Shown: piece after piece, positions 1-64,000 of the stretch | Position numbering within the stretch: the first letter of the stretch is position 1 | Layout of the letters: each line of letters begins with the position of its first letter | NCBI GenBank assembly: GCA_017399685.1 | Contig: JAFQBM010000024.1 | Span: forward strand, 62,001 to 126,000 | Reading direction: 5' to 3' | DNA: 64,000 nt | Source: Lachnospiraceae bacterium | GTDB lineage: Bacteria > Bacillota > Clostridia > Lachnospirales > Lachnospiraceae | Made by a program: the position numbers and the translations under genes | The notes under the pieces: model-generated | Database searches by the model: none | Seen by the model: only the letters and a program-made list of their open reading frames with translations | What the model was told of the DNA's origin: nothing

Positions 1-86
1 ATTATGAGGAATTAGAGAATGCAGGTGCAACATACATTGTAGATTCAGTGTCCAAAATTTTAGATATTATTTTAGAAAATCGGTAG
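1..86 (+). CDS. C-terminal end of a HAD-type phosphatase (partial)
   Basis: An open frame enters from the left edge (codons in phase with base 3) and stops at 84-86. The 27 visible residues contain AGATYIVDSVSKILDIIL, the usual last strand and helix of phosphoglycolate-phosphatase-like HAD hydrolases, where a GAD-YIVDS-EL pattern follows the last cap-to-core strand. The catalytic DxDxT motif lies outside the window, so substrate and full length cannot be judged. A hairpin terminator starts 22 bases after the stop, so this gene ends its transcript. Confidence 0.55.
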   Translation, partial: YEELENAGATYIVDSVSKILDIILENR

Positions 87-107
87 GATTTGTTTGGAAT
101 AAATTTA

Positions 108-171
108 GCCCATCTACTGACCAGTCAAAGGATGAGTATGCATCTATTGGCTGGCCAGTGATGGGCTTTTT
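108..171 (+). terminator. Rho-independent terminator
   Basis: GCCCATC at 108-114 pairs with GATGGGC at 160-166. The arms extend inward through ACTG/CAGT and CCAG/CTGG with small bulges, and five T follow at 167-171. It ends the HAD-type gene. Nothing else is seen between here and the convergent gene end at 230. Confidence 0.85.
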
Positions 172-229
172 GTAAAATTGTTTAATATAAAATGGTATTT
201 GAAAAACCTATGGTTTACTCTGAATTTTC

Positions 230-913
230 TTATCTGTTTAAGATTAATTTGGTTAATTCAACAGGGTCCACAATCTTTCCGTCTTTGTAAACACGCATAT
301 TACCAGAAGCAATTTCGTCAATTAGAATTACTTCGTTATTGTTATATCCAAATTCGAATTTAATATCCCATAAATCAAGACCAATGGATTTTAAATCGTC
401 TGCAACAATTTTAGTAATCTTTAATGTTTGTTCTTTCATACTTTCAAACATTTCAGGAGTCATAATTCCAAGAGCAGCAAGACCTTCGCTGGTTACTAGT
501 GGATCTCCCTTGGCATCATTCTTAAATGTACATTCTACATATCCGCCTTCTAAAATAGTACCATCTTCCATGTACTCGCCATATCTGCGGATAAAACTTC
601 CAGTCGCTACGAGGCGGCAGATTACTTCAAGACCATGACCAAATACAGTAGCTGGAAGAACTTCCATAGTAGCTTCGTCTACATTAGCATTTACGTAGTG
701 AGTTTTGATTCCTGCATCCTTAAGCAATTCAAAATAATGAATCGAGGTTTCTAAGTTCGCTTTTCCGATTCCTTCGATGGTTAATCCTACAGAATTCTCG
801 CCTGGATCAAATACTCCGTCTTTTCCGGTACAGTCGTCCTTAAATTTAAGTAAAACATTCCCGTTTTCAAGGCTAAATACATCTTTTGTTTTTCCTTCAT
901 AAATTTTTTTCAT
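230..913 (-). CDS. purC: SAICAR synthetase-like protein, divergent paralog
   Basis: A 227-residue protein with the SAICAR synthetase fold. It has the nucleotide-binding opening YEGKTKDVF at residues 5-13, an RLVATGSF segment in the middle, and DIKFEFG followed by [11 protein letters not shown] near the C-terminus. The family enzyme joins aspartate to CAIR in purine synthesis. It is a second copy: a canonical PurC lies at 59038-59745. This copy replaces the usual ISPDTCR block by IASGNMR, has a different middle section, and has no purine gene beside it. AGGAG lies 11 bases before the ATG and a good promoter lies upstream. It may be a working isoenzyme or may have changed substrate; the fold is clear, the exact role less so. 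Confidence 0.8.
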
Positions 914-966
914 TTTAGTACAAATCTCCTTTGTTATTGTTGTAGATCAAAATATTATCTGAAGAT

Positions 967-995
967 ATGTTATCATAAGAGATGAGAATTTGCAA
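967..995 (-). promoter_or_regulatory. Sigma-A promoter for the divergent purC-like gene
   Basis: On the minus strand TTGCAA (990-995) is separated by 17 bases from TAACAT (967-972), leaving a 5' leader of about 50 bases. Spacing is ideal; each box has one or two mismatches to consensus. Confidence 0.55.
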
Positions 996-1050
996 TTTGT
1001 ATTTAAAAAAAGATAAAAACGGAATGGGTGTAGTATTTTATGCGTTTTTT

Positions 1051-1059
1051 TGATATAAT
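1051..1059 (+). promoter_or_regulatory. Extended -10 promoter for the Dabb gene
   Basis: TGATATAAT gives a TG-n-TATAAT extended -10 element, about 110 bases before the Dabb start. No good -35 box lies at 16-18 bases, as is common for extended -10 promoters. Confidence 0.5.
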
Positions 1060-1167
1060 AATTAAGTTGAGATTAGTCTCCGCCTTAATCAGGGAAATAG
1101 GATGATGTAGGTTTAATTCCAGATAAGGAATTTGCAAAATAATAGAAACAAGAAGGAGAAAAAAATT

Positions 1168-1473
1168 ATGATTAAGCATATTATTTTATGGCAGTTAAAG
1201 GATGAATTTGATAAAGCGGAAAAGGAAAAAATAAAATTGGGTATGAAAGAAGGCTTAGAAGGTTTAAAGGGAAAGATTCCGGGTTTAGTGGAAATCCATG
1301 TTCAGACCGAGTCGTTACCTTCTTCCAATGCAGATGTAATGTTAGATTCTGCTTTTGAAAGCGAAGAAGCATTGAAAGCATACGCAATTCATCCGGCACA
1401 TGTAGAAGTTGCGGATAATATGGTAAGACCTTATACAAAATCCCGTTCTTGTCTGGATTTCGAAGCGAAATAA
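1168..1473 (+). CDS. Dabb (stress-responsive A/B barrel) protein
   Basis: 101 residues opening MIKHIILWQLKD, the classic first strand of Dabb dimeric alpha/beta barrel proteins, and ending AIHPAHVEVADNM with the typical histidine-containing helix. The ATG at 1168 is chosen because AAGGAG lies 7-12 bases before it; an in-frame TTG at 1132 has no ribosome binding site. The family has very mixed roles, including stress proteins, polyketide cyclases and aldoxime dehydratase relatives, so no reaction is assigned. It has its own extended -10 promoter and stands about 90 bases before thioredoxin. Confidence 0.8.
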   Translation: MIKHIILWQLKDEFDKAEKEKIKLGMKEGLEGLKGKIPGLVEIHVQTESLPSSNADVMLDSAFESEEALKAYAIHPAHVEVADNMVRPYTKSRSCLDFEAK

Positions 1474-1565
1474 TTGGGAATAAAGACAAGAATTTAAAGT
1501 TCTGTGTGTAAAAGTGATTTTTTGATATTTATGTTAAAAAATAAGTCGAAAGAAGGAGAAGAATT

Positions 1566-1880
1566 ATGTCAGTTCTTAAGATAACAAAGGAAAATTTTGA
1601 AACAGAAGTTATAGAAAATTCTAAGACGGTTTTATTAGATTTTTGGGCGGAATGGTGTCCTCCATGTCGTATGATAGCCCCTGTTCTTGATAAAATTGGA
1701 CAGGAACATGAAGAAATTGTAGTTGGAAAAGTGAATGTGGATGAAGAACGAGGGTTGGCACAAGAGTTTCGGGTTGCTAATATTCCTACTTTGGTGGTAA
1801 TCAAAGATGGTGTGGAAGTGAACCGTTCCGTAGGAGCGATTTCCAGGCAGGAAATATTAGATTTGGTTCAATTATCATAG
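1566..1880 (+). CDS. trxA: Thioredoxin with WCPPC active site
   Basis: 104 residues, the normal size of thioredoxin, with strand-helix order intact, active site WAEWCPPC (Cys31, Cys34) and the cis-proline loop NIPTL. Thioredoxins reduce protein disulfides using thioredoxin reductase, which is not in this window. Classical thioredoxin has WCGPC; the Gly-to-Pro change is normally seen in ResA/TlpA-type proteins and alters redox potential. There is no signal peptide, so it is cytosolic. AGAAGGAG lies 8 bases before the ATG. It may be a special-purpose thioredoxin rather than the housekeeping copy. Confidence 0.9.
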   Translation: MSVLKITKENFETEVIENSKTVLLDFWAEWCPPCRMIAPVLDKIGQEHEEIVVGKVNVDEERGLAQEFRVANIPTLVVIKDGVEVNRSVGAISRQEILDLVQLS

Positions 1881-1973
1881 CATTTTGTTACATGAATGGT
1901 TGGAAGTGCAATATGATATGAATCATTTTGTATTGGAATATGAGGTAAATGAGGGAAAGAAGGGGATACAATT

Positions 1974-2132
1974 ATGACAGAAAAAGAATTTGAAAAGGAA
2001 ATCGAACTTCGTATAGCACAGGTTGAGAATGGAATGCCGGACATAAAGCGAATGCAAAAAAGAGATTATATTGAGGTGGGCGTTATTGTGTTTATCTGCT
2101 TGATAGGAATTATTGCAGGGGCATTTTTATAA
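1974..2132 (+). CDS. 52-residue single-span membrane protein
   Basis: ATG 1974 to TAA 2130-2132, preceded by GAAGGGG. The first 32 residues are charged and probably helical and cytoplasmic; residues 33-52 (EVGVIVFICLIGIIAGAFL) form one membrane helix reaching the C-terminus. It ends 14 bases before the permease-acyltransferase fusion and shares its strand. Small one-helix partners beside transporters are known in other families, so an accessory subunit of the downstream permease is a fair inference. I recognise no family. Confidence 0.7.
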   Translation: MTEKEFEKEIELRIAQVENGMPDIKRMQKRDYIEVGVIVFICLIGIIAGAFL

Positions 2133-2146
2133 GAGGGGAAAAGAAA

Positions 2147-4807
2147 ATGAAGGATACGAATGAAAAGATTAAAAATGAAGTCTACTGTGGCATTTGGCCG
2201 GTTCTTGGAAAAGAACGTACCTATGGATTTTTGGATGCTTTGCTGGTGTTATCCGGTTATTGTATTGCTACATGGAGTTATACCCAGGGTTCCTATCTGG
2301 CAAGTCTGGTAGGATTTAAACAGCTGTTAATTGGTGCCTTTTTAGGCGCCATATTAATGTTGGCCGTTTATCAGCTCCCGGTCATTTTATCCACACGATA
2401 TGGAATTGATATCTGGGTATGGTTACGAACTGTATTTGGTAAAAAAGGTGTTAAGGTAATGACAGTGGTCATTATCCTCATTAATTTTCCTTGGTATGCA
2501 GTTTGTTGCGATTTGTTTGCCTCTTCTATGGAGAATCTGCTGGGTCTGTTTGGAGTTACTCTTCCAGATGGAAGCCATCTTATGCTAGGGCTGCTTTGTG
2601 TTATAGTTGGAACTTTTATTGCATATCGGGGTGTTTCTACTATTACATGGACTACCAGAATTTTGGTGCCATTATTGTTGTTGGTGGGAATTTTAGTAGT
2701 AATTGTAGGGTTTTCTGCTGTACCTGCAGAAGTCATATGGAATTATAAGCCTGAAACTACCACTTATGATAATAATATTACACCATATATCCTGTCCATC
2801 GAAGCAAACTTCGCTTTTGTTATTACTTTGGTAGGAGGCATGGCGGAGATTCCTCGTCTTTGTAAAAGTGAAAAATCAGGTTATTATGCCGGCGTATTAG
2901 GTCAGGGACTGGCAGGTTCTTTCTTCGTTGTAGTAGGTGCGGTTATGGCCATTGCCATGCAGTATGTAACCGGAAAAATGGTGGATGACCCTACTTTGAT
3001 GATGGCCACATTGTCTGTACCGGCGCTTGGATTAACTTCTTTGTTGCTGGTTGCTTTCGCTAATATAGGAACTCAGGCTGTAGGTTCGTATCTTTATGGA
3101 GTTATGTTAAAATCCAGCTTTCGTAAAGCAGATTACCGGCTTTTGGTTATTATTCTTGGAGTTTATGTAGGAGGGCTTTGCGCATGGGGAAAGATTGTAG
3201 AGTATTTTGGCTCATTCCTTACCATTAGTGCCTGTGTATATGCGCCTTTGGCAGCTTTATTGTTTACAGATTTCTTCTTTGTCAGAAAGCAGAGAATTGA
3301 TTTAAAAAGTGCTTATGAAATGGAAGGACATAATGCGTATCAGTATACAAAGGGATTTAATATTGTTGGTCTTTTGTGTCTGGTGGCGGGGTTTTTCATT
3401 TCCCTTGCTATTTACAATCCAGTAACAGGAGAAATACATAATTCTTGGTTGTTTACCTTTACTCCTACAGGCTGTTCTTTTCTTGGAACGGGACTGTTAT
3501 ACTATCTATTGTGTCAGTTACCATGGATACGACGTTATATAAGAAAAGATAAAGAATGGAATCCTGTGGTAAAACCTTTTGACAGAGTAAAAATACCACC
3601 GAAACAAAATTTATTAGCCATGCCTTTTATATGGCTTGGATGTTATCTGATTACGTGGAAGGCAGGATTAAAAATTGTAAAATCAGAAAAACGAGGAATA
3701 AAACCGCCCTTTCTGGTTTTAGGAACTCATCATTCTTTTACGGATTTTTATGTTTCGCCACTGGCATTGTTCCCATATCGGGCAAATTATGTATCAGAAC
3801 TAGAAGGATTTGAGTATTATGGGGAATGGTTATATCGCCAGATAGGATGTCTGGGAACGAGAAAGTTTGTAGATGATTTATCCTTAATTAAGAATATTAA
3901 GAACGTTATGGAACGGAAGGGAATTCTGGTGTTTTATCCGGAAGCCAGGTATGCCAATGTAGGAACCAGTTCAAAACTTCCTATGTCGGTGGCAAAATTG
4001 GTGAAAATGCTAAAGGTTCCTGTGGTTACTTTAAATATGAAGGGAAATTATCTACAATCCCCTATCTGGAATTTAACGAAAAGGAAAGAAGTAAGATTGC
4101 ATACAGAAATGACTTATGCACTGACGAAGCAAGAGGTTAGTGAGCTGTCCGTTGAAGAAATTTATGAAAAGCTCAGTGAATTACTGGCTTACGATGAATA
4201 CGCATGGCAGCGGGAACAAAAAATGGCTGTTACATATAAAAAACGGGCAGAAGGTCTTCATATGCCACTATATCAGTGCAGATGTTGTAAAGTAGAATTT
4301 CAGATGGAGTCGAAGGACAATAAATTGTTCTGCCAGAATTGTGGAGTGGAATATGAAATGGATGAATATGGTACCTTGCGAAGGGAAAATGAAGAACAAT
4401 ATATTCCGGACTGGTATGAGTGGCAACGTAAACAGGTGCAAGCAGAGGTTAATAATCATACTTACTCTTTGGACTGCAAAGTGGAGGTCTATGCCTTGCC
4501 AAATGCGAAAAACTTTATCTTTTGTGGTGTAGGACATTTGATTCATGATTTAGATGGATATCAGTTGACGTTTCGTAATTATCTGACAGGAGATGAGGAA
4601 ACTTTAGTATGGTCTACAGCACAGTGTCTTTCCGTGCATACGGAATATAACTATCGAAACAAGGGACAGTGTATTACATTGTCTACATTGGATGACAGCT
4701 TCTTCCTTTTCCCAGTGGAAGAAGGCTTTAATGCTACAAAAATTCAGTTTGCTACAGAATATATGTACGAATTGCATGAGAAAAAAATAAGAGAGGAAAA
4801 ATTATGA
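2147..4807 (+). CDS. NCS1-type permease fused to PlsC-like acyltransferase with zinc ribbon
   Basis: 886 residues in one uninterrupted frame. Residues 1-460 are a membrane domain of about twelve helices resembling NCS1 purine/cytosine permeases (opening GKERTYGF, then IPRLCKSEKSGYYAG in a loop). Residues 490-690 look like a lysophosphatidate-type acyltransferase: HHSFTD gives the HX4D catalytic pair His528/Asp533, and YPEAR at 597-601 matches the acceptor-binding FPEGTR motif. Cys711/714 and Cys729/732 form a zinc ribbon, followed by about 150 residues I cannot place. NCS1 proteins import nucleobases or related small solutes with cations; PlsC enzymes acylate lysophosphatidate at the membrane. 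I know of no standard protein with this order. Both halves retain family signatures, so it is not obviously decayed. It overlaps the next gene by ATGA, implying translational coupling. Confidence 0.8.
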   Translation: MKDTNEKIKNEVYCGIWPVLGKERTYGFLDALLVLSGYCIATWSYTQGSYLASLVGFKQLLIGAFLGAILMLAVYQLPVILSTRYGIDIWVWLRTVFGKKGVKVMTVVIILINFPWYAVCCDLFASSMENLLGLFGVTLPDGSHLMLGLLCVIVGTFIAYRGVSTITWTTRILVPLLLLVGILVVIVGFSAVPAEVIWNYKPETTTYDNNITPYILSIEANFAFVITLVGGMAEIPRLCKSEKSGYYAGVLGQGLAGSFFVVVGAVMAIAMQYVTGKMVDDPTLMMATLSVPALGLTSLLLVAFANIGTQAVGSYLYGVMLKSSFRKADYRLLVIILGVYVGGLCAWGKIVEYFGSFLTISACVYAPLAALLFTDFFFVRKQRIDLKSAYEMEGHNAYQYTKGFNIVGLLCLVAGFFISLAIYNPVTGEIHNSWLFTFTPTGCSFLGTGLLYYLLCQLPWIRRYIRKDKEWNPVVKPFDRVKIPPKQNLLAMPFIWLGCYLITWKAGLKIVKSEKRGIKPPFLVLGTHHSFTDFYVSPLALFPYRANYVSELEGFEYYGEWLYRQIGCLGTRKFVDDLSLIKNIKNVMERKGILVFYPEARYANVGTSSKLPMSVAKLVKMLKVPVVTLNMKGNYLQSPIWNLTKRKEVRLHTEMTYALTKQEVSELSVEEIYEKLSELLAYDEYAWQREQKMAVTYKKRAEGLHMPLYQCRCCKVEFQMESKDNKLFCQNCGVEYEMDEYGTLRRENEEQYIPDWYEWQRKQVQAEVNNHTYSLDCKVEVYALPNAKNFIFCGVGHLIHDLDGYQLTFRNYLTGDEETLVWSTAQCLSVHTEYNYRNKGQCITLSTLDDSFFLFPVEEGFNATKIQFATEYMYELHEKKIREEKL

Positions 4808-6780
4808 GTAGTCAAAAAGAAAAGAAAATCCGACGATTACATAGAAAAAATATCTGGCCTTCTATGTTGACCTTATTTTTATTTATTTCAGCCTTTGTTT
4901 TTATCATTTGCAGTATGTTTATTCTGTCTTTGGTAAATCTGGCAACGAATAAACTGGAATATACGACTGAGAATGCCAAAATGGTAGCACAAATCATAGA
5001 AGAAGAAAATGTGGGAAGCAATGAAGAATTGATTCAGCTTGTGAAAGAAATGCAAAGGATTTTGCCCAATGTGCAGGAAGTTTGTATTAGCAACGAAGAA
5101 AATGAAGTTATTATAAAATCTGGAAGTTCAGAACCCAAGGTAGAGAATGAATTAGTAGTAACAGGCTTGGATTGTAGGATTTATTTGTTAGAGCAAAGTG
5201 ATAATACTTTATATGCACAAAATGGAGAGGTGAAATTTGATACAGAAAAAATGATTGATGTATTTCTAGCACCGGATGATGAAGTGTATGATATTGATAA
5301 GCCACTGCTTTATCTGAGTTTTTGGATTGCGTCTCCTATGGATGAAAATCATCAGAATGTTTTTGTGAAAAGTGAAATAGCAGTCAAAGAATCGGAAGTA
5401 GCAAGTATTGGTATATTTGCTATAGCAATCATTGGATTAGTAATTGGTTTTGCCATTTACTATATTGTTTTCACTATAGGTTTAATAAGGGATCAAAGAA
5501 GACTAACACAGTTATTATATCTGAATCCGGTTACTGGTGGAAAGAATTGGACATATCTGAAAGTAAAAGGGGAAAAATTTATCCGAAAGAGTTTTCGGAA
5601 CAAAATAAAATATGCCCTGATACACATTAGAATGAACAAGTACCAGAGTTTTTGTACCTGTTATGGTGCGAAAGAGGGAACGGATTTGCTGGAATTAATT
5701 TATCAGGAATTGCAGAGTAAAATCAGCAAAAATGAAGTTGCGGTTCATTATGCCAGAGCAGATTATGCGATGTTATTAAGTTATGATTCTAAGGAAGGAT
5801 TAGAGCAAAGACTAAGTAATATCGTAGCTGGTATTGGAGCAGCAAGACAGGGACGAAGGCTTGATTTTTGTGCCGGAATTTATGAAATAAATAACGGTAA
5901 AATGGATATGGATGCCATGTATAATAATGCCAGTATTGCCAGGTCTGCTTTACATCCTGAGGGTGAAGAATGGATTGGATGGTACAGTCAGGAAATGCAG
6001 AAACAACAGTTGTGGGAAAGAAAAGTGGAAGATACAATGGAAGAAGCTTTACAACGTAAAGAATTCCAGGTATATCTTCAACCTAAATATTCTTCCAGAG
6101 AAGAAAAATTATCAGGAGCTGAGGCTTTGGTTCGCTGGATTAGTCCGGAGGAAGGCTTTGTACCACCTAATCGTTTTATTCCTATCTTTGAAAATAATGG
6201 TTTTATTTTAAAGTTAGATGACTACATGATTTCCGAAGTAGCAAAACAGCAGGCAGAATGGATTGGGGAAGGAAGAAAGGTAGTTCCTATTTCTGTAAAT
6301 GTGTCCAGAGCTCATTTTACCAAAGATGATTTGGCAGAGCATATTTGCGGGTTGGTGGATGCTTATCAGGTACCACATGAAGTCATTGAATTAGAACTGA
6401 CAGAAAGTGCATTCTTTGAGGATAAAGAGGTATTATTGGAAACGGTAAGAAAGTTAAGAGAGTATGGTTTTGCTGTTTCTATGGATGATTTTGGAGCAGG
6501 TTATTCTTCTTTGAATTCCTTAAAAGAACTGCCATTGGATGTGATTAAGCTGGATGCAGAATTCTTCCGTGGTATAGAGGATACAGAGAAAGGAAAAATC
6601 ATTGTAAACGAAGCCATTTGTCTGGCAAAGAGACTAGATATGAAAATTGTAGCTGAAGGAATCGAAACAAAAGAACAGGTGGATTTTCTGGCAGAACAGG
6701 GATGTGATTTGATTCAAGGATATTATTTTGCAAAACCAATGCCGATACAAGAGTTTGAAAAAAAGGCGTTCAATATTTAA
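4804..6780 (+). CDS. Membrane EAL phosphodiesterase with degenerate GGDEF domain
   Basis: 658 residues. A membrane helix at about 20-45, an extracytoplasmic sensor-like segment at 46-195 and a second helix at about 200-225 precede a GGDEF fold whose signature is lost: ARADY at 317-321 stands where GGDEF should be. The C-terminal EAL domain keeps EALVRW at 440-445, NVSRAHF, ELELTES, DDFGAGYSSL from 561, the KLD strand, AEGIET and QGYYFAKP, so c-di-GMP hydrolysis should be possible. The GGDEF part is probably a regulatory or dimer domain. The start codon overlaps the stop of the permease-acyltransferase gene, tying c-di-GMP turnover to that protein. No terminator follows directly. Confidence 0.92.
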   Translation: MSSQKEKKIRRLHRKNIWPSMLTLFLFISAFVFIICSMFILSLVNLATNKLEYTTENAKMVAQIIEEENVGSNEELIQLVKEMQRILPNVQEVCISNEENEVIIKSGSSEPKVENELVVTGLDCRIYLLEQSDNTLYAQNGEVKFDTEKMIDVFLAPDDEVYDIDKPLLYLSFWIASPMDENHQNVFVKSEIAVKESEVASIGIFAIAIIGLVIGFAIYYIVFTIGLIRDQRRLTQLLYLNPVTGGKNWTYLKVKGEKFIRKSFRNKIKYALIHIRMNKYQSFCTCYGAKEGTDLLELIYQELQSKISKNEVAVHYARADYAMLLSYDSKEGLEQRLSNIVAGIGAARQGRRLDFCAGIYEINNGKMDMDAMYNNASIARSALHPEGEEWIGWYSQEMQKQQLWERKVEDTMEEALQRKEFQVYLQPKYSSREEKLSGAEALVRWISPEEGFVPPNRFIPIFENNGFILKLDDYMISEVAKQQAEWIGEGRKVVPISVNVSRAHFTKDDLAEHICGLVDAYQVPHEVIELELTESAFFEDKEVLLETVRKLREYGFAVSMDDFGAGYSSLNSLKELPLDVIKLDAEFFRGIEDTEKGKIIVNEAICLAKRLDMKIVAEGIETKEQVDFLAEQGCDLIQGYYFAKPMPIQEFEKKAFNI

Positions 6781-6836
6781 ATGACGTTAAATAATTGGTA
6801 AGTTACTGTGATGGAACTGTTTTATGTGTGCCGGTA

Positions 6837-6865
6837 TTGACATGGAAAGCGTTTTTTGCTAGAAT
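6837..6865 (+). promoter_or_regulatory. Strong sigma-A promoter
   Basis: TTGACA (6837-6842), 17 bases, TAGAAT (6860-6865): a perfect -35 and one mismatch in -10. It starts a transcript at about 6872, roughly 255 bases ahead of the CNNM gene and well after the EAL gene stop. Confidence 0.85.
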
Positions 6866-6979
6866 GTTGGCTTGTAAGTGTTATTCACATAACATGGTGT
6901 AGTATGTTTAATACAAGTAAGGAATTCAGCGAAACAAGGCGGATTATCAGTTTTGTTGAGCGGCACATGGAGGATTATT

Positions 6980-7042
6980 ATGTCAGAGAGTACAGACGGC
7001 GACGCGAATCAGATGAAAATAATAAATAATAAAAAGACATAG
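6980..7042 (+). CDS. 20-residue leader peptide candidate
   Basis: GGAGG at 6969-6973, six bases, then ATG at 6980 and TAG at 7040-7042. The peptide is MSESTDGDANQMKIINNKKT. Three acidic residues fall in its first eight positions, and its stop codon lies within the 5' arm of the following terminator, so a ribosome reaching the stop would open that hairpin. An overlapping 41-codon frame in another phase (ATG 6904 to TAA 7029) has no ribosome site and is less likely. No homolog is recalled, so coding status is inferred from the ribosome site and position only. Confidence 0.4.
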   Translation: MSESTDGDANQMKIINNKKT

Positions 7043-7075
7043 CCTCGCTTAAATAGTGTGGTTATGTCTTTTTGT
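7031..7075 (+). terminator. Terminator or attenuator before the CNNM gene
   Basis: AAAAAGACATAGCC (7031-7044) pairs with GGTTATGTCTTTTT (7060-7073) with one G-U pair and a 15-base loop. The U-rich 3' arm acts as the termination tract. It lies about 50 bases before the CNNM start, so read-through would be needed for expression from the promoter at 6837. Confidence 0.75.
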
Positions 7076-7126
7076 GCAAAAAAAGAAATTAAAAATGTAT
7101 CGTTTATTTTAGAAAGGATTAATATT

Positions 7127-8371
7127 ATGGATACGGGGTCACTTATAATTATTTTATTTTGTATTGTAATGTCAGCATATTTTTCGGCGACAGAAACGGC
7201 ATTTTCATCTTTGAACAGAATCAGAATGAAAAATATGGCAGAAAAGGGAAATAAAAAAGCTGTATTAGTGTTAAGGATGTCAGAGAAATATGATAGTATG
7301 TTGTCTACGATTCTGATTGGTAATAATATAGTAAATATATTATGTACTTCTCTTGCGACTATCCTTTTTGTAGAATTGCTGGGAGAAGAAATGGGAGCAA
7401 GTGTTTCCACTATCGTTATTACTATTGTGGTATTGATTTTTGGTGAAGTATCACCAAAAAGTATTGCAAAAGAATCGCCGGAAAAGTTCGCTATGTTTTC
7501 GGCACCTTTACTAAATGCTTTAATGGTAATTTTAACACCGATAAACTTTCTGTTTGTTCAATGGAAGAAACTTTTATCTAAAATATTTAAAGTATCAGAT
7601 GACAAAGGTATTACAGAAGAAGAATTACTTACCATTGTGGAAGAAGCAGAACAGGGTGGAGGTATTGACAAAGAGGAAAGTACCTTGATTCGAAGTGCGA
7701 TTGAGTTTAATGAATTAGAAGCAGTAGATATTTTTACTCCAAGAATTGATGTTATCTCTGTTTCTGTAGATATGACCAAAGAAGAGGTTGCTCAGGTATT
7801 TAGGGAAACAGGCTTTTCAAGACTTCCGGTTTATGAAGGGGATATCGACCATATTGTTGGTATTTTGTATCAAAAAGATTTTCACAATTATATCTATCAT
7901 ACAGATGCAGAGATTCGTGATAATTTACGTCAGGTAGTATATATTACGAAAAATAAAAGAATTGATGATTTAATGAAGGAATTACAACAAAAGAAACTTC
8001 ATTTTGCTGTAATCGTGGATGAATTCGGCAGCATGTTCGGTATTGTAACTTTAGAAGATATCTTGGAGGAATTGGTTGGAGAAATCTGGGATGAGCATGA
8101 TGAGATTGTTCATGAAATTGAACAATTATCGGAATGTGAATATATAGTTTCAGGAAAAGCAAATGTAGAGAAATTATTTGATACATTAGATAAAAAGATG
8201 GAAATGGAAGTACTGACTGTAAACGGCTGGATTATGGAAATGTTAGGGAAAATACCTGTAGAAGGTGATTCTTTTGAAAGCCAGGGCTTAGAAGTTAAAG
8301 TGGAAAAGATGGCTGGAAAGCGTGTAGAGAAAGTACATATCTTTTGCAAGGAAGAAGTTTTGCAGGGATAA
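7127..8371 (+). CDS. CNNM/CorC (HlyC)-family membrane protein with CBS pair
   Basis: 414 residues from the ATG at 7127, chosen because AGAAAGGA precedes it; an in-frame start at 7058 would lie inside the terminator. The N-terminal DUF21/CNNM membrane domain (residues 1-170) carries SATETAFSSLN and GEVSPKSIAKE. A linker (EEELLTIVEEAEQGG) leads to a CBS pair with TPRIDV, GFSRLPVYEG and FAVIVDEFGSMFGIVTLEDILEE split across two repeats, and then a CorC_HlyC C-terminal domain. The family includes magnesium exporters such as MpfA, some tied to cyclic-di-AMP; cdaA lies 1.5 kb downstream. Direction of transport cannot be read from sequence. The old name hemolysin is misleading. Confidence 0.93.
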   Translation: MDTGSLIIILFCIVMSAYFSATETAFSSLNRIRMKNMAEKGNKKAVLVLRMSEKYDSMLSTILIGNNIVNILCTSLATILFVELLGEEMGASVSTIVITIVVLIFGEVSPKSIAKESPEKFAMFSAPLLNALMVILTPINFLFVQWKKLLSKIFKVSDDKGITEEELLTIVEEAEQGGGIDKEESTLIRSAIEFNELEAVDIFTPRIDVISVSVDMTKEEVAQVFRETGFSRLPVYEGDIDHIVGILYQKDFHNYIYHTDAEIRDNLRQVVYITKNKRIDDLMKELQQKKLHFAVIVDEFGSMFGIVTLEDILEELVGEIWDEHDEIVHEIEQLSECEYIVSGKANVEKLFDTLDKKMEMEVLTVNGWIMEMLGKIPVEGDSFESQGLEVKVEKMAGKRVEKVHIFCKEEVLQG

Positions 8372-8405
8372 GCGGGAGCAAGATATAAGTTTTTGGTCAG
8401 ATTCG

Positions 8406-8438
8406 GATAAAAGACAGTCCATAGGATTGTCTTTTATC
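8406..8438 (+). terminator. Hairpin terminator after the CNNM gene
   Basis: GATAAAAGACAGTCC (8406-8420), loop ATA, GGATTGTCTTTTATC (8424-8438): a 15-pair stem with one G-U. The downstream U tract is weak, so termination may be partial. Confidence 0.7.
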
Positions 8439-8502
8439 ATTTATGTGCTAAAAACGAATGTAGGAGCATTAAAAATTAATACTATGTTTTTTCGAAAAAT
8501 TA

Positions 8503-8511
8503 TGTTACAAT
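8503..8511 (+). promoter_or_regulatory. Extended -10 promoter for the cdaA gene group
   Basis: TGTTACAAT is a TG-n-TACAAT element 28 bases before the ATG at 8539. The -35 region is poor. It is the only promoter-like site between the terminator at 8438 and the gene group leading to cdaA-cdaR. Confidence 0.5.
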
Positions 8512-8538
8512 AAATAAAATAGAATGGGAGGCCGAGTT

Positions 8539-8991
8539 ATGATTAATGAAGAGAGAGTAAAGAACATGACCCGAATTGCCATATACGAAAAGAACCAGGG
8601 AAAAAGTCAGATTAGAATGAGTAAATATTATAAGATTGATTTTGTTACATATCATACATTACAGTCTTTAGTTTATGCTACCATAGCATTTGTTATGATT
8701 GGTGCTGCAGTGGTTTTGATGGGAATGGAATCTTTACTTGAGCAGATTAATACTTTGGATTATATGGCGATTGCGAAAGATATACTAATTTTGTATGGTA
8801 TTTGGATTTTGGTTTATTTTATTATATCTTTAATTGTATATAATATTCGTTATGATAGAATAAAACCCAACATAAAGGAATACTATCAAAATCTGAAGCT
8901 TCTGAATGAGCAGTATGAACAGGAAGCCATAGGAGAACTAAAAAAGAATAAAGGTGTGGTAATAAACGATGATGAGTTTACTGATTTTTAA
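8539..8991 (+). CDS. Unknown two-span membrane protein upstream of cdaA
   Basis: 150 residues from the ATG at 8539, with GGGAGG 8-13 bases before it; an ATG at 8524 overlaps that site and is rejected. A basic N-terminal segment (1-40) is followed by hydrophobic spans at about 44-62 and 84-107 and a charged, coiled C-terminal tail ending DDEFTDF. The next gene starts inside its last codons, so the two are translated together. I recognise no family. Its place two genes before cdaA suggests a role in the same membrane or nucleotide-signalling process, which is inference only. Confidence 0.75.
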   Translation: MINEERVKNMTRIAIYEKNQGKSQIRMSKYYKIDFVTYHTLQSLVYATIAFVMIGAAVVLMGMESLLEQINTLDYMAIAKDILILYGIWILVYFIISLIVYNIRYDRIKPNIKEYYQNLKLLNEQYEQEAIGELKKNKGVVINDDEFTDF

Positions 8992-9898
8992 GGATAAGTT
9001 AAGAGAGTTTTGTCATAAGAATGATACAGTATTAGTGCCGGTTGCGAAATTTGTTTTTGGATTAATTTTATTTTTTTCCTTAAATAAGTTGTTTGGTTAT
9101 TCCAGCTTGGCAAATAATATAGTAATTGTATTAGGATTATCTTTGCTTTGTGCATTATTTTCACAAGGTTTTTTTGCGCTTGTGTCTGGATTGGTTATTT
9201 TATTACATTTAACCAGCCTTTCCTTGGATACAGCATTGTTATTTTTAATTCTTTATGTCTTTTTGTATGTTTTATGCTTGAGATTTACTCCAAATTACGG
9301 TTACATAATCGTATTGACAGCAGCATTGTTCTTATTCAAAGTTCCATATCTGGTGCCGATTGTGGTGGGAATGACGGTTGGACTTTCTGGAGTTTTTGCC
9401 ATGATAACAGGCATTGTCATTTATTATTTCAGCCTTGCTGCCAAGGACGTTTCTGTATTACTAAGTACTAAATCAGGGGATGAAACATTTCAGCCTTTTT
9501 CGTATATCATAACAGAGTTAATGGAAAATAAAGAATTCTTTCTTACTGTGATTACTTTTTGTGTTGTGTTAGCAGTATTCTATTTTATTTATCGTTTATC
9601 TATGAGTTATTCCTGGTATATTGCCATTGCTGCAGCCATTGTAGTAAGCGTTTTATTGTTCTTGATTGGAGGAACTGTCTTAGATACTAAAATTATGATA
9701 GGTTCTGTTCTTTTGGGAAATATACTGGCAGGATTACTTGCGGTGGTGGTACAATTTTTCAAAGGGGTTGTGGATTATTCCAGAACAGAACTGGTACAAT
9801 TTGAAGATGATGATTATTACTATTATGTAAAGGCTGTACCTAAGATAAAAGTTTCGGAAGAGAATATAAATATTAAGAAAATTCAGGCTAGAAAGTAA
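8969..9898 (+). CDS. Unknown polytopic membrane protein upstream of cdaA
   Basis: 309 residues, mostly hydrophobic, with about eight to nine membrane spans between residues 15 and 265, then a soluble tail with an acidic and tyrosine-rich patch (EDDDYYYYVK) and a basic end. It starts 23 bases before the stop of the preceding gene (ATGATGAG) with only a weak AAAGG site, so translational coupling is likely. It ends 23 bases before cdaA. I cannot assign a transporter or enzyme family. Position suggests a partner of the CdaA-CdaR membrane complex or a target of it. Confidence 0.8.
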   Translation: MMSLLIFKDKLREFCHKNDTVLVPVAKFVFGLILFFSLNKLFGYSSLANNIVIVLGLSLLCALFSQGFFALVSGLVILLHLTSLSLDTALLFLILYVFLYVLCLRFTPNYGYIIVLTAALFLFKVPYLVPIVVGMTVGLSGVFAMITGIVIYYFSLAAKDVSVLLSTKSGDETFQPFSYIITELMENKEFFLTVITFCVVLAVFYFIYRLSMSYSWYIAIAAAIVVSVLLFLIGGTVLDTKIMIGSVLLGNILAGLLAVVVQFFKGVVDYSRTELVQFEDDDYYYYVKAVPKIKVSEENINIKKIQARK

Positions 9899-9921
9899 AA
9901 AAATAATTGGGGTTGGTGAAT

Positions 9922-10803
9922 ATGGATAAAATTTTTAATTTTATTCAAAACAATTTTGAGTGGTTGGCGTTACCCAAAATTGGAATATCGGATATAGTTG
10001 AAATAGCAATCATAAGTGTTGTAATTTATTATGTTATCAAATGGGTTAAGAATACCAGAGCGTGGATGTTGTTTCGTGGGATTTTGGTATTAATGATTTT
10101 TATGGCGGTTGCGACGGTGTTTAGATTTAACACCATTATCTGGATATTTTCGAATACTATTAGTGTTGGAATTATTGCTATTATTATTGTGTTTCAGCCG
10201 GAACTTAGAAGAGCTTTGGAACAGCTGGGGCAAAGAAACACATTAGCGTCTATTTTTTCCTTTGATGACCAGAAGGATAAAAAAGAGCGTTTTACCGACC
10301 GTACGATTACGGAGATTGTAAAAGCAACCTTCGAACTGGCAAAAACAAAGACAGGTGCCTTGATTGTAATTGAACAGGAAGTAGTGCTGGGAGAGTACGA
10401 AAAGACAGGGATTGCATTGGATTCAAAGATAAGTTCCCAATTACTAATTAATATTTTTGAACACAATACTCCGTTACATGATGGAGCGATTATCATTCGT
10501 GGAAATAGAATTGTAGCAGCTACCTGTTATCTTCCGCTGTCAGAGAATCTAAGTATTAATAAGGAATTAGGAACAAGACATAGAGCGGGAATCGGTATCA
10601 GCGAAGTGTCCGACAGTCTTACCATTATTGTTTCCGAGGAAACGGGAAAAGTTTCTTTGGCTATTGGTGGCGAGTTGATTCGAAACGTGGATGGAGATAA
10701 TGTTAGGAATAAATTATCTTATATCCAAAAACGTTCCATTGATGTAAAGAAATTTAAATTATGGAAGGGTAGAAGCAAGTATGAAGGAAAAGCTGTTAAA
10801 TAA
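9922..10803 (+). CDS. cdaA: Diadenylate cyclase CdaA
   Basis: 293 residues from the ATG at 9922 (GGGGTTGG before it; an upstream TTG at 9907 is rejected). Three N-terminal membrane helices occupy residues 10-85 and a DAC (DisA_N) domain residues 90-265. The catalytic signatures are present: DGA at 187-189 within LHDGAIII, and RHR at 219-221. The enzyme joins two ATP into cyclic-di-AMP, which controls potassium and osmolyte uptake and wall homeostasis. The regulator gene cdaR follows and overlaps by 23 bases, the usual Firmicute arrangement, though no glmM follows within this stretch. Confidence 0.96.
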   Translation: MDKIFNFIQNNFEWLALPKIGISDIVEIAIISVVIYYVIKWVKNTRAWMLFRGILVLMIFMAVATVFRFNTIIWIFSNTISVGIIAIIIVFQPELRRALEQLGQRNTLASIFSFDDQKDKKERFTDRTITEIVKATFELAKTKTGALIVIEQEVVLGEYEKTGIALDSKISSQLLINIFEHNTPLHDGAIIIRGNRIVAATCYLPLSENLSINKELGTRHRAGIGISEVSDSLTIIVSEETGKVSLAIGGELIRNVDGDNVRNKLSYIQKRSIDVKKFKLWKGRSKYEGKAVK

Positions 10804-12022
10804 TGCAGGAATAAAAATAATATCTGTTTTATTTGCAATTATGCTATGGCTTTTGGTTGTCAATACAGAAGATCTGATTATTACCAGGGATTTTAAGGAC
10901 ATTAAAGTTCAGGTGATTAATGAAGATGAAATTTCTGAGATTGATAAGGTTTATGAAATTGTAGAGGGCAGTACAGTGGATATCACTGTGGAAGGAAGAA
11001 GAACGGTGTTAGACCAGCTTAGCAGCAACGATTTTATTGCTACCGCTGATTTAGGTAAGTTATCGGATGTCTATGCAGTGAAGATTCAGGTTCTTCCAAC
11101 GAAGTCAAGTCTGAAAGATGAAATTACCATAACTTGTAACGGTAATGATACTTTAAAAGTAGAATTGGAAGAAAAAGAAACCAAGCAGGTGCCTGTAACC
11201 ATTGTAACTCAGGGAACTCCTGCCAATGGATACGCTGTGGGCAGTGATAAGGTAATTGTGAAATCACCGAATATTATTGAAGTAACCGGAGCCCAGAGTC
11301 TGGTAAAAAAGGTAAAAGAAGCAAGAATTTATGTGAATGTAAGCAATGTTTATAAAGATTTTGAACTGGTTTCTACACCGATTCTGGTAGATTCAGATGG
11401 AGATGAAGTAGTTGGTGCAGAAAGACTTAAGGTGAGTTCTGACAGTGTCACTATCAGCATGAAGATATTTAAAACCAAGGAAGTCGATGTTGAGGTGGAT
11501 TATGTGGGAATGGTTCAGGACGGATATGTAGTAGATTCCTTGGAATACGAGCCAAAAACTATTTTGGTGGCAGGTCTGGAAGAAGATTTAAAACAGATTT
11601 CAAAAATAGAAATTAAGGACATTGATGTTTCGGGCTTAAGCGGAGATTTTGAACCATCTATTGATATTTCTGATTATTTACCGGACGGTGTATATCCTGC
11701 AGATTCCGCTACAGTCGTTAATGTAACGGTAAAGATTCGAAAAGCCTCTGAAAAAGTATTTGAATTCACACAGGATGATATTTTATTGCAAAATGCTAAT
11801 GATAAGTATAGTTATAAAATCAAAGAACAAAAATTTACTTTAAGGGTATCAGGAAATGATAAAACCTTAAATGAGTTAGAATTAAGTGATTTAGCTCCAT
11901 ATATTGATTGTACGGTATTAAGGGAATCAAAGGATAACATTATGCCAATACAATTAAAGGAAGTAGATGGAGTCAAAATAAAAACTAGTTTAAATGCCGT
12001 AGTTACGGTAGAACAAAAATAA
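10781..12022 (+). CDS. cdaR: CdaR, YbbR-domain regulator of CdaA
   Basis: 413 residues: a membrane anchor at about 8-28 (IKIISVLFAIMLWLLVVNTE), then a long extracytoplasmic beta-rich region of YbbR repeats (for example around VPVTIVTQGTPANGYAVG and VDVEVDYVGMVQDGYVV) to the end. CdaR proteins bind CdaA in the membrane and modulate its activity. The start overlaps the end of cdaA, so the two are coupled. The last 90 residues are less typical of YbbR. HPr follows after 21 bases. Confidence 0.93.
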   Translation: MKEKLLNNAGIKIISVLFAIMLWLLVVNTEDLIITRDFKDIKVQVINEDEISEIDKVYEIVEGSTVDITVEGRRTVLDQLSSNDFIATADLGKLSDVYAVKIQVLPTKSSLKDEITITCNGNDTLKVELEEKETKQVPVTIVTQGTPANGYAVGSDKVIVKSPNIIEVTGAQSLVKKVKEARIYVNVSNVYKDFELVSTPILVDSDGDEVVGAERLKVSSDSVTISMKIFKTKEVDVEVDYVGMVQDGYVVDSLEYEPKTILVAGLEEDLKQISKIEIKDIDVSGLSGDFEPSIDISDYLPDGVYPADSATVVNVTVKIRKASEKVFEFTQDDILLQNANDKYSYKIKEQKFTLRVSGNDKTLNELELSDLAPYIDCTVLRESKDNIMPIQLKEVDGVKIKTSLNAVVTVEQK

Positions 12023-12043
12023 TATATAATTGGAGGAGTTACC

Positions 12044-12307
12044 ATGGTATCACAAAAAGTTTCAATAAAAAATGCAGAAGGATTACATTTAAGACCAGCC
12101 GGATTATTATGTAAAGAGTCTTTAAAATTTAAATCACAAATTACTTTTAAGATTCGTACCAGCATTGCAAATGCAAAAAGTGTGCTGAGTGTTTTGGCAG
12201 CATGCGTAAAATGTGGAGATGAAATCGAAGTATTTTGTGAAGGTGAGGATGAAGAAGCTGCTTTGGCAGGAATCATTAAATTGATTGAAGATGGATTAGG
12301 GGAATAA
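12044..12307 (+). CDS. ptsH: HPr phosphocarrier protein
   Basis: 87 residues with GLHLRPA carrying His15, the site phosphorylated by enzyme I, and NAKS carrying Ser46, the HPr-kinase site used for catabolite control in Firmicutes. Ala-to-Leu next to His15 and a cysteine pair in AACVKCG are departures from standard HPr. GGAGGAG precedes the ATG. Enzyme I is not adjacent, so it could be a paralog rather than the general PTS HPr, but both phospho-sites are kept. Confidence 0.88.
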   Translation: MVSQKVSIKNAEGLHLRPAGLLCKESLKFKSQITFKIRTSIANAKSVLSVLAACVKCGDEIEVFCEGEDEEAALAGIIKLIEDGLGE

Positions 12308-12346
12308 TCGAAGTCAAAGAATAGAATTGTAACATGGAGGAGTAAA

Positions 12347-13711
12347 ATGAAGGAAATGAATTATTCGGAAGTTACGCCGGAAATTGTGAAGTTATCGCAA
12401 AAATGTATAGAAAATGGCAGTATTGATCCTGAACTATATGGTAAATACGAGGTAAAAAGGGGCCTTAGAGACTTAAGTGGAAAAGGCGTATTAACCGGAT
12501 TAACAGAAGTTTCAAAGATACAATCTTATATTGTAGAAGACGATGATATGATTCCTTGTGAAGGAAAGTTATATTATCATGGTGTAGATATTGAGGATTT
12601 AGTGGCAGGTTTTACAAAGGAAAAACGTTTTGGCTTTGAGGAAACAACATATTTATTATTATTCGGTGAACTTCCGACAAAGAAGCAGTTGGATGAATTT
12701 AAAGGAATTTTATCAGATTACCGTTCCCTGCCTCCTAGTTTTGTGCGGGATATCATATTAAAGGCGCCAAGTAAAGATATGATGAATACATTAGCAAGAA
12801 GTGTTTTAACCTTGTATTCATATGACGAAAAGGCAAATGATATTACAATTCCAAATGTTTTAAGACAATGTATACAGTTGATTGCAAATTTCCCAATGCT
12901 ATCTGTTTATGGTTATCAGGCATACAGCCATTATTTTGAGGGTGAAAGTCTTATTATTCATCCGCCTCAAAAGGAATTATCAACAGCAGAAAATATCTTA
13001 TACACATTAAGAAAAGACAGTAAATATACGGAACTGGAAGCAAGAATTTTAGACCTTGCATTGGTAATACATGCAGAACATGGTGGTGGTAATAACTCTA
13101 CCTTTACTACCCACGTGGTTACTTCTTCCGGTACCGATACTTATTCTGTAGTAGCTGCATCCCTTGGTTCTTTAAAGGGACCAAAACATGGTGGTGCGAA
13201 TTTCAAAGTAATGGAAATGATATCTAACATTAAGGAAAATATTTCTGACTGGACGGATGAATCAGCTTTGGAAGAGTATTTACTAAAAATACTTCGCAAA
13301 GAAGTATTTGACCAAAAAGGCTTAATTTATGGTATGGGGCATGCTGTATATTCAATTTCTGACCCAAGAGCTAAGGTATTTAAGTCTTTTGTGGAGAAAT
13401 TGTCTGTGGAAAAGAATCGAAAGGAAGAATTTGCTTTATATGAAGCAATTGAACGTCTTGCACCAAAGGTAATTGCAAAAGAAAGAAAAATATATAAGGG
13501 TGTCAGTGCGAATGTAGATTTTTATAGTGGATTTGTATATTCCATGTTAGGTCTGCCATTAGAACTTTATACACCGATTTTTGCCATTGCAAGAATTTCC
13601 GGTTGGAGTGCTCATCGATTAGAAGAATTAATTAATGAAGGAAAGATTATTCGTCCGGCATATAAGAGTGTTGCCAAACATATGAATTACGTTCCTTTAG
13701 ATGAAAGATAA
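12347..13711 (+). CDS. Citrate synthase
   Basis: 454 residues, longer than the 370-430 of many bacterial enzymes because of an N-terminal extension of about 60 residues. The catalytic regions are present: HAEHGGGNNST, GPKHGGAN, GMGHAVYSISDPRAK and the late aspartate in ANVDFYSG. It condenses acetyl-CoA and oxaloacetate to citrate; a methylcitrate role cannot be excluded. ATGGAGGAG lies just before the start. It is 39 bases after HPr and probably shares its transcript. In an anaerobe it would feed 2-oxoglutarate for glutamate. Confidence 0.9.
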   Translation: MKEMNYSEVTPEIVKLSQKCIENGSIDPELYGKYEVKRGLRDLSGKGVLTGLTEVSKIQSYIVEDDDMIPCEGKLYYHGVDIEDLVAGFTKEKRFGFEETTYLLLFGELPTKKQLDEFKGILSDYRSLPPSFVRDIILKAPSKDMMNTLARSVLTLYSYDEKANDITIPNVLRQCIQLIANFPMLSVYGYQAYSHYFEGESLIIHPPQKELSTAENILYTLRKDSKYTELEARILDLALVIHAEHGGGNNSTFTTHVVTSSGTDTYSVVAASLGSLKGPKHGGANFKVMEMISNIKENISDWTDESALEEYLLKILRKEVFDQKGLIYGMGHAVYSISDPRAKVFKSFVEKLSVEKNRKEEFALYEAIERLAPKVIAKERKIYKGVSANVDFYSGFVYSMLGLPLELYTPIFAIARISGWSAHRLEELINEGKIIRPAYKSVAKHMNYVPLDER

Positions 13712-13819
13712 GATTTAAAAGAAAAATAATAATATCAGAAATTAAAATACTTACGAATTCGCTGAATGAAACAGTATGAAGTTTGAAATACTATACTAGT
13801 ACAGTGAAAAGGAGTTGTT

Positions 13820-14557
13820 ATGATGCTGGAACAATTTTCGAGAACAGGGTTATTAATAGGTGAATCCGCTGTGCAGTCTCTGATGAATGCACGGGTAGCT
13901 GTGTTTGGTTTGGGCGGAGTTGGTGGTTATGTTGTAGAGGCTCTTGCCCGCAGCGGAGTCGGAGAATTTGATTTAATTGATAACGATACGGTTTGTCTTA
14001 GTAATTTAAACCGCCAGATTATTGCCACTCATAAAACCATAGGAAAAAGCAAGGTGGATGTTATGAAAGAGCGTATTTTGGACATCAATCCGGATGCTGT
14101 GGTGCATACTCATAATTGTTTTTTTCTGCCTGAAACCTCAGGTGAGTTTCGGTTTGAAGATTATTCCTATGTGGTGGATGCCATTGACACTGTTTCTGGA
14201 AAAATTGAAATCATTATGAAAGCACAGGCTGCTCATGTGCCGGTAATCAGCAGTATGGGTACTGGAAATAAATTAGACCCTACCAGATTGGAAATTTCTG
14301 ATATTTATAAGACACAGGTATGTCCTTTGGCAAAGGTCATGAGAAGAGAATTAAAAAACAGAGGTGTAAAAAAGCTGAAAGTAGTATATTCTCAGGAAAT
14401 CCCTATAAAACAGGAGGTGGATTCTGTTACTTCAGAAGATGCAGGTAATAAGGAAAGAAAACGTCCGGTTCCTGCAAGCATTGCTTTCGTTCCTTCTGTG
14501 GCAGGGTTAATCATTGCAGGGGAAGTAATCAAAGACTTGATTAAGGAAGAAACTTGA
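13820..14557 (+). CDS. tcdA: tRNA threonylcarbamoyladenosine dehydratase TcdA
   Basis: 245 residues of the E1-like/ThiF fold: nucleotide loop GLGGVGG at 30-36, FDLIDNDTVCLSNLNRQ, and DAIDTVSGK with VISSMGTGNKLDP. The opening QFSRTGLLIG and TSEDAGNKERKRPVPAS near the end are typical of TcdA (YgdL/CsdL). TcdA uses ATP to turn t6A37 of tRNA into its cyclic form. Two adjacent ATGs (13820, 13823) are possible starts after AGGAG. The -35 box of the aspS T-box promoter overlaps its last codons. Confidence 0.93.
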   Translation: MMLEQFSRTGLLIGESAVQSLMNARVAVFGLGGVGGYVVEALARSGVGEFDLIDNDTVCLSNLNRQIIATHKTIGKSKVDVMKERILDINPDAVVHTHNCFFLPETSGEFRFEDYSYVVDAIDTVSGKIEIIMKAQAAHVPVISSMGTGNKLDPTRLEISDIYKTQVCPLAKVMRRELKNRGVKKLKVVYSQEIPIKQEVDSVTSEDAGNKERKRPVPASIAFVPSVAGLIIAGEVIKDLIKEET

Positions 14558-14582
14558 CAAGGGAAAAAGGCTGAGATATAAT
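14554..14582 (+). promoter_or_regulatory. Consensus sigma-A promoter for aspS
   Basis: TTGACA (14554-14559), 17 bases, TATAAT (14577-14582): perfect in both boxes and spacing. It overlaps the tcdA stop codon and starts the T-box RNA at about 14589. Confidence 0.93.
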
Positions 14583-14588
14583 ATGGAA

Positions 14589-14895
14589 CATGAGACGATG
14601 TCGTTTTTGGGAAAATGACGGCATTGGTAAATATAAAAGGCTATGACGAAGAGAAGTAGTGTAAATTATCGCTTCCAGAGAGTGAGGGAGGGTGAAATCC
14701 TCACAGAATGAATTTACATGAATAACACTTAAGAGCTGCAATCCGAACGTAAAAACAGATTATTAGTAGGTGCGACGTAGTTGTACGTAACACAACAAGG
14801 TTTTAGACCGGTAAGTGACTGGAAATCAGTAAGTCAGGTGGTACCGCGGACATTATTTGTTCGTCCTGAACATTATGTTTAGGGCGAATTTTTTT
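14589..14895 (+). promoter_or_regulatory. T-box riboswitch with Asn (AAC) specifier upstream of aspS
   Basis: Stem I has the AGTA and GAA halves of the specifier loop, bounded by TGTAAATT/AATTTACA above and AAG/CTT below. The 3' strand reads GAAT-AAC-A, placing codon AAC (Asn) at 14724-14726 before the conserved purine. AGAGAG lies in the distal part at 14677-14682. The T-box AGGTGGTACCGCGG is at 14836-14849. The terminator is TTCGTCCTGAAC (14860-14871)/GTTTAGGGCGAA (14877-14888) plus seven T. Uncharged tRNA would stabilise the antiterminator and allow aspS expression. No GAC or GAT (Asp) codon fits the specifier position. Confidence 0.92.
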
Positions 14896-14921
14896 ATTTC
14901 AAAAAAAGAAAGGAAGAACTT

Positions 14922-16673
14922 ATGAACACATCAAACATTTATCGTAACATGACAATGGACCAGATTTCAGAGTCTAATGTAGGACAGACTTTGAAAATAG
15001 CCGGATGGGTAGAAAATATCCGTGACCATGGTGGAGTTTCTTTTATTGATTTAAGAGATATGTATGGAATTATGCAGGTGGTTATGCGTGATACCAGCTT
15101 ATTGAACGGATTAAATAAAGAAGACTGTATCAGTGTAGAAGGTTTAATTCAACATAGAGATGAAGAAACATATAATGATAAGATACCTACTGGTACGATT
15201 GAATTAGAAGCACATAAAGTTGAAGTATTAGGTAAGGTTTATAAGCAGCTTCCTTTTGAAGTAATGACTTCGAAGGAAATCCGTGAAGACCTTCGTTTAA
15301 AATACCGTTACTTAGATTTAAGAAATAAGAAAGTGAAGGACAATATCGTGTTCCGTTCCCAGGTTATCAGCTTTTTAAGACAAAAGATGACAGAAATGGG
15401 ATTTTTGGAAATTCAGACTCCTATTTTATGTGCATCTTCACCGGAAGGAGCCAGAGACTATATCGTACCTTCCCGTAAATTTAAAGGAAAGTTCTACGCG
15501 TTACCACAGGCGCCACAACAATATAAGCAATTATTAATGGTTTCTGGATTTGATAAGTATTTCCAGATTGCTCCTTGTTTCCGTGATGAGGATGCCCGTG
15601 CGGACCGTTCACCGGGAGAATTCTATCAGTTAGACTTTGAAATGAGTTTCGCGACCCAGGAAGATGTGTTCCGTGTAGGAGAAGAAGTATTAACTGCTAC
15701 TTTTGAAAAGTTTGCTCCAGAAGGCGCCAGTGTAACCAAAGCACCTTATCCTGTTATCAGCTACCGTCAGGCAATGTTGGAATTCGGTACAGATAAGCCG
15801 GATTTAAGAAATCCATTAAGAATCGTGGATGTGACAGATTTCTTCCAGGAATGTACCTTCAAACCATTCCATGGAAAGACCGTTCGTGCTATTAAGGTAC
15901 ATGCAGATATGTCTAAGGGCTTCCATGAAAAATTATTGAAATTTGCTACTTCCATCGGTATGGGTGGTTTAGGATACTTAGAAGTAAAAGAAGATTTAAG
16001 TTATAAGGGACCAATCGATAAATTTATCCCAGAGGAGAAAAAGGGAGAAATTGCTGAAATCGCAGGATTGGAACCAGGGGATACTATCTTCTTTATAGCA
16101 GATAAAGAAGAAAAGGCTGCTTTATATGCAGGCCAGTTGCGTACAGAATTAGGAGAACGCTTGGATTTATTAGAAAAGAATGCGTATCGTTTCTGTTTTA
16201 TCAATGATTTCCCAATGTTTGAATACGATGCAGAAGCGAAGCAGATTATCTTTACCCATAACCCATTCTCTATGCCTCAGGGTGGATTAGAAGCATTAAA
16301 TACAAAAGACCCATTAGATATTCTTGCATATCAGTATGATATTGTATGTAATGGTGTGGAATTATCTTCCGGTGCGGTTCGTAACCATAATCTTGATATC
16401 ATGGTTAAGGCATTTGAAATTGCAGGATATCAGGAAGAAGATTTAAAAGATAAATTTGGTGCATTATACAATGCATTCCAATACGGTGCACCACCACATG
16501 CAGGTATGGCTCCTGGTGTAGACCGTATGATTATGCTTTTAAGAAATGAAGAAAACATTCGTGAAGTGATTGCATTCCCGATGAATGGTAATGCTCAGGA
16601 CTTAATGTGTGGGGCTCCGGGAGAAGTTTCAGAACAACAATTACGCGAAGTTCATATTAAAGTAAGACAATAA
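14922..16673 (+). CDS. aspS: Aspartyl-tRNA synthetase, probably non-discriminating
   Basis: 583 residues, bacterial type: OB anticodon domain (1-110), class II core with motif 2 FRDEDARADRSPGEFYQLD, a GAD insertion (about 290-415), and motif 3 GVDRMIMLL near 540. It attaches aspartate to tRNA. In the anticodon domain RDHGG (His36) replaces the RDLG of discriminating E. coli AspRS; that histidine is linked in the family to enzymes that also charge tRNA(Asn). With an Asn-type T-box in front and gatCAB in the window, mischarging of tRNA(Asn) followed by amidation is likely. AGGAAG precedes the ATG. Confidence 0.96.
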   Translation: MNTSNIYRNMTMDQISESNVGQTLKIAGWVENIRDHGGVSFIDLRDMYGIMQVVMRDTSLLNGLNKEDCISVEGLIQHRDEETYNDKIPTGTIELEAHKVEVLGKVYKQLPFEVMTSKEIREDLRLKYRYLDLRNKKVKDNIVFRSQVISFLRQKMTEMGFLEIQTPILCASSPEGARDYIVPSRKFKGKFYALPQAPQQYKQLLMVSGFDKYFQIAPCFRDEDARADRSPGEFYQLDFEMSFATQEDVFRVGEEVLTATFEKFAPEGASVTKAPYPVISYRQAMLEFGTDKPDLRNPLRIVDVTDFFQECTFKPFHGKTVRAIKVHADMSKGFHEKLLKFATSIGMGGLGYLEVKEDLSYKGPIDKFIPEEKKGEIAEIAGLEPGDTIFFIADKEEKAALYAGQLRTELGERLDLLEKNAYRFCFINDFPMFEYDAEAKQIIFTHNPFSMPQGGLEALNTKDPLDILAYQYDIVCNGVELSSGAVRNHNLDIMVKAFEIAGYQEEDLKDKFGALYNAFQYGAPPHAGMAPGVDRMIMLLRNEENIREVIAFPMNGNAQDLMCGAPGEVSEQQLREVHIKVRQ

Positions 16674-16683
16674 CATGGAAAAT

Positions 16684-16715
16684 GACAGATATATATTCAT
16701 ATATCTGTCGTTTTT
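16684..16715 (+). terminator. Terminator of aspS
   Basis: GACAGATATAT, loop ATTC, ATATATCTGTC (16684-16709), then G and five T. Confidence 0.9.
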
Positions 16716-16763
16716 GTAGCAAAATATCAATATTAAGAATGGAATTAGAAAGGGTGATGTGAA

Positions 16764-18101
16764 ATGGATATCGCAAAAGAATACAAAGAATTTTTAGACC
16801 AGGGAAAGACAGAGAGAGAATGTGTTACCCGTGCGGTAGAGATGGCAAAAGAAAAAGGATATAAGGATTTAACTGATTTTATTGAAAATAAGACACCTCT
16901 TAAAGCCGGAGATAAGATTTATGCCACTTATATGAAGAAAGCCATAGCTTTGTTTCAGATTGGTACTGCTCCAATGGAAAAGGGAATGAATATCCTTGGG
17001 GCGCACATTGATTCTCCAAGATTAGACTTAAAGCAGAATCCATTATATGAAGAAGGTGGATTTGCGTATTTTGATACCCATTATTATGGTGGAATTAAGA
17101 AATACCAGTGGGTTACACTACCTTTAGCTATTCATGGTGTGGTTGCGAAAAAAGATGGTGAGATTGTTGAAATCTCCATTGGTGAGAAAGAAGAAGATCC
17201 TGTTTTTTGCATTACGGATTTACTGATTCATTTGGCAGGAGAGCAGATGGAAAAGAAAGCTGCTAAGGTAATTGAAGGCGAACATCTGGATGTATTAATT
17301 GGTTTGGATGCTTTGGAAGGCTTGGGAAAAGAAGAAAAAGAAACCGTTAAGAAAAATATATTAAATATATTAAAGGAACAATACGGAATGGAAGAAAAAG
17401 ACTTCCTTTCAGCGGAATTAGAAGTAGTGCCAGCTGGAAAATCCAGAGATTTAGGACTTGACCGGAGTATGGTAATCGGATATGGACAGGATGACAGAGT
17501 TTGTGCATTTACTTCTCTTGTAGGATTTTTAGAGACAGAAAAGGTAGAGAAAACTGCCTGCTGTTTGTTGGTAGATAAAGAAGAAATCGGAAGTGTAGGA
17601 GCTACCGGAATGCAGTCTAAATTTTTCGAGAACTTTATTGCGGAAATATTGGAATTGATGGGAGGATTTTCGGAATTAACCTTAAGAAGAACCCTGGCAA
17701 ATTCAAATATGTTGTCTTCAGATGTAAGTGCAGGTTTTGATCCTTTATATGCAAGTTCTTTTGACAAGAGAAATGCAGCATTTTTAGGAAAAGGACTGGT
17801 ATTTAATAAATATACCGGTTCTCGTGGAAAATCCGGTTCCAACGATGCCAATGGTGAATATATTGCAAAACTTCGCAAAGTATTGGATGAAGCAGATGTA
17901 AAATATCAGACTGCAGAACTTGGAAAAGTAGATGCAGGCGGTGGTGGAACCATTGCATATATTATGGCATTGTATGGAATGAATGTAATTGACAGCGGAA
18001 TTGCTGTTTTAAGTATGCATTCTCCTTGGGAAGTCACAAGTAAGAAAGATTTAGAAGAAGCAGTAAAAGGATATAAAGCGTTTTTAAGTATCAATGATTA
18101 A
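16764..18101 (+). CDS. M18 family aminopeptidase
   Basis: 445 residues. GAHIDSPRLDLK supplies the first metal histidine and aspartate, HYYGGIKKYQW follows as in M18 enzymes, then VDKEEIGSVGATGM with the catalytic glutamate pair, SSDVSAGFDP, and SMHSPWEV with the last metal histidine. M18 enzymes are cytosolic, two-zinc, dodecameric aminopeptidases that prefer acidic or neutral N-termini and finish peptide breakdown. AGGGTGATG precedes the ATG at 16764. It is single, between two terminators. Confidence 0.93.
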   Translation: MDIAKEYKEFLDQGKTERECVTRAVEMAKEKGYKDLTDFIENKTPLKAGDKIYATYMKKAIALFQIGTAPMEKGMNILGAHIDSPRLDLKQNPLYEEGGFAYFDTHYYGGIKKYQWVTLPLAIHGVVAKKDGEIVEISIGEKEEDPVFCITDLLIHLAGEQMEKKAAKVIEGEHLDVLIGLDALEGLGKEEKETVKKNILNILKEQYGMEEKDFLSAELEVVPAGKSRDLGLDRSMVIGYGQDDRVCAFTSLVGFLETEKVEKTACCLLVDKEEIGSVGATGMQSKFFENFIAEILELMGGFSELTLRRTLANSNMLSSDVSAGFDPLYASSFDKRNAAFLGKGLVFNKYTGSRGKSGSNDANGEYIAKLRKVLDEADVKYQTAELGKVDAGGGGTIAYIMALYGMNVIDSGIAVLSMHSPWEVTSKKDLEEAVKGYKAFLSIND

Positions 18102-18212
18102 TTCGGGATAATTCATATCCTTAATTAGTGGAATATGATGATACAGTTGTTTCTCTGGACACGGTGTGTCATTTATTGTGTAATAAGCAATTCACGAGAT
18201 TTGCTATATATT

Positions 18213-18254
18213 AAAACTGCCCTTAGCAAGTTGTGCTTGCAGGGGCAGTTTTTT
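18213..18254. terminator. Bidirectional terminator between the M18 gene and asnB
   Basis: AAAACTGCCCTTAGCAAG (18213-18230), loop TTGTG, CTTGCAGGGGCAGTTTT (18236-18252), flanked by T on the right and A on the left, so it can end transcripts from both converging genes. Nothing else is seen between 18102 and 18212. Confidence 0.88.
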
Positions 18255-18267
18255 GTAATAGTTTAGG

Positions 18268-20112
18268 TCACACAAAGGTTGGGTCGATTGCCTTCAGCCA
18301 TGCATTCATCTGAATATAATAAGCCAATAGCTGTGGTCCTGCCATAAGCTGACCATACCAAGGATGGCAGTAATCTAAATCCGTTCCCATTACTTTTAAC
18401 ACTTTTTTTCGGTCTAGAATCTGGTTGATTGGTTGACTGCTGTCTTTGATAAGATTTAAAAGTTCTTCTTTTAAACGCATTTCATAGGCTGGATGATAAG
18501 TTTTAGGATAAGGACTTTTTTTCCGGTTTAGAATTTGCTCTGGTAATAAATCCGAAAAGGCATCCCGTAATAATCCTTTTTCTTTGCCATTATGGGCTTT
18601 CATTTCCCACGGAATATTATAAAGATATTCTACGATTCTATAATCAGCAAAAGGTACTCTAGCCTCTAATCCGCTGTTCATACTGGTTCGATCCATTCTT
18701 TCCAGCAAAGTAATCATAAACCAGCGCATATTTAAGTAAGATATCTGTCGGATTTTGTTATTTTCCGTATCTTCTTCGCAAATTGGAGCTTCCCATAAGG
18801 TATTTAGATAATGTTCTTTAGAACATTCTAAAAGTGGAAGTTGTGCAAGATCATTATTTAATAATAAAGTACGGGAGGACATGTCATTTGACCACGGAAA
18901 ATTGTCAAATTCTTCTGTCTGATATCTTAAAAACCATGGATAGCCCCCGAAGATTTCGTCGGCACATTCGCCAGTCAGGGTTACTTTATGATTTTTGGAA
19001 ACCAGTTTACAAAAATAAAGCAAAGAAGCTTCTACATCCGCCATACAAGGAAAATCTCTTGCCAGGGTGGCTGGAACCAGATGGTCGAATAATGAAGTAT
19101 AGTCACATTCCAGATAAGTATGGTTTGTATGGTACTCATTTACCATAATATCCACGAAAGGCCGGTCTAAACTCGGTTGGAAGGAGTTTTGCTGATAATA
19201 TTTTTGATTATCCGTAAAATCAAAGGAATAGGTGCTTAAGGGTGTACTTTCTTTTTTTAATTCCCTTGCGGCGATAGCGGTTACAATACTGGAATCAATA
19301 CCGCCGGATAGGAAGGTACTGATGGGAACGTCGGACAGTAACTGAAGTTTCACAGCATCTTCCAGAAGAAAACGGACTTTTTCTACGGTTTCTTTGTATG
19401 AATCTTTATGATGTCTGGCCTTTAAAGTCCAATAGCAATGGTCAAAAAGTCCGTTTTTATTAAATTCCAGATAGTGTCCGGGAAGGACTTCTAATACATT
19501 TTGAAAAATGCCATCTCCACAAGGTCTGGCAGGTCCAAGGGCCAGTAGTTTCGTAAGCCCTTTGGAATCCAGAACAGGATGAATGTCAGGATGGGCAAAC
19601 AATGCCTTGATTTCTGAGGCAAAGTACAAAGTATCATTTTGATAAACATAAAAGCAAGGTTTCACGCCTAACTGGTCTCGGAATAATAAGAGACTTTCTT
19701 TTTCCTCATCATAAATAGCGAAAGCAAAAATACCATTTAATTTTGTGATAAATTCTTCTTTATAAGCAATGTATGCAATCAGTGCTACTTCCGCATCGCT
19801 GCTGGTGATAAAATCATAGCCTAATTTTATCAGTTCATTTTTTAAAGGTTTCATATTATAAAGTTCGCCGTTGTAGGTAATCGTAAACTTTGCACCACGA
19901 AACATTCTGGTTAGTGGAAGATGGCCGGTTAATAAGTCGATGATGCTAAGTCGGGTATGACCTAAAACCGCATGTTTTCCAAGATAAGTTCCTCTGTCAT
20001 CAGGCCCACGGTGTCCAAGGGAGTCTTTCATTTTATCAATAATATTTCGATATTGGATTTCTCTATTTTGAAAATTATCGTTCAGGTTAGCAAAACCTGC
20101 AATACCACACAT
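18268..20112 (-). CDS. asnB: Asparagine synthase (glutamine-hydrolysing)
   Basis: 614 residues. MCGIAGF puts the glutaminase nucleophile at Cys2; RGPDDRG and YNGELYN complete the class II glutaminase domain (1-200). The synthetase domain has the ATP loop STFLSGGIDSS and EARVPFADYRIVEY. It makes asparagine from aspartate, ATP and glutamine. It is the third gene of a tight minus-strand unit, 6 bases after dpaB, so it is probably expressed during sporulation like B. subtilis asnO, though that comparison is from memory. Confidence 0.95.
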   Translation of the reverse strand: MCGIAGFANLNDNFQNREIQYRNIIDKMKDSLGHRGPDDRGTYLGKHAVLGHTRLSIIDLLTGHLPLTRMFRGAKFTITYNGELYNMKPLKNELIKLGYDFITSSDAEVALIAYIAYKEEFITKLNGIFAFAIYDEEKESLLLFRDQLGVKPCFYVYQNDTLYFASEIKALFAHPDIHPVLDSKGLTKLLALGPARPCGDGIFQNVLEVLPGHYLEFNKNGLFDHCYWTLKARHHKDSYKETVEKVRFLLEDAVKLQLLSDVPISTFLSGGIDSSIVTAIAARELKKESTPLSTYSFDFTDNQKYYQQNSFQPSLDRPFVDIMVNEYHTNHTYLECDYTSLFDHLVPATLARDFPCMADVEASLLYFCKLVSKNHKVTLTGECADEIFGGYPWFLRYQTEEFDNFPWSNDMSSRTLLLNNDLAQLPLLECSKEHYLNTLWEAPICEEDTENNKIRQISYLNMRWFMITLLERMDRTSMNSGLEARVPFADYRIVEYLYNIPWEMKAHNGKEKGLLRDAFSDLLPEQILNRKKSPYPKTYHPAYEMRLKEELLNLIKDSSQPINQILDRKKVLKVMGTDLDYCHPWYGQLMAGPQLLAYYIQMNAWLKAIDPTFV

Positions 20113-20118
20113 AGAGTT

Positions 20119-20715
20119 TCACTTCCTTTCTGTTGTTTGTGATAGAACAGGCTGTAACTGTCTGTTCTCTAATGCTGCGTCGATGCTTGGAATCAGCATA
20201 TCGTAGTCCGCAATCAATGAGTTAGGTTTTGCTTCAGGATTATCCTGTGCAAAAGGTACAAAAAAGATATGCTTCATATTCATTAATAGTCCTATATTTT
20301 TAAAATTCATGCTAAGAGCATCGTTGGTGGATACAGAAAGTAACAAAGGACTTCCATTTCGAAGATGACTTTTTGCTGCCATAAGAACCGGGGTGTCTAC
20401 GATTCCATTTGCTAATTTTGCAAGGGTATTTCCGGTGCAGGGCAGTATCAAAAAGATGTCAAACATGTGTTTTGGACCGATGGGTTCTGCTCCGGCTATG
20501 GTAGTAATAGGTGATTTTTCGGTAATTTCATAAGCACGTTCCAAGAATTCTTCTCCGTTTCCAAAACGGCATTTTATTGTCTGGGAAAGGGGAGAGAACA
20601 CGGTGGTTACTATGGCACCTTCTTCTTTTAATTGCTTCAGCAGTTGAAAGGTTTTTTCAAAAGTGCAAAAAGATCCTGTAAGACCAATCCCTATTTTTAA
20701 ACCATTTATGGACAA
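20119..20715 (-). CDS. dpaB: Dipicolinate synthase subunit B
   Basis: 198 residues from a TTG at 20715, close to the 200 of B. subtilis DpaB. An ATG at 20796 would add 27 residues and overlap dpaA deeply. GGAAG lies before the TTG, which sits 2 bases after the dpaA stop. It is a flavoprotein-like fold: INGLKIGIGLTGSFCTFEK, then PCTGNTLAKLANGIVDTPV, the signature shared with PPC decarboxylase-type proteins. With DpaA it turns dihydroxytetrahydrodipicolinate into dipicolinic acid in the mother cell. Confidence 0.94.
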   Translation of the reverse strand: MSINGLKIGIGLTGSFCTFEKTFQLLKQLKEEGAIVTTVFSPLSQTIKCRFGNGEEFLERAYEITEKSPITTIAGAEPIGPKHMFDIFLILPCTGNTLAKLANGIVDTPVLMAAKSHLRNGSPLLLSVSTNDALSMNFKNIGLLMNMKHIFFVPFAQDNPEAKPNSLIADYDMLIPSIDAALENRQLQPVLSQTTERK

Positions 20716-20717
20716 AA

Positions 20718-21494
20718 TTACATCGCTTCCTTTATATATTGAAATAAAATCTGTGCACAGGATTCCGGAGAATAGATTCCAGGGAGTCCTGAACAAAGAA
20801 ATGCTTTTTTATTTTGAGCTTTGGCTTCATTAAAATCAATTCCATAAGGCATGGAAGCAAGCTCTATATAGATACATTGATTGCTTAAGTTTGCAATCAC
20901 TTCTTTTGTAAAAAGAATCTTTGGTGCAGTGTTAAAAATATAATCATAATTTTGTACAATATGTGGAAGGAAAGAGGTTTTCTCAACGTGATACCCAAAA
21001 GTATAAGCTTCGCTAATATGGGAATCTTTGGTGGAACAAATGCTTACATTTGCATCCAACCCATATAGTTTATGTGCCAGGGTTTTGCCACATCGACCAT
21101 AACCCACAATAAGACAGTTTGTATTATGAAGATTTTTATCACTTCTTTTGATAGCTTCACAGATAGCTCCCTCTGCTGTAGCAATGGAATTATAGATTGC
21201 AACAGAATCATTTTCCATGAAATCATAGCAGTAGATTCCGTGATGGTGACAAAAATCAGTAACATAATCAGGCAATAACCCGCCCCATACAGTCTGATTG
21301 GAGTTTAATGAGTGGCAAAAACTTTTGGGCTCTAAATTTGTCTTTGAAAATGGAATGGGTAAAATTAAGTGTTTTGCCAATTCGCATTGCTGTAGTTTGG
21401 TGATTCTAAAAACACTTCCAAGAGAACCTAGCAGTTGTTCCAAATAATCATATCTCTTGTCAAAAGGAAAAATTCCAAAGTCATAAGAAAACAA
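20718..21494 (-). CDS. dpaA: Dipicolinate synthase subunit A
   Basis: 258 residues from a TTG at 21494 (an ATG at 21521 would give 267). The TTG is chosen because GGGGG stands 6 bases before it, because the protein then opens FSYDFGIFPFDKRY in register with the usual N-terminal strand of DpaA, and because a sporulation-type -10 box overlaps the region just before 21521. The Rossmann core has NDSVAIYNSIATAEGAI and GYGRCGKTLAHKLYGLDANV. It oxidises the product of DapA-type chemistry to dipicolinate together with DpaB. The usual GGD near the N-terminus reads PFD here. Confidence 0.92.
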   Translation of the reverse strand: MFSYDFGIFPFDKRYDYLEQLLGSLGSVFRITKLQQCELAKHLILPIPFSKTNLEPKSFCHSLNSNQTVWGGLLPDYVTDFCHHHGIYCYDFMENDSVAIYNSIATAEGAICEAIKRSDKNLHNTNCLIVGYGRCGKTLAHKLYGLDANVSICSTKDSHISEAYTFGYHVEKTSFLPHIVQNYDYIFNTAPKILFTKEVIANLSNQCIYIELASMPYGIDFNEAKAQNKKAFLCSGLPGIYSPESCAQILFQYIKEAM

Positions 21495-21524
21495 AATACG
21501 CCCCCAAAAATAATATTTCATTAC

Positions 21525-21532
21525 AATATATG
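21525..21532 (-). promoter_or_regulatory. Sporulation-type -10 box before dpaA
   Basis: On the minus strand CATATATT at 21532-21525 resembles the CATA-type -10 of sigma-E or sigma-K. A start 6-8 bases on would place the 5' end close to the ATG at 21521, which favours the downstream TTG as the real start. The -35 region (TTCACC, 15 bases before) is only suggestive. Confidence 0.4.
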
Positions 21533-21676
21533 ATATTTTTGTGATTTGGTGAATGAAATGAAACGGAAAGAAGGGTAAATGGGCAGAAAATACGATATGT
21601 AAATGGAAATATGTGGAAACTAATGTAAAAATAGAATTATAAATAAAAAAAACTATGAATTTTTATCTATGAAATA

Positions 21677-21705
21677 TTGACACATTTTAAATTTAAAAGT
21701 AAAAT
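21677..21705 (+). promoter_or_regulatory. Sigma-A promoter for the aspartate aminotransferase gene
   Basis: TTGACA (21677-21682), 17 bases, TAAAAT (21700-21705). Start expected near 21712, giving a leader of about 54 bases. Confidence 0.88.
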
Positions 21706-21765
21706 CATTAGGAAAAGTGTGAATTGGGTTTTGGATTTCACATAGCTAAGAAAGGAAAGAAAAAA

Positions 21766-23037
21766 ATGGCTAAAATAACAGAGTATTCAAAAGAAGAATT
21801 ATTGGCATTAAAGAAAGAACTGGAAACAGAATATGATAAGTATGTAAAGGCAAATTTATCTTTGGATATGTCAAGAGGAAAGCCTGCACCAACCCAGCTT
21901 GATATTACCAATGGTCTGCTTGCCTCTTTGGAAGAATATACTACTGAGGCTGGTTTAGATGCAAGAAACTATGGTGTTCTTGATGGTATTCCTGAAATGA
22001 AGAAGATTTTTTCTGATTTGACAGGAATTGAAGAAAAAAATATCATTGTTGGTGGAAACTCAAGTTTGAATTTAATGTATGATTCCTTTACCAGATTGTT
22101 TTTATTTGGTGCATTAGGAAGTACACCTTGGTGTAAATTAGATAAAGTAAAGTTTTTATGTCCGGCTCCAGGTTATGATAGACATTTTGCTATATGTGAA
22201 GATTTAGGTGTAGAGATGATTACAGTTCCTATGCTTCAGGATGGACCAGATATGGATGTAGTGGAAGAGTTGGCGGCGAAGGATGACAGCATAAAAGGTA
22301 TCTGGTGTGTTCCGTTGTATTCGAATCCACAGGGAATCTGCTATAGTGATGAAACCGTAAAGAGACTGGCATCCATGAAAACAGCAGCATCTGATTTTAG
22401 AATTTTCTGGGATAATGCATATGGCGTACATCCTATTTTTGAAGAGGTATCATTACTAAATATTTTTGATGAAGCAAAGAAGAGTGGAAATGAAGACCGT
22501 ATTATGTACTTTTTCTCCACTTCCAAAATTACATTCCCAGGTGCAGGTGTTGCCATGATGGCAGCCAGCGATGCGAATATTAAGGAAATTAAGAGTCATA
22601 TGACCATTCAAACCATTGGTCATGATAAATTAAATCAGTTACGTCATGTAAAATACTTTAAGACAGCTGAAAATGTTAAGGCTCATATGGCAAAATTGGC
22701 AGAGGAATTAAAACCTAAGTTCTCTCTTGTATTAGAAAAGCTGGATAAAGAATTAAAAGATACCGGTCTTGCAAACTGGTGTAGTCCAAAGGGTGGATAT
22801 TTTATTGCTTTGGATACATTAGACGGATGTGCAAAAGAAACAGTTCGTCTTGCAAAAGAAGCTGGTGTTGTCATGACAGGAGCAGGAGCAACTTTCCCTT
22901 ATCAGAAGGATCCAAAAGACAGCAATATCCGTATTGCACCAACGTATCCATCTGTGGATGAATTAAGTCAGGCGATTGAATTATTCTGTTTGTGCGTAAA
23001 GCTTGCTGGTGTGAATAAGTTATTGGAAAGTAAATAA
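21766..23037 (+). CDS. Aspartate aminotransferase, class I (1c/MocR-type subgroup)
   Basis: 423 residues from the ATG at 21766, with AAAGGAAAG before it; the in-frame TTG-like start at 21724 lacks a site. It is a PLP fold type I enzyme: LSLDMSRGKPAPTQLD at the start, GNSSLNLMYD, PLYSNPQGICYS, WDNAYGVHP, and STSKITFPGAG with the PLP lysine. This pattern matches the aspartate aminotransferase group found in Corynebacterium and many clostridia. It interconverts aspartate and oxaloacetate with 2-oxoglutarate/glutamate. Single gene with its own promoter and terminator. Confidence 0.88.
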   Translation: MAKITEYSKEELLALKKELETEYDKYVKANLSLDMSRGKPAPTQLDITNGLLASLEEYTTEAGLDARNYGVLDGIPEMKKIFSDLTGIEEKNIIVGGNSSLNLMYDSFTRLFLFGALGSTPWCKLDKVKFLCPAPGYDRHFAICEDLGVEMITVPMLQDGPDMDVVEELAAKDDSIKGIWCVPLYSNPQGICYSDETVKRLASMKTAASDFRIFWDNAYGVHPIFEEVSLLNIFDEAKKSGNEDRIMYFFSTSKITFPGAGVAMMAASDANIKEIKSHMTIQTIGHDKLNQLRHVKYFKTAENVKAHMAKLAEELKPKFSLVLEKLDKELKDTGLANWCSPKGGYFIALDTLDGCAKETVRLAKEAGVVMTGAGATFPYQKDPKDSNIRIAPTYPSVDELSQAIELFCLCVKLAGVNKLLESK

Positions 23038-23098
23038 TTATCTCAGATTCTCAAGATGTGCCATGAATCAGTGTGGTTTAAGTTTAAGATGAATATAA

Positions 23099-23131
23099 AA
23101 AATACTCCCTATTTATGTAGGGAGTATTTTT
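23099..23131. terminator. Bidirectional terminator
   Basis: AATACTCCCTA (23101-23111), loop TTTATG, TAGGGAGTATT (23118-23128) with A on the left and T on the right. It separates the aminotransferase from the convergent FliD-like gene. Confidence 0.88.
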
Positions 23132-23147
23132 GACGTTTGACTTGATA

Positions 23148-24407
23148 TCATACATACTGATTATACAGCATTCCGGTATACATGGATGGCATGTATGGAT
23201 TTGGGAAGGAATGCTTAAAATTTGGGTAGGTCAGAAGTTTCTTATCCACATAAGACATTGGGTCTAAGGATAAGGCGTCTGCCTTCTTAATAATGTCATT
23301 TTTAAAAGATGAAATATCTGCGAATAAATCAATGAATTCTCCGCTTTCTATGCCTTGCACTAACAAAGCTTCATCTACACGGATGGAACCATCTTCTTCT
23401 AACATAAGACCGGCCCGTTCTAAGGCGTCTTTGTTCTGTTCAGAAACAGATACAATATCTGACAGTAATCTTTTCGCACTTTTCTGAGTGTCTAAGTGTT
23501 CGGTAGCAAGAGAATTCAGATAATTATAAGAAGATACAAATTCCTTCGCCTTTTCGATGATTCTTGTGCTGTCAAGACCTAAATCGATGGAAACGGCTTT
23601 GCTGGTAGGTGCTAATAAATCGATTTCTATGGAATTATTAATGGTAATTTCATTGGTAGCAGACACCTTCGGGTCTCCATTAATGGTAAACTCTGCACAG
23701 GATGCCTCGGAAACAATTTTATTCAACCTCATGCTGGATACGATTCCGGTAGAAGGTGAAATGTCTGAAAGCTGAAATTCCGTACCGGTGCGTTCCGATT
23801 CCAAAACCATGGCACAACGGTCATTTTCGTATTTTATAGAAGCCTTGATACCAATGTCAGACTGGTTGATAAAGTTTCTTAAGTTCTTCATGATAGTCTG
23901 GTTGGAATCTGTTTTCTTCGTAGTAATCTGGTAATGATAGGTTTCATCTTCTTTGGTGATTGCAAAGGTATAAGTACCAGGATGAATGCTGGCGGAATCC
24001 TTTAACAGCATCTTACCTTCATTTTTCTGTGAAGTAGCAAGAGACTGAACTTCAAAGGAAAGACTCTGGGGTACCTTGGAGTAATCCTCTGTGGTGAGCC
24101 TTGCTTTTACAAAGTTCACATCAGAAGAGTATAAGGTCTTGTCTTCGTAAATAGGGTCATCTGCATCAGACAAAAAAGAAGATAAATTTTTTAGTTCCAC
24201 TGCTGCACTTTTAATCCCAAGAACATAATTCTGGGTATCTTCTGAAAGTGTGATTTTATAAAGAGGAGACTGTTTATTGGTAGATACCATTTTTTTATAA
24301 ATATTCTTTAATTCCGTACTTTTGTGGGTATCATATTTGGTAGTTGGTTTGGTGTATATCTGGCTGAATGCCTGGGTGTAGTAATTATAAGAACTTAATA
24401 AATTCAT
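23148..24407 (-). CDS. fliD: FliD-like flagellar hook-associated protein 2
   Basis: 419 residues from the ATG at 24407, with AAAGGAGG before it; the upstream ATG at 24425 overlaps that site. The C-terminal third is typical FliD_C: AKRLLSDIVSVSEQNKDAL, LEEDGSIRVDEALLVQGIE, then a coiled segment and LDPMSYVDKKLLTYPN. The middle resembles FliD_N repeats (SFEVQSLATSQKN, GTYTFAI). FliD caps the growing filament. There is no signal peptide, as expected for a type III export substrate. No other flagellar gene is in the window, so it stands alone, and the N-terminal part is less conserved; it may be a paralog. Confidence 0.75.
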   Translation of the reverse strand: MNLLSSYNYYTQAFSQIYTKPTTKYDTHKSTELKNIYKKMVSTNKQSPLYKITLSEDTQNYVLGIKSAAVELKNLSSFLSDADDPIYEDKTLYSSDVNFVKARLTTEDYSKVPQSLSFEVQSLATSQKNEGKMLLKDSASIHPGTYTFAITKEDETYHYQITTKKTDSNQTIMKNLRNFINQSDIGIKASIKYENDRCAMVLESERTGTEFQLSDISPSTGIVSSMRLNKIVSEASCAEFTINGDPKVSATNEITINNSIEIDLLAPTSKAVSIDLGLDSTRIIEKAKEFVSSYNYLNSLATEHLDTQKSAKRLLSDIVSVSEQNKDALERAGLMLEEDGSIRVDEALLVQGIESGEFIDLFADISSFKNDIIKKADALSLDPMSYVDKKLLTYPNFKHSFPNPYMPSMYTGMLYNQYV

Positions 24408-24596
24408 AAAACGGCCTCCTTTCATAGTAATGACACCTACGGGTTGCTATGCACTTTGTGTTTTTGCAAACCAAAGTCCCCCACTTTTAATATTTACCTA
24501 TATTATAAATGTTTTTAGAAGGATTGTCTAGTATAATTATAGGAAAAAAGTGGTGTTTTTCATTAGAAAAGTGACGAAATTATTTGTAAAAACTGC

Positions 24597-24626
24597 TTGA
24601 CTAAACTATGAGGCCTGTGTTATTCT
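24597..24626 (+). promoter_or_regulatory. Sigma-A promoter for rpmG-secE-nusG-rplKA
   Basis: TTGACT (24597-24602), 18 bases, TATTCT (24621-24626), about 70 bases before the rpmG start. The 271 bases upstream of rpmG otherwise hold only AT-rich DNA. Confidence 0.65.
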
Positions 24627-24696
24627 ATTATGGCAATGGAAGAGGTCTTTTTTTTATGCCTTAAATTAGTATTAAAACACATTGGAGGTGGAAGTT

Positions 24697-24846
24697 GTGC
24701 GCGTAAAGATCACATTGGCATGTACAGATTGTAAACAACGTAATTACAACATGACTAAGGAGAAGAAAACACATCCTGACAGAATGGAAACTAAGAAGTA
24801 TTGTAAGTTCTGTAAGTCACACACATTGCACAAAGAAACTAAGTAG
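24697..24846 (+). CDS. rpmG: Ribosomal protein L33
   Basis: 49 residues from a GTG at 24697 with GGAGGTGG before it: [17 protein letters not shown], then [17 protein letters not shown]. Both CxxC pairs (CTDC, CKFC) are kept, so this is the zinc-binding form. It is a large-subunit protein near the E site. Its place before secE-nusG is the usual bacterial order. Confidence 0.96.
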
Positions 24847-24873
24847 TCAGTCAAAGTAAAAGGAAGTGTTCAA

Positions 24874-25080
24874 ATGGGAGATACTGAAAAACAAACAGCA
24901 ACCCTAAAGCGAAGTAAGTTCCGAGAACTAAAAGGTGAGTTCAAAAAAATTATTTGGCCGACGAAGGAAAAACTTGCAAAGCAATCCGTTGTAGTTACTA
25001 TAGTGACAGTCGTTTTAGGAGTAATCATAGCTGTGATTGATATGGTTATCCAATACGGTATCAATTTCATAGTAAAGTAG
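24874..25080 (+). CDS. secE: Preprotein translocase subunit SecE
   Basis: 68 residues. FKKIIWPTKEKL is the conserved amphipathic helix of short SecE, followed by one membrane helix at about 40-62. SecE clamps the SecY channel. It is the short, one-helix form of Firmicutes. Ten bases separate it from nusG. Confidence 0.96.
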   Translation: MGDTEKQTATLKRSKFRELKGEFKKIIWPTKEKLAKQSVVVTIVTVVLGVIIAVIDMVIQYGINFIVK

Positions 25081-25090
25081 GGAGGATTAT

Positions 25091-25606
25091 ATGTCAGAAG
25101 CAAATTGGTATGTAGTCCATACTTATTCAGGTTATGAAAACAAAGTAAAAGCAGATATCGAAAAAACAATTGAAAACAGAAAGCTGCAAGACCAGATTTT
25201 AGAAGTTCAGGTTCCTTTACAAGATGTAGTGGAAGTGAAGAATGGTGCAAAGAAGAATGTATCCAAGAAGATGTTCCCGGGTTATGTTTTAATTAACATG
25301 ATTATGAACGATACGACTTGGTATGTTGTTCGTAATACCAGAGGTGTTACAGGATTCGTTGGACCTGGGTCAAAACCGGTTCCTCTTACAGAATCTGAAG
25401 TTCGTCCACTAGGAATTAAGGAAAAAGAAATCGAAATCGATATTGAAGTTGGTGATAACATTAAGGTTATTTCCGGAGCTTGGGAAGGAACCATTGCTGA
25501 AGTGAAGGAAATTAACCAGCATAAGCAGTCCGTTGTCATTGACGTGGAAATGTTCGGTCGTGCGACAGCAGTTGAAATTGGATTTTTAGATATCCTAAAA
25601 CTCTAA
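25091..25606 (+). CDS. nusG: Transcription antitermination/termination factor NusG
   Basis: 171 residues: NGN domain with WYVVHTYSGYENKVK, RKMFPGYVLI-type segment (KKMFPGYVLINM), TRGVTGFVGPG, and a C-terminal KOW domain around GDNIKVISGAWEGTIAEV. It binds RNA polymerase and affects pausing, termination and coupling to the ribosome. GGGAGG precedes the ATG. Confidence 0.97.
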   Translation: MSEANWYVVHTYSGYENKVKADIEKTIENRKLQDQILEVQVPLQDVVEVKNGAKKNVSKKMFPGYVLINMIMNDTTWYVVRNTRGVTGFVGPGSKPVPLTESEVRPLGIKEKEIEIDIEVGDNIKVISGAWEGTIAEVKEINQHKQSVVIDVEMFGRATAVEIGFLDILKL

Positions 25607-25653
25607 TTCCGGACAAGACGTCGTTGAAAGAATCAGAGTTTCAGTTTAGACAC

Positions 25654-25681
25654 GTGGGAGGGAAGTTCCCGCAATTACCAC
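25654..25681 (+). promoter_or_regulatory. Conserved hairpin before rplK (probable L1-type control site)
   Basis: GTGGGAGGG, AAGTT, CCCGCAATTACCAC: outer GTGG pairs with CCAC and inner GGG with CCC. An almost identical element stands before rplA at 26158. Such hairpins before rplK and rplA are a usual feature of this operon and are thought to mimic the rRNA site of L1 for feedback; the protein partner is inferred. Confidence 0.6.
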
Positions 25682-25703
25682 AATTTTTAGGAGGTGCGCT
25701 ATC

Positions 25704-26129
25704 ATGGCGAAAAAAGTAACAGGTTATATTAAATTACAAATTCCAGCAGGTAAGGCAACACCAGCTCCACCGGTTGGTCCTGCACTTGGACAACATGGTG
25801 TAAATATCGTTCAATTCACAAAGGAATTCAACGCTAAGACTGCTGATCAGGACGGAATGATTATTCCAGTTGTTATTACAGTTTATCAAGATAGAAGCTT
25901 TAGCTTCATTACTAAGACTCCACCAGCAGCTGTATTATTAAAGAAAGCTTGTAAGATTCAATCTGGATCAGCGGCTCCTAATAAGACAAAGGTTGCTACT
26001 ATTTCAAAGGCAGAAGTTCAAAAAATCGCAGAACTTAAGATGCCAGATTTAAATGCAGCAAGTCTTGAAGCAGCAATGAGCATGATCGCAGGTACAGCTC
26101 GTTCTATGGGTATCACTGTAGAAGACTAA
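25704..26129 (+). CDS. rplK: Ribosomal protein L11
   Basis: 141 residues, full length: [20 protein letters not shown] with [14 protein letters not shown], the thiostrepton-region proline loop, and a C-terminal RNA-binding domain ending [13 protein letters not shown]. It belongs to the GTPase-associated centre. TTAGGAGGTG precedes the ATG. Confidence 0.98.
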
Positions 26130-26157
26130 GATACAGTTGATGCGAAAAGATGATAAA

Positions 26158-26185
26158 GTGGGAGGGTCGCTCCCGATAATACCAC
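26158..26185 (+). promoter_or_regulatory. Conserved hairpin before rplA (probable L1-type control site)
   Basis: GTGGGAGGG, TCGC, TCCCGATAATACCAC: the same outer GTGG/CCAC and inner GGGA/TCCC pairing as at 25654-25681. It lies 15 bases before the rplA ATG, close enough to cover the ribosome site AGGAGG when bound. Confidence 0.6.
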
Positions 26186-26200
26186 AGGAGGTTAATTATT

Positions 26201-26893
26201 ATGAAAAAAGGTAAAAGATATGTCGAAGCTGCAAAGCTAGTAGATAGAAGTGTTGCTTATGAAGCAGCAGAAGCTGTTGCATTAGTAAAGAAATCTGCTA
26301 GTGCAAAGTTCGATGAAACAGTAGAAGCTCATATTAGATTAGGTGTTGACGGACGTCACGCTGACCAACAGGTACGTGGTGCGGTTGTATTACCACACGG
26401 TACTGGTAAACAAGTTCGTGTATTAGTATTCGCTAAAGGAGATAAGATTGATGAAGCTTTAGCTGCAGGTGCTGAACATGCAGGTGGAGAAGAATTAATT
26501 CCTAAGATCCAAAACGAAGGATGGTTAGATTTCGACGTTGTTGTAGCAACTCCAGATATGATGGGTGTTGTAGGTCGTTTAGGACGTGTACTTGGACCTA
26601 AGGGCTTAATGCCAAACCCAAAAGCTGGTACTGTAACTATGGATGTAACTAAGGCAGTTAACGATATTAAAGCAGGTAAGATCGAATACAGATTAGACAA
26701 GACAAATATTATTCACGTGCCAATCGGAAAAGCTTCCTTTACGGAAGAACAATTAGCAGACAACTTCCAGACGTTAATAGATGCAGTTATGAAAGCAAAA
26801 CCATCAGCAGCAAAGGGACAATACTTCAAGAGTATTTCTATCTCTTCTACAATGGGACCTGGTGTAAAGGTTAGTGCTGCAAAATATCTATAA
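26201..26893 (+). CDS. rplA: Ribosomal protein L1
   Basis: 230 residues, full length, with [58 protein letters not shown]1 forms the mobile stalk at the E site and usually represses its own operon. Unlike most genomes, rplJ and rplL do not follow; a strong terminator stands 19 bases after the stop. Confidence 0.98.
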
Positions 26894-26912
26894 TTGATGA
26901 TTTTGTAACTTT

Positions 26913-26945
26913 GGACTATCGCGAAAGCGATAGTCCTTTTTTTTT
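26913..26945 (+). terminator. Strong terminator after rplA
   Basis: GGACTATCGC, GAAA tetraloop, GCGATAGTCC (26913-26936), then nine T. It closes the rpmG-secE-nusG-rplKA unit. Confidence 0.97.
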
Positions 26946-27025
26946 ACTTTAAAATATGATAAGATGTAGCGGTAGTAGTGTTTTATAAATTGTTATGAAA
27001 GAGATTTCGTAAAGGATGGTAAATA

Positions 27026-28078
27026 GTGAAAAAGATATTAGTTATTTTAACTGGAGGCACCATTGGAAGTAAAGTTTCTTCTAAAGATATTGATGTAGAT
27101 ACAAAAGCAGCTTATTCTTTGATTACAAAGTATCAGGAAAATTATGAAAGAGAAACGGAATTTGAAGTTCTAAGTCCTTATCAGGTTTTAAGCGAAAACA
27201 TAGACTTGGAATATTGGATGAAATTATATGAAACGATAAATCGTATTTCCTATGAGGATTATGAAGGGATTATTGTAACTCACGGTTCTGACACTCTATC
27301 TTATACCAGTAACTTTTTAGGGTACCTGTTTGCAAGGGTGCCAATACCCATTATTTTAATTGCCAGTAATTATGCATTGACGGATTCAAAAAGTAATGGT
27401 TTACTTAATTTTAAGACCAGTGTAGATTTTATCAAGGAGAAAAAGGGGACAGGAGTATTTACCATTTTTTCCAATGATAAAGGAGAGGTTCCGGTTTATT
27501 GTGCTACAAACATAAAAGAATCAGACCCTTATTTAGACCAGTTTTTACCTTTTGATGGTACCTACTATGATGTGAAAACCAATTACAGATGGCTCAGCGA
27601 ATGCAATAATGAAAAAGGACAAAGAAAGGAAGGCAATAAGGGAAAAGAGGAAAAGGATGCGTTTTTAAATGACAAGAAAAATGACTTTTGTTTATTTCAA
27701 AATGACCTGAAACTAGAAAAAAGAGTATTGGGAATCAGAATATATCCCGGACTGGATTTTGATGTTTATGATTTAACGAATGTAAATGCAGTACTTTGTT
27801 ACTTGTATCATTCTGCTACAGCCAGTATAGAGGGGACAAATACCAGTATTCTGAGATTTATTCAAAGATGTAAGGAAAAAGGTATTCCAGTCTTTGCAGC
27901 ATCTTTTAAAAGTGGAGAAAAGGGTGGATATGTTACAAAAAATGAGATATTAAGGGCAGGAGCTACGCCTCTTTATGACCTTTCTTTTGAAAGTGCTTAT
28001 ATGAAGTTATTGATTGGAATCAATCAATCACAGATGGATTTATTTGATTGGATGACAAAAGAAACAAGTGAGAAATAA
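27026..28078 (+). CDS. ansA: L-asparaginase family protein
   Basis: 350 residues from a GTG at 27026 with AAAGGA before it. The catalytic threonines are in TGGTIGS (Thr12) and THGSDT (Thr85, Ser88, Asp89), and DLTNVNAVLCYLYHSAT and EIRAGATPLYDLS-like segments follow (NEILRAGATPLYDLS). It hydrolyses asparagine to aspartate and ammonia; there is no signal peptide, so it is cytosolic. A lysine-rich, low-complexity insert (about residues 196-235) separates the two domains. Single gene following a terminator, possibly with a weak TATGAT -10 near 26955. Confidence 0.88.
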   Translation: MKKILVILTGGTIGSKVSSKDIDVDTKAAYSLITKYQENYERETEFEVLSPYQVLSENIDLEYWMKLYETINRISYEDYEGIIVTHGSDTLSYTSNFLGYLFARVPIPIILIASNYALTDSKSNGLLNFKTSVDFIKEKKGTGVFTIFSNDKGEVPVYCATNIKESDPYLDQFLPFDGTYYDVKTNYRWLSECNNEKGQRKEGNKGKEEKDAFLNDKKNDFCLFQNDLKLEKRVLGIRIYPGLDFDVYDLTNVNAVLCYLYHSATASIEGTNTSILRFIQRCKEKGIPVFAASFKSGEKGGYVTKNEILRAGATPLYDLSFESAYMKLLIGINQSQMDLFDWMTKETSEK

Positions 28079-28157
28079 ATGTAGCACCTGGTCATTCTGA
28101 TGGCGATTTATATAAGGTGTTGTGAAACATTGAGATAAAATGTGAGGGGGAAGGTAG

Positions 28158-29306
28158 TTGGTTCAAAAGATAATAAATAGCATGAGAAAGCACAAAGGAT
28201 ACTGGATGGTATTTTTGATATTACTGGGTATTTCCCTGGTACTTAATATGCTTGCAAGAACAATACCAGGCTTTGCTGATGGATATATCAAATATGTCTA
28301 TCCTATTTTTGTAAATACATTGGGAAGAATGAATTCTTTAGTACCTTTTTCTGTTGGAGAAATTTTAATTGTAATGGGTATTTTGTTGGTAATTGCAGCG
28401 GTTATCCTTATTCCTTTTGGATTGATATGTTCCAGGGGAAAGATATGGGGAAAGGCAAAAAAGTTTTATGGATTTTTTGTGATGCTTTTAAATGTGATTT
28501 TTCTGGTTCAGACCTTAAATTGTTTTATTCTTTATCAGGGAACTACTTTAGAATCAAAAATGGTGTCTGAGGAAGGATATGAGGTAAGAGAACTGATTGC
28601 ACTTAGAGAAGAAATTGTAAGCAAATTAAATGAACTGGGAATTCAGATGAAACGAAATTCGCAGGGGGATTTGGTTTATGATGAGGAAGAAATGAAACGT
28701 AAATGTATTGAGGCAATGAAAAAGTTAGGAGAGGAATATCCACAGTTACAAGGCTATTATCCTAATCCCAAAAAGCTTTATTTTTCAGAGTTTGCCAGTC
28801 AGCAATATTTGTCTGGAATCTTTTTTCCTTTTAGTATGGAGGCAAATTATAATGGAGTCATGTATGCCTCTAATTATCCTGCTACTGTTTGTCATGAATT
28901 ATCTCATTTAAAAGGAGTCATTTTGGAGGATGAAGCGAATTTTTATGCTTATCTCGCCTGTATTCAGTCAGAGGATTTATTTTTTCAGTACAGCGGATAT
29001 TTAAGTGTGTTTTATTATGTGGAAAATGATTTATTATCGGTTCTCAGTCCGGAAGAATATCAGACATTGACTCAGGCAGCTTCTTATGTTTATCAGGATG
29101 ATATTTTTTTAAAAGAAGAAACCTGGGAGGAAATAGAAGAAGAGGCGGTACTGGATACGGAAACGGTGGACGAGATTTCTGATGCATTGACAGAAAAAAG
29201 CCTGAATTTAAATGGGGTAGAGGATGGTATGCAAAGTTATAGCAGAGTGGTAAAACTATTGCTTGCTTATTATCATGAAAGAACAGAAGGGAAAGAACAT
29301 GGATAA
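28158..29306 (+). CDS. DUF3810-type membrane protein with HExxH motif
   Basis: 382 residues from a TTG at 28158 with AGGGGG before it. Three N-terminal membrane spans (about 15-35, 65-90, 105-125) precede a soluble domain with CHELSHLKG: His246-Glu247-x-x-His250, a zinc metallopeptidase signature, and EDEANF (Glu257/Glu259) as a possible third ligand. This arrangement matches what I recall of DUF3810. The protein ends with an acidic tail. The mutY start overlaps its stop codon. Substrate is unknown; peptidase activity is inferred from the motif. Confidence 0.8.
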   Translation: MVQKIINSMRKHKGYWMVFLILLGISLVLNMLARTIPGFADGYIKYVYPIFVNTLGRMNSLVPFSVGEILIVMGILLVIAAVILIPFGLICSRGKIWGKAKKFYGFFVMLLNVIFLVQTLNCFILYQGTTLESKMVSEEGYEVRELIALREEIVSKLNELGIQMKRNSQGDLVYDEEEMKRKCIEAMKKLGEEYPQLQGYYPNPKKLYFSEFASQQYLSGIFFPFSMEANYNGVMYASNYPATVCHELSHLKGVILEDEANFYAYLACIQSEDLFFQYSGYLSVFYYVENDLLSVLSPEEYQTLTQAASYVYQDDIFLKEETWEEIEEEAVLDTETVDEISDALTEKSLNLNGVEDGMQSYSRVVKLLLAYYHERTEGKEHG

Positions 29307-30351
29307 AAAAGAATTTGTAGAGGTTTTATTATACTGGTACGATACGAATCAAAGGATTTTGCCGTGGCGAGAAAGTAAGGATCCTTATCGCATCTGGGTA
29401 TCTGAGATTATGTTGCAGCAAACCAGGGTAGAGGCAGTGAAACCTTATTATGAGCGGTTTATTGAAACTCTACCGGATATAAAGAGTCTTGCCAATGCCG
29501 AGGAAGAGGTATTGATGAATCTATGGCAGGGGCTTGGATATTATAACCGGGTTCGGAATATGCAGATTGCTGCGAAAACCATGGTAGAGAAATTTTCAGG
29601 GAAGTTTCCAAGTACATATGAAGAGATACTTTCTTTGAAAGGAATTGGAGAATATACGGCTGGTGCAGTTTCTTCTATTGCCTATGGAATACCGGTTCCG
29701 GCAGTGGATGGAAATGTATTAAGGGTCTTTTCCAGAATTTTAGAAAATTATGATGATATTTTAAAACAATCTACCAAGAAGAAAATTACAGAGTATATTT
29801 TAGACATGATGCCCAAAGAAAGAGCCGGAGATTTTAATCAGGCAGTGATGGAGCTGGGGGCAATGATATGTATTCCAAATGGTGCGCCTTTATGTAAGGA
29901 GTGTCCGGTAGCATCCTGTTGCATTGCGCGAAAAAAAGACCTGACAGACTGCATTCCGGTGAAAAAGAAAAAGAGCCAGAGGAGAATAGAAGAGAGATTT
30001 CTTTTTGTAATGGAATATGAGAATGAAGTAGCCATTATAAAAAGAAAAAACAGTGGTCTTTTAGCAGGGCTTTGGGAATTTCCCAATATACAGATAGAAA
30101 AAAACAATGAAAATAAAGAAGATGTGTTGAAACAGTCTTTGGAAAAATTCGCAGTATGCGATTTTGATTTGGTGGAAGAAAAAGAGGGAAAACATATTTT
30201 CAGTCATATTGAGTGGCAGTTAAAAGCGGTGAAAATCAGAATTAAGAAAAAGCCGAAAGATAAAAAGCTGGTATTTATTAAGAAAAATGAAATAGAAGAT
30301 TATGCGATTCCCACTGCATTTAAATTAGGAAAGGAATTGCTGGATAAATAA
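29299..30351 (+). CDS. mutY: A/G-specific adenine glycosylase MutY
   Basis: 350 residues from the ATG at 29299, preceded by AGGGAAAG; it overlaps the previous stop. WVSEIMLQQTRV carries catalytic Glu36, the helix-hairpin-helix is LKGIGEYTAGAV (113-124), and VDGNV carries Asp137. A four-cysteine iron-sulfur loop (CIPNGAPLCKECPVASCC) follows, and the C-terminal NUDIX-like domain recognises 8-oxoG. It removes adenine opposite 8-oxoguanine. Confidence 0.95.
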   Translation: MDKKEFVEVLLYWYDTNQRILPWRESKDPYRIWVSEIMLQQTRVEAVKPYYERFIETLPDIKSLANAEEEVLMNLWQGLGYYNRVRNMQIAAKTMVEKFSGKFPSTYEEILSLKGIGEYTAGAVSSIAYGIPVPAVDGNVLRVFSRILENYDDILKQSTKKKITEYILDMMPKERAGDFNQAVMELGAMICIPNGAPLCKECPVASCCIARKKDLTDCIPVKKKKSQRRIEERFLFVMEYENEVAIIKRKNSGLLAGLWEFPNIQIEKNNENKEDVLKQSLEKFAVCDFDLVEEKEGKHIFSHIEWQLKAVKIRIKKKPKDKKLVFIKKNEIEDYAIPTAFKLGKELLDK

Positions 30352-30366
30352 AGATAGAGGTGGAAC

Positions 30367-30816
30367 ATGAGTCGTATTTTAATACATCAGTATGGAAGAA
30401 AAGTAAATTATTATGAAACGGATCAAATGGGAGTAGTACATCATTCTAACTACATTCGCTGGATGGAAGAAACAAGGGTTGCATTTTTGGAGAAGATTGG
30501 AGTAGGATATGACAAAATGGAGGCGGACGATGTCATTTCTCCTGTTTTATCAGTAAATTGTGACTTTAAAAAGCCTCTTAAGTTCGGAGAGGAATTTGAT
30601 ATTGATTTATATGTAACTTTATTTGATGGAATCCGTCTGCAGTTTGAATATGAAATAAAACGGGATGGAGAACTTTGTGTTTTAGGAAAGTCCGGACATT
30701 GCTTTGTCGACAGGAATTTCCGTCCTATGCATTTGAAAAAATCTGCAAAAAAATATTATGATATTATTATGGAATCTCTAGGGACAAAAGGTGATGATGC
30801 ATGGAAATGGAATTAG
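30367..30816 (+). CDS. Acyl-CoA thioesterase, YbgC/4HBT type
   Basis: 149 residues, one hotdog domain. YYETDQMGVVHHSNYIRW contains the catalytic Asp19 and the conserved histidine-asparagine segment of the 4-hydroxybenzoyl-CoA thioesterase group. It hydrolyses an acyl-CoA thioester of unknown chain. AGAGGTGG precedes the ATG. Its last 16 bases overlap addB, so it is probably co-transcribed with the recombination genes without a shared function. Confidence 0.9.
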   Translation: MSRILIHQYGRKVNYYETDQMGVVHHSNYIRWMEETRVAFLEKIGVGYDKMEADDVISPVLSVNCDFKKPLKFGEEFDIDLYVTLFDGIRLQFEYEIKRDGELCVLGKSGHCFVDRNFRPMHLKKSAKKYYDIIMESLGTKGDDAWKWN

Positions 30817-33800
30817 TGTTTGGAAGAAGTGGATACGGAAAGACTCATTATTTAAAAGAGTCCTTGATTAAAGAAGCAGTAAAACATCCGGAACAAAAGT
30901 ATTTTGTAATAGTGCCGGAGCAGTATACCATGCAGATGCAAAGGGAGATTATTTTGATGCACCCGAATAAAGGGGCAGCTAACATAGATATTTTAAGTTT
31001 TCACCGGCTTGCGTACCGTATTTTTGAAGAACAATGTGTGGATGCGAAAGAAATGCTTTCAGAAATCGGAATGAATATGATGCTCCGTAAGGTGTTAGAG
31101 GAAAAGAAGAATCAGTTTTGCTATTTTACCGGTTCTTTTTCTACTGCCGGATTTATTGAAAAAATGAAATCTATGTTAAGCGAGTTTGTCCAATATGAAG
31201 TAACACCGGAAAAAATACTTGCCATGAAGGAACGATTGGAAGATGGCAGTGCATTATTTTATAAATGCAAAGACCTTGCTTTGATTTATGAAGCTTTTTT
31301 GAAAGAAGTAGAGGGCAAATATCTGGTGGGGGAACAGCTTCTTTATGAGTTAGGGAATGTAATTCCTGATTCTGAATTATTAAAGGGAGCTACCATTTAT
31401 CTGGATTCTTACACCGGATTTACACCTATCCAATACACCTTACTAGACCGGTTGATGAAACATACGAAAAAAATAGTCTGTACCCTGACGATGGATGAAA
31501 AAGCTGTTAATGGCAAGGTGAAGGAACATCAGCTTTATTATTTTAGCAAAATTGCAGCTACCAAATTAAAAGAACTGGCAATCCGTAATGGAGGAGAGAT
31601 AAAGGAAACTTATTTAAACACACCACATCGTTTGAAACATTCAAAGGAATTGTTAAATCTGGAAAAGAGCTTGTTTCAGTATCCTTTTACTACTATGGAG
31701 ACGGAAACGAAAGATATAAAGTTGGTTTCCTTGATGAATCCTAAGGAAGAAATGGATTTTGCAGCGAAAACCATTGCCGAAATGGTGCGAAGTAAGGACT
31801 ACCATTATCGTGATTTTGCGGTGATTTGTGGCGACTTAGAAGGCAGCCGCAAAGAAGTAGAGAGTATTTTTACCAAACTGAATATTCCATTTTTCTTTGA
31901 TCAAAACCAGCAATACAGCCAGCATCCTTTGATGACAGGAGTCTTAGGTGTTTTAGAAATGATAGAGAAAAATTATTCCTATGAATCCGTTTTTCTTTAT
32001 TTGAAGTCGGGAATTTCTAACCTTAATTCCGGTCAGGTGGAGGAGTTGGAGAATTATATCCTTGCTACCGGAATACGAGGAAGAAACAGATATCAAAAAG
32101 AGTTTAAAAGAAAGCTTCGTTATATGGAGGAAGAATCCTTAGAAAAAATAAACGAAATTCGGACTATTTTTATAGAAGAAATTTCAACTTTAGAGGAAGT
32201 ACTTGGGAAAAAACAGGTTACCGTAAAGGAAGTATTGACGGCACTATATGAATTTATTGTAAAGCATGACGTATACGAGAAAATTAGTAAGCGTTGTGTA
32301 ACTTTAGAGAGCAACGGAAATAAAGCCAAGGCAAAGGCGGATAGTAAGCTTTATTCCAAAGTGATGGAACTTTTTGATGAAATGGTAACCATATTAGGAG
32401 AAGAAAAACTTCCATTAAAGGAAGTAAGGCAGATATTAGAAACCGGATTTTCAGGCATTTCTGTAGGGGTCATTCCTCCAAGTCTGGATCAGGTAATCAT
32501 TGGAGATATGCAGCGTACCAGAATCAGCAATGTAAAGGTATTGTTTTTCCTGCATATGAACGATGGAATTGTACCGGCGGGAAAGGAAAGTGCTGGAATT
32601 TTCAATGACATGGAAAGACAGAATATCAGTGACAAGGGTTTGGAACTAGCCTTTAATCAAAAAACACAGGCTTTCTTCGAACAATACTATCTGTATCTAT
32701 GTCTTAGTAAGCCATGCGAGAAACTTTATTTATCTTTTTCCAAGATGGGAAGGGATCAAAGCAGTTTAAGAACATCCTATGTATTATCCCGCTTAAAGAA
32801 AATCTTTCCTAAGATTACTATGATAGAAAGTGTGGAAAGTAAAGAACATTTTACTTTGGAGCATTTTCTTGAGAGGTTTTTATTGCTTTGGAAAAAAGAT
32901 TTCCTTATGGAAGATGAGGAAAAGGAACTGGCATTACTTTATGATTTTCTAGAGGAAAGAGAAGATACGAAAGATATTTTGTCCCTTATGATACAGGGAA
33001 AACAATATAAAAACGAGGAATTAGGCTTAGAGAAAGAAACTGCAAGGCAACTTTATGAGCTATATCAGAATTATAGTGTTTCTTTGCTGGAACAATATGC
33101 GGGTTGTCCTTTTTCATATTTTATACGGTATGGACTGGAACTAAAAGAAAGAGAAGAGTATAAGGTTACCAGTATGCAGTTGGGGACGATTTTTCATGAA
33201 GTCATTGATTTGTTTTCAAAAGATGCGACAGACCATAATCTGTGGAAAACCTTAAAGGATGAAGAAAGGGATTTAAAAATAGAGGCATTAGTGGATGAAG
33301 TGGTTGCAAAATATGACAGTGATATCTTTGAAAGCAGCAGCCGGAATCAATATATGCTTCATCACATTAAGCGAATTTCCAAAAGAACCGCCTGGGCATT
33401 ACAAAAGCAGATTCTAAGGGGAGATTTTAATCCGGCTCATTTTGAATTATCCTTCGAACATAACCGTAATATTTTGACAGATACTGTTATTGAAACAGAA
33501 GGAGAATCTTTAGAATTAAAGGGAATCATTGACCGTGTAGACCGATATGAGGAAGAAGATAAGGTATATCTAAAAATCGTGGATTATAAGTCTGGAGCCA
33601 CTACCTTCGACTTGGTGGATTTTTATGCAGGAATCCGAATGCAGCTTATTATTTATCTAAATGCCATGATGCAGATAGAAAAAAACAAACAAAAAGGAAA
33701 ACAGATTATTCCTGCCGGATTTTTCTATTATGAGTTAAAGGATCCTTATATTGAGCGAAAAGAAAAGGAAAGCACGGAAGAAACTTTGTTAAAGGAATTA

Positions 33801-34190
33801 AAATTAGAAGGATATGCGAATCTGGATTATGGTTGTATTTCCCATCTGGAAAGTGCGGCAGATGGAAAGAAGCTGGTGATTCCTGTTTCCTTTACGAAAG
33901 CAGGGGAAGTTTCGGCGAATTCAAAAGTACTTTCAAGTGACAGCATAAAAATGCTGCAGGATTATGCAAAATACAAAGCAGAGGATATTGTTTCTTTGAT
34001 AAAAGAGGGAGAAATCGAAATAAATCCTGTCCGCACCAGCGATAAAAATCCTTGTGAATACTGTGAATATAGTGGAATTTGCCACTTTGATGTAAGAACC
34101 AATGGATGTCGGGATTACACAAAATTGAACAAAGTAAAGGCTATGGAACGAATGGAAGAAGAACTGGAAAAAAGGAAGGAGGGAAAGTAG
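30801..34190 (+). CDS. addB: ATP-dependent helicase/nuclease subunit B (AddB)
   Basis: 1129 residues, normal for AddB. Walker A GRSGYGKT lies at 8-15. The C-terminal RecB-type nuclease has LKGIIDRVDR and VDYKSGA, and the iron-sulfur staple cysteines are Cys769, Cys1085, Cys1088 and Cys1094. With AddA it processes double-strand breaks and stops at Chi. addA starts one base after its stop. Confidence 0.96.
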   Translation: MEMELVFGRSGYGKTHYLKESLIKEAVKHPEQKYFVIVPEQYTMQMQREIILMHPNKGAANIDILSFHRLAYRIFEEQCVDAKEMLSEIGMNMMLRKVLEEKKNQFCYFTGSFSTAGFIEKMKSMLSEFVQYEVTPEKILAMKERLEDGSALFYKCKDLALIYEAFLKEVEGKYLVGEQLLYELGNVIPDSELLKGATIYLDSYTGFTPIQYTLLDRLMKHTKKIVCTLTMDEKAVNGKVKEHQLYYFSKIAATKLKELAIRNGGEIKETYLNTPHRLKHSKELLNLEKSLFQYPFTTMETETKDIKLVSLMNPKEEMDFAAKTIAEMVRSKDYHYRDFAVICGDLEGSRKEVESIFTKLNIPFFFDQNQQYSQHPLMTGVLGVLEMIEKNYSYESVFLYLKSGISNLNSGQVEELENYILATGIRGRNRYQKEFKRKLRYMEEESLEKINEIRTIFIEEISTLEEVLGKKQVTVKEVLTALYEFIVKHDVYEKISKRCVTLESNGNKAKAKADSKLYSKVMELFDEMVTILGEEKLPLKEVRQILETGFSGISVGVIPPSLDQVIIGDMQRTRISNVKVLFFLHMNDGIVPAGKESAGIFNDMERQNISDKGLELAFNQKTQAFFEQYYLYLCLSKPCEKLYLSFSKMGRDQSSLRTSYVLSRLKKIFPKITMIESVESKEHFTLEHFLERFLLLWKKDFLMEDEEKELALLYDFLEEREDTKDILSLMIQGKQYKNEELGLEKETARQLYELYQNYSVSLLEQYAGCPFSYFIRYGLELKEREEYKVTSMQLGTIFHEVIDLFSKDATDHNLWKTLKDEERDLKIEALVDEVVAKYDSDIFESSSRNQYMLHHIKRISKRTAWALQKQILRGDFNPAHFELSFEHNRNILTDTVIETEGESLELKGIIDRVDRYEEEDKVYLKIVDYKSGATTFDLVDFYAGIRMQLIIYLNAMMQIEKNKQKGKQIIPAGFFYYELKDPYIERKEKESTEETLLKELKLEGYANLDYGCISHLESAADGKKLVIPVSFTKAGEVSANSKVLSSDSIKMLQDYAKYKAEDIVSLIKEGEIEINPVRTSDKNPCEYCEYSGICHFDVRTNGCRDYTKLNKVKAMERMEEELEKRKEGK

Positions 34191-37100
34191 ATGCCGAATT
34201 GGACCAGGGAACAACAAAGGGTTATTGATGCAAGAAATCAGAATTTATTAGTTTCTGCGGGGGCTGGTGCCGGTAAAACGGCGGTTTTGGTAGAACGAAT
34301 GATGAATCGGATTATGGATAAAGAAAATCCTGTGGATGTAGACCGTTTTTTGCTGGTAACTTTTACGAAAGCTGCAGCTTTTGAAATGCGGGAGCGTATT
34401 GGGGAAACTATCGAGAAGAAGTTAAAAGAAGAAGTTGCCAATGAATTTCTGGCAAAACAGCTTTCCCTTTTGCCTAATGCCCAGATTATGACCATTGACA
34501 GTTTTTGTTATCAGCTGGTTAAATCTCATTTTTTGAAGGTGGGCTTGGACCCGAATTTTAGAATTGGGGATGAGTCTGAGCTGGCAATTTTAAAGGAAAA
34601 GGCAATGCAGGAGGTACTGGAAGAAGCATATGAGCAAAAAACACCGGAATTTTTAGCCCTTGTGGAAAGCTTTGTGGCAGGAAAAAAGGATGTAGTGCTG
34701 GAAGAAATGATTGAGACTCTTTATGGATATTGTTCCAGTGACCCTAGACCGGAAAAATGGCTGGAACGGGCGAAGGAGTTATTTTCTATTCAGTCTAGGG
34801 AAGAAGTAAGCAAGATGCCATGGATTCTGTTTTGTATGGAATATGCGAAAGAGCGGTTAGAAGAAGCAAAGGAAATGGAACTTGGAATTTTGGAACTGAC
34901 GGAGGAACCGGGAGGCCCTTATACTTATAAAACTACTATTTTGGAGGATATCTCCATAATAGACGATTTACTTGTGGTTTCAGACTTTGATGAAATGGTG
35001 AAACAGTTAAACAATCTGAAATTTCCAACCCTTGCCAGAAAAAAAGAGGATATGCAGGAAAATCTGGTGAATGCTGCAAAAGATGCCAGAGAAAAAGTAA
35101 AGAAGATAGTAAAAAATCTAAGTGAGCAGATGTTTACGAAGTCTTTAGAGGAAATCAGGAAAGAAATCAGTGAGTTAGCTCCGGTAATGACAGGATATAT
35201 CAATGTCTGTATCCGCTTCTTGGAAAAATTCCTGGAACTGAAACATGAAAAGAATTGTTATGATTTTAGTGATGTGGAACACTTTGCTTTGGAAATTCTT
35301 ATCGAAAGCTATGATGAAGAAGGGAATTTTATCCCAAGCACGGTGGCAAAGGAATTGTCAAATTATTATGTGGAAATTATGATTGATGAATATCAGGATA
35401 GTAACTATATTCAGGAGTATATTCTTTCCTCTATTGCCAAAACGAAAGAGGGACAAAGAAACCGCTTTATGGTAGGGGATGTGAAACAGAGTATTTATAA
35501 ATTCCGAATGGCAAAGCCGGAGATTTTCATGAATAAATACCATGACTATAAAGATTCGGAGAAAAATGGAGAATTGATAGAGTTAAGGGATAATTTCAGA
35601 AGCAGGCTTTCTCTTCTTAAAGATGTAAACCATATTTTTAAAAGCATTATGAAGGAGAGAATGGGGGGAATTGAATACGATGATTCTGTAGCTTTGGCCA
35701 CAGGATTCCCATACCCTGAAACAAAGGAAAAGGTAGGGGGAAGGACGGAATTGATGGTTGCAATTCAGGGAGAAGAGGATGAAATATCCCAAAGTGAACT
35801 GGAAGCCAGAATGATTTCAAATAAAATAAAAGAAATGCTTTTTGGAGAATATCCTCAATATGTCTATGATAAGAAGCTGAATGCTTATCGCAGGGCAACT
35901 TATAAGGATGTGGTCATTTTGCTTCGAAGTTTAAAGGGCTGGGCAGATGTAATCGAAGAGGTACTCATAGAGGAGCAGATTCCTTGTTTTACAGATTCTT
36001 CTAAAGGATATTTTCAAACCATGGAAGTAAAAACCATGCTGGCATTTTTGGATATCATTGATAATCGTTACATTGATATCGATTTGGTGACGGTTTTAAA
36101 AAGTCCTATAGCAGGGCTTTCTTCCGAGGAATTGGCAAAGATTAAAATTTTCTCAAAAGAAGATAAGAGCCTTTCTTTTTATGAAAGAATGGAAGGGTAT
36201 GCAATTCAAAATGAAGATGTACTTTCAGAAAAAATAAAAAAAGTCATTCAGTTAATCGACGAAATAAAGAAAGAAAAGGAAGTACTTTCCTTAGGAGAAC
36301 TGATACATTTTTGTTATGAAAAAACGGGATATTTATATTATATTCGTGCCATGGAAAAGGGAGAAATCAGAGAAGGAAATCTTTATTTCTTGTTGGAAAA
36401 GGCAAAAGCCTTTGAAAAGGCGGAAAAAGGAGATTTGTTCCATTTTCTGTCCTATATGAGAAAAATCCGGGAACATGATATGGATTTTGGAGAAGCAAAG
36501 CTTTTAGGCGAGGAAGAAGATGTGGTGCGTATCATGAGCATTCACAAAAGCAAGGGTTTAGAGTTTCCGATTTGTTTTGTCAGTGGATTAGGCAGAAAGT
36601 TTAATCAGATGGATTTAAGAAAAAATGTAGTGATTCATCCGGATTTTTATCTGGCTGGATTTGTTTACAACATAAAGGAAAGAGTCAGAGAAAAGAGTGC
36701 CATAAGGTCTATCTTTAATCGACATCTGCTGTTGGAAAATCTGGCGGAAGAAATTCGAATTCTTTATGTTGCAATGACAAGAGGAAGGGAAAAGCTTCTT
36801 TTAACAGGATGCCAGAAGAAAATGTCAACGGAACTTATGCTTTGTATGCAGAACATGCAAAAGGAGATAGCCAGTGGTGCAGGGGGGGATTCCTGTCATT
36901 TAAAAGAAGTAACCTTAAGTGAACTGGAGTTTCAGAATTCTTTTCTGGACTGGATTCTTAGTGTATTATCCAAAGATGTTGGAAAGTATGAAGTTTCCGT
37001 AACGTTTTTGGAAGATTTGGTGAAGGAAAAGGCTCAGTCTATGTTAAAAGAAATCATTCGATTGGATAAATTAAAGAGTTTGGCAGAGAGGGAAAAGAAC

Positions 37101-37835
37101 AGTACAGAGTGGAAAGAAAAAAAGAAGTCATTAAGCTGGGAGTATCCGTTTTATCAGGAAACCATTCAAAAAGGAAAATACACGGTATCGGAATTAAAGA
37201 AATTAAGCATGTCTTCCGAGGAAGAGGAAGAATTAGTTATGTTCCAAGAGTTGGAGACTGAAATTCCACGCCCTGCCTTTTTATCCGAAAAAGAAGAGGT
37301 AGAATCTGCAAAACGAGGAACTTTGGTTCATAAACTTTATGAACTGATTGATTTTCAGAATGTAAATAGTGTGAAAGAGTTGGAAAAAGGCACTATGGAA
37401 CTGATTTCAGCGGGAAAAATTCCAAAAGAAATCTTAAACTGCACTAATTTCTTTAATTTATATCATCTTTTTGAAACAGAATTGGGAAAGCGAATGAAGG
37501 CAGCAGATGCAAAAGGTAAGTTGTTTAAAGAGACTCAGTTTATGGCAGGGATGCCCATGTCGGAAATAAACCATGAAATGGATGTTCATGAACTGGTCTT
37601 AGTTCAGGGAATCATCGATTTATATTTTGAGGAAGAAGATGGACTGGTATTGGTGGATTATAAGACGGACAGGGTAAAAGGAAAGGCTGGAGAAGAAAGA
37701 CTAATTCATTTATATCAGGAACAGCTAAGTTATTATAAAAAGACATTGGAACAATTAACAGGAAAAAGGGTAAAGGAATGTTACATTTATTCTCTTACCT
37801 TAGAAAAAGAAATCAAAGTAGAATTTGGAGGTTGA
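34191..37835 (+). CDS. addA: ATP-dependent helicase/nuclease subunit A (AddA)
   Basis: 1214 residues. Q-motif TREQQRVID, Walker A GAGAGKT (24-30), helicase motif [21 protein letters not shown], and [12 protein letters not shown] define the UvrD/RecB helicase; the C-terminal nuclease has VDYKTDRV with Asp1156 and Lys1158. It is the translocating motor and second nuclease of AddAB, acting in recombinational repair. GGAGG within the end of addB precedes the ATG. queF follows with its ribosome site inside the last codons. Confidence 0.97.
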
Positions 37836-37839
37836 AAAA

Positions 37840-38337
37840 ATGGAAGGAAGAAAGAAAGAAGAATTAAAGGGAGTTACCATGCTTGGGAACAAGAATACAG
37901 AATATCCAAAGGATTATGCTCCGGAGTTATTAGAGAGTTTTGTAAACAAACATCAGGGAAATGACTATTTTGTAAAGTTTAACTGCCCGGAATTTACCAG
38001 TCTGTGTCCGATGACAGGACAGCCGGATTTTGCTACGATTTATATTTCTTATGTGCCGGATGTTAAGATGGTGGAAAGCAAGTCACTGAAATTATATTTG
38101 TTTAGTTTCAGAAATCATGGCGATTTTCATGAAGACTGCGTGAATATTATTATGAAAGATTTGATTAAATTAATGGATCCTAAGTACATTGAGGTGTGGG
38201 GAAAATTCACACCAAGAGGAGGAATTTCCATTGATCCGTATTGTAACTATGGAAAGCCAGGTACAAAATGGGAAGAAGTAGCATGGAACCGTCTGGCAAA
38301 TCATGATTTGTATCCGGAAAAGGTGGACAACCGTTAA
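37840..38337 (+). CDS. queF: NADPH-dependent preQ0 reductase QueF
   Basis: 165 residues from the ATG at 37840 (GGAGG 6 bases before; an upstream TTG at 37825 contains that site). [11 protein letters not shown] holds catalytic Cys56 and Asp63, and [22 protein letters not shown] is split by the QueF NADPH-binding motif. It reduces preQ0 to preQ1 for queuosine in tRNA. It is the short, unimodular form. No other queuosine gene is near; it rides at the end of the addBA transcript. Confidence 0.96.
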
Positions 38338-38385
38338 AAGTAAGAGTGCCTTGATAATCTGCATGGGCTTGTATGTCTGCTTCAA

Positions 38386-38433
38386 AAAAATCACTGTTTC
38401 GTAAAATTGTTTAGAACGAAACAGTGATTTTTT
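38386..38433. terminator. Bidirectional terminator after queF
   Basis: TCACTGTTTCGT (38391-38402) pairs perfectly with ACGAAACAGTGA (38416-38427), with seven A before and six T after. It also serves the convergent gene, whose stop lies in its right arm. Confidence 0.93.
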
Positions 38434-39385
38434 ATTTCCAATATTCCATGGTTTTGTTATCGATATTCGGGCAAAGAGTAATTAATACATTCATGATTTC
38501 ATCGATTTCCTTTTCATCATGAAAAATAAACTCGTTTAGCATTTCATTTTGATTGGATAAGGTTAATTTATAGCTTGGTGTAAGTTTGTTTGCCCATTTT
38601 TTCTTTGGAAGAATGTGCTTGGATATATATAATATTTTAGCAATCTTTATAATAATGGTATCGGTTAAGGTAGTATATATCATGTAGTCGTCTGTAATCA
38701 GAATGTTGGTGTTTCTGTAAACCAGACTATGATAACACTGCATATTTATGGTTTTAATATAATAACTGATATCACCATAGGAGGATAAGTTTTTTCCTAT
38801 GGTACTTTTCTCTGGATGGAAACAAAAATAAAAAACCAGGAGAATATTAAAAATACTTAACAGCAACGGAATCAATAAAATACACCATAGAATAATATGG
38901 GAAAAATAAGGATAATGAATCTCGTTGATATAATAAGGCAGGGTAATCTGGGACAGGGCATCAATCTCCAAAGAGGAGTCCTTTGCAAATTCATGGACAA
39001 AAGATTGAAAAATAGTTCCGCCTTCTTCCGCCTTTCCTTTGAGAGAAGCATTTTCTATAGTCTGTGGCATTTTTTTTGTTTTTACAAGAACAAACAGACA
39101 TTTGTTTTCAATAAAAGTATAATAGTAGCCTCCTTTGATGCTGTTTTTTTCTTTGTACGTATAACCTGTAAATGTCAAAGTAGGAACAGATAATTTAACA
39201 CATCCATTTCCATTTTCCATAACTTCAGAAATTTCCTGAAGGCTGCTCACTTTAGTGGGAAGTAATTGTTGGAAAACGGGATATTTTGCAAAAACGAAAC
39301 TTAACATACAAAGAATCAGTATGGAAGGAAGGCAGCGAAAAACACAGTTTTTCAGTTGAAGTAATTGTAATGTATTATGCTTCAT
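38432..39385 (-). CDS. Unknown two-span membrane protein
   Basis: 317 residues. A hydrophobic helix at about 17-35, an extracytoplasmic domain of about 120 residues (with TGYTYKEKNSIKGGYYYTF), a second strong helix at about 165-190, and a cytoplasmic domain of about 130 residues ending in NKTMEYWK. The soluble part has a beta-rich look with ITDDYMIYTTLTDTIIIKI, resembling a membrane-sensor or PH-like arrangement, which is only an impression. I do not recognise a family. It follows yigZ on the same strand after 26 bases. Confidence 0.75.
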   Translation of the reverse strand: MKHNTLQLLQLKNCVFRCLPSILILCMLSFVFAKYPVFQQLLPTKVSSLQEISEVMENGNGCVKLSVPTLTFTGYTYKEKNSIKGGYYYTFIENKCLFVLVKTKKMPQTIENASLKGKAEEGGTIFQSFVHEFAKDSSLEIDALSQITLPYYINEIHYPYFSHIILWCILLIPLLLSIFNILLVFYFCFHPEKSTIGKNLSSYGDISYYIKTINMQCYHSLVYRNTNILITDDYMIYTTLTDTIIIKIAKILYISKHILPKKKWANKLTPSYKLTLSNQNEMLNEFIFHDEKEIDEIMNVLITLCPNIDNKTMEYWK

Positions 39386-39411
39386 ATGGATTCCTTTCCA
39401 ATGTTTATGGG

Positions 39412-40062
39412 TTAAAACAGGATAATCTCATCTTTCAATTTACCATAATAGGTTTCTTCTCCTTTTTCAGGGACAATACTGCCATCACTGAGTTCTGCCA
39501 GTTCTTTTATTATTTTATCTTGAACTTCCAGAGGGAGTAATATTTTGAATATAATATCCTCTTGATAATTTGTGTCTAAAATGGAAATTTGATTCGCACC
39601 TAATAAATATTGTATTTTACCAAGATGAGAGTAATCCGTTTTGAAAGTAAAAATATTTCCAAGGTATTTATCTATGATGACACTATTTGCAAGGCCTTCT
39701 TTTGCAGCTGCGGTATATGCACGAACCAGACCGCCCGTTCCTAATAAAGTTCCGCCGAAATACCGGGTTACCACAATCAGAGTATGAAATAATTCATTTG
39801 TGGTAATGATTTCTAGTATAGGTTTCCCGGCAGTACCGGAAGGTTCTCCATCGTCGCTGAAACGTAAGACAGGGGGGGTGGAAGAAAGACTGTATGCAAA
39901 GCAGTGATGTCTGGCATCATAGTGTTTTTTCTTAATCTGTTCTATTTTAGCAATGGCATCTTCTTCGCTGGTAATAGCAAATACGTTAGCAATAAAACGA
40001 GATTTTTTTTCTACGTATTCTCCAATGCCATCCTGATATATGGTCTTATAATGCTGTAACAT
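39412..40062 (-). CDS. YigZ/IMPACT family protein
   Basis: 216 residues. The N-terminal UPF0029 domain has EKKSRFIANV, KKKHYDARHHCFAY and FSDDGEPSGTAGKPIL, then VVTRYFGGTLLGTGGLVRAY; a small DUF1949 ferredoxin-like domain follows from about 140. The family is universally conserved and has been linked to translation control in eukaryotes; the bacterial role is unsettled. AAAGGATT precedes the ATG. Confidence 0.95.
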   Translation of the reverse strand: MLQHYKTIYQDGIGEYVEKKSRFIANVFAITSEEDAIAKIEQIKKKHYDARHHCFAYSLSSTPPVLRFSDDGEPSGTAGKPILEIITTNELFHTLIVVTRYFGGTLLGTGGLVRAYTAAAKEGLANSVIIDKYLGNIFTFKTDYSHLGKIQYLLGANQISILDTNYQEDIIFKILLPLEVQDKIIKELAELSDGSIVPEKGEETYYGKLKDEIILF

Positions 40063-40244
40063 ATGTCGAATCCTTTCAAATGAATGAATAACTGTTTGAT
40101 ACCAAAATGAAATTCAAATCACATTTTGTATGAATATTAAAGGCACCAGACAGTTTCATTGTATAATATATTTTATGTTTCGTAAAGCGAAAAAAACAGG
40201 GGGAACAAAATAATAAAATTTTCCTTTATTAATCGAAACAAATT

Positions 40245-40253
40245 TGTTATAAT
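40245..40253 (+). promoter_or_regulatory. Extended -10 promoter for the class A PBP gene
   Basis: TGTTATAAT is a consensus TG-n-TATAAT. It leaves a leader of only about 20 bases with AAGGAGGAAG as ribosome site. A second TATAAT at 40162-40167 may be an alternative. The 216 bases between yigZ and this gene hold nothing else. Confidence 0.6.
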
Positions 40254-40278
40254 GGAGGAATGAAAAGGAGGAAGTAAA

Positions 40279-43221
40279 GTGAACTACAATCAAAAATCGG
40301 CGAAAAAGAAGCAAAAATCGTTAGTTTCCAAAGCTGGTAAGAATAAAAGAAAAATTGGTGTATGGTGTTATAAAGGCGTAATCGTCTGCTTCCTGGCCAT
40401 TGTAGTGATGGGAATTGGTGCCGGACTTGGTATGTTTCGGGGAATCATTGATAATGCTCCCGATATTGATGCCATTGATGTGCAGCCGGAAGGATTCCAG
40501 ACTACCATTTATTATGAAGATGGAACAGAAGTAAAGACACTGTCACGATATGATTCTAACCGTGTTTATATGAAGTATGATGAAATGCCTAAGATTTTGG
40601 TGGATGCTTTTGTGGCAATAGAGGATGAGCGCTTTTGGACTCACAATGGAATTGACATGAAAGGTATCTTTCGAGCTGCCGTTGCAGGTGTAAAAAATGG
40701 ATTTGATTTTAATCAGGGTGCCAGTACGATTACCCAGCAGTTGATTAAAAATAATGTATTTAACGTGGGTCTGAATGAAAGCGGTTTTCAGAAAATAGAG
40801 CGAAAAATTCAGGAACAGTATCTGGCAATCGAGCTGACAAAGAAAATGAGTAAGGAAGATACCATCGAATATTATCTGAATACCATAAATTTAGGTCATG
40901 GTGCTCATGGTGTAGAAGCTGCCGCCAATACTTATTTCGGGAAGAGTATTTCTAATCTGACGATTTCAGAGTGTGCTGTTTTGGCAGGAATTCCTAAGAG
41001 TCCTACAAAATACGACCCTATTGCACATCCGGAAAATAATTCAAAACGTAGACAGATTGTATTGGATTATATGTTAGAACAGGGATATATTACCCAGGCA
41101 GAATTTGATGAAGCTGTGGCGGACAATGTATATGAAAGAATTCAGTTTTATGACGAACAGCAGTCTCAGCAAAGTGATATCAACAGTTATTTTGTGGATG
41201 CCGTAATTGAACAGGTAATTGATGATCTCATTGAAATCGGTTATACAGAAACCCAGGCATCCAATGCTATTTATACAGGAGGTCTTAGCATTTATATTAC
41301 CCAGGACCCTGAAATACAGGCTATCTGTGATTCGGTAGTAAATAATCCGGATTATTATGGAAGTGGTGCAGAGGTAGCCTTGGAATGGCTGTATTCTGTA
41401 GAAAGAGCAGATGGTACAGTAGAGAATTATTCTCATACCAATATTTTAAATTATTATTCTAAGATAGATTCCAATTTCAAATTGATTTTTGCCAATGAAG
41501 AAAAGGCAAAAGCCATTGTAGAAGAATATAAAGGAATTATCGCACAGGAAGGGGATGTATCCCTTGGCGAAAGCTTTAAGACTACGATTCAGCCACAGTC
41601 CTCTTTTGTATTAATGGAACAAAGTACAGGAAAAGTACTTGCCATTACCGGTGGACGTGGTGACAAAACTACGAACCGTTCGTTAAACAGAGCAACTCAG
41701 GCGAAAAGACAGCCGGGTTCTACTTTTAAAGTGCTGGCATCTTTCTTACCGGCCATTGACACAGCGGGAATGACATTAGCCACAGTTTATGATGATTGTG
41801 AATATTATTATGGAAATAACACTTCAGGAAAGAAAGTTAAGAACTGGTACGGTTCCAATTCTTATCTGGGTTATTCTACATTAAGACAGGCTATTGAATA
41901 TTCCATGAATATTGTAGCTGTAAAATGTTTTGCAGACGTTACTCCGGATGTAGGATTTAATTATCTTCAGAATATGGGGATTACCACATTGGTAGACAGC
42001 CGTACAGGAAGCGACGGTAAAATATATTCTGACCGACAGCTTGCTACTGCCTTAGGTGGTGTTACAGATGGTGTATATAATATTGACATTACGGCAGCAT
42101 ATGCTTCCATTGCAAACCAGGGTGTATATAATGAGCCAATTTTATATACAAAGGTGCTGGATCATGATGGAAATGTAATTTTAGAAAATACACCTACTTC
42201 TACCAGAGTAATGAAAGAATCTACTGCATGGTTAATTACCAGTGCCATGAAAGACGTTGTCACCGGTTCACGAGGTACAGGTGGAAGAGCCCGTCTTAGC
42301 AGTGGAATGCCGGTAGCCGGTAAAACAGGTACGACTTCGAATAAGTATGATGTATGGTTTTGTGGATACACACCATATTACACCGCTTCTATCTGGATGG
42401 GATATGATGTAAATAAGGTGTTAAATACAGGAAACGCCCACTTAAATATGTGGAAAGCCATTATGGATCAGGTAGTAGAATTAAAACAACAGGAAGTCAT
42501 CAGTTTCCCAAGTTGTTCTGATATTACATCAGCGTCTATTTGTCAGAAGTCGGGGCTTTTAGCTATTGAGGGAATTTGCGATAGTGATCCGAGAGGTAGT
42601 CAGGTTCGAACAGAGTATTTCGCAAAAGGAACTGTTCCGACAGAAACCTGTAACCATCACGTAAAAGTTACAGTATGTAATGATACAGGACTTCCAGCTA
42701 CGGAATATTGTCCTAATGTTTCAGATCACATTTACATTGTTCGTGAAGAAGGAAACGAAGAGAAAACTACTGCTGATTCACCATATCAGTTGCCGACAGA
42801 ATTTAAGGATACCACTTGTGATATTCATACTTCTCCGGAATCTGTAAATTATGAAACTGACTTCGCAATAGAAGGGGATGAGGGTGAAGGTCCATTCACG
42901 GTATCCACTTCGATTGGAGAAGGAGGTACTGTCAGCATTGGTAATACAACGATTCAAAGAGGAGCTTCCTTAAAGTTTATTGTTATACCAAAGGAAGGGT
43001 ATCAAGTAGATAAAATATCAGTAAACGGAAAAGAACCGAAGGCATATAAGAGTTCTAATTCCTATACAGTTGGATTGGTTCGACAGAATCTTCAGATTAC
43101 GGTTACCTTTAAAGCAGTACCGATAGAGGAACCTGATGAGCCAACTACAGAACCAAGTGAGGGAACCACAGAGCCGGAATCCAGTGGAGAAACCAGTAGT
43201 GGTGAAACTAGTTCAGAATAA
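40279..43221 (+). CDS. Class A penicillin-binding protein
   Basis: 980 residues from a GTG at 40279. A basic cytoplasmic tail and one membrane helix (about 38-60) precede a GT51 glycosyltransferase with EDERFW (Glu115) and GASTITQQLIKN. The transpeptidase has STFK (Ser481, Lys484), SMN and KTGTT (Lys682). Residues beyond 770 hold spaced cysteine pairs, then an 80-residue beta-repeat domain (GYQVDKISVNG) like those of surface adhesins, and a Thr/Glu/Ser/Pro-rich tail. It polymerises and crosslinks peptidoglycan. The long C-terminal addition is unusual compared with PBP1a. Confidence 0.95.
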   Translation: MNYNQKSAKKKQKSLVSKAGKNKRKIGVWCYKGVIVCFLAIVVMGIGAGLGMFRGIIDNAPDIDAIDVQPEGFQTTIYYEDGTEVKTLSRYDSNRVYMKYDEMPKILVDAFVAIEDERFWTHNGIDMKGIFRAAVAGVKNGFDFNQGASTITQQLIKNNVFNVGLNESGFQKIERKIQEQYLAIELTKKMSKEDTIEYYLNTINLGHGAHGVEAAANTYFGKSISNLTISECAVLAGIPKSPTKYDPIAHPENNSKRRQIVLDYMLEQGYITQAEFDEAVADNVYERIQFYDEQQSQQSDINSYFVDAVIEQVIDDLIEIGYTETQASNAIYTGGLSIYITQDPEIQAICDSVVNNPDYYGSGAEVALEWLYSVERADGTVENYSHTNILNYYSKIDSNFKLIFANEEKAKAIVEEYKGIIAQEGDVSLGESFKTTIQPQSSFVLMEQSTGKVLAITGGRGDKTTNRSLNRATQAKRQPGSTFKVLASFLPAIDTAGMTLATVYDDCEYYYGNNTSGKKVKNWYGSNSYLGYSTLRQAIEYSMNIVAVKCFADVTPDVGFNYLQNMGITTLVDSRTGSDGKIYSDRQLATALGGVTDGVYNIDITAAYASIANQGVYNEPILYTKVLDHDGNVILENTPTSTRVMKESTAWLITSAMKDVVTGSRGTGGRARLSSGMPVAGKTGTTSNKYDVWFCGYTPYYTASIWMGYDVNKVLNTGNAHLNMWKAIMDQVVELKQQEVISFPSCSDITSASICQKSGLLAIEGICDSDPRGSQVRTEYFAKGTVPTETCNHHVKVTVCNDTGLPATEYCPNVSDHIYIVREEGNEEKTTADSPYQLPTEFKDTTCDIHTSPESVNYETDFAIEGDEGEGPFTVSTSIGEGGTVSIGNTTIQRGASLKFIVIPKEGYQVDKISVNGKEPKAYKSSNSYTVGLVRQNLQITVTFKAVPIEEPDEPTTEPSEGTTEPESSGETSSGETSSE

Positions 43222-43260
43222 AAAAAGAACAAAGTGTGCGTTGCACACTTTGTTCTTTTT
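43222..43260. terminator. Bidirectional terminator between PBP and spoVAE
   Basis: An 18-pair perfect stem AAAAAGAACAAAGTGTGC (43222-43239), loop GTT, GCACACTTTGTTCTTTTT (43243-43260), serving both converging transcripts. Confidence 0.96.
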
Positions 43261-43299
43261 ATCTATATGAATTAAATGTCCTAGGGACATCTAAAGGCG

Positions 43300-43656
43300 T
43301 TATTTTTTCATTTTAGGAGAGAAGATAAGGGCAGCCAGATAGGAAAAGATTAAAGCAGCACTGGTGCCTACAGCAGCAGATTTAAAACCACCTCGAAATA
43401 GTCCTAAAAATCCATCCGTATCGACAGCTTCTTTTATTCCTTTCCAAAGATTAAAACCGAATCCTGTTAGAGGAACCGTGGCACCACATCCGGCCCATTC
43501 TGAAAATGGTTCATAGATTCCTAAGGCACCAAGGACGGCACCTGTTATCACAAGGATAACCATAATACGCCCTGGCATTAACTTTGTTTTTTCAATTAAA
43601 ATCTGTGTTAATATACATATAATTCCACCAGAAATAAAAGCATTAATATAATCCAT
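43300..43656 (-). CDS. spoVAE: Stage V sporulation protein AE
   Basis: 118 residues, almost all membrane, with GCGATVPLTGFGFNLWKGIKEA split by the SpoVAE signature and helices at about 4-20, 32-50 and 88-110. It forms part of the inner-membrane channel that moves Ca-dipicolinate into the forespore and out in germination. It is the last gene of the unit, 5 bases after spoVAD. Confidence 0.95.
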   Translation of the reverse strand: MDYINAFISGGIICILTQILIEKTKLMPGRIMVILVITGAVLGALGIYEPFSEWAGCGATVPLTGFGFNLWKGIKEAVDTDGFLGLFRGGFKSAAVGTSAALIFSYLAALIFSPKMKK

Positions 43657-43661
43657 ATCAT

Positions 43662-44681
43662 CTACACCCTTTCAAACATAATACCATGAGCAATGGAAGG
43701 AATATTTTGTCCTTCATTGAAACTAACTGTGGACAATAATGCTCCGGTAGGAACAAATAAGATTCGTTTCCATTCTTTTCGTTTTAACTGTTCAAAAATA
43801 TAGCCACATAGGGTAGAGGCACAACATCCACATCCGGACCCTCCACTATGGGTATCCTGTTTTTCATTATCATAGATTTCAATTCCACAGTCCATATGAA
43901 CCTGACTGATTTCGTATCCATTATCTCTTAGCAGCTTAAAGAGGATTTCCTGACCGATATATCCTAAATCTCCGGTAATAATTTTATCGTAATAATCCAC
44001 AGGTATATCAAAATCTGTTAGGTTTTGATAGATAACATTGCAGGCAGCAGGTGCCATGGAAGCCCCCATGTTCATGGAATCACGAATTCCATAATCCATA
44101 ATGGTTCCTGTGGTAATGCCTGTGATTTTAATATCACTTTCCTGGGAAGATAATACCACAGCACCACTTCCGGTAACTGTCCAGGTTGCACTTAATGGAC
44201 GCTGGTTTCCATATTCTAAAGGAAAACGGAATTGTTTTTCGGCACTGGCGAAATGACTGGAAGTCACAGCGGTAGCATAGTCAGCAAAACCACCAGAAAT
44301 ACACATGGATGCTAAAGATAAGGACTCTCCCATGGTAGAACAGGCACCATAAAGACCAAAAACAGGAATATTTAAGTCTTTGACACCAAAGGTACTTCCA
44401 ATTAACTGGCCAAGTAAATCTCCTGCAAATAAATAACGAATCTGCTCTGGTTTTAAATTGCCTTTTTTAATGGCAGTTTTAATGGCAAAGGTGACTAACT
44501 GGCTTTCTGCTTCTTCCCAGGTATTCTGACCTAATTCGAAGTCTTTGGTAATCATGTCGAAATAGGAGGCAAGAGGTCCTTCTCCTTCCTTAGGACCTAC
44601 AATGGATGCATAAGAATGAACATAAGGTGTTTTTTCAAAAGCAATACTTTGCTTTCCTCTTTGAATTTTTGTCTCTTTCAT
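43662..44681 (-). CDS. spoVAD: Stage V sporulation protein AD
   Basis: 339 residues of thiolase-like fold: TPYVHSYASIVGPKEGEGPL, FGLYGACSTMGESLSLAS, and HSGGSGCGCCASTLCGY near the end. SpoVAD binds dipicolinate directly and guides it to the SpoVA channel. Full length. It starts at the base after the spoVAC stop, with GGGGGT before the ATG. Confidence 0.97.
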   Translation of the reverse strand: MKETKIQRGKQSIAFEKTPYVHSYASIVGPKEGEGPLASYFDMITKDFELGQNTWEEAESQLVTFAIKTAIKKGNLKPEQIRYLFAGDLLGQLIGSTFGVKDLNIPVFGLYGACSTMGESLSLASMCISGGFADYATAVTSSHFASAEKQFRFPLEYGNQRPLSATWTVTGSGAVVLSSQESDIKITGITTGTIMDYGIRDSMNMGASMAPAACNVIYQNLTDFDIPVDYYDKIITGDLGYIGQEILFKLLRDNGYEISQVHMDCGIEIYDNEKQDTHSGGSGCGCCASTLCGYIFEQLKRKEWKRILFVPTGALLSTVSFNEGQNIPSIAHGIMFERV

Positions 44682-45143
44682 TTATAATACCCCCAAACCA
44701 GATAAAATATAGTAAATAAATCCAAGAACAAAAGAAGAAAAGATACCGTATAAGATAACCGGACCTGCAATGGTAAATACCTTTACACCAATACCAAATA
44801 CCTGTCCTTCTTTTTGAAATTCAATACAGGGTGCAGCTACGGAATTTGCAAAACCTGTGATAGGAACCAATGTTCCGGCACCACCCACTTTGGCAATTTT
44901 GGGATATATATTAAGTCCGGTTAAAATAATACTTAATAAAACCAAGGTAATGGTAACATAAGTATTAGCATCTTCTTTACTTAAATCCAGATTATTCTGG
45001 AATAGATGAAAAATGAATTGTCCAAGGACACAGATAAGTCCACCAATCCAGAAAGCATGAAAACAATTTTTAAAAAGGGAATGGGTAGGAGTAATTTGTT
45101 CCACATATTGGTTATATTCTTGTTGTGATGGTTCTTGTTTCAT
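44682..45143 (-). CDS. spoVAC: Stage V sporulation protein AC
   Basis: 153 residues from the ATG at 45143, 8 bases after AAAGGAG; upstream in-frame starts at 45149 and 45188 lack proper spacing. Four membrane helices with FHAFWIGGLICVLGQFI and GAGTLVPITGFANSVAAPCI split around residue 100. SpoVAC forms a mechanosensitive part of the dipicolinate channel. Confidence 0.96.
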   Translation of the reverse strand: MKQEPSQQEYNQYVEQITPTHSLFKNCFHAFWIGGLICVLGQFIFHLFQNNLDLSKEDANTYVTITLVLLSIILTGLNIYPKIAKVGGAGTLVPITGFANSVAAPCIEFQKEGQVFGIGVKVFTIAGPVILYGIFSSFVLGFIYYILSGLGVL

Positions 45144-45156
45144 AATCATTTCTCCT

Positions 45157-45570
45157 TTACATAATGAAATATTGGACAAAGGAACCAATTCCTTTTCCTA
45201 ATGCAACACTGATTAAAACATAAGGCAGCCCCTTGCGGATAGAGGATCTTCGTGCAAAAACGGGGATGGTGTTTGCCACTTCCGCAAGTGCACTTACCAA
45301 AGAGCCAATAAACACACCAGAGAAAAAGCCTAAAAGAGCAAGTCCTATTTTTCCGAAAGGAACAGGGAGAGAGTATATGGAAACCAGATTCCCTAAGGTA
45401 GAGCCAAGTAGGATACAGTTTTCATATAATTTCAGATGTTTTATGGTGTGGGTTTGTGCTGCAAAACGTGGAAAGATTCCAATGGTAGAAATAAAAGCAA
45501 TGAAAGCTCCTGCAATGATAACCCCGGCACTAAATCCGAAGATACATAGAATAAGATATTTAATCCACAT
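45157..45570 (-). CDS. spoVAB: Stage V sporulation protein AB
   Basis: 137 residues from the ATG at 45570, with GGAAGGGAAAAG before it; a TTG three bases earlier is rejected. Four hydrophobic spans, with IGIFPRFAAQTHT and GCFVGSLVSALAE-type glycine motifs (GVFIGSLVSALAEV) typical of SpoVAB. It overlaps spoVAA by 11 bases and is found in clostridia and bacilli that keep the long spoVA operon. Confidence 0.92.
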   Translation of the reverse strand: MWIKYLILCIFGFSAGVIIAGAFIAFISTIGIFPRFAAQTHTIKHLKLYENCILLGSTLGNLVSIYSLPVPFGKIGLALLGFFSGVFIGSLVSALAEVANTIPVFARRSSIRKGLPYVLISVALGKGIGSFVQYFIM

Positions 45571-46189
45571 CAATTTCTTTTCCCTTCCTTCCTTCGGTAG
45601 TAATCAAAGCTGTATTTACTTCCTGCTCATAGGTACGCATCTGTACTTCCAGTGGAGATGGATCAGAACTTAAATTTTTGTGTGCCAAATGGTTAAAATA
45701 AAGGATGACACCACTAGGAAGACCAATGCAGTAGGATAATTGCAAAATGGATGGTCCGGAAGGGTAGGAACCCATAAATAATTTGTACAGCATAACAAAG
45801 GTGTCTGAGGCATTGACATCGGTATTATAGGAAATTATGGCATAGGCGGAACCCAAAAAGGCAAGAAGGCAAATAAAAGTTAATTTGAGAAAATTCAAGG
45901 TTTTACTTTGCGGTTTTACTTTTTGAAAATGTACCAAAATATCAGGTGCTCCCACACTGATGACCTTAACATTTGGATAATTGTTATTAATTTCCTGAAT
46001 GACTTCAAGGAGGGATATTGCAATATATCCTTCTTTTGCCTGGTTGCGGTTTGCGATTTTTAAGGTAGATACATGATTTTTTATTGTTTTGTCCTGACAA
46101 TAAATTTTAGAAAAATCTCCAATGCTTACATTGTCTTTGGTAATAGAAATGCTCATTTCTGCTTTAATATATAAGTCAACCGAGTTCAT
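45560..46189 (-). CDS. spoVAA: Stage V sporulation protein AA
   Basis: 209 residues. A soluble N-terminal domain of about 95 residues (VDLYIKAEMSISITKDNVS) precedes two membrane helices (about 102-120 and 150-170) with YPSGPSILQLSYCIGLPSG. This matches SpoVAA. First gene of spoVAA-AB-AC-AD-AE; a CATACTA box stands before it. AAGGAAG precedes the ATG. Confidence 0.93.
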   Translation of the reverse strand: MNSVDLYIKAEMSISITKDNVSIGDFSKIYCQDKTIKNHVSTLKIANRNQAKEGYIAISLLEVIQEINNNYPNVKVISVGAPDILVHFQKVKPQSKTLNFLKLTFICLLAFLGSAYAIISYNTDVNASDTFVMLYKLFMGSYPSGPSILQLSYCIGLPSGVILYFNHLAHKNLSSDPSPLEVQMRTYEQEVNTALITTEGRKGKEIDVD

Positions 46190-46229
46190 AAGAAACTTCC
46201 TTTCCGAAAACTTTAGTGATTCATGGAAA

Positions 46230-46236
46230 TAGTATG
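46230..46236 (-). promoter_or_regulatory. Sigma-G-type -10 box before spoVAA
   Basis: CATACTA on the minus strand is a full match to the sigma-G/sigma-F -10 pattern, 41 bases before the spoVAA ATG. The -35 area (ATATAT at 17-18 bases) is weak. SpoVA operons are forespore genes, which supports the reading. Confidence 0.5.
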
Positions 46237-46355
46237 GGAAAAAAAAGAAATAATATATATGAAAATACTGGAAATGTTAGCGGTGCAGAAAAAATGATGG
46301 TGGTAACTTTTACGAATTTATGGTAAAATTGTAGAAAAATCTAGTGAGGTGGAAC

Positions 46356-47099
46356 ATGAAGATATTACAAGCGATAAATCTTACAAAATGTTATGATAAA
46401 GTGCCAGTAGTGAATCAGGTTTCCTTCGAAATAGAAGAGGGAGAAATATACGGATTTGTAGGAAAAAATGGTGCTGGAAAAAGTACGGTAATCCGTATGA
46501 TTTTTAATCTGATTCGAAATTATGATGGAAAAATCATATTGTTTGAAAATGAAGAAAAAGATTCTGTAAAGCAGATAGGAGGATTTGTAGAGCATCCATC
46601 CATATATCCCTCCATGACTGCCATGGAAAATCTTATGGTTCAGGCTAAATTAAATGGCGTTACGGATGTGGAGAGTTTAAAGCAGATTTTAGAAGAAGTT
46701 GGACTGAAGAACGATAAAAAGAAAGTAAAATACTTTTCATTAGGAATGAAACAAAGACTGGCTATTGGGATTGCATTGGTGGGAAATCCTAAGCTGCTGG
46801 TATTAGACGAGCCTATGAATGGTCTGGATCCTGTAGGTATCAGAGAAATTAGGGAACTTTTGCTTCGATTGAATAAAAAACATGGGATGACGATTTTTAT
46901 TTCCAGTCATATGCTGACGGAATTGTCGAAAATTGCAACTAAATATGGTTTCATGAAGGAAGGAACTTTAGTAGAAGAAATCTCAGCGGAGGATTTGGAA
47001 GAAAAATTAGATAAACTAAAGGAAAAAGGCGTAACAGGCGATTTGTTGGAAGAATATTTTATTATGGTAATGGGGGAAGAGCATGAAAGAATTGATTAA
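46356..47099 (+). CDS. ABC transporter ATP-binding protein
   Basis: 247 residues from the ATG at 46356 (GAGGTGG before it; a GTG at 46344 overlaps that site). Walker A GKNGAGKST at 36-44, signature SLGMKQR, Walker B LLVLDEPMNGLDP and the switch histidine in FISSHM. The sequence resembles BcrA-type peptide or antibiotic exporters. It drives the adjacent permease, whose gene overlaps by 17 bases. The substrate is not readable. Confidence 0.95.
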   Translation: MKILQAINLTKCYDKVPVVNQVSFEIEEGEIYGFVGKNGAGKSTVIRMIFNLIRNYDGKIILFENEEKDSVKQIGGFVEHPSIYPSMTAMENLMVQAKLNGVTDVESLKQILEEVGLKNDKKKVKYFSLGMKQRLAIGIALVGNPKLLVLDEPMNGLDPVGIREIRELLLRLNKKHGMTIFISSHMLTELSKIATKYGFMKEGTLVEEISAEDLEEKLDKLKEKGVTGDLLEEYFIMVMGEEHERID

Positions 47100-47910
47100 G
47101 ATGGATTTTTACCGATTGAAAAAATCTAATACGCTTAGAATATGTACTAGCATCATGATGATTGGTTTTATTGGAATCACTCTCTTATTTAAAGCAGTTC
47201 TTTCTCTGCTGGATTTAGAGAAACTGGAGGCAGCCGGAGGTGATGAAACGGAATTGGAAGCATTGCAGGTTATGGATGCTTATAATTTTACACTGATTGG
47301 GCTGTCGTTTGCACAGATTCTTGGGATTGTAATCTGCGTTTTCGTTGCGATTTATGTTGCAGGTGAGTTTCAGCAAAGAACAGTAAATCTGGCGGTTTTA
47401 AAGGGATATAAGAGAGAACATATCTATATTTCCAAACTTTTAAATGCCATGTTAGGAGCCGCAGTAATATACATAGCTTCTTTTGTATCTGTTTATGTTT
47501 CTGCCGGGGTTTGTTTCGGATTTGACTTTGATATAGAAGGCTCTGTGCTACGATTTGTTTTGGTTATTTTGCTGGATTTGATATTATATGTTGCATTGGC
47601 AGGTTTCTTTGTTATGATTTCTTTTTTTACTGCCCATGAAGGAGCGGCTATGACCATAGGAACGGTATTATTAGTTTTGTTGACCACAGGATTTTCTGTG
47701 ATAGATTCCTCTATCAATGGTAATTCCAGCATTCCTTTTGAGGAAGAGGTACGGAGTGGAAAATACTGGGTTGCCACAGTGATTGAGGATTTTTCTTATT
47801 TGGAAATTAAAAATAATGAAGCTGGTTTTGCATTGATTCTGGCAGTTGCTTATTTCATTATTACCAGTATTCTTGGAATCTTATGTTTTAGAAAAAAAGA
47901 TTTAAAGTAA
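47083..47910 (+). CDS. ABC-2 type permease
   Basis: 275 residues with about six membrane spans. The opening MKELIKMDFYRLKKSN and VAGEFQQRTVNLAVLKGYKR split at the first loop are typical of BcrB/LytST-era ABC-2 permeases that pair with BcrA-like ATPases. Its start lies inside the ATPase gene. No two-component regulator is adjacent, so induction by an antibiotic cannot be inferred. Confidence 0.9.
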   Translation: MKELIKMDFYRLKKSNTLRICTSIMMIGFIGITLLFKAVLSLLDLEKLEAAGGDETELEALQVMDAYNFTLIGLSFAQILGIVICVFVAIYVAGEFQQRTVNLAVLKGYKREHIYISKLLNAMLGAAVIYIASFVSVYVSAGVCFGFDFDIEGSVLRFVLVILLDLILYVALAGFFVMISFFTAHEGAAMTIGTVLLVLLTTGFSVIDSSINGNSSIPFEEEVRSGKYWVATVIEDFSYLEIKNNEAGFALILAVAYFIITSILGILCFRKKDLK

Positions 47911-47970
47911 AAAGATAAAGAAATTGTATAGAAAGTTTCATTTTTATTGTAAGGAATGATTTATAACCTA

Positions 47971-47999
47971 TTGAAATTCGTTCGATTTTAGGGTATGAT
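47971..47999 (+). promoter_or_regulatory. Sigma-A promoter for the 48034 gene
   Basis: TTGAAA (47971-47976), 17 bases, TATGAT (47994-47999), 34 bases before the ATG, with AGGGAGG between. Confidence 0.82.
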
Positions 48000-48033
48000 G
48001 AAGGCATGTTTTATGATTTAGGGAGGAAAAAGT

Positions 48034-48675
48034 ATGAATAACAGAAATGAATTTTATGATTTATCAGATTCACCAATTATAATCAGTGATACAAATGTGA
48101 AGAAACCGAAAAAGAGCGGTGGTGTAAATGTTAATTTTAAGAGTTTCTTTAAAATAATTTTTATCATTGCAATTATAGCTGTGGTTTATCATTTTGGTAA
48201 AAAATGGATTGATGAGTATAAAAGACCTGTAATAGAAATAGAGAATACTTACTTAAAGTCTACAGATATTCTGGAACAGACTTTTGATTCAGATTTTATT
48301 GAAAATAGTGCCATGATGAACGAATTTTACATGAATGGAATCGGTTATCGTGTATACGGAACTAAGAATGTATATGTCTTGGATTCTCCTGCAAAGGAAC
48401 GTTTCGGCGTTTTAGTTACTGGTGATGATAAGAAAAATAAATTATTTGGTGTAGCTATTGGGGATGCATTTTCAGAGATAGAAATTGATTTTACTTTTGA
48501 TATGGATATTTCAACAGATTATGAATTAAGTGGAGGCAAATCAGCCAGACTTTATGAAAGTCTTGATGGAAAAGAATGCGTGATTATTGTTAGTGATGAT
48601 AAGTCAGGAAAGGTTACTTCCATGATTTACATTAATAACTATGTAGCATATAAATCCATTACAACCTTAAAGTAA
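48034..48675 (+). CDS. Unknown single-span membrane protein
   Basis: 213 residues. A 37-residue polar and basic N-terminus precedes one membrane helix at about 38-56, then a 155-residue presumably extracellular domain. That part has two similar-looking halves of beta character (GIGYRVYGTKNVYVLDS and GGKSARLYESLDGKECVII), which may be a repeat. There is no lipobox or sorting motif. It has its own promoter and terminator, so it is a stand-alone gene. Family not recognised. Confidence 0.78.
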   Translation: MNNRNEFYDLSDSPIIISDTNVKKPKKSGGVNVNFKSFFKIIFIIAIIAVVYHFGKKWIDEYKRPVIEIENTYLKSTDILEQTFDSDFIENSAMMNEFYMNGIGYRVYGTKNVYVLDSPAKERFGVLVTGDDKKNKLFGVAIGDAFSEIEIDFTFDMDISTDYELSGGKSARLYESLDGKECVIIVSDDKSGKVTSMIYINNYVAYKSITTLK

Positions 48676-48758
48676 GCAGAAATGTTCATGGTTTTATTCA
48701 GAAAAGATTATTTTATAGGAAAGTCGTGGATGATTAAGTATAAAGTATTATTTATGTG

Positions 48759-48785
48759 GAAAATCAGCTGAATAGCTGATTTTTC
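48759..48785 (+). terminator. Terminator after the 48034 gene
   Basis: GAAAATCAGCT, loop GAAT, AGCTGATTTTTC (48759-48785). It separates this gene from gatC; no clear promoter was found in the 75 bases that follow. Confidence 0.82.
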
Positions 48786-48860
48786 ATTTCAAAAATAGAA
48801 AAAGAAAGGAATAGCATACAAAATTCAAATTTAGATGGAAAAGTATGCGTGGGTTTAAGA

Positions 48861-49154
48861 ATGGCAAATGTGATTTCAGACGATATCATTGAATATGTAG
48901 GTATTTTAGCAAAGCTTGAATTGAATCAGGAAGAAAAAGAACAGGCAAAAAAAGATATGGAAAGCATGCTGGATTATATTGATAAATTAAATGAGCTGGA
49001 TACAGAGGATGTAATTCCTATGAGCCATACTTTTTCTGTTCATAATGTTTTCCGTGAAGATGTGGTTACGAACGGGGATGACAGAGAAAATATGTTATCA
49101 AATGCTCCAGAACAAAAAGATGGTGCTTATCAGGTACCAAAGACAGTAGAATAG
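48861..49154 (+). CDS. gatC: Asp/Glu-tRNA amidotransferase subunit C
   Basis: 97 residues: SDDIIEYVGILAKLELNQEE, a helical pair with MLDYIDKLNELDTEDV and PMSHTF, and a tail with VPKTVE. It wraps GatA and stabilises the GatA-GatB pair. The start is uncertain: ATG 48861 is preferred over GTG 48849 because it matches the family N-terminus, but neither has a strong ribosome site. Confidence 0.94.
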   Translation: MANVISDDIIEYVGILAKLELNQEEKEQAKKDMESMLDYIDKLNELDTEDVIPMSHTFSVHNVFREDVVTNGDDRENMLSNAPEQKDGAYQVPKTVE

Positions 49155-49165
49155 AGGTGAAAAGA

Positions 49166-50638
49166 GTGGAACTTACCAGTTTAACAGCAGTAGAGCTTGG
49201 AAAAAAAATTAAGGCGAAAGAAGTATCTGTGTTAGAAGCTACAGAGGCAGTGATTGCACAGATTGAAAAATTAGAAGGAAATTTAAATTGTTATGTTACA
49301 TTAGATAAAGAAGGTGCAAGAAAGCGAGCCCTAGAAGTGCAAGAGAAAATTGATGCAGGAGAGCTGACAGGACCTTTGGCAGGTGTGCCGGTTGCTATCA
49401 AGGACAATATGTGTACCAAAGGAATGCTTACTACCTGTAGTTCGAAGATTTTAAGTAACTTTAATCCTACCTATACAGCTGAGGCAGTAAAGAATTTAGA
49501 GGATGCCGGGGCAGTGATTATTGGAAAAACGAACATGGATGAATTTGCCATGGGAAGTACTACAGAAACTTCTTATTATGGAATTACGAAAAATCCATGG
49601 AATGAGAATCATGTACCAGGAGGTTCTTCTGGTGGTTCTGCGGCAGCAGTTGCAGCAGAAGAATGTTTCTATGCCTTGGGTTCTGATACCGGTGGATCCA
49701 TCAGACAACCGGCTTCTTTTTGCGGTGTGACAGGAATCAAGCCGACCTATGGAACTGTATCCAGATATGGTTTGATTGCATATGGTTCTTCTTTGGATCA
49801 GATTGGACCTTTGGCAAAGGATGTTACAGACTGTGCTACCGTTTTGGAGATTATTTCTAGTCATGATAAAAAGGATTCTACCTCTGTAGAATTAAAAGAG
49901 AAAGACTTTACTTCTGCGTTGGTAGATGATGTAAAGGGAATGAAAATCGGAATTCCAAGAGACTATTTTGGAGATGGTCTGGACAAAGAAGTAAAAGAGG
50001 CAGTGTTAAATGCTGCAAAAGTATTAGAGGAAAAAGGTGCCATTGTAGAAGAATTTGATTTAAATCTGGTAGAATATGCGATTCCTGCTTATTATGTAAT
50101 TGCAGCAGCAGAAGCAAGTTCCAATCTGGAACGTTTTGATGGTGTAAAGTATGGATATCGTACCAAGGATTTTGATGGTCTTCACAGCATGTATAAAAAG
50201 ACCCGTTCCGAAGGTTTTGGTTCCGAAGTAAAACGTAGAATTATGTTAGGTTCTTTCGTTTTAAGTTCCGGATATTATGATGCATATTATGTAAAGGCAT
50301 TAAAAGTAAAGGCATTGATTAAGCAGGCCTTTGATAAAGCTTTTGAGAAATACGATGTTATTTTAGGACCAACTGCACCTACCACAGCATTGGAAGTAGG
50401 AAAGAGTTTAAGTGACCCGATTAAGATGTATTTAGGAGATATTTATACTGTATCTGTCAACCTTGCAGGACTTCCTGGAATCAGCCTTCCTTGTGGAAAA
50501 GATTCCAAAGGTCTTCCAATTGGTTTACAGTTAATTGGTAATGCTTTTGAAGAAAAGAAGATAATAAGGACTGCGTATGCTTTCGAACAGACAAGAGCAT
50601 ATGAAAGACCTGAAATGGTAAAAGGAGGGGAAAAATAA
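49166..50638 (+). CDS. gatA: Asp/Glu-tRNA amidotransferase subunit A
   Basis: 490 residues from a GTG at 49166, with GAGGTG 7 bases before it; a GTG at 49157 lies in that site. Amidase-signature catalytic elements: AIKDNM with the lysine, GGSSGGSAAAV, and GSDTGGSIRQPAS with the serine nucleophile. GatA frees ammonia from glutamine and passes it to GatB. Its TAA overlaps the gatB ATG by one base. Confidence 0.97.
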   Translation: MELTSLTAVELGKKIKAKEVSVLEATEAVIAQIEKLEGNLNCYVTLDKEGARKRALEVQEKIDAGELTGPLAGVPVAIKDNMCTKGMLTTCSSKILSNFNPTYTAEAVKNLEDAGAVIIGKTNMDEFAMGSTTETSYYGITKNPWNENHVPGGSSGGSAAAVAAEECFYALGSDTGGSIRQPASFCGVTGIKPTYGTVSRYGLIAYGSSLDQIGPLAKDVTDCATVLEIISSHDKKDSTSVELKEKDFTSALVDDVKGMKIGIPRDYFGDGLDKEVKEAVLNAAKVLEEKGAIVEEFDLNLVEYAIPAYYVIAAAEASSNLERFDGVKYGYRTKDFDGLHSMYKKTRSEGFGSEVKRRIMLGSFVLSSGYYDAYYVKALKVKALIKQAFDKAFEKYDVILGPTAPTTALEVGKSLSDPIKMYLGDIYTVSVNLAGLPGISLPCGKDSKGLPIGLQLIGNAFEEKKIIRTAYAFEQTRAYERPEMVKGGEK

Positions 50639-52068
50639 TGAGCAAAGCGTATGAAACAGTGATTGGTTTAGAGGTTCATGTGGAACTTTCTACCAAGACC
50701 AAGATTTTTTGTGGATGTAGCACCGAGTTCGGAGGCGCACCGAATACGCATACCTGCCCAGTATGTTCCGGAATGCCAGGTTCCCTTCCGGTTTTAAATA
50801 AGGCAGTAGTAGAAAAAGCCATTGCCGTTGGACTTGCTACAAATTGTTCTATTACAAGAAACTGTAAGTTTGACCGTAAGAATTATTTTTATCCGGATAA
50901 TCCACAAAACTATCAGATTTCTCAGTTGTATTATCCGATTTGCAGGGATGGAAAGATTGAGATTAACGTAAATGGAGAGAAAAAATACGTTCGTATTCAT
51001 GAGATTCATATGGAAGAAGATGCAGGTAAACTGGTTCATGATTCCTGGGACGATTCTACCTTGGTTGATTTTAACCGTTCCGGTGTTCCTTTGATTGAAA
51101 TCGTATCAGAACCAGATATGCGTTCTGCTGATGAAGTCATTGCTTATCTTGAAAAGTTAAGAATGATTATTCAATACTTAGGAGCTTCCGATTGTAAGTT
51201 AAATGAAGGTTCCATGCGAGCAGATGTGAATTTGTCGGTGCGTGAAGTTGGTGCGAAAGAATTTGGTACCAGAACGGAAACCAAGAACTTAAATTCTTTT
51301 AAGGCAATTGCCAGAGCTATTGAAGCTGAAAGGGAAAGACAGATTGATTTACTGGAAGAAGGAAAGCCGGTAATTCAGGAAACCAGAAGATGGGATGATA
51401 ATAAAGAGTGTTCTTATGCCATGCGTTCTAAGGAAGATGCTCAGGATTATCGTTACTTCCCAGACCCGGATTTGGTGCCAATTATCATTAGTGAAGAATG
51501 GCTGGAAGAAGTTAAGCGCAGACAGCCGGAATTACGGGATGAGAAAAAAGAAAGATACCAAAAAGAATTTGATATACCGGAATATGATATTGATATTATT
51601 ACTTCATCCAAACGAATGGCTGATTTGTTTGAAGAAACCATAGAGTTAGGAGCGGCTCCAAAGAAGGTATCGAACTGGTTAATGGTAGAAACCATGCGTT
51701 TGCTAAAGGAAAACGAAATGGAAGTTGAAGACATAAAATTTAGTGCGGATAATCTGGCAAAATTGATTGCATTAACAGAAAGTAAGGCAATTAATAGCAC
51801 AGTAGCCAAAGAAGTCTTTGAAAAGGTATTCTATGATAATATTGATCCTGAAAAATATGTGGAAGAACATGGATTAAAGACTGTAAATGACGAGGGTGCT
51901 TTAAGAAAAGTCATTGAGGATGTCGTTGCAAACAATCCACAATCTGTAGAGGATTATCGTAGTGGTAAGGAAAAAGCCATTGGATTTTTGGTAGGACAGA
52001 CTATGAAAGCAATGAAGGGAAAAGCAGACCCTTCTATGATTAATCAGATATTAAAAGAAATTTTATAA
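50638..52068 (+). CDS. gatB: Asp/Glu-tRNA amidotransferase subunit B
   Basis: 476 residues. Signatures YETVIGLEVHVEL, CPVCSGMPG and DFNRSGVPLIEIVSEPD, the zinc-site cysteines in FCGCSTEF and TCPVC, and a YqeY-like tail domain (GRTMKAMKGKADP-type, here GQTMKAMKGKADPSM). It phosphorylates and amidates Asp-tRNA(Asn) or Glu-tRNA(Gln). The T-box and AspRS at 14589-16673 suggest that the Asn route is used. AGGAGGGG precedes the start. Confidence 0.97.
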   Translation: MSKAYETVIGLEVHVELSTKTKIFCGCSTEFGGAPNTHTCPVCSGMPGSLPVLNKAVVEKAIAVGLATNCSITRNCKFDRKNYFYPDNPQNYQISQLYYPICRDGKIEINVNGEKKYVRIHEIHMEEDAGKLVHDSWDDSTLVDFNRSGVPLIEIVSEPDMRSADEVIAYLEKLRMIIQYLGASDCKLNEGSMRADVNLSVREVGAKEFGTRTETKNLNSFKAIARAIEAERERQIDLLEEGKPVIQETRRWDDNKECSYAMRSKEDAQDYRYFPDPDLVPIIISEEWLEEVKRRQPELRDEKKERYQKEFDIPEYDIDIITSSKRMADLFEETIELGAAPKKVSNWLMVETMRLLKENEMEVEDIKFSADNLAKLIALTESKAINSTVAKEVFEKVFYDNIDPEKYVEEHGLKTVNDEGALRKVIEDVVANNPQSVEDYRSGKEKAIGFLVGQTMKAMKGKADPSMINQILKEIL

Positions 52069-52077
52069 TGAGATAAG

Positions 52078-52160
52078 AAAGAACTGTTGCTATAAAATGG
52101 ATGAAAAATAGGAAACTATTTGAATCACCTGGTTTTATGGTATGCAGTTCTTTTGTTTTG
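52078..52160 (+). terminator. Long three-tier hairpin after gatB
   Basis: Outer AAAGAACTG (52078-52086) pairs with CAGTTCTTT (52145-52153). Inner CTATAAAA pairs with TTTTATGG, and inside AAATAG-GAAA-CTATTT closes with a GAAA loop. TTGTTTT follows. It probably ends the gat transcript, but its size and nested stems exceed a simple terminator. The rest of the 200 bases to the next gene holds no clear promoter. Confidence 0.6.
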
Positions 52161-52268
52161 GAGAACATAAGGATGGGAAATTTAGACATACTTTTTTCAC
52201 AAATTTTACAAAAAGGATACACATTCCTTGGTTAAGATGGTAGCATAAGAATGAAAGGAGGAAAATTC

Positions 52269-52982
52269 ATGTCAGAGAATTTTCAACGAGTAGAAAAGAA
52301 ATATCTGATGTCCAAAGAGACTTATCTTGATTTTTTGAAAGAAACAGAAAAATATATTCAATTGGATGAATTCGGTTTACATACTATTTGTAATATATAT
52401 TTTGACACGGATCACTATGACCTGATTCGTAATTCTATTGAAAAACCGGTTTATAAAGAGAAACTGCGTCTTCGGAGTTACGGAATTCCGGGAGAAAATG
52501 ATAAGGTATATTTAGAACTTAAGAAAAAGTGGGAAGGAATTGTATATAAACGAAGAATTTCACTCACACTAAAAGAAGCTGAAGATTATCTGAAACGAGG
52601 TGTGATTCCGGAAAAGAAAGACCAGATTTTTGATGAAATAGATTATTTTGTTCATTTTTACCATCCGGAGCCAAAACTATATCTGGCATATGATCGAAGA
52701 GCATACTATGGATTAGAAGACCATAATCTACGGATTACTTTTGATGAAAATATCAGAAGCCGGGAAGAAGATTTAGAATTAGAAGATGGTGATTATGGGG
52801 AAAAATTGCTGGAGGATGATATGGTATTGATGGAACTTAAAGTACCGGGGGCAGTACCAGTCTGGTTGTCAGAAATTATGTCCAGACTTCATATTTATCC
52901 TATTTCTTTTTCAAAATATGGGAATATATATAAAAAGAAAATTGCTCTAGGAGGAAATGAAAGATGTTCACAAGTATCTTAA
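52269..52982 (+). CDS. VTC-domain (polyphosphate polymerase-like) protein
   Basis: 237 residues from the ATG at 52269, with AAAGGAGG before it. The VTC tunnel fold is recognisable: RVEKKYLMSKETY, TICNIYFDTDHYD, KLRLRSYG, VYLELKKKWEGIVYKRR, LAYDRRAYYG, LMELKVPGAVPVWLSE, and SFSKYGN at the end. Basic residues from these strands line the tunnel in yeast Vtc4, which makes polyphosphate from ATP. Bacterial members with no membrane part are usually next to a DUF4956 gene, as here. Activity is inferred. Confidence 0.92.
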   Translation: MSENFQRVEKKYLMSKETYLDFLKETEKYIQLDEFGLHTICNIYFDTDHYDLIRNSIEKPVYKEKLRLRSYGIPGENDKVYLELKKKWEGIVYKRRISLTLKEAEDYLKRGVIPEKKDQIFDEIDYFVHFYHPEPKLYLAYDRRAYYGLEDHNLRITFDENIRSREEDLELEDGDYGEKLLEDDMVLMELKVPGAVPVWLSEIMSRLHIYPISFSKYGNIYKKKIALGGNERCSQVS

Positions 52983-53638
52983 CAGATGGAAGTTCTGCTT
53001 TTAGTATATGGCAGGTGGTTATTTGCACTTTGGTGTCGGTTGTATTGGGATTAATTGTAGCCTGTGTATATATGTATAAATCTTCTTATACAAAGAATTT
53101 TGTCATTACATTGGTATTACTGCCTGCATTAGTACAGATAGTCATTATGCTTGTAAATGGTAATTTGGGAACCAGTGTTGCAGTATTAGGTGCATTTAGT
53201 CTGGTACGTTTCCGTTCTATTCCGGGAAGTTCCAAAGAAATTTCCAGTATCTTTTTTACCATGGCGATAGGATTAGCAACCGGTATGGGGTATATTACAT
53301 ATGCAGTGATATTTACTGCTATGATTAGTATCATTTTATTACTCCTAAATGGTACGAGATTTGGTGAGAAAAAAGAAAAAGGGCATCAGCTTAAAATCAC
53401 CATTCCTGATAATCTGGATTATACAGAAATATTTGATGATGTTTTTAAAGAATACACTTTAAGCCATCAGCTTGTAAGAGTAAAAACAACCAATTTAGGA
53501 AGTATGTTTGAATTAACATATGATATTATTTTAAAAGAAGAAGAAAAACAGAAAAAAATGATAGATTCCATTCGCTGCAGAAATGGAAATTTAACGGTTA
53601 TTTGCGCAAGACCGCAGGCAGGAGTGGAAGAATTGTAA
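52964..53638 (+). CDS. DUF4956 membrane protein
   Basis: 224 residues with four membrane spans (about 15-37, 45-65, 70-90, 105-128) holding GNLGTSVAVLGAFSLVRFRS and KEISSIFFTMAIGLATGMGY, the marks of DUF4956, then a soluble alpha/beta C-terminal domain of about 90 residues. It starts 19 bases inside the VTC gene after AGGAGG. The constant pairing with VTC proteins suggests a membrane partner or exporter for the VTC product, but function is unproven. Confidence 0.92.
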   Translation: MFTSILTDGSSAFSIWQVVICTLVSVVLGLIVACVYMYKSSYTKNFVITLVLLPALVQIVIMLVNGNLGTSVAVLGAFSLVRFRSIPGSSKEISSIFFTMAIGLATGMGYITYAVIFTAMISIILLLLNGTRFGEKKEKGHQLKITIPDNLDYTEIFDDVFKEYTLSHQLVRVKTTNLGSMFELTYDIILKEEEKQKKMIDSIRCRNGNLTVICARPQAGVEEL

Positions 53639-53657
53639 ATGGAGGTTATAGGAAACT

Positions 53658-55289
53658 ATGGCAAAGAGAAAAAAATTTGTACTACTTGGAACCATGGCAA
53701 TAGCTTTATTTGTACTTACTGCATGTTCCAATAAAGAAAATAATAATAACAGTGGAACACAGAATATAACGAAGGCAGGAACCTATGAATTTTCCGGTGA
53801 TATAAATGGAAGCATTGTAGTAGATGCCGGGAAGAAGGATGAAATTACCCTGGTATTAAATGGGGTGAATCTTAAATCAGAAGATGATGCTGCCATAAAG
53901 ATTTTAGAAGCGAAGAAGGTTACTATTACCTTAGAAGACGGTTCGAAAAATATTATTGAAGATGCCGAACAGCGTAATGTGAGTCAGACTTCGGATAGTG
54001 AAAATGGGGAAACGGATTTTGATGCTGTAATTTATAGTAAAGCAGATTTATATCTGAATGGAACTGGCGAATTAGAAATTACAGGTAATTATGGGGATGG
54101 TATTGCAGGAAAAGATAGTGTGTATATAGAGGAAGGAACCTATAGAGTTCAGTCTGCAAAGCATGGTATTATGGGGAAAGATTATTTGGAGATACAAGGA
54201 GGAACCTTCGAGATAAATTGTGAAAAGGATTCATTTCATAGTAATGGAGATTTTGTGATTCAAAAAGGAAGTTTTTTGGTAGAGTGTGGCGATGATGCCT
54301 TTCATGCAGAAACAGCACTAAAAATTGAGGATGGTACCCTTGATATTGTTCGTTGTAATGAAGGTCTGGAGGGAGAGAGTGTAACGATCAGTGGAGGAGA
54401 AATCAGCGTTGTTTCTTCTGATGATGGTATCAATGCTGCTTCTTCTGAGGAAACCACAGAAACAAACAATCAAAGAGAAAATCCCTTTGAAGTAAACAGT
54501 GACAATGAAATTCGCATCGAAGGTGGCAGTGTTTATATTAATGCTGAGGGAGATGGAATGGATTCCAATGGTAGTATTGTTGTTACTGGTGGAACCGTTG
54601 AAGTTGATGGTTCTGAGAATGGAGGAAATGGAGCTTTGGATTATGGCGGAACTTTTGATGTTTCCGGAGGAAGTGTCATTGCAGTTGGTGCCTCAAATAT
54701 GGCACAGGGAATATCTAATTCTTCTTCGGTGTATGGAATTATGATGACCTGTGATACACAGATTTCAGCAAATGTTCCTATTGTCTTAGAAGATGAACAG
54801 GGAGAAGTAATTCGGTATACTCCGGCTAAGAAATATAACAATATTGTAATTGCAGATGCAAGGTTAGAAGAGGGAAAAAGTTATACATTAAAAATAGGGG
54901 ATGATATTTCAGTAACATTTACTATTAGTGCTACCATGACCTATCTCGATAAGAATGGAATTACAGAAGGTCAAAATGGAATGAATGGAGGCTGGGGAAA
55001 TGGAGGAAAAAGAGATAACTTCGATAAAAACCAACTTCCAGATAATATAACAAAGGAAGAATTACCGCAAGGAATGGAAATGCCAGAGGGGATGGTAAAA
55101 CCGGATGGAACTTGGAAACCAGAGGATATGGAACTTCCGGAAGGAATGGAACTACCAGAGGGGATGGTAAAACCCGATGGAACTTGGAAACCAGAGGATA
55201 TGGAACTGCCAGAAGGAATGGAGAAGCCTGATACAATGAAACATCCGGTAAATGCAGAAAATCTGGAAACTACAGAGGAAAACTCGTAA
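53658..55289 (+). CDS. Lipoprotein with Cthe_2159-like beta-helix domain
   Basis: 543 residues. Signal peptide with lipobox LTAC (Cys23). Residues 40-420 are a right-handed beta-helix of the Cthe_2159 type, with repeated coils such as GDGIAGKDSVYIEEGTYRV and GDDAFHAETALKIEDGTLDI, and acidic Ca-binding turns. A flexible tail from about 440 has two 24-residue repeats rich in Pro, Glu and Met. Cthe_2159 is reported to bind cellulose and pectin-type sugars. It sits 19 bases after DUF4956 and forms one unit with VTC. Confidence 0.9.
   Translation: MAKRKKFVLLGTMAIALFVLTACSNKENNNNSGTQNITKAGTYEFSGDINGSIVVDAGKKDEITLVLNGVNLKSEDDAAIKILEAKKVTITLEDGSKNIIEDAEQRNVSQTSDSENGETDFDAVIYSKADLYLNGTGELEITGNYGDGIAGKDSVYIEEGTYRVQSAKHGIMGKDYLEIQGGTFEINCEKDSFHSNGDFVIQKGSFLVECGDDAFHAETALKIEDGTLDIVRCNEGLEGESVTISGGEISVVSSDDGINAASSEETTETNNQRENPFEVNSDNEIRIEGGSVYINAEGDGMDSNGSIVVTGGTVEVDGSENGGNGALDYGGTFDVSGGSVIAVGASNMAQGISNSSSVYGIMMTCDTQISANVPIVLEDEQGEVIRYTPAKKYNNIVIADARLEEGKSYTLKIGDDISVTFTISATMTYLDKNGITEGQNGMNGGWGNGGKRDNFDKNQLPDNITKEELPQGMEMPEGMVKPDGTWKPEDMELPEGMELPEGMVKPDGTWKPEDMELPEGMEKPDTMKHPVNAENLETTEENS
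55071..55228 (+). repeat. 72-base in-frame tandem repeat
   Basis: Two copies start at 55071 and 55143 and a third breaks off after 55215. Each encodes 24 residues of the pattern GM-E-(M/L)-PEGM-VKPDGTWKPEDM-ELPE. The copies differ at only a few bases, so the duplication is recent or kept uniform by recombination. Confidence 0.92.
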
Positions 55290-55376
55290 AGTAACAGTTA
55301 TACAGGTGGAAGTTTGAATGATAGAGCCGATGTTTTGAGATTTTAATTTTACCAGAATTTTGAAATGATAATTTTT

Positions 55377-55427
55377 AGAGAATCTTTCGAAAATGCTAAA
55401 AAGCAGTTTTGAGAGATTTTCTTTTTT
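55377..55427 (+). terminator. Terminator of the VTC-DUF4956-lipoprotein unit
   Basis: A stem of about 21 pairs with G-U pairs and few mismatches, AGAGAATCTTTCGAAAATGC to GCAGTTTTGAGAGATTTTCT around an AAA-type loop at 55398-55401, then six T. Confidence 0.85.
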
Positions 55428-55479
55428 CGATTAATATTTCAGGAATAATTTACATCCAAACTTTCTGTGAAAAACTATT

Positions 55480-55508
55480 TTACAACATGTAATGAAATGT
55501 GGTATGAT
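55480..55508 (+). promoter_or_regulatory. Sigma-A promoter for the HscC-like gene
   Basis: TTACAA (55480-55485), 17 bases, TATGAT (55503-55508), 55 bases before the ATG. No inverted CIRCE repeat is seen, so HrcA control is not indicated. Confidence 0.78.
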
Positions 55509-55562
55509 ATATAGTATTGGAAAAAGTGAAAGAAAATATGGGGAAAGAAAGGTATAAGTAAA

Positions 55563-57257
55563 ATGATAGTAGGAATTGATTTAGGAACGACAAACAGTTT
55601 AGTTGCTTATTATACCGAAGAAGGACCAAAGATTATTCCGAATCGATTAGGAGAACATCTTACTCCTTCTGTCATTAGTATAGATGAAGAGGACAGGCTA
55701 TATATTGGAAAAACTGCTAAGGAAAGAATGTTATTATATCCTGATACCGCTGCCAGTGTATTTAAGAGAGACATGGGTAGTGATAAAGAATTTAAGTTAG
55801 GGAATAAAACATTTAAGGCAGAAGAATTGTCTTCTTTTGTGTTACGCTCATTAAAGGAAGATGCTGAGGAGTTTTTGGGAGAAGAAGTAACAGAAGCAGT
55901 CATCAGTGTACCGGCTTATTTTAATGATGAAAGAAGAAAAGCGACAAAGAGAGCGGGTGAATTGGCAGGTTTAAAGGTAGAACGAATTATTAGTGAACCA
56001 ACAGCTGCCGCTATAGCTTATGGACTTTATCAGAGCAAAGAAAATGCGAAGTTTCTTGTATTTGATTTGGGAGGCGGTACGTTCGATGTTTCCATTCTGG
56101 AATTATTTGAAAATATCCTGGAAGTACATGCAGTTGCAGGAGATAATTTTTTAGGAGGAGAAGATTTTACAGAAGTTATTGTTGATTTGTTTTTCAATGA
56201 ATTCAAAGAATTATCCAAAGAAAATCTATCCCAGAAAGAATTAAAGCATATCAATAAACAGGCTGAAAAGTGTAAATTTGGATTTGAAGATAGCAGAGTA
56301 GCTAAGATGAATTGTGTGATTCAGGATAAGAACTATGATTTTGAATTATCCATTGATGCTTATGAAAAGGCATGTGAAGAGTTATTTGACCGGATGAAAG
56401 AGCCGGTTAAGAAAAGTTTATCCGATGCAGGAGTAAAATTATCTGATATTGATAAAGTGGTTTTAGTAGGTGGTGCTACGAAATTAACATTGGTGCGTAA
56501 ATTTGTCAGCAGACTATTCCGTACCATGCCGGATTTAAATATTAATCCGGATGAAGCGGTAGCTTTAGGAGCAGCAATACAGGGTGCCATGAAGGAAAGA
56601 AAGGATTCCATCAGAGAAGTAATTCTTACGGATGTATGTCCTTTCACCTTGGGAACAGAAGTAGTGGTTCAAAATGATGCAGAACGCTATGAAGATGGAC
56701 ATTTTTGCCCGATTATTGAAAGAAATACTATTATACCGGCAAGTAGAACCGAAAGGGTATATACGGCTCATGATTATCAGCCGAAGATAAGAGTAAAAGT
56801 ATTACAAGGAGAAAGCCGGTATGCTAAAAATAATTTGTTCTTAGGAGAATTAAATGTAGATGTTCCGAAGAAAAAGGCAGGAGAGGTAGCTATTGATATT
56901 ACCTATACTTATGACATTAACTCTTTATTAGAAGTAGAAGTAAAGGTAATTGGAACAGACACTAAGATTACACAGATTATTAAAAATCAATATACGAAAA
57001 TGACGGAAGACGAAATTAAGAAACGTTTTGAAGAACTTTCTTATTTGAAAATCCATCCAAGAGACCAGGAAGAGAATAAATTATTACTGCTTCGTGGAGA
57101 ACGTTTGTATGAGGAAAATTTAGGAGAAGAAAGAAAAATCATTGAGCACCATATTATGAAATTTGAATCAGTATTGGATTCTCATGACCAGAAGAGAATT
57201 AATAAGCAAAGAGATGAATTTAAGGAATTCTTAGATAGTTATGAGGATTTTAATTAA
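55563..57257 (+). CDS. hscC: Hsp70-family chaperone, HscC-like
   Basis: 564 residues, shorter than DnaK (about 610-640). ATPase signatures GIDLGTTNSLVAY, VFDLGGGTFDVSILEL and VVLVGGATKLTLVRKFV, then a substrate domain from about 370 (VCPFTLGTEV) and a shortened lid. Length and sequence follow E. coli HscC (LSSFVLRSLKEDAEEFL, IERNTIIPASRTE). No J-domain or GrpE gene is beside it. It binds unfolded clients in the cytosol; specific clients are unknown. Confidence 0.93.
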   Translation: MIVGIDLGTTNSLVAYYTEEGPKIIPNRLGEHLTPSVISIDEEDRLYIGKTAKERMLLYPDTAASVFKRDMGSDKEFKLGNKTFKAEELSSFVLRSLKEDAEEFLGEEVTEAVISVPAYFNDERRKATKRAGELAGLKVERIISEPTAAAIAYGLYQSKENAKFLVFDLGGGTFDVSILELFENILEVHAVAGDNFLGGEDFTEVIVDLFFNEFKELSKENLSQKELKHINKQAEKCKFGFEDSRVAKMNCVIQDKNYDFELSIDAYEKACEELFDRMKEPVKKSLSDAGVKLSDIDKVVLVGGATKLTLVRKFVSRLFRTMPDLNINPDEAVALGAAIQGAMKERKDSIREVILTDVCPFTLGTEVVVQNDAERYEDGHFCPIIERNTIIPASRTERVYTAHDYQPKIRVKVLQGESRYAKNNLFLGELNVDVPKKKAGEVAIDITYTYDINSLLEVEVKVIGTDTKITQIIKNQYTKMTEDEIKKRFEELSYLKIHPRDQEENKLLLLRGERLYEENLGEERKIIEHHIMKFESVLDSHDQKRINKQRDEFKEFLDSYEDFN

Positions 57258-57316
57258 AACGCTGGGATTTTAACATAGGAATCGTGTGGTTAAAAAAGTC
57301 AAATAATGATGATAGT

Positions 57317-57362
57317 AAAAAACCTCAGGCAGAATGAAGTGTGAACTGCCTGAGGTTTTCTT
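57317..57362. terminator. Bidirectional terminator
   Basis: AACCTCAGGCAG (57321-57332) pairs with CTGCCTGAGGTT (57346-57357), with A on the left and T on the right, between hscC and the convergent SseB-like gene. Confidence 0.92.
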
Positions 57363-58354
57363 TATTCTTTTGATTGTCCTAACTCTTTAAATGCGTCTAC
57401 AGTTAATACCATGTTTACACCGAAAGGATTAATAACAAATCCTGCTGCATTTTTGATATCCATATTTTTTAATACTTCATATGGATAAATCGCGGTGGTG
57501 TACTTACCGATGTCCAGTGTACCAGAATTATATTCGTTGATATCTGTATACAACGGTATGTAATTCCCCATATCTTCCTGAGTTAATACCGGGAACTGAA
57601 CATTGGTTCCTTTTGGTAAAGTAGTGCTGTCTTTTGACTGGTCTAATACCTTTTGGTCCACAATAACAGGAAGTAAAAACTTTGCAGTTTTAATGATTTG
57701 ACATATCTTAGCTTCTGTTATTTTGATAAAGCGGGGATCTACATTTCTTTTTTGTGACTGATCATATAATTGACAGTAATTTAATAGATAATACTGTAAT
57801 TCAGGATTAATGACAGGAGCAGTAGCACCTTCTTTGGTAACAGGCTCCGGATCAGGAATAAAATCAGTTTTCTTTAATTGTATGTTGATTTCACCATTAT
57901 CAAGAATAATGAGAGAAACACCAATACGATAAAGATTTGCACAAAACAAAACGAAATCTTCTGTATCCATGGCTTTTACGGTAAGAGAAATTCCTTCATT
58001 TTCTTCCATATAAGTAACACAATTATTGGCAAAACCTTCCTCAGAAAAAATCCATGCACCATGCTGGCTTACGAATGGATGATTGGTAGCCTTTGCATAT
58101 ACAGTGTAAATGACATCGGTATTTTTCACAATAGAAACAATATTTTTATAGAACATTTTTTCTCTGGCTTCAAAGTAAGCATATTCTTTGTCAGTTTCTT
58201 TGTGTTTTCCTTTGCAATGAACTGTAGTAAAGTGTGCGAATAACAATTCCTGGATATTACATTTTGACAGTTCTTCCGGATTGATATCAAATACCATCTG
58301 ACTGATTTCTTTTCTTCGTTCTTCGGAAAGTCTTCCTTTTTCAATGTTTTCCAT
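57362..58354 (-). CDS. SseB-domain protein
   Basis: 330 residues. Residues 1-190 form an uncharacterised helical and beta domain (SQMVFDINPEEL, HPFVSQHGAWIFSEEGF). Residues 215-325 match the SseB N-terminal domain: FLLPVIVDQK, VQFPVLTQEDMGNYIPLYT, and AAGFVINPFGVNMVLT. SseB-like domains are common and mostly uncharacterised in Firmicutes. The start is supported by GGAG upstream on the minus strand. It lies 18 bases after the PilZ gene in the same direction. Confidence 0.85.
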   Translation of the reverse strand: MENIEKGRLSEERRKEISQMVFDINPEELSKCNIQELLFAHFTTVHCKGKHKETDKEYAYFEAREKMFYKNIVSIVKNTDVIYTVYAKATNHPFVSQHGAWIFSEEGFANNCVTYMEENEGISLTVKAMDTEDFVLFCANLYRIGVSLIILDNGEINIQLKKTDFIPDPEPVTKEGATAPVINPELQYYLLNYCQLYDQSQKRNVDPRFIKITEAKICQIIKTAKFLLPVIVDQKVLDQSKDSTTLPKGTNVQFPVLTQEDMGNYIPLYTDINEYNSGTLDIGKYTTAIYPYEVLKNMDIKNAAGFVINPFGVNMVLTVDAFKELGQSKE

Positions 58355-58372
58355 AATAAAATATTATACTCC

Positions 58373-58726
58373 TTAATTTTCGTCTAGTGATTCTTCGTAG
58401 TTGTCCACGATTTCTTCTAAAATAAATGGAAGGGCAACAATTTCACAACCGTAATGGGTGCGGCCATCCTCTAAAAGCATGCTGCGGATGATTTTAATTA
58501 CGACCTTCATGATGTTATCTTCACTACCTAAATTCAATGTAGCATTAAAATAATAGCCTAAAGGTAAAGTGTCAGGACAAATAAATCCGATTCCGGATTT
58601 AGACACATCTACAACTTCAATCTGTGAGCTGACTGGTTTGTCTAAGTCTTTCTGGTTATATAAGTGCGAAACACTTAATTCAAGATGAATCGGTAAACGC
58701 TTGTATTTTCTTTTATCAATTCCCAT
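58373..58726 (-). CDS. PilZ-domain c-di-GMP receptor
   Basis: 117 residues from the ATG at 58726, with GGGAGG before it; an upstream start at 58741 contains that site. KRKYKRLPIHLEL supplies the RxxxR half and DVSKSGIGF the DxSxxG half of the c-di-GMP site, both intact. There is no other domain, so it must act on a partner, possibly the SseB-like product that follows. It responds to the messenger that the EAL protein at 4804-6780 should degrade. Confidence 0.94.
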   Translation of the reverse strand: MGIDKRKYKRLPIHLELSVSHLYNQKDLDKPVSSQIEVVDVSKSGIGFICPDTLPLGYYFNATLNLGSEDNIMKVVIKIIRSMLLEDGRTHYGCEIVALPFILEEIVDNYEESLDEN

Positions 58727-58758
58727 AATAGAACCTCCCAATAAAGTTTATCTATTAT

Positions 58759-58787
58759 ATTATAACTTATTTCCTGTAAATGTGCAA
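58759..58787 (-). promoter_or_regulatory. Sigma-A promoter for the PilZ-SseB unit
   Basis: On the minus strand TTGCAC (58782-58787), 17 bases, TATAAT (58759-58764), about 33 bases before the PilZ start. Confidence 0.8.
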
Positions 58788-58877
58788 AGAAAAAATATAA
58801 AAAAGAGCAAAGAAGTGGAGCATAAAGCCTATTAATCACAATAAAATGAAAAAAATAAAAAAAAAATTAACTTGCTA

Positions 58878-58907
58878 TTGTACAAATGCTATGTTAAGTG
58901 TTAAAAT
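58878..58907 (+). promoter_or_regulatory. Promoter for purC-purB-purA
   Basis: TTGTAC (58878-58883), 18 bases, TAAAAT (58902-58907), leaving a leader of about 125 bases. The leader has GGGATGATTCACTTCGGTC but no purine riboswitch pattern that I can see. Confidence 0.55.
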
Positions 58908-59037
58908 AGATAATTGCGAGAGGTATGTCTTTGTGACTGTGCATACAGTAATTTGTTTTTCGCTATGAAGTTTTACATGAAGATAATCTGAAGGGATGAT
59001 TCACTTCGGTCTAATCTAAGAACAAGGAGAATGAAGA

Positions 59038-59745
59038 ATGGAAAAGAAGGAATTACTTTACGAAGGAAAGGCAAAGAAGGTTTTTTCAACAGACCAGGCA
59101 GATGCTTTGATTGTATCATATAAAGATGATGCTACAGCATTCAACGGAGAAAAGAAGGGAACAATCATTGGTAAAGGTGTCGTGAATAACAGAATGACAA
59201 ATCACATCTTCCGAATTCTGGAAGGAAAAGGAATTCCAACACATTACATTGAAGAATTAAGCGATAGAGAGACTGTTGTAAAAAAAGTAGAAATTGTACC
59301 TTTAGAAGTGATTGTCAGAAATGTAGCAGCAGGAAATTTTTCAAAGAAATTAGGTATTGAAGAAGGATTTGAATTAAAAGAACCTACTTTAGAATTTAGT
59401 TATAAAAATGATGAACTTGGTGATCCAATGATTAATGATTATTATGCAGTTGCTATTGGAGTCGCTACAAGAGAAGAAATTAACAAGATTACCGAGTTGG
59501 TTTTCAAAATAAACAAAGAATTAGTTGAATTCTTTAAAAAACTTGGAATTCGTCTGATTGATTTTAAGGTTGAGTTTGGCCGTTATAAGGGAGAAATCAT
59601 TCTGGCAGATGAAATTTCACCTGATACCTGTCGTTTCTGGGATTTAGAGACAAATGAAAAGTTAGATAAAGACAGATTCCGTAGAGACTTAGGGAATGTA
59701 GAAGAAGCTTATCAGGAAATATTCAAACGTTTAGGGTTATCATAA
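59038..59745 (+). CDS. purC: SAICAR synthetase, canonical
   Basis: 235 residues: YEGKAKKVF (8-16), [28 protein letters not shown] and [14 protein letters not shown], all standard for bacterial PurC. It makes SAICAR from CAIR, aspartate and ATP. AAGGAG stands 8 bases before the ATG. It is followed by purB and purA, so this is the pathway copy and the gene at 230-913 is the extra one. Confidence 0.97.
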
Positions 59746-59811
59746 TACCAAGATATCACAGGATTAATAAATAAAGCTATATTTTATGGAAAAGTTACCA
59801 GGAGGAAAATA

Positions 59812-61260
59812 ATGAACGATAAATATCAAAGTCCATTATCAGAAAGATATGCCAGTAAGGAAATGCAGTATATTTTCTCGCCAGATATGAAATTTAAGAC
59901 CTGGAGAAAATTATGGATTGCATTAGCGGAAGTAGAAGAAGAATTAGGCTTAAGCGAAGACGGAAAGCCAGTTATTACAAAAGAGCAGATTGAAGAGTTA
60001 AAGGCTCATGCAGATGAGATAAACTATGAGGTTGCAAAAGAAAGAGAAAAAGTGGTTCGTCATGATGTTATGTCGCATGTATACGCTTATGGCGAGCAGT
60101 GTCCAAATGCAAAAGGTATTATTCATTTAGGCGCTACCAGCTGCTATGTTGGAGATAATACAGATGTGATTGTTATGACAGAGGCGTTAAAGCTTGTGCG
60201 TAAGAAATTAATTAATGTTATCAGTGAATTATCTAAATTTGCTATGAAATATAAAGATTTACCAACTCTTGCCTTTACACATTTTCAACCGGCACAGCCT
60301 ACTACGGTTGGAAAAAGAGCGACTTTATGGTTGATGGAATTAAAGTTGGATTTAGATGATATTGAATATATGATTAGCCAGCAGAAACTGTTAGGTTCTA
60401 AAGGTACTACAGGTACACAGGCAAGTTTCCTTGAATTGTTTAATGGAGACCATGAAACCATTCGTAAAATTGATGGCATGATTGCTAAGAAGATGGGATT
60501 TGAGGACTGTTATCCTGTATCAGGACAGACTTATTCCAGAAAAGTAGATGCCAGAGTATTGAACGTATTAAGCGGAATTGCCCAGAGTGCTCATAAGTTT
60601 TCCAATGATATTCGTTTGTTGCAACACTTAAAAGAAATCGAAGAACCATTCGAAAAGAATCAAATTGGTTCTTCTGCTATGGCATACAAGAGAAATCCTA
60701 TGAGAAGCGAAAGAATTGCGGCTTTGGCAAATTATGTGATGGTGGATGCTCTAAATCCAGCTATTACTGCAGCGACTCAGTGGTTTGAAAGAACTTTGGA
60801 TGATTCAGCAAATAAGAGAATTTCAGTACCGGAAGCCTTCCTTGCAGTGGATGGTATTTTGGATTTGTACCTGAATGTAGTAGATGGATTGGTTGTTTAT
60901 GACAAGGTAATCTATCAACATTTCATGAAGGAGATTCCTTTTATGGCAACAGAAAATATTATGATGGATGCCGTGAAACGTGGAGGAAACAGACAGGAAC
61001 TTCATGAATTAATTCGTACCCATTCTATGGCAGCAGCAGCTGTTGTGAAGCAGGAAGGGAAAGAAAATGATTTGGTAGAACGTATTGCCAATGATAAGGC
61101 ATTTTCTATGACAAAAGAGCAAATTGAAGCAATTTTGGAACCAAAGAACTTTGTGGGAAGAGCTCCAGAACAAACAGAAGAATTCATTCGTGAAGTGATT
61201 GAACCTATCTTGGATGCAAACAAAGAATTTTTGGGAATGACAGCAGAGATTAATGTATAA
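59812..61260 (+). CDS. purB: Adenylosuccinate lyase
   Basis: 482 residues of the fumarase/aspartase superfamily: GATSCYVGDNTD, THFQPAQPTTVGKRA with the catalytic histidine, and the signature loop GSSAMAYKRNPMRSER. It removes fumarate from SAICAR and from adenylosuccinate, steps that follow PurC and PurA. It is the longer animal/clostridial-like type rather than the 430-residue B. subtilis type. AGGAGG precedes the ATG. Confidence 0.97.
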   Translation: MNDKYQSPLSERYASKEMQYIFSPDMKFKTWRKLWIALAEVEEELGLSEDGKPVITKEQIEELKAHADEINYEVAKEREKVVRHDVMSHVYAYGEQCPNAKGIIHLGATSCYVGDNTDVIVMTEALKLVRKKLINVISELSKFAMKYKDLPTLAFTHFQPAQPTTVGKRATLWLMELKLDLDDIEYMISQQKLLGSKGTTGTQASFLELFNGDHETIRKIDGMIAKKMGFEDCYPVSGQTYSRKVDARVLNVLSGIAQSAHKFSNDIRLLQHLKEIEEPFEKNQIGSSAMAYKRNPMRSERIAALANYVMVDALNPAITAATQWFERTLDDSANKRISVPEAFLAVDGILDLYLNVVDGLVVYDKVIYQHFMKEIPFMATENIMMDAVKRGGNRQELHELIRTHSMAAAAVVKQEGKENDLVERIANDKAFSMTKEQIEAILEPKNFVGRAPEQTEEFIREVIEPILDANKEFLGMTAEINV

Positions 61261-61285
61261 TATACAAAGTTTAGGAGGACTAAGC

Positions 61286-62575
61286 ATGGTTAAAGCAGTT
61301 GTAGGAGCCAATTGGGGCGACGAAGGAAAAGGAAAAATCACAGATATGCTGGCACAGGAAGCGGACATTATTGTGCGTTTCCAAGGTGGTGCAAATGCAG
61401 GACATACTATAGTGAACAGTTATGGTAAGTTTGCACTTCACACCTTGCCATCTGGTGTGTTTTATGATCATACAACCAGTATCATCGGAAATGGTGTTGC
61501 TTTAAATATTCCTGTATTGTTCAAGGAAGTAAGCGAAATTATTGAAAAGGGTGTTCCAATGCCAAAGATTTTAGTATCTGACAGAGCGCAGATGGTAATG
61601 CCTTACCATATTTTGTTTGATGCTTATGAAGAAGAACGTTTGGCAGGAAAATCATTTGGTTCCACAAAATCAGGAATTGCACCTTTTTATTCTGATAAAT
61701 ATGCAAAAATCGGTTTCCAGGTAAGTGAGTTATACGACGAAGAAGCTTTAAAAGAAAAGCTTAACAGAGTGGTTGCATCTAAAAATGTATTATTGGAACA
61801 TTTATATCATAAGCCATTACTAAATGCAGAAGAATTATTCCAGACTTTAATGGAATATAAAACCATGGTAGACCCTTATGTTTGTGATGTATCTGTATTT
61901 TTGGATGAAGCAATCAAAGATGGAAAAACTATTTTATTGGAAGGTCAGTTAGGTTCTTTAAAGGATCCGGATCATGGTATTTATCCAATGGTAACTTCTT
62001 CTTCTACCTTAGCAGCTTATGGTGCCATTGGAGCAGGTATTCCACCATATGAAATCAAAGAAATTATCACAGTATGTAAAGCGTATTCCAGTGCAGTAGG
62101 TGCCGGTGCTTTTGTAAGTGAGATTTTTGGCGAAGAAGCAGATGAATTAAGAAGACGTGGTGGTGACGGCGGAGAATATGGTGCTACTACAGGACGTCCA
62201 AGACGTATGGGATGGTTTGATGTTGTAGCATCTAAGTATGGCTGTAGAATTCAAGGAACCACAGATGTTGCATTCACGGTTTTAGATGTACTTGGATATT
62301 TGGATGAGATTCCGGTATGTGTTGCGTATGATATCGACGGCGAAATTACAACCGAGTTCCCGGTTACCTATAAGTTAGAAAAAGCCAAACCTGTGTTAGA
62401 AGTGTTACCAGGATGGAAGTCAGATATCCGTGGTATTAAGAAATACGAAGATTTGCCGGAAAATTGCCGTAAATACATTGAATTTGTAGAAGAAAAGATT
62501 GGTTTCCCAATTACTATGATTTCAAATGGTCCTAGCAGAGATGATATTATTTATCGTAACAAGGTAAATAATTAA
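61286..62575 (+). CDS. purA: Adenylosuccinate synthase
   Basis: 429 residues from the ATG at 61286, with AGGAGGAC before it; the upstream ATG at 61253 overlaps purB and has no site. GANWGDEGKGKITD (GTP loop), GGANAGHTIV and the late GEYGATTGRPRRMGWFD block are intact. It joins aspartate to IMP using GTP. Together purC-purB-purA hold the two aspartate-adding enzymes and the lyase that acts after both. Confidence 0.97.
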   Translation: MVKAVVGANWGDEGKGKITDMLAQEADIIVRFQGGANAGHTIVNSYGKFALHTLPSGVFYDHTTSIIGNGVALNIPVLFKEVSEIIEKGVPMPKILVSDRAQMVMPYHILFDAYEEERLAGKSFGSTKSGIAPFYSDKYAKIGFQVSELYDEEALKEKLNRVVASKNVLLEHLYHKPLLNAEELFQTLMEYKTMVDPYVCDVSVFLDEAIKDGKTILLEGQLGSLKDPDHGIYPMVTSSSTLAAYGAIGAGIPPYEIKEIITVCKAYSSAVGAGAFVSEIFGEEADELRRRGGDGGEYGATTGRPRRMGWFDVVASKYGCRIQGTTDVAFTVLDVLGYLDEIPVCVAYDIDGEITTEFPVTYKLEKAKPVLEVLPGWKSDIRGIKKYEDLPENCRKYIEFVEEKIGFPITMISNGPSRDDIIYRNKVNN

Positions 62576-62588
62576 CCTGCTCATATAT

Positions 62589-62637
62589 AAAGAGGGTATC
62601 TTAAGCGGTTTTTCACGCTTAAGACAGCCTCTTTTTA
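62589..62637 (+). terminator. Terminator of the pur unit
   Basis: AAAGAGG and TCTTAAGCG on the left pair with CGCTTAAGA and GCCTCTTT on the right around a loop of about eight bases, with a short bulge, then T. Confidence 0.88.
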
Positions 62638-62664
62638 AACTTTTATGAAGGGTGAAGAAATGTT

Positions 62665-64000
62665 ATGAAAGGAAGAATTGAACAGCTTGCAAAAGGAGAT
62701 TTTTTAGCCACAAAACCTTTGGTGTCTTTTTCTGTAGATAGAATCGAAGCAAAGCTTGCAAAGGGAGATAAGTTAGAGGGTACTTTTGAAGTGACGAGTC
62801 TGAATTCTGAAGTGGTAAAGGGAAGAGTCTTTTCTTCGGACTATTTTCTTGAATTATCACCCCATGAATTTATCGGAGAAAAGACCCGGATTTCATACAG
62901 TATTGATTCTAAGAATTTTCGTGCCCAGGATGTAATTCAGGGGAAGATTTGCGTTACTACCAATGGTGGAGAGTTTTTTATTCCTTTTTCCATGGAAATC
63001 TTAGGGAAAAAAGAACGTACCAGTGTGGGCGAAATCAATGATATTTTTCAATTTGCCTCTTTAGCACAGTCAGATTGGAAGCAGGCTCTTGAATTGTTTT
63101 ATCAGGACAATTTTGTTCATCTATTTTTAAAGAATCAAAAAGAATTAAAAAGAGCATATGCTCAGGTAATAAAAAGTTATCAAAGGGATCAGGCCTTAGA
63201 GGAATTTTTAATCGCAGCCAATAAAAAGAATCCGGTTGTGCTGTCCATCGATAAAAATGCTTTAAGGTATTCAGAAGAAGAGAACATCACTTCCGGTTTT
63301 ATTGAAGTCAGACAGAAAAACTGGGGATATGTGAATGCGAAAGTGAGAAGTGATGTTCCTTTTCTTTCTGTGAATGAGTCTTATTTTGACTCTGCTTCCT
63401 TTCGTGATAGAAAATACCATTTAAAATATTCCCTTCACCCGGAATATTTAAAAAATGGGACGAATTTTGGACACATTTATATCGAAAATACGAACCAGAA
63501 GATAGAAATTCCTGTTATTTTTACAAAAGCAGAAAAATCAGAAAACAAGGGAGTAAACCACACCGTTAAGGAAAACTATGTGTCATTGTATCACTATTAC
63601 TTTGATTTACGCATGGGTAAGATTGAATTAAAGGAATACATAGAAAAAAGTAAGGCTTCTTTGGAAATTCTGATGAAAGAAGACAGGAATAGTGGTCTGT
63701 TTAAATTATTGAAGATTAATATGGATATTTTGGCTCAGGAAAAAATCCGGGTAGAAAACGAGCTGAAACGGATTCAAAAAGATGAGTATAAAACTCTGGA
63801 AAATAATGAACAGAGAGCATATTTTGCATATTTAAAGGCATTGTTTTATAGGGATAAGGATTCCATTAAGCAGGCAGTGTCTCTGCTTAAAACATATGAT
63901 AAAGAAGAAAAGAATCCTATCTATATCAGCCTTCTGTTATTTCTGGATGAGGGATTACAGGAAGATGAAGCAAGGATGAAAGCCTTGTTACGGGCGTATC
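62665..64000 (+). CDS. DUF5717-like large protein, N-terminal 445 residues (partial)
   Basis: ATG at 62665 (GAAGGGTGAAG before it), then 445 codons without a stop to the window edge. Opening: MKGRIEQLAKGDF. Residues 20-115 look like an immunoglobulin-like beta domain (SFSVDRIEAKL, GRVFSSDYFLEL, FFIPFSMEI); a second such domain lies around 195-290 (GFIEVRQKNWGYVNAKV, HIYIENTNQKIEIPV). Between them and after 300 the chain is helical with repeat-like helices. This order resembles the large clostridial DUF5717 proteins. There is no signal peptide. The C-terminus is outside the window. Confidence 0.72.
   Translation, partial: MKGRIEQLAKGDFLATKPLVSFSVDRIEAKLAKGDKLEGTFEVTSLNSEVVKGRVFSSDYFLELSPHEFIGEKTRISYSIDSKNFRAQDVIQGKICVTTNGGEFFIPFSMEILGKKERTSVGEINDIFQFASLAQSDWKQALELFYQDNFVHLFLKNQKELKRAYAQVIKSYQRDQALEEFLIAANKKNPVVLSIDKNALRYSEEENITSGFIEVRQKNWGYVNAKVRSDVPFLSVNESYFDSASFRDRKYHLKYSLHPEYLKNGTNFGHIYIENTNQKIEIPVIFTKAEKSENKGVNHTVKENYVSLYHYYFDLRMGKIELKEYIEKSKASLEILMKEDRNSGLFKLLKINMDILAQEKIRVENELKRIQKDEYKTLENNEQRAYFAYLKALFYRDKDSIKQAVSLLKTYDKEEKNPIYISLLLFLDEGLQEDEARMKALLRAY

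Follow-up and report, generated by a model that had tools for sequence, protein, structure and literature searches.

Why should a single reading frame join a permease of the NCS1 type to an acyltransferase of the PlsC type, and what might such a protein do? The question is raised by a gene in the window (the whole 64,000-nucleotide stretch of a Lachnospiraceae genome that was analysed), the 886-residue product of which carries, in order, an NCS1 permease, a PlsC-type acyltransferase and a four-cysteine ribbon, and ends in a predicted PH-like domain (Table 1). An earlier note, made from the DNA letters, had described the first three of these as parts of one unbroken 886-codon frame, and the comparisons below agree with it on the frame and on all three parts. 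The C-terminal PH-like domain is an addition to its list.

Table 1. Parts of the fusion gene, with positions counted from the first nucleotide of the window
Feature	Position	Strand	Remarks
Whole gene, 886 codons plus stop	2147..4807	+	single frame
NCS1-type permease domain	2201..3418	+	Pfam range, residues 19-424; PF02133
Glu219-Ala220-Asn221, sixth span	2801..2809	+	acid (and Asn) conserved; Glu and Asn common to the permease-only sister
Basic linker, residues 457-490	3515..3616	+	9 K/R, 3 D/E
PlsC-fold acyltransferase, residues 492-690	3620..4216	+	fold match
HX4D (His528, Asp533)	3728..3745	+	86/86 fusions; 35/35 wider-family rows
YPEAR, residues 597-601	3935..3949	+	motif III position; EARY, not EGTR
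Four-cysteine ribbon, Cys711-Cys732	4277..4342	+	86/86 fusions; 35/35 wider-family rows
Predicted PH-like domain, about residues 770-886	4454..4804	+	model

A database search returned 151 relatives, and among the 120 listed, 111 span at least 98% of the query. Alignments were built first from 31 and later from 86 of these 120 homologues, and gene arrangement was surveyed at the best 80 of 130 relatives. Within that survey the two halves form a single-gene fusion at 58 loci and an adjacent two-gene pair at 18; the other four are unclassifiable, one because of an in-frame stop (L069) and three because they are short or cut by contig ends (L080, L085, L086). The L069 fusion (1285-4011) is full length apart from this stop, which lies in its acyltransferase half. 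The earlier note had taken two separate genes in related genomes as a case against the join. Such genes do occur, but all 18 pairs are adjacent and on the same strand, with a spacing of about -38 to +81 bp when the earliest possible starts are used (-4 bp in L091 and L098), which argues for a functional pair rather than an artefact. Three further two-gene pairs (L106, L107, L122) lie beyond the 80. Fused or not, the permease and acyltransferase halves stay together, in 76 of the 80 loci and across families.

Hosts of the fusion are mainly Bacillota, many of them clostridia-type bacteria; carriers include Acetivibrio mesophilus, [Clostridium] asparagiforme and Pilibacter termitis, and Pseudobacteroides cellulosolvens has the two-gene form. 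The two-gene form is also held by two Treponema sp. spirochaete MAGs (L075, L088), perhaps as a result of gene transfer or mis-binning. For a tree, seven of the 80 loci were omitted (L042, L066, L069, L080, L085, L086, L092) and the remainder thinned to 48 rows; 27 of the 29 fusions fall in one clade (SH-aLRT 95), and the fused and split states need three changes. The direction of change was likely from separate pair to fusion, a polarity that is short of certain because the outgroup branch is very long.

The first half had been described as a permease fold, and it scores 55.6 bits against PF02133 (curated cut-off, 23.5). Its predicted structure has the Mhp1/CodB fold, with Foldseek E values of 1e-12 to 6e-11 and target-based TM-scores of 0.74-0.87. 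The same protein reaches 54.8 bits against TIGR00800, the NCBIfam model of the NCS1 subfamily, for which the cut-off is 353.1. By Pfam and by fold the fusion permease belongs to the NCS1 family, but a score so far under the subfamily cut-off sets it apart from the standard NCS1 symporters. It also differs from Mhp1 and CodB in its C-terminal acyltransferase and in the sixth-span acid, Glu219. In a profile alignment with Mhp1, Gly-Gly-Trp stands opposite Glu219-Ala220-Asn221, and the sixth-span Trp of Mhp1 aligns with Asn221. In the eighth span, Ala305 and Thr309 do not vary across the 86 aligned fusions; we assume for these positions the Na-site roles of their Mhp1 counterparts, and likewise take the roles of Mhp1 residues as a guide to the substrate site. 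Trp43, Tyr45, Trp116, Tyr117, Glu219, Asn221, Asn306, Thr309 and Gln310 are conserved both in the 86 fusions and in the 120 listed members of a permease-only sister group, although conservation in the sisters says little by itself because those listed are so alike (85-100% identical to the query). The acid and aromatic residues around the expected site would fit a cationic head group. Small molecules are the usual cargo of this fold's pocket, and a lipid-transporting NCS1 protein is not known to us; both points count against a lipid cargo here. Several of the proteins related to the fusion carry the NCBI name "cytosine permease".

The second half adopts a PlsC fold in the predicted structure and scores 20.8 bits in one scan and 25.3 in another against PF01553 (cut-off, 23). 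The earlier note had reported an intact HX4D pair, a YPEAR motif and a cysteine ribbon. His528, Asp533 and all four cysteines (Cys711, Cys714, Cys729, Cys732) are invariant in the 86 aligned fusions, so that the loss of the His-Asp pair it had named as a refuting case is not seen among them. The YPEAR motif fares less uniformly: Ala600 and Arg601 are likewise invariant, but Glu599 is replaced in nine sequences (77 E, 7 S, 2 D). If the PlsC motif names are carried over to this position, as we assume, motif III reads EARY; its Arg stands at +2, the position it has in E. coli Aas (EGRI), whereas E. coli PlsC (EGTR) has it at +3; EARY for EGTR also separates the fusion from the PlsC of T. maritima (5kym), as do its ribbon, PH-like domain and permease. 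Among 107 sequences of the wider acyltransferase family, the motif III Arg is at +2 in 43, at +3 in 36, at both in 4 and at neither in 19, and 5 are without the motif. In profile comparisons the second half scores 65.0 against the acyltransferase of Aas (probability 95.9%) and 27.3 against E. coli PlsC (6.8%). Two PlsC-like proteins of the same genome score 55.7 and 58.0, with probabilities of 93-94%, and the overall profile consequently appears only slightly closer to Aas than to them. These two, the genome's other PF01553 proteins, could serve ordinary phosphatidate synthesis, so the fusion need not be the housekeeping enzyme.

The acyltransferase is one member of a large family, most of which is unnamed. 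A search with the second half at E 1e-15 has matches in 31 of 295 genomes belonging to the order. In ACYLTRANSFERASE family members without a permease, HX4D and the four cysteines persist at identities as low as about 20%, and they are invariant in 21/21 and 35/35 rows of two alignments. Six members of 616-679 aa (L215-L220) carry an N-terminal VTT domain (PF09335, 6/6 by Pfam), a model that we equate with the DedA family. A DcuC-type carrier gene comes next after this VTT-acyltransferase fusion in four of the six. Lipid scramblases and flippases are found among VTT/DedA proteins, according to the part of the literature drawn on here (PMC11980842). Five other relatives (P0316, P0317, P0318, P0324, P0331) have a C-terminal acyl carrier protein (ACP) domain (PF00550), which makes acyl-ACP a likely donor. 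No further transporter fusion is present among the 120 listed of 257 matches.

Gene neighbours show one further association with membrane proteins. Standalone members were grouped into 66 clusters (70% identity), and in 24 of these a polytopic protein, its spans counted by a simple hydropathy window, is encoded on the same strand within 60 bp; the same holds for 16 of 132 control clusters without split acyltransferase genes (p 1e-4); with the NCS1 pairs removed the count is 22 of 64 (p 3e-4), and 42 of the 66 have no such neighbour. One set of homologous membrane proteins accounts for 17 of the 24 positive clusters. These proteins, which we call GltS-like since PF03616 matches three of the nine sent to Pfam (two over the cut-off), number 22 in a single BLAST group, and 21 of them lie downstream on the same strand. 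They are found beside distant acyltransferase members (L006, L018, L151, L152, L183, L190-L193, L196, L197, L230, L238, L240, L241, L245-L247, L249, L250 and L252, and L156). Without the GltS-like group the excess of transporter neighbours is gone (7/49 versus 16/132). Neighbours of the MFS, BrnQ, MATE and MgtE types may therefore be there by chance and, at about the control rate, were dropped as evidence.

A carrier suited to a cationic head, together with an acyltransferase family tied to scramblase-type domains and to ACP, suggests the logic of LplT-Aas. In that system LplT flips lysophospholipid inward and Aas, with acyl-ACP as donor, re-acylates it; transporter and PlsC-type acyltransferase are encoded by adjacent genes in many species and by one ORF in some, and the system is stated to be known only from Gram-negatives (PMC11416262). 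We read the fusion, by analogy, as working in the same manner: a Gram-positive counterpart built on an unrelated transporter. A lipid precursor with a cationic head would enter through the permease and reach the cytoplasmic face, where the attached acyltransferase would add a fatty acid to the imported molecule, probably from acyl-ACP, so that transport and acylation would act on one and the same molecule. We give this one-piece uptake-and-acylation machine a probability of a little under 0.4. The acyltransferase is presumably cytoplasmic, which the basic linker fits; by the positive-inside rule, basic loops mark that side of the membrane. As to the precursor, our guess is a lysophospholipid (lyso-PC or lyso-PE) or a glycerophosphodiester (GPC or GPE).

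The parallel with LplT-Aas extends to the Arg at motif III +2, found in both, and to gene arrangement, in that lplT and aas overlap in E. coli K-12. The transporter there is of the MFS type, whereas it is of the NCS1 type here, and Pfam and NCBIfam scans of the fusion reveal no acyl-ACP synthetase domain like that of Aas; the fusion is therefore not a member of that system. It further differs in its four-cysteine ribbon and PH-like domain, in its mainly Bacillota hosts, and in being known from sequence alone. MprF offers a further parallel, with a lipid synthase and a flippase united in a single polypeptide, and fusions of DedA domains to MprF soluble domains are mentioned in the same account (PMC11980842), but MprF performs aminoacylation and outward movement, and no MprF-related domain was seen in the fusion. 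Similar in proposed logic, and also in Gram-positives, is the scavenging suggested for mitis group streptococci, in which GPC or lyso-PC would be taken up and then acylated to PC; the transporters and acyltransferases are termed unidentified there, and in its passages on this pathway the article draws no link to the present family (PMC6805115). The literature searched, outside which most subscription journals lie, yielded no paper on the fusion or its combined parts and none on Gram-positive lysophospholipid transporters.

Uptake and acylation of lyso-PC and GPC are reported for Gram-positives, and the family offers isolates in which the responsible transporter could be sought. If our reading holds, a large and mostly unnamed acyltransferase family gains a function, and "cytosine permease" is a misleading name for several such proteins. 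A bolder version, which we regard as doubtful, is that this is the first NCS1 (LeuT-fold) importer of lysophospholipids or glycerophosphodiesters and the missing Gram-positive equivalent of LplT-Aas, with the PlsC, four-cysteine and PH-like parts forming a plug-in salvage module that has been joined to NCS1, VTT/DedA and GltS-like partners, each giving a machine for uptake and acylation.

The permease-only sister counts in favour of a cationic head in our reading and bears also on a different one. There, the permease would import choline or another small quaternary amine or amino alcohol, and the acyltransferase would be an independent lipid enzyme that the fusion keeps at the membrane, the two serving one pathway but acting on two molecules. 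The sister is 478 aa long, has 45% identity to the first half of the fusion protein, and shares with it the acid and aromatic residues of the site. In two genomes from different families (G022 and G575), on which its link to choline rests, it lies directly upstream of a nucleotidyltransferase/choline-kinase-like gene. Genes of this type occur in 9 of 196 genomes searched. They adjoin a BCCT or EamA transporter in five (the window's own genome, G382, G408, G349 and G466) and methylamine or B12-binding genes in G341 and G077; neither was recognised beside the gene in G438 and G400. As the sister occupies a spot held elsewhere by BCCT or EamA transporters, it is itself likely to be an importer of choline or another quaternary amine. 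Yet in the window's genome a BCCT transporter, along with a LicD gene, already accompanies the choline-kinase-type gene found there, and small-amine import leaves the VTT fusions of the same acyltransferase family unexplained. We consider this alternative rather unlikely, if worth keeping in view.

The lic-type locus in question (L126, 6775-14633 on contig C36) encodes a BCCT protein (PF02028), a protein with PF00483 and PF01633, and LicD (PF04991), and between these genes lies one for a protein in which choline-binding-like repeats were noted by eye. Separately, G382 and G408 each combine fusions of the acyltransferase to NCS1 and to VTT with a choline-kinase-type gene that has BCCT beside it.

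The earlier note had left the role of the permease fold between a sensor, a flippase-like partner and a supplier of substrate, and the comparative evidence favours the latter two. As a sensor, the permease fold would let a ligand or the state of the membrane switch the acyltransferase without net transport; varied membrane partners and a predicted PH-like domain would fit regulation of this sort, but residues of the permease core, Ala305 and Thr309 among them, are invariant, as would be expected of a working carrier, and we hold the sensor role to be improbable. Poorer still are the prospects of a scheme in which the acyltransferase tunes the transporter joined to it by acting on the local membrane or on a protein, and the cargo is never acylated. 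The family does adjoin transporters whose cargo is usually not lipid, such as the GltS-like proteins, but the VTT/DedA fusions fit a lipid cargo better, and we know of no precedent for an acyltransferase that tunes a transporter attached to it. A frameshift, an assembly join or a chance fusion has a negligible claim, for although some relatives have two separate genes, it is refuted by the fused homologues, which recur across many assemblies and include one in the complete chromosome of [Clostridium] asparagiforme DSM 15981.

Uptake and acylation of one lipid precursor thus remains our preferred reading, and the genes around the fusion do not name the precursor. No conserved operon partner was found: the commonest neighbour occurs at 13 of 82 loci and is confined to a block of close relatives, so gene context gave no substrate name. 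Downstream of the nearest fusions checked (L019, L020, L021 and L023) a GGDEF-EAL gene is absent; in the window such a gene (PF00990, PF00563) runs from 4804 to 6780 on the forward strand, and its first 4 bp coincide with the end of the fusion gene, stop codon included.
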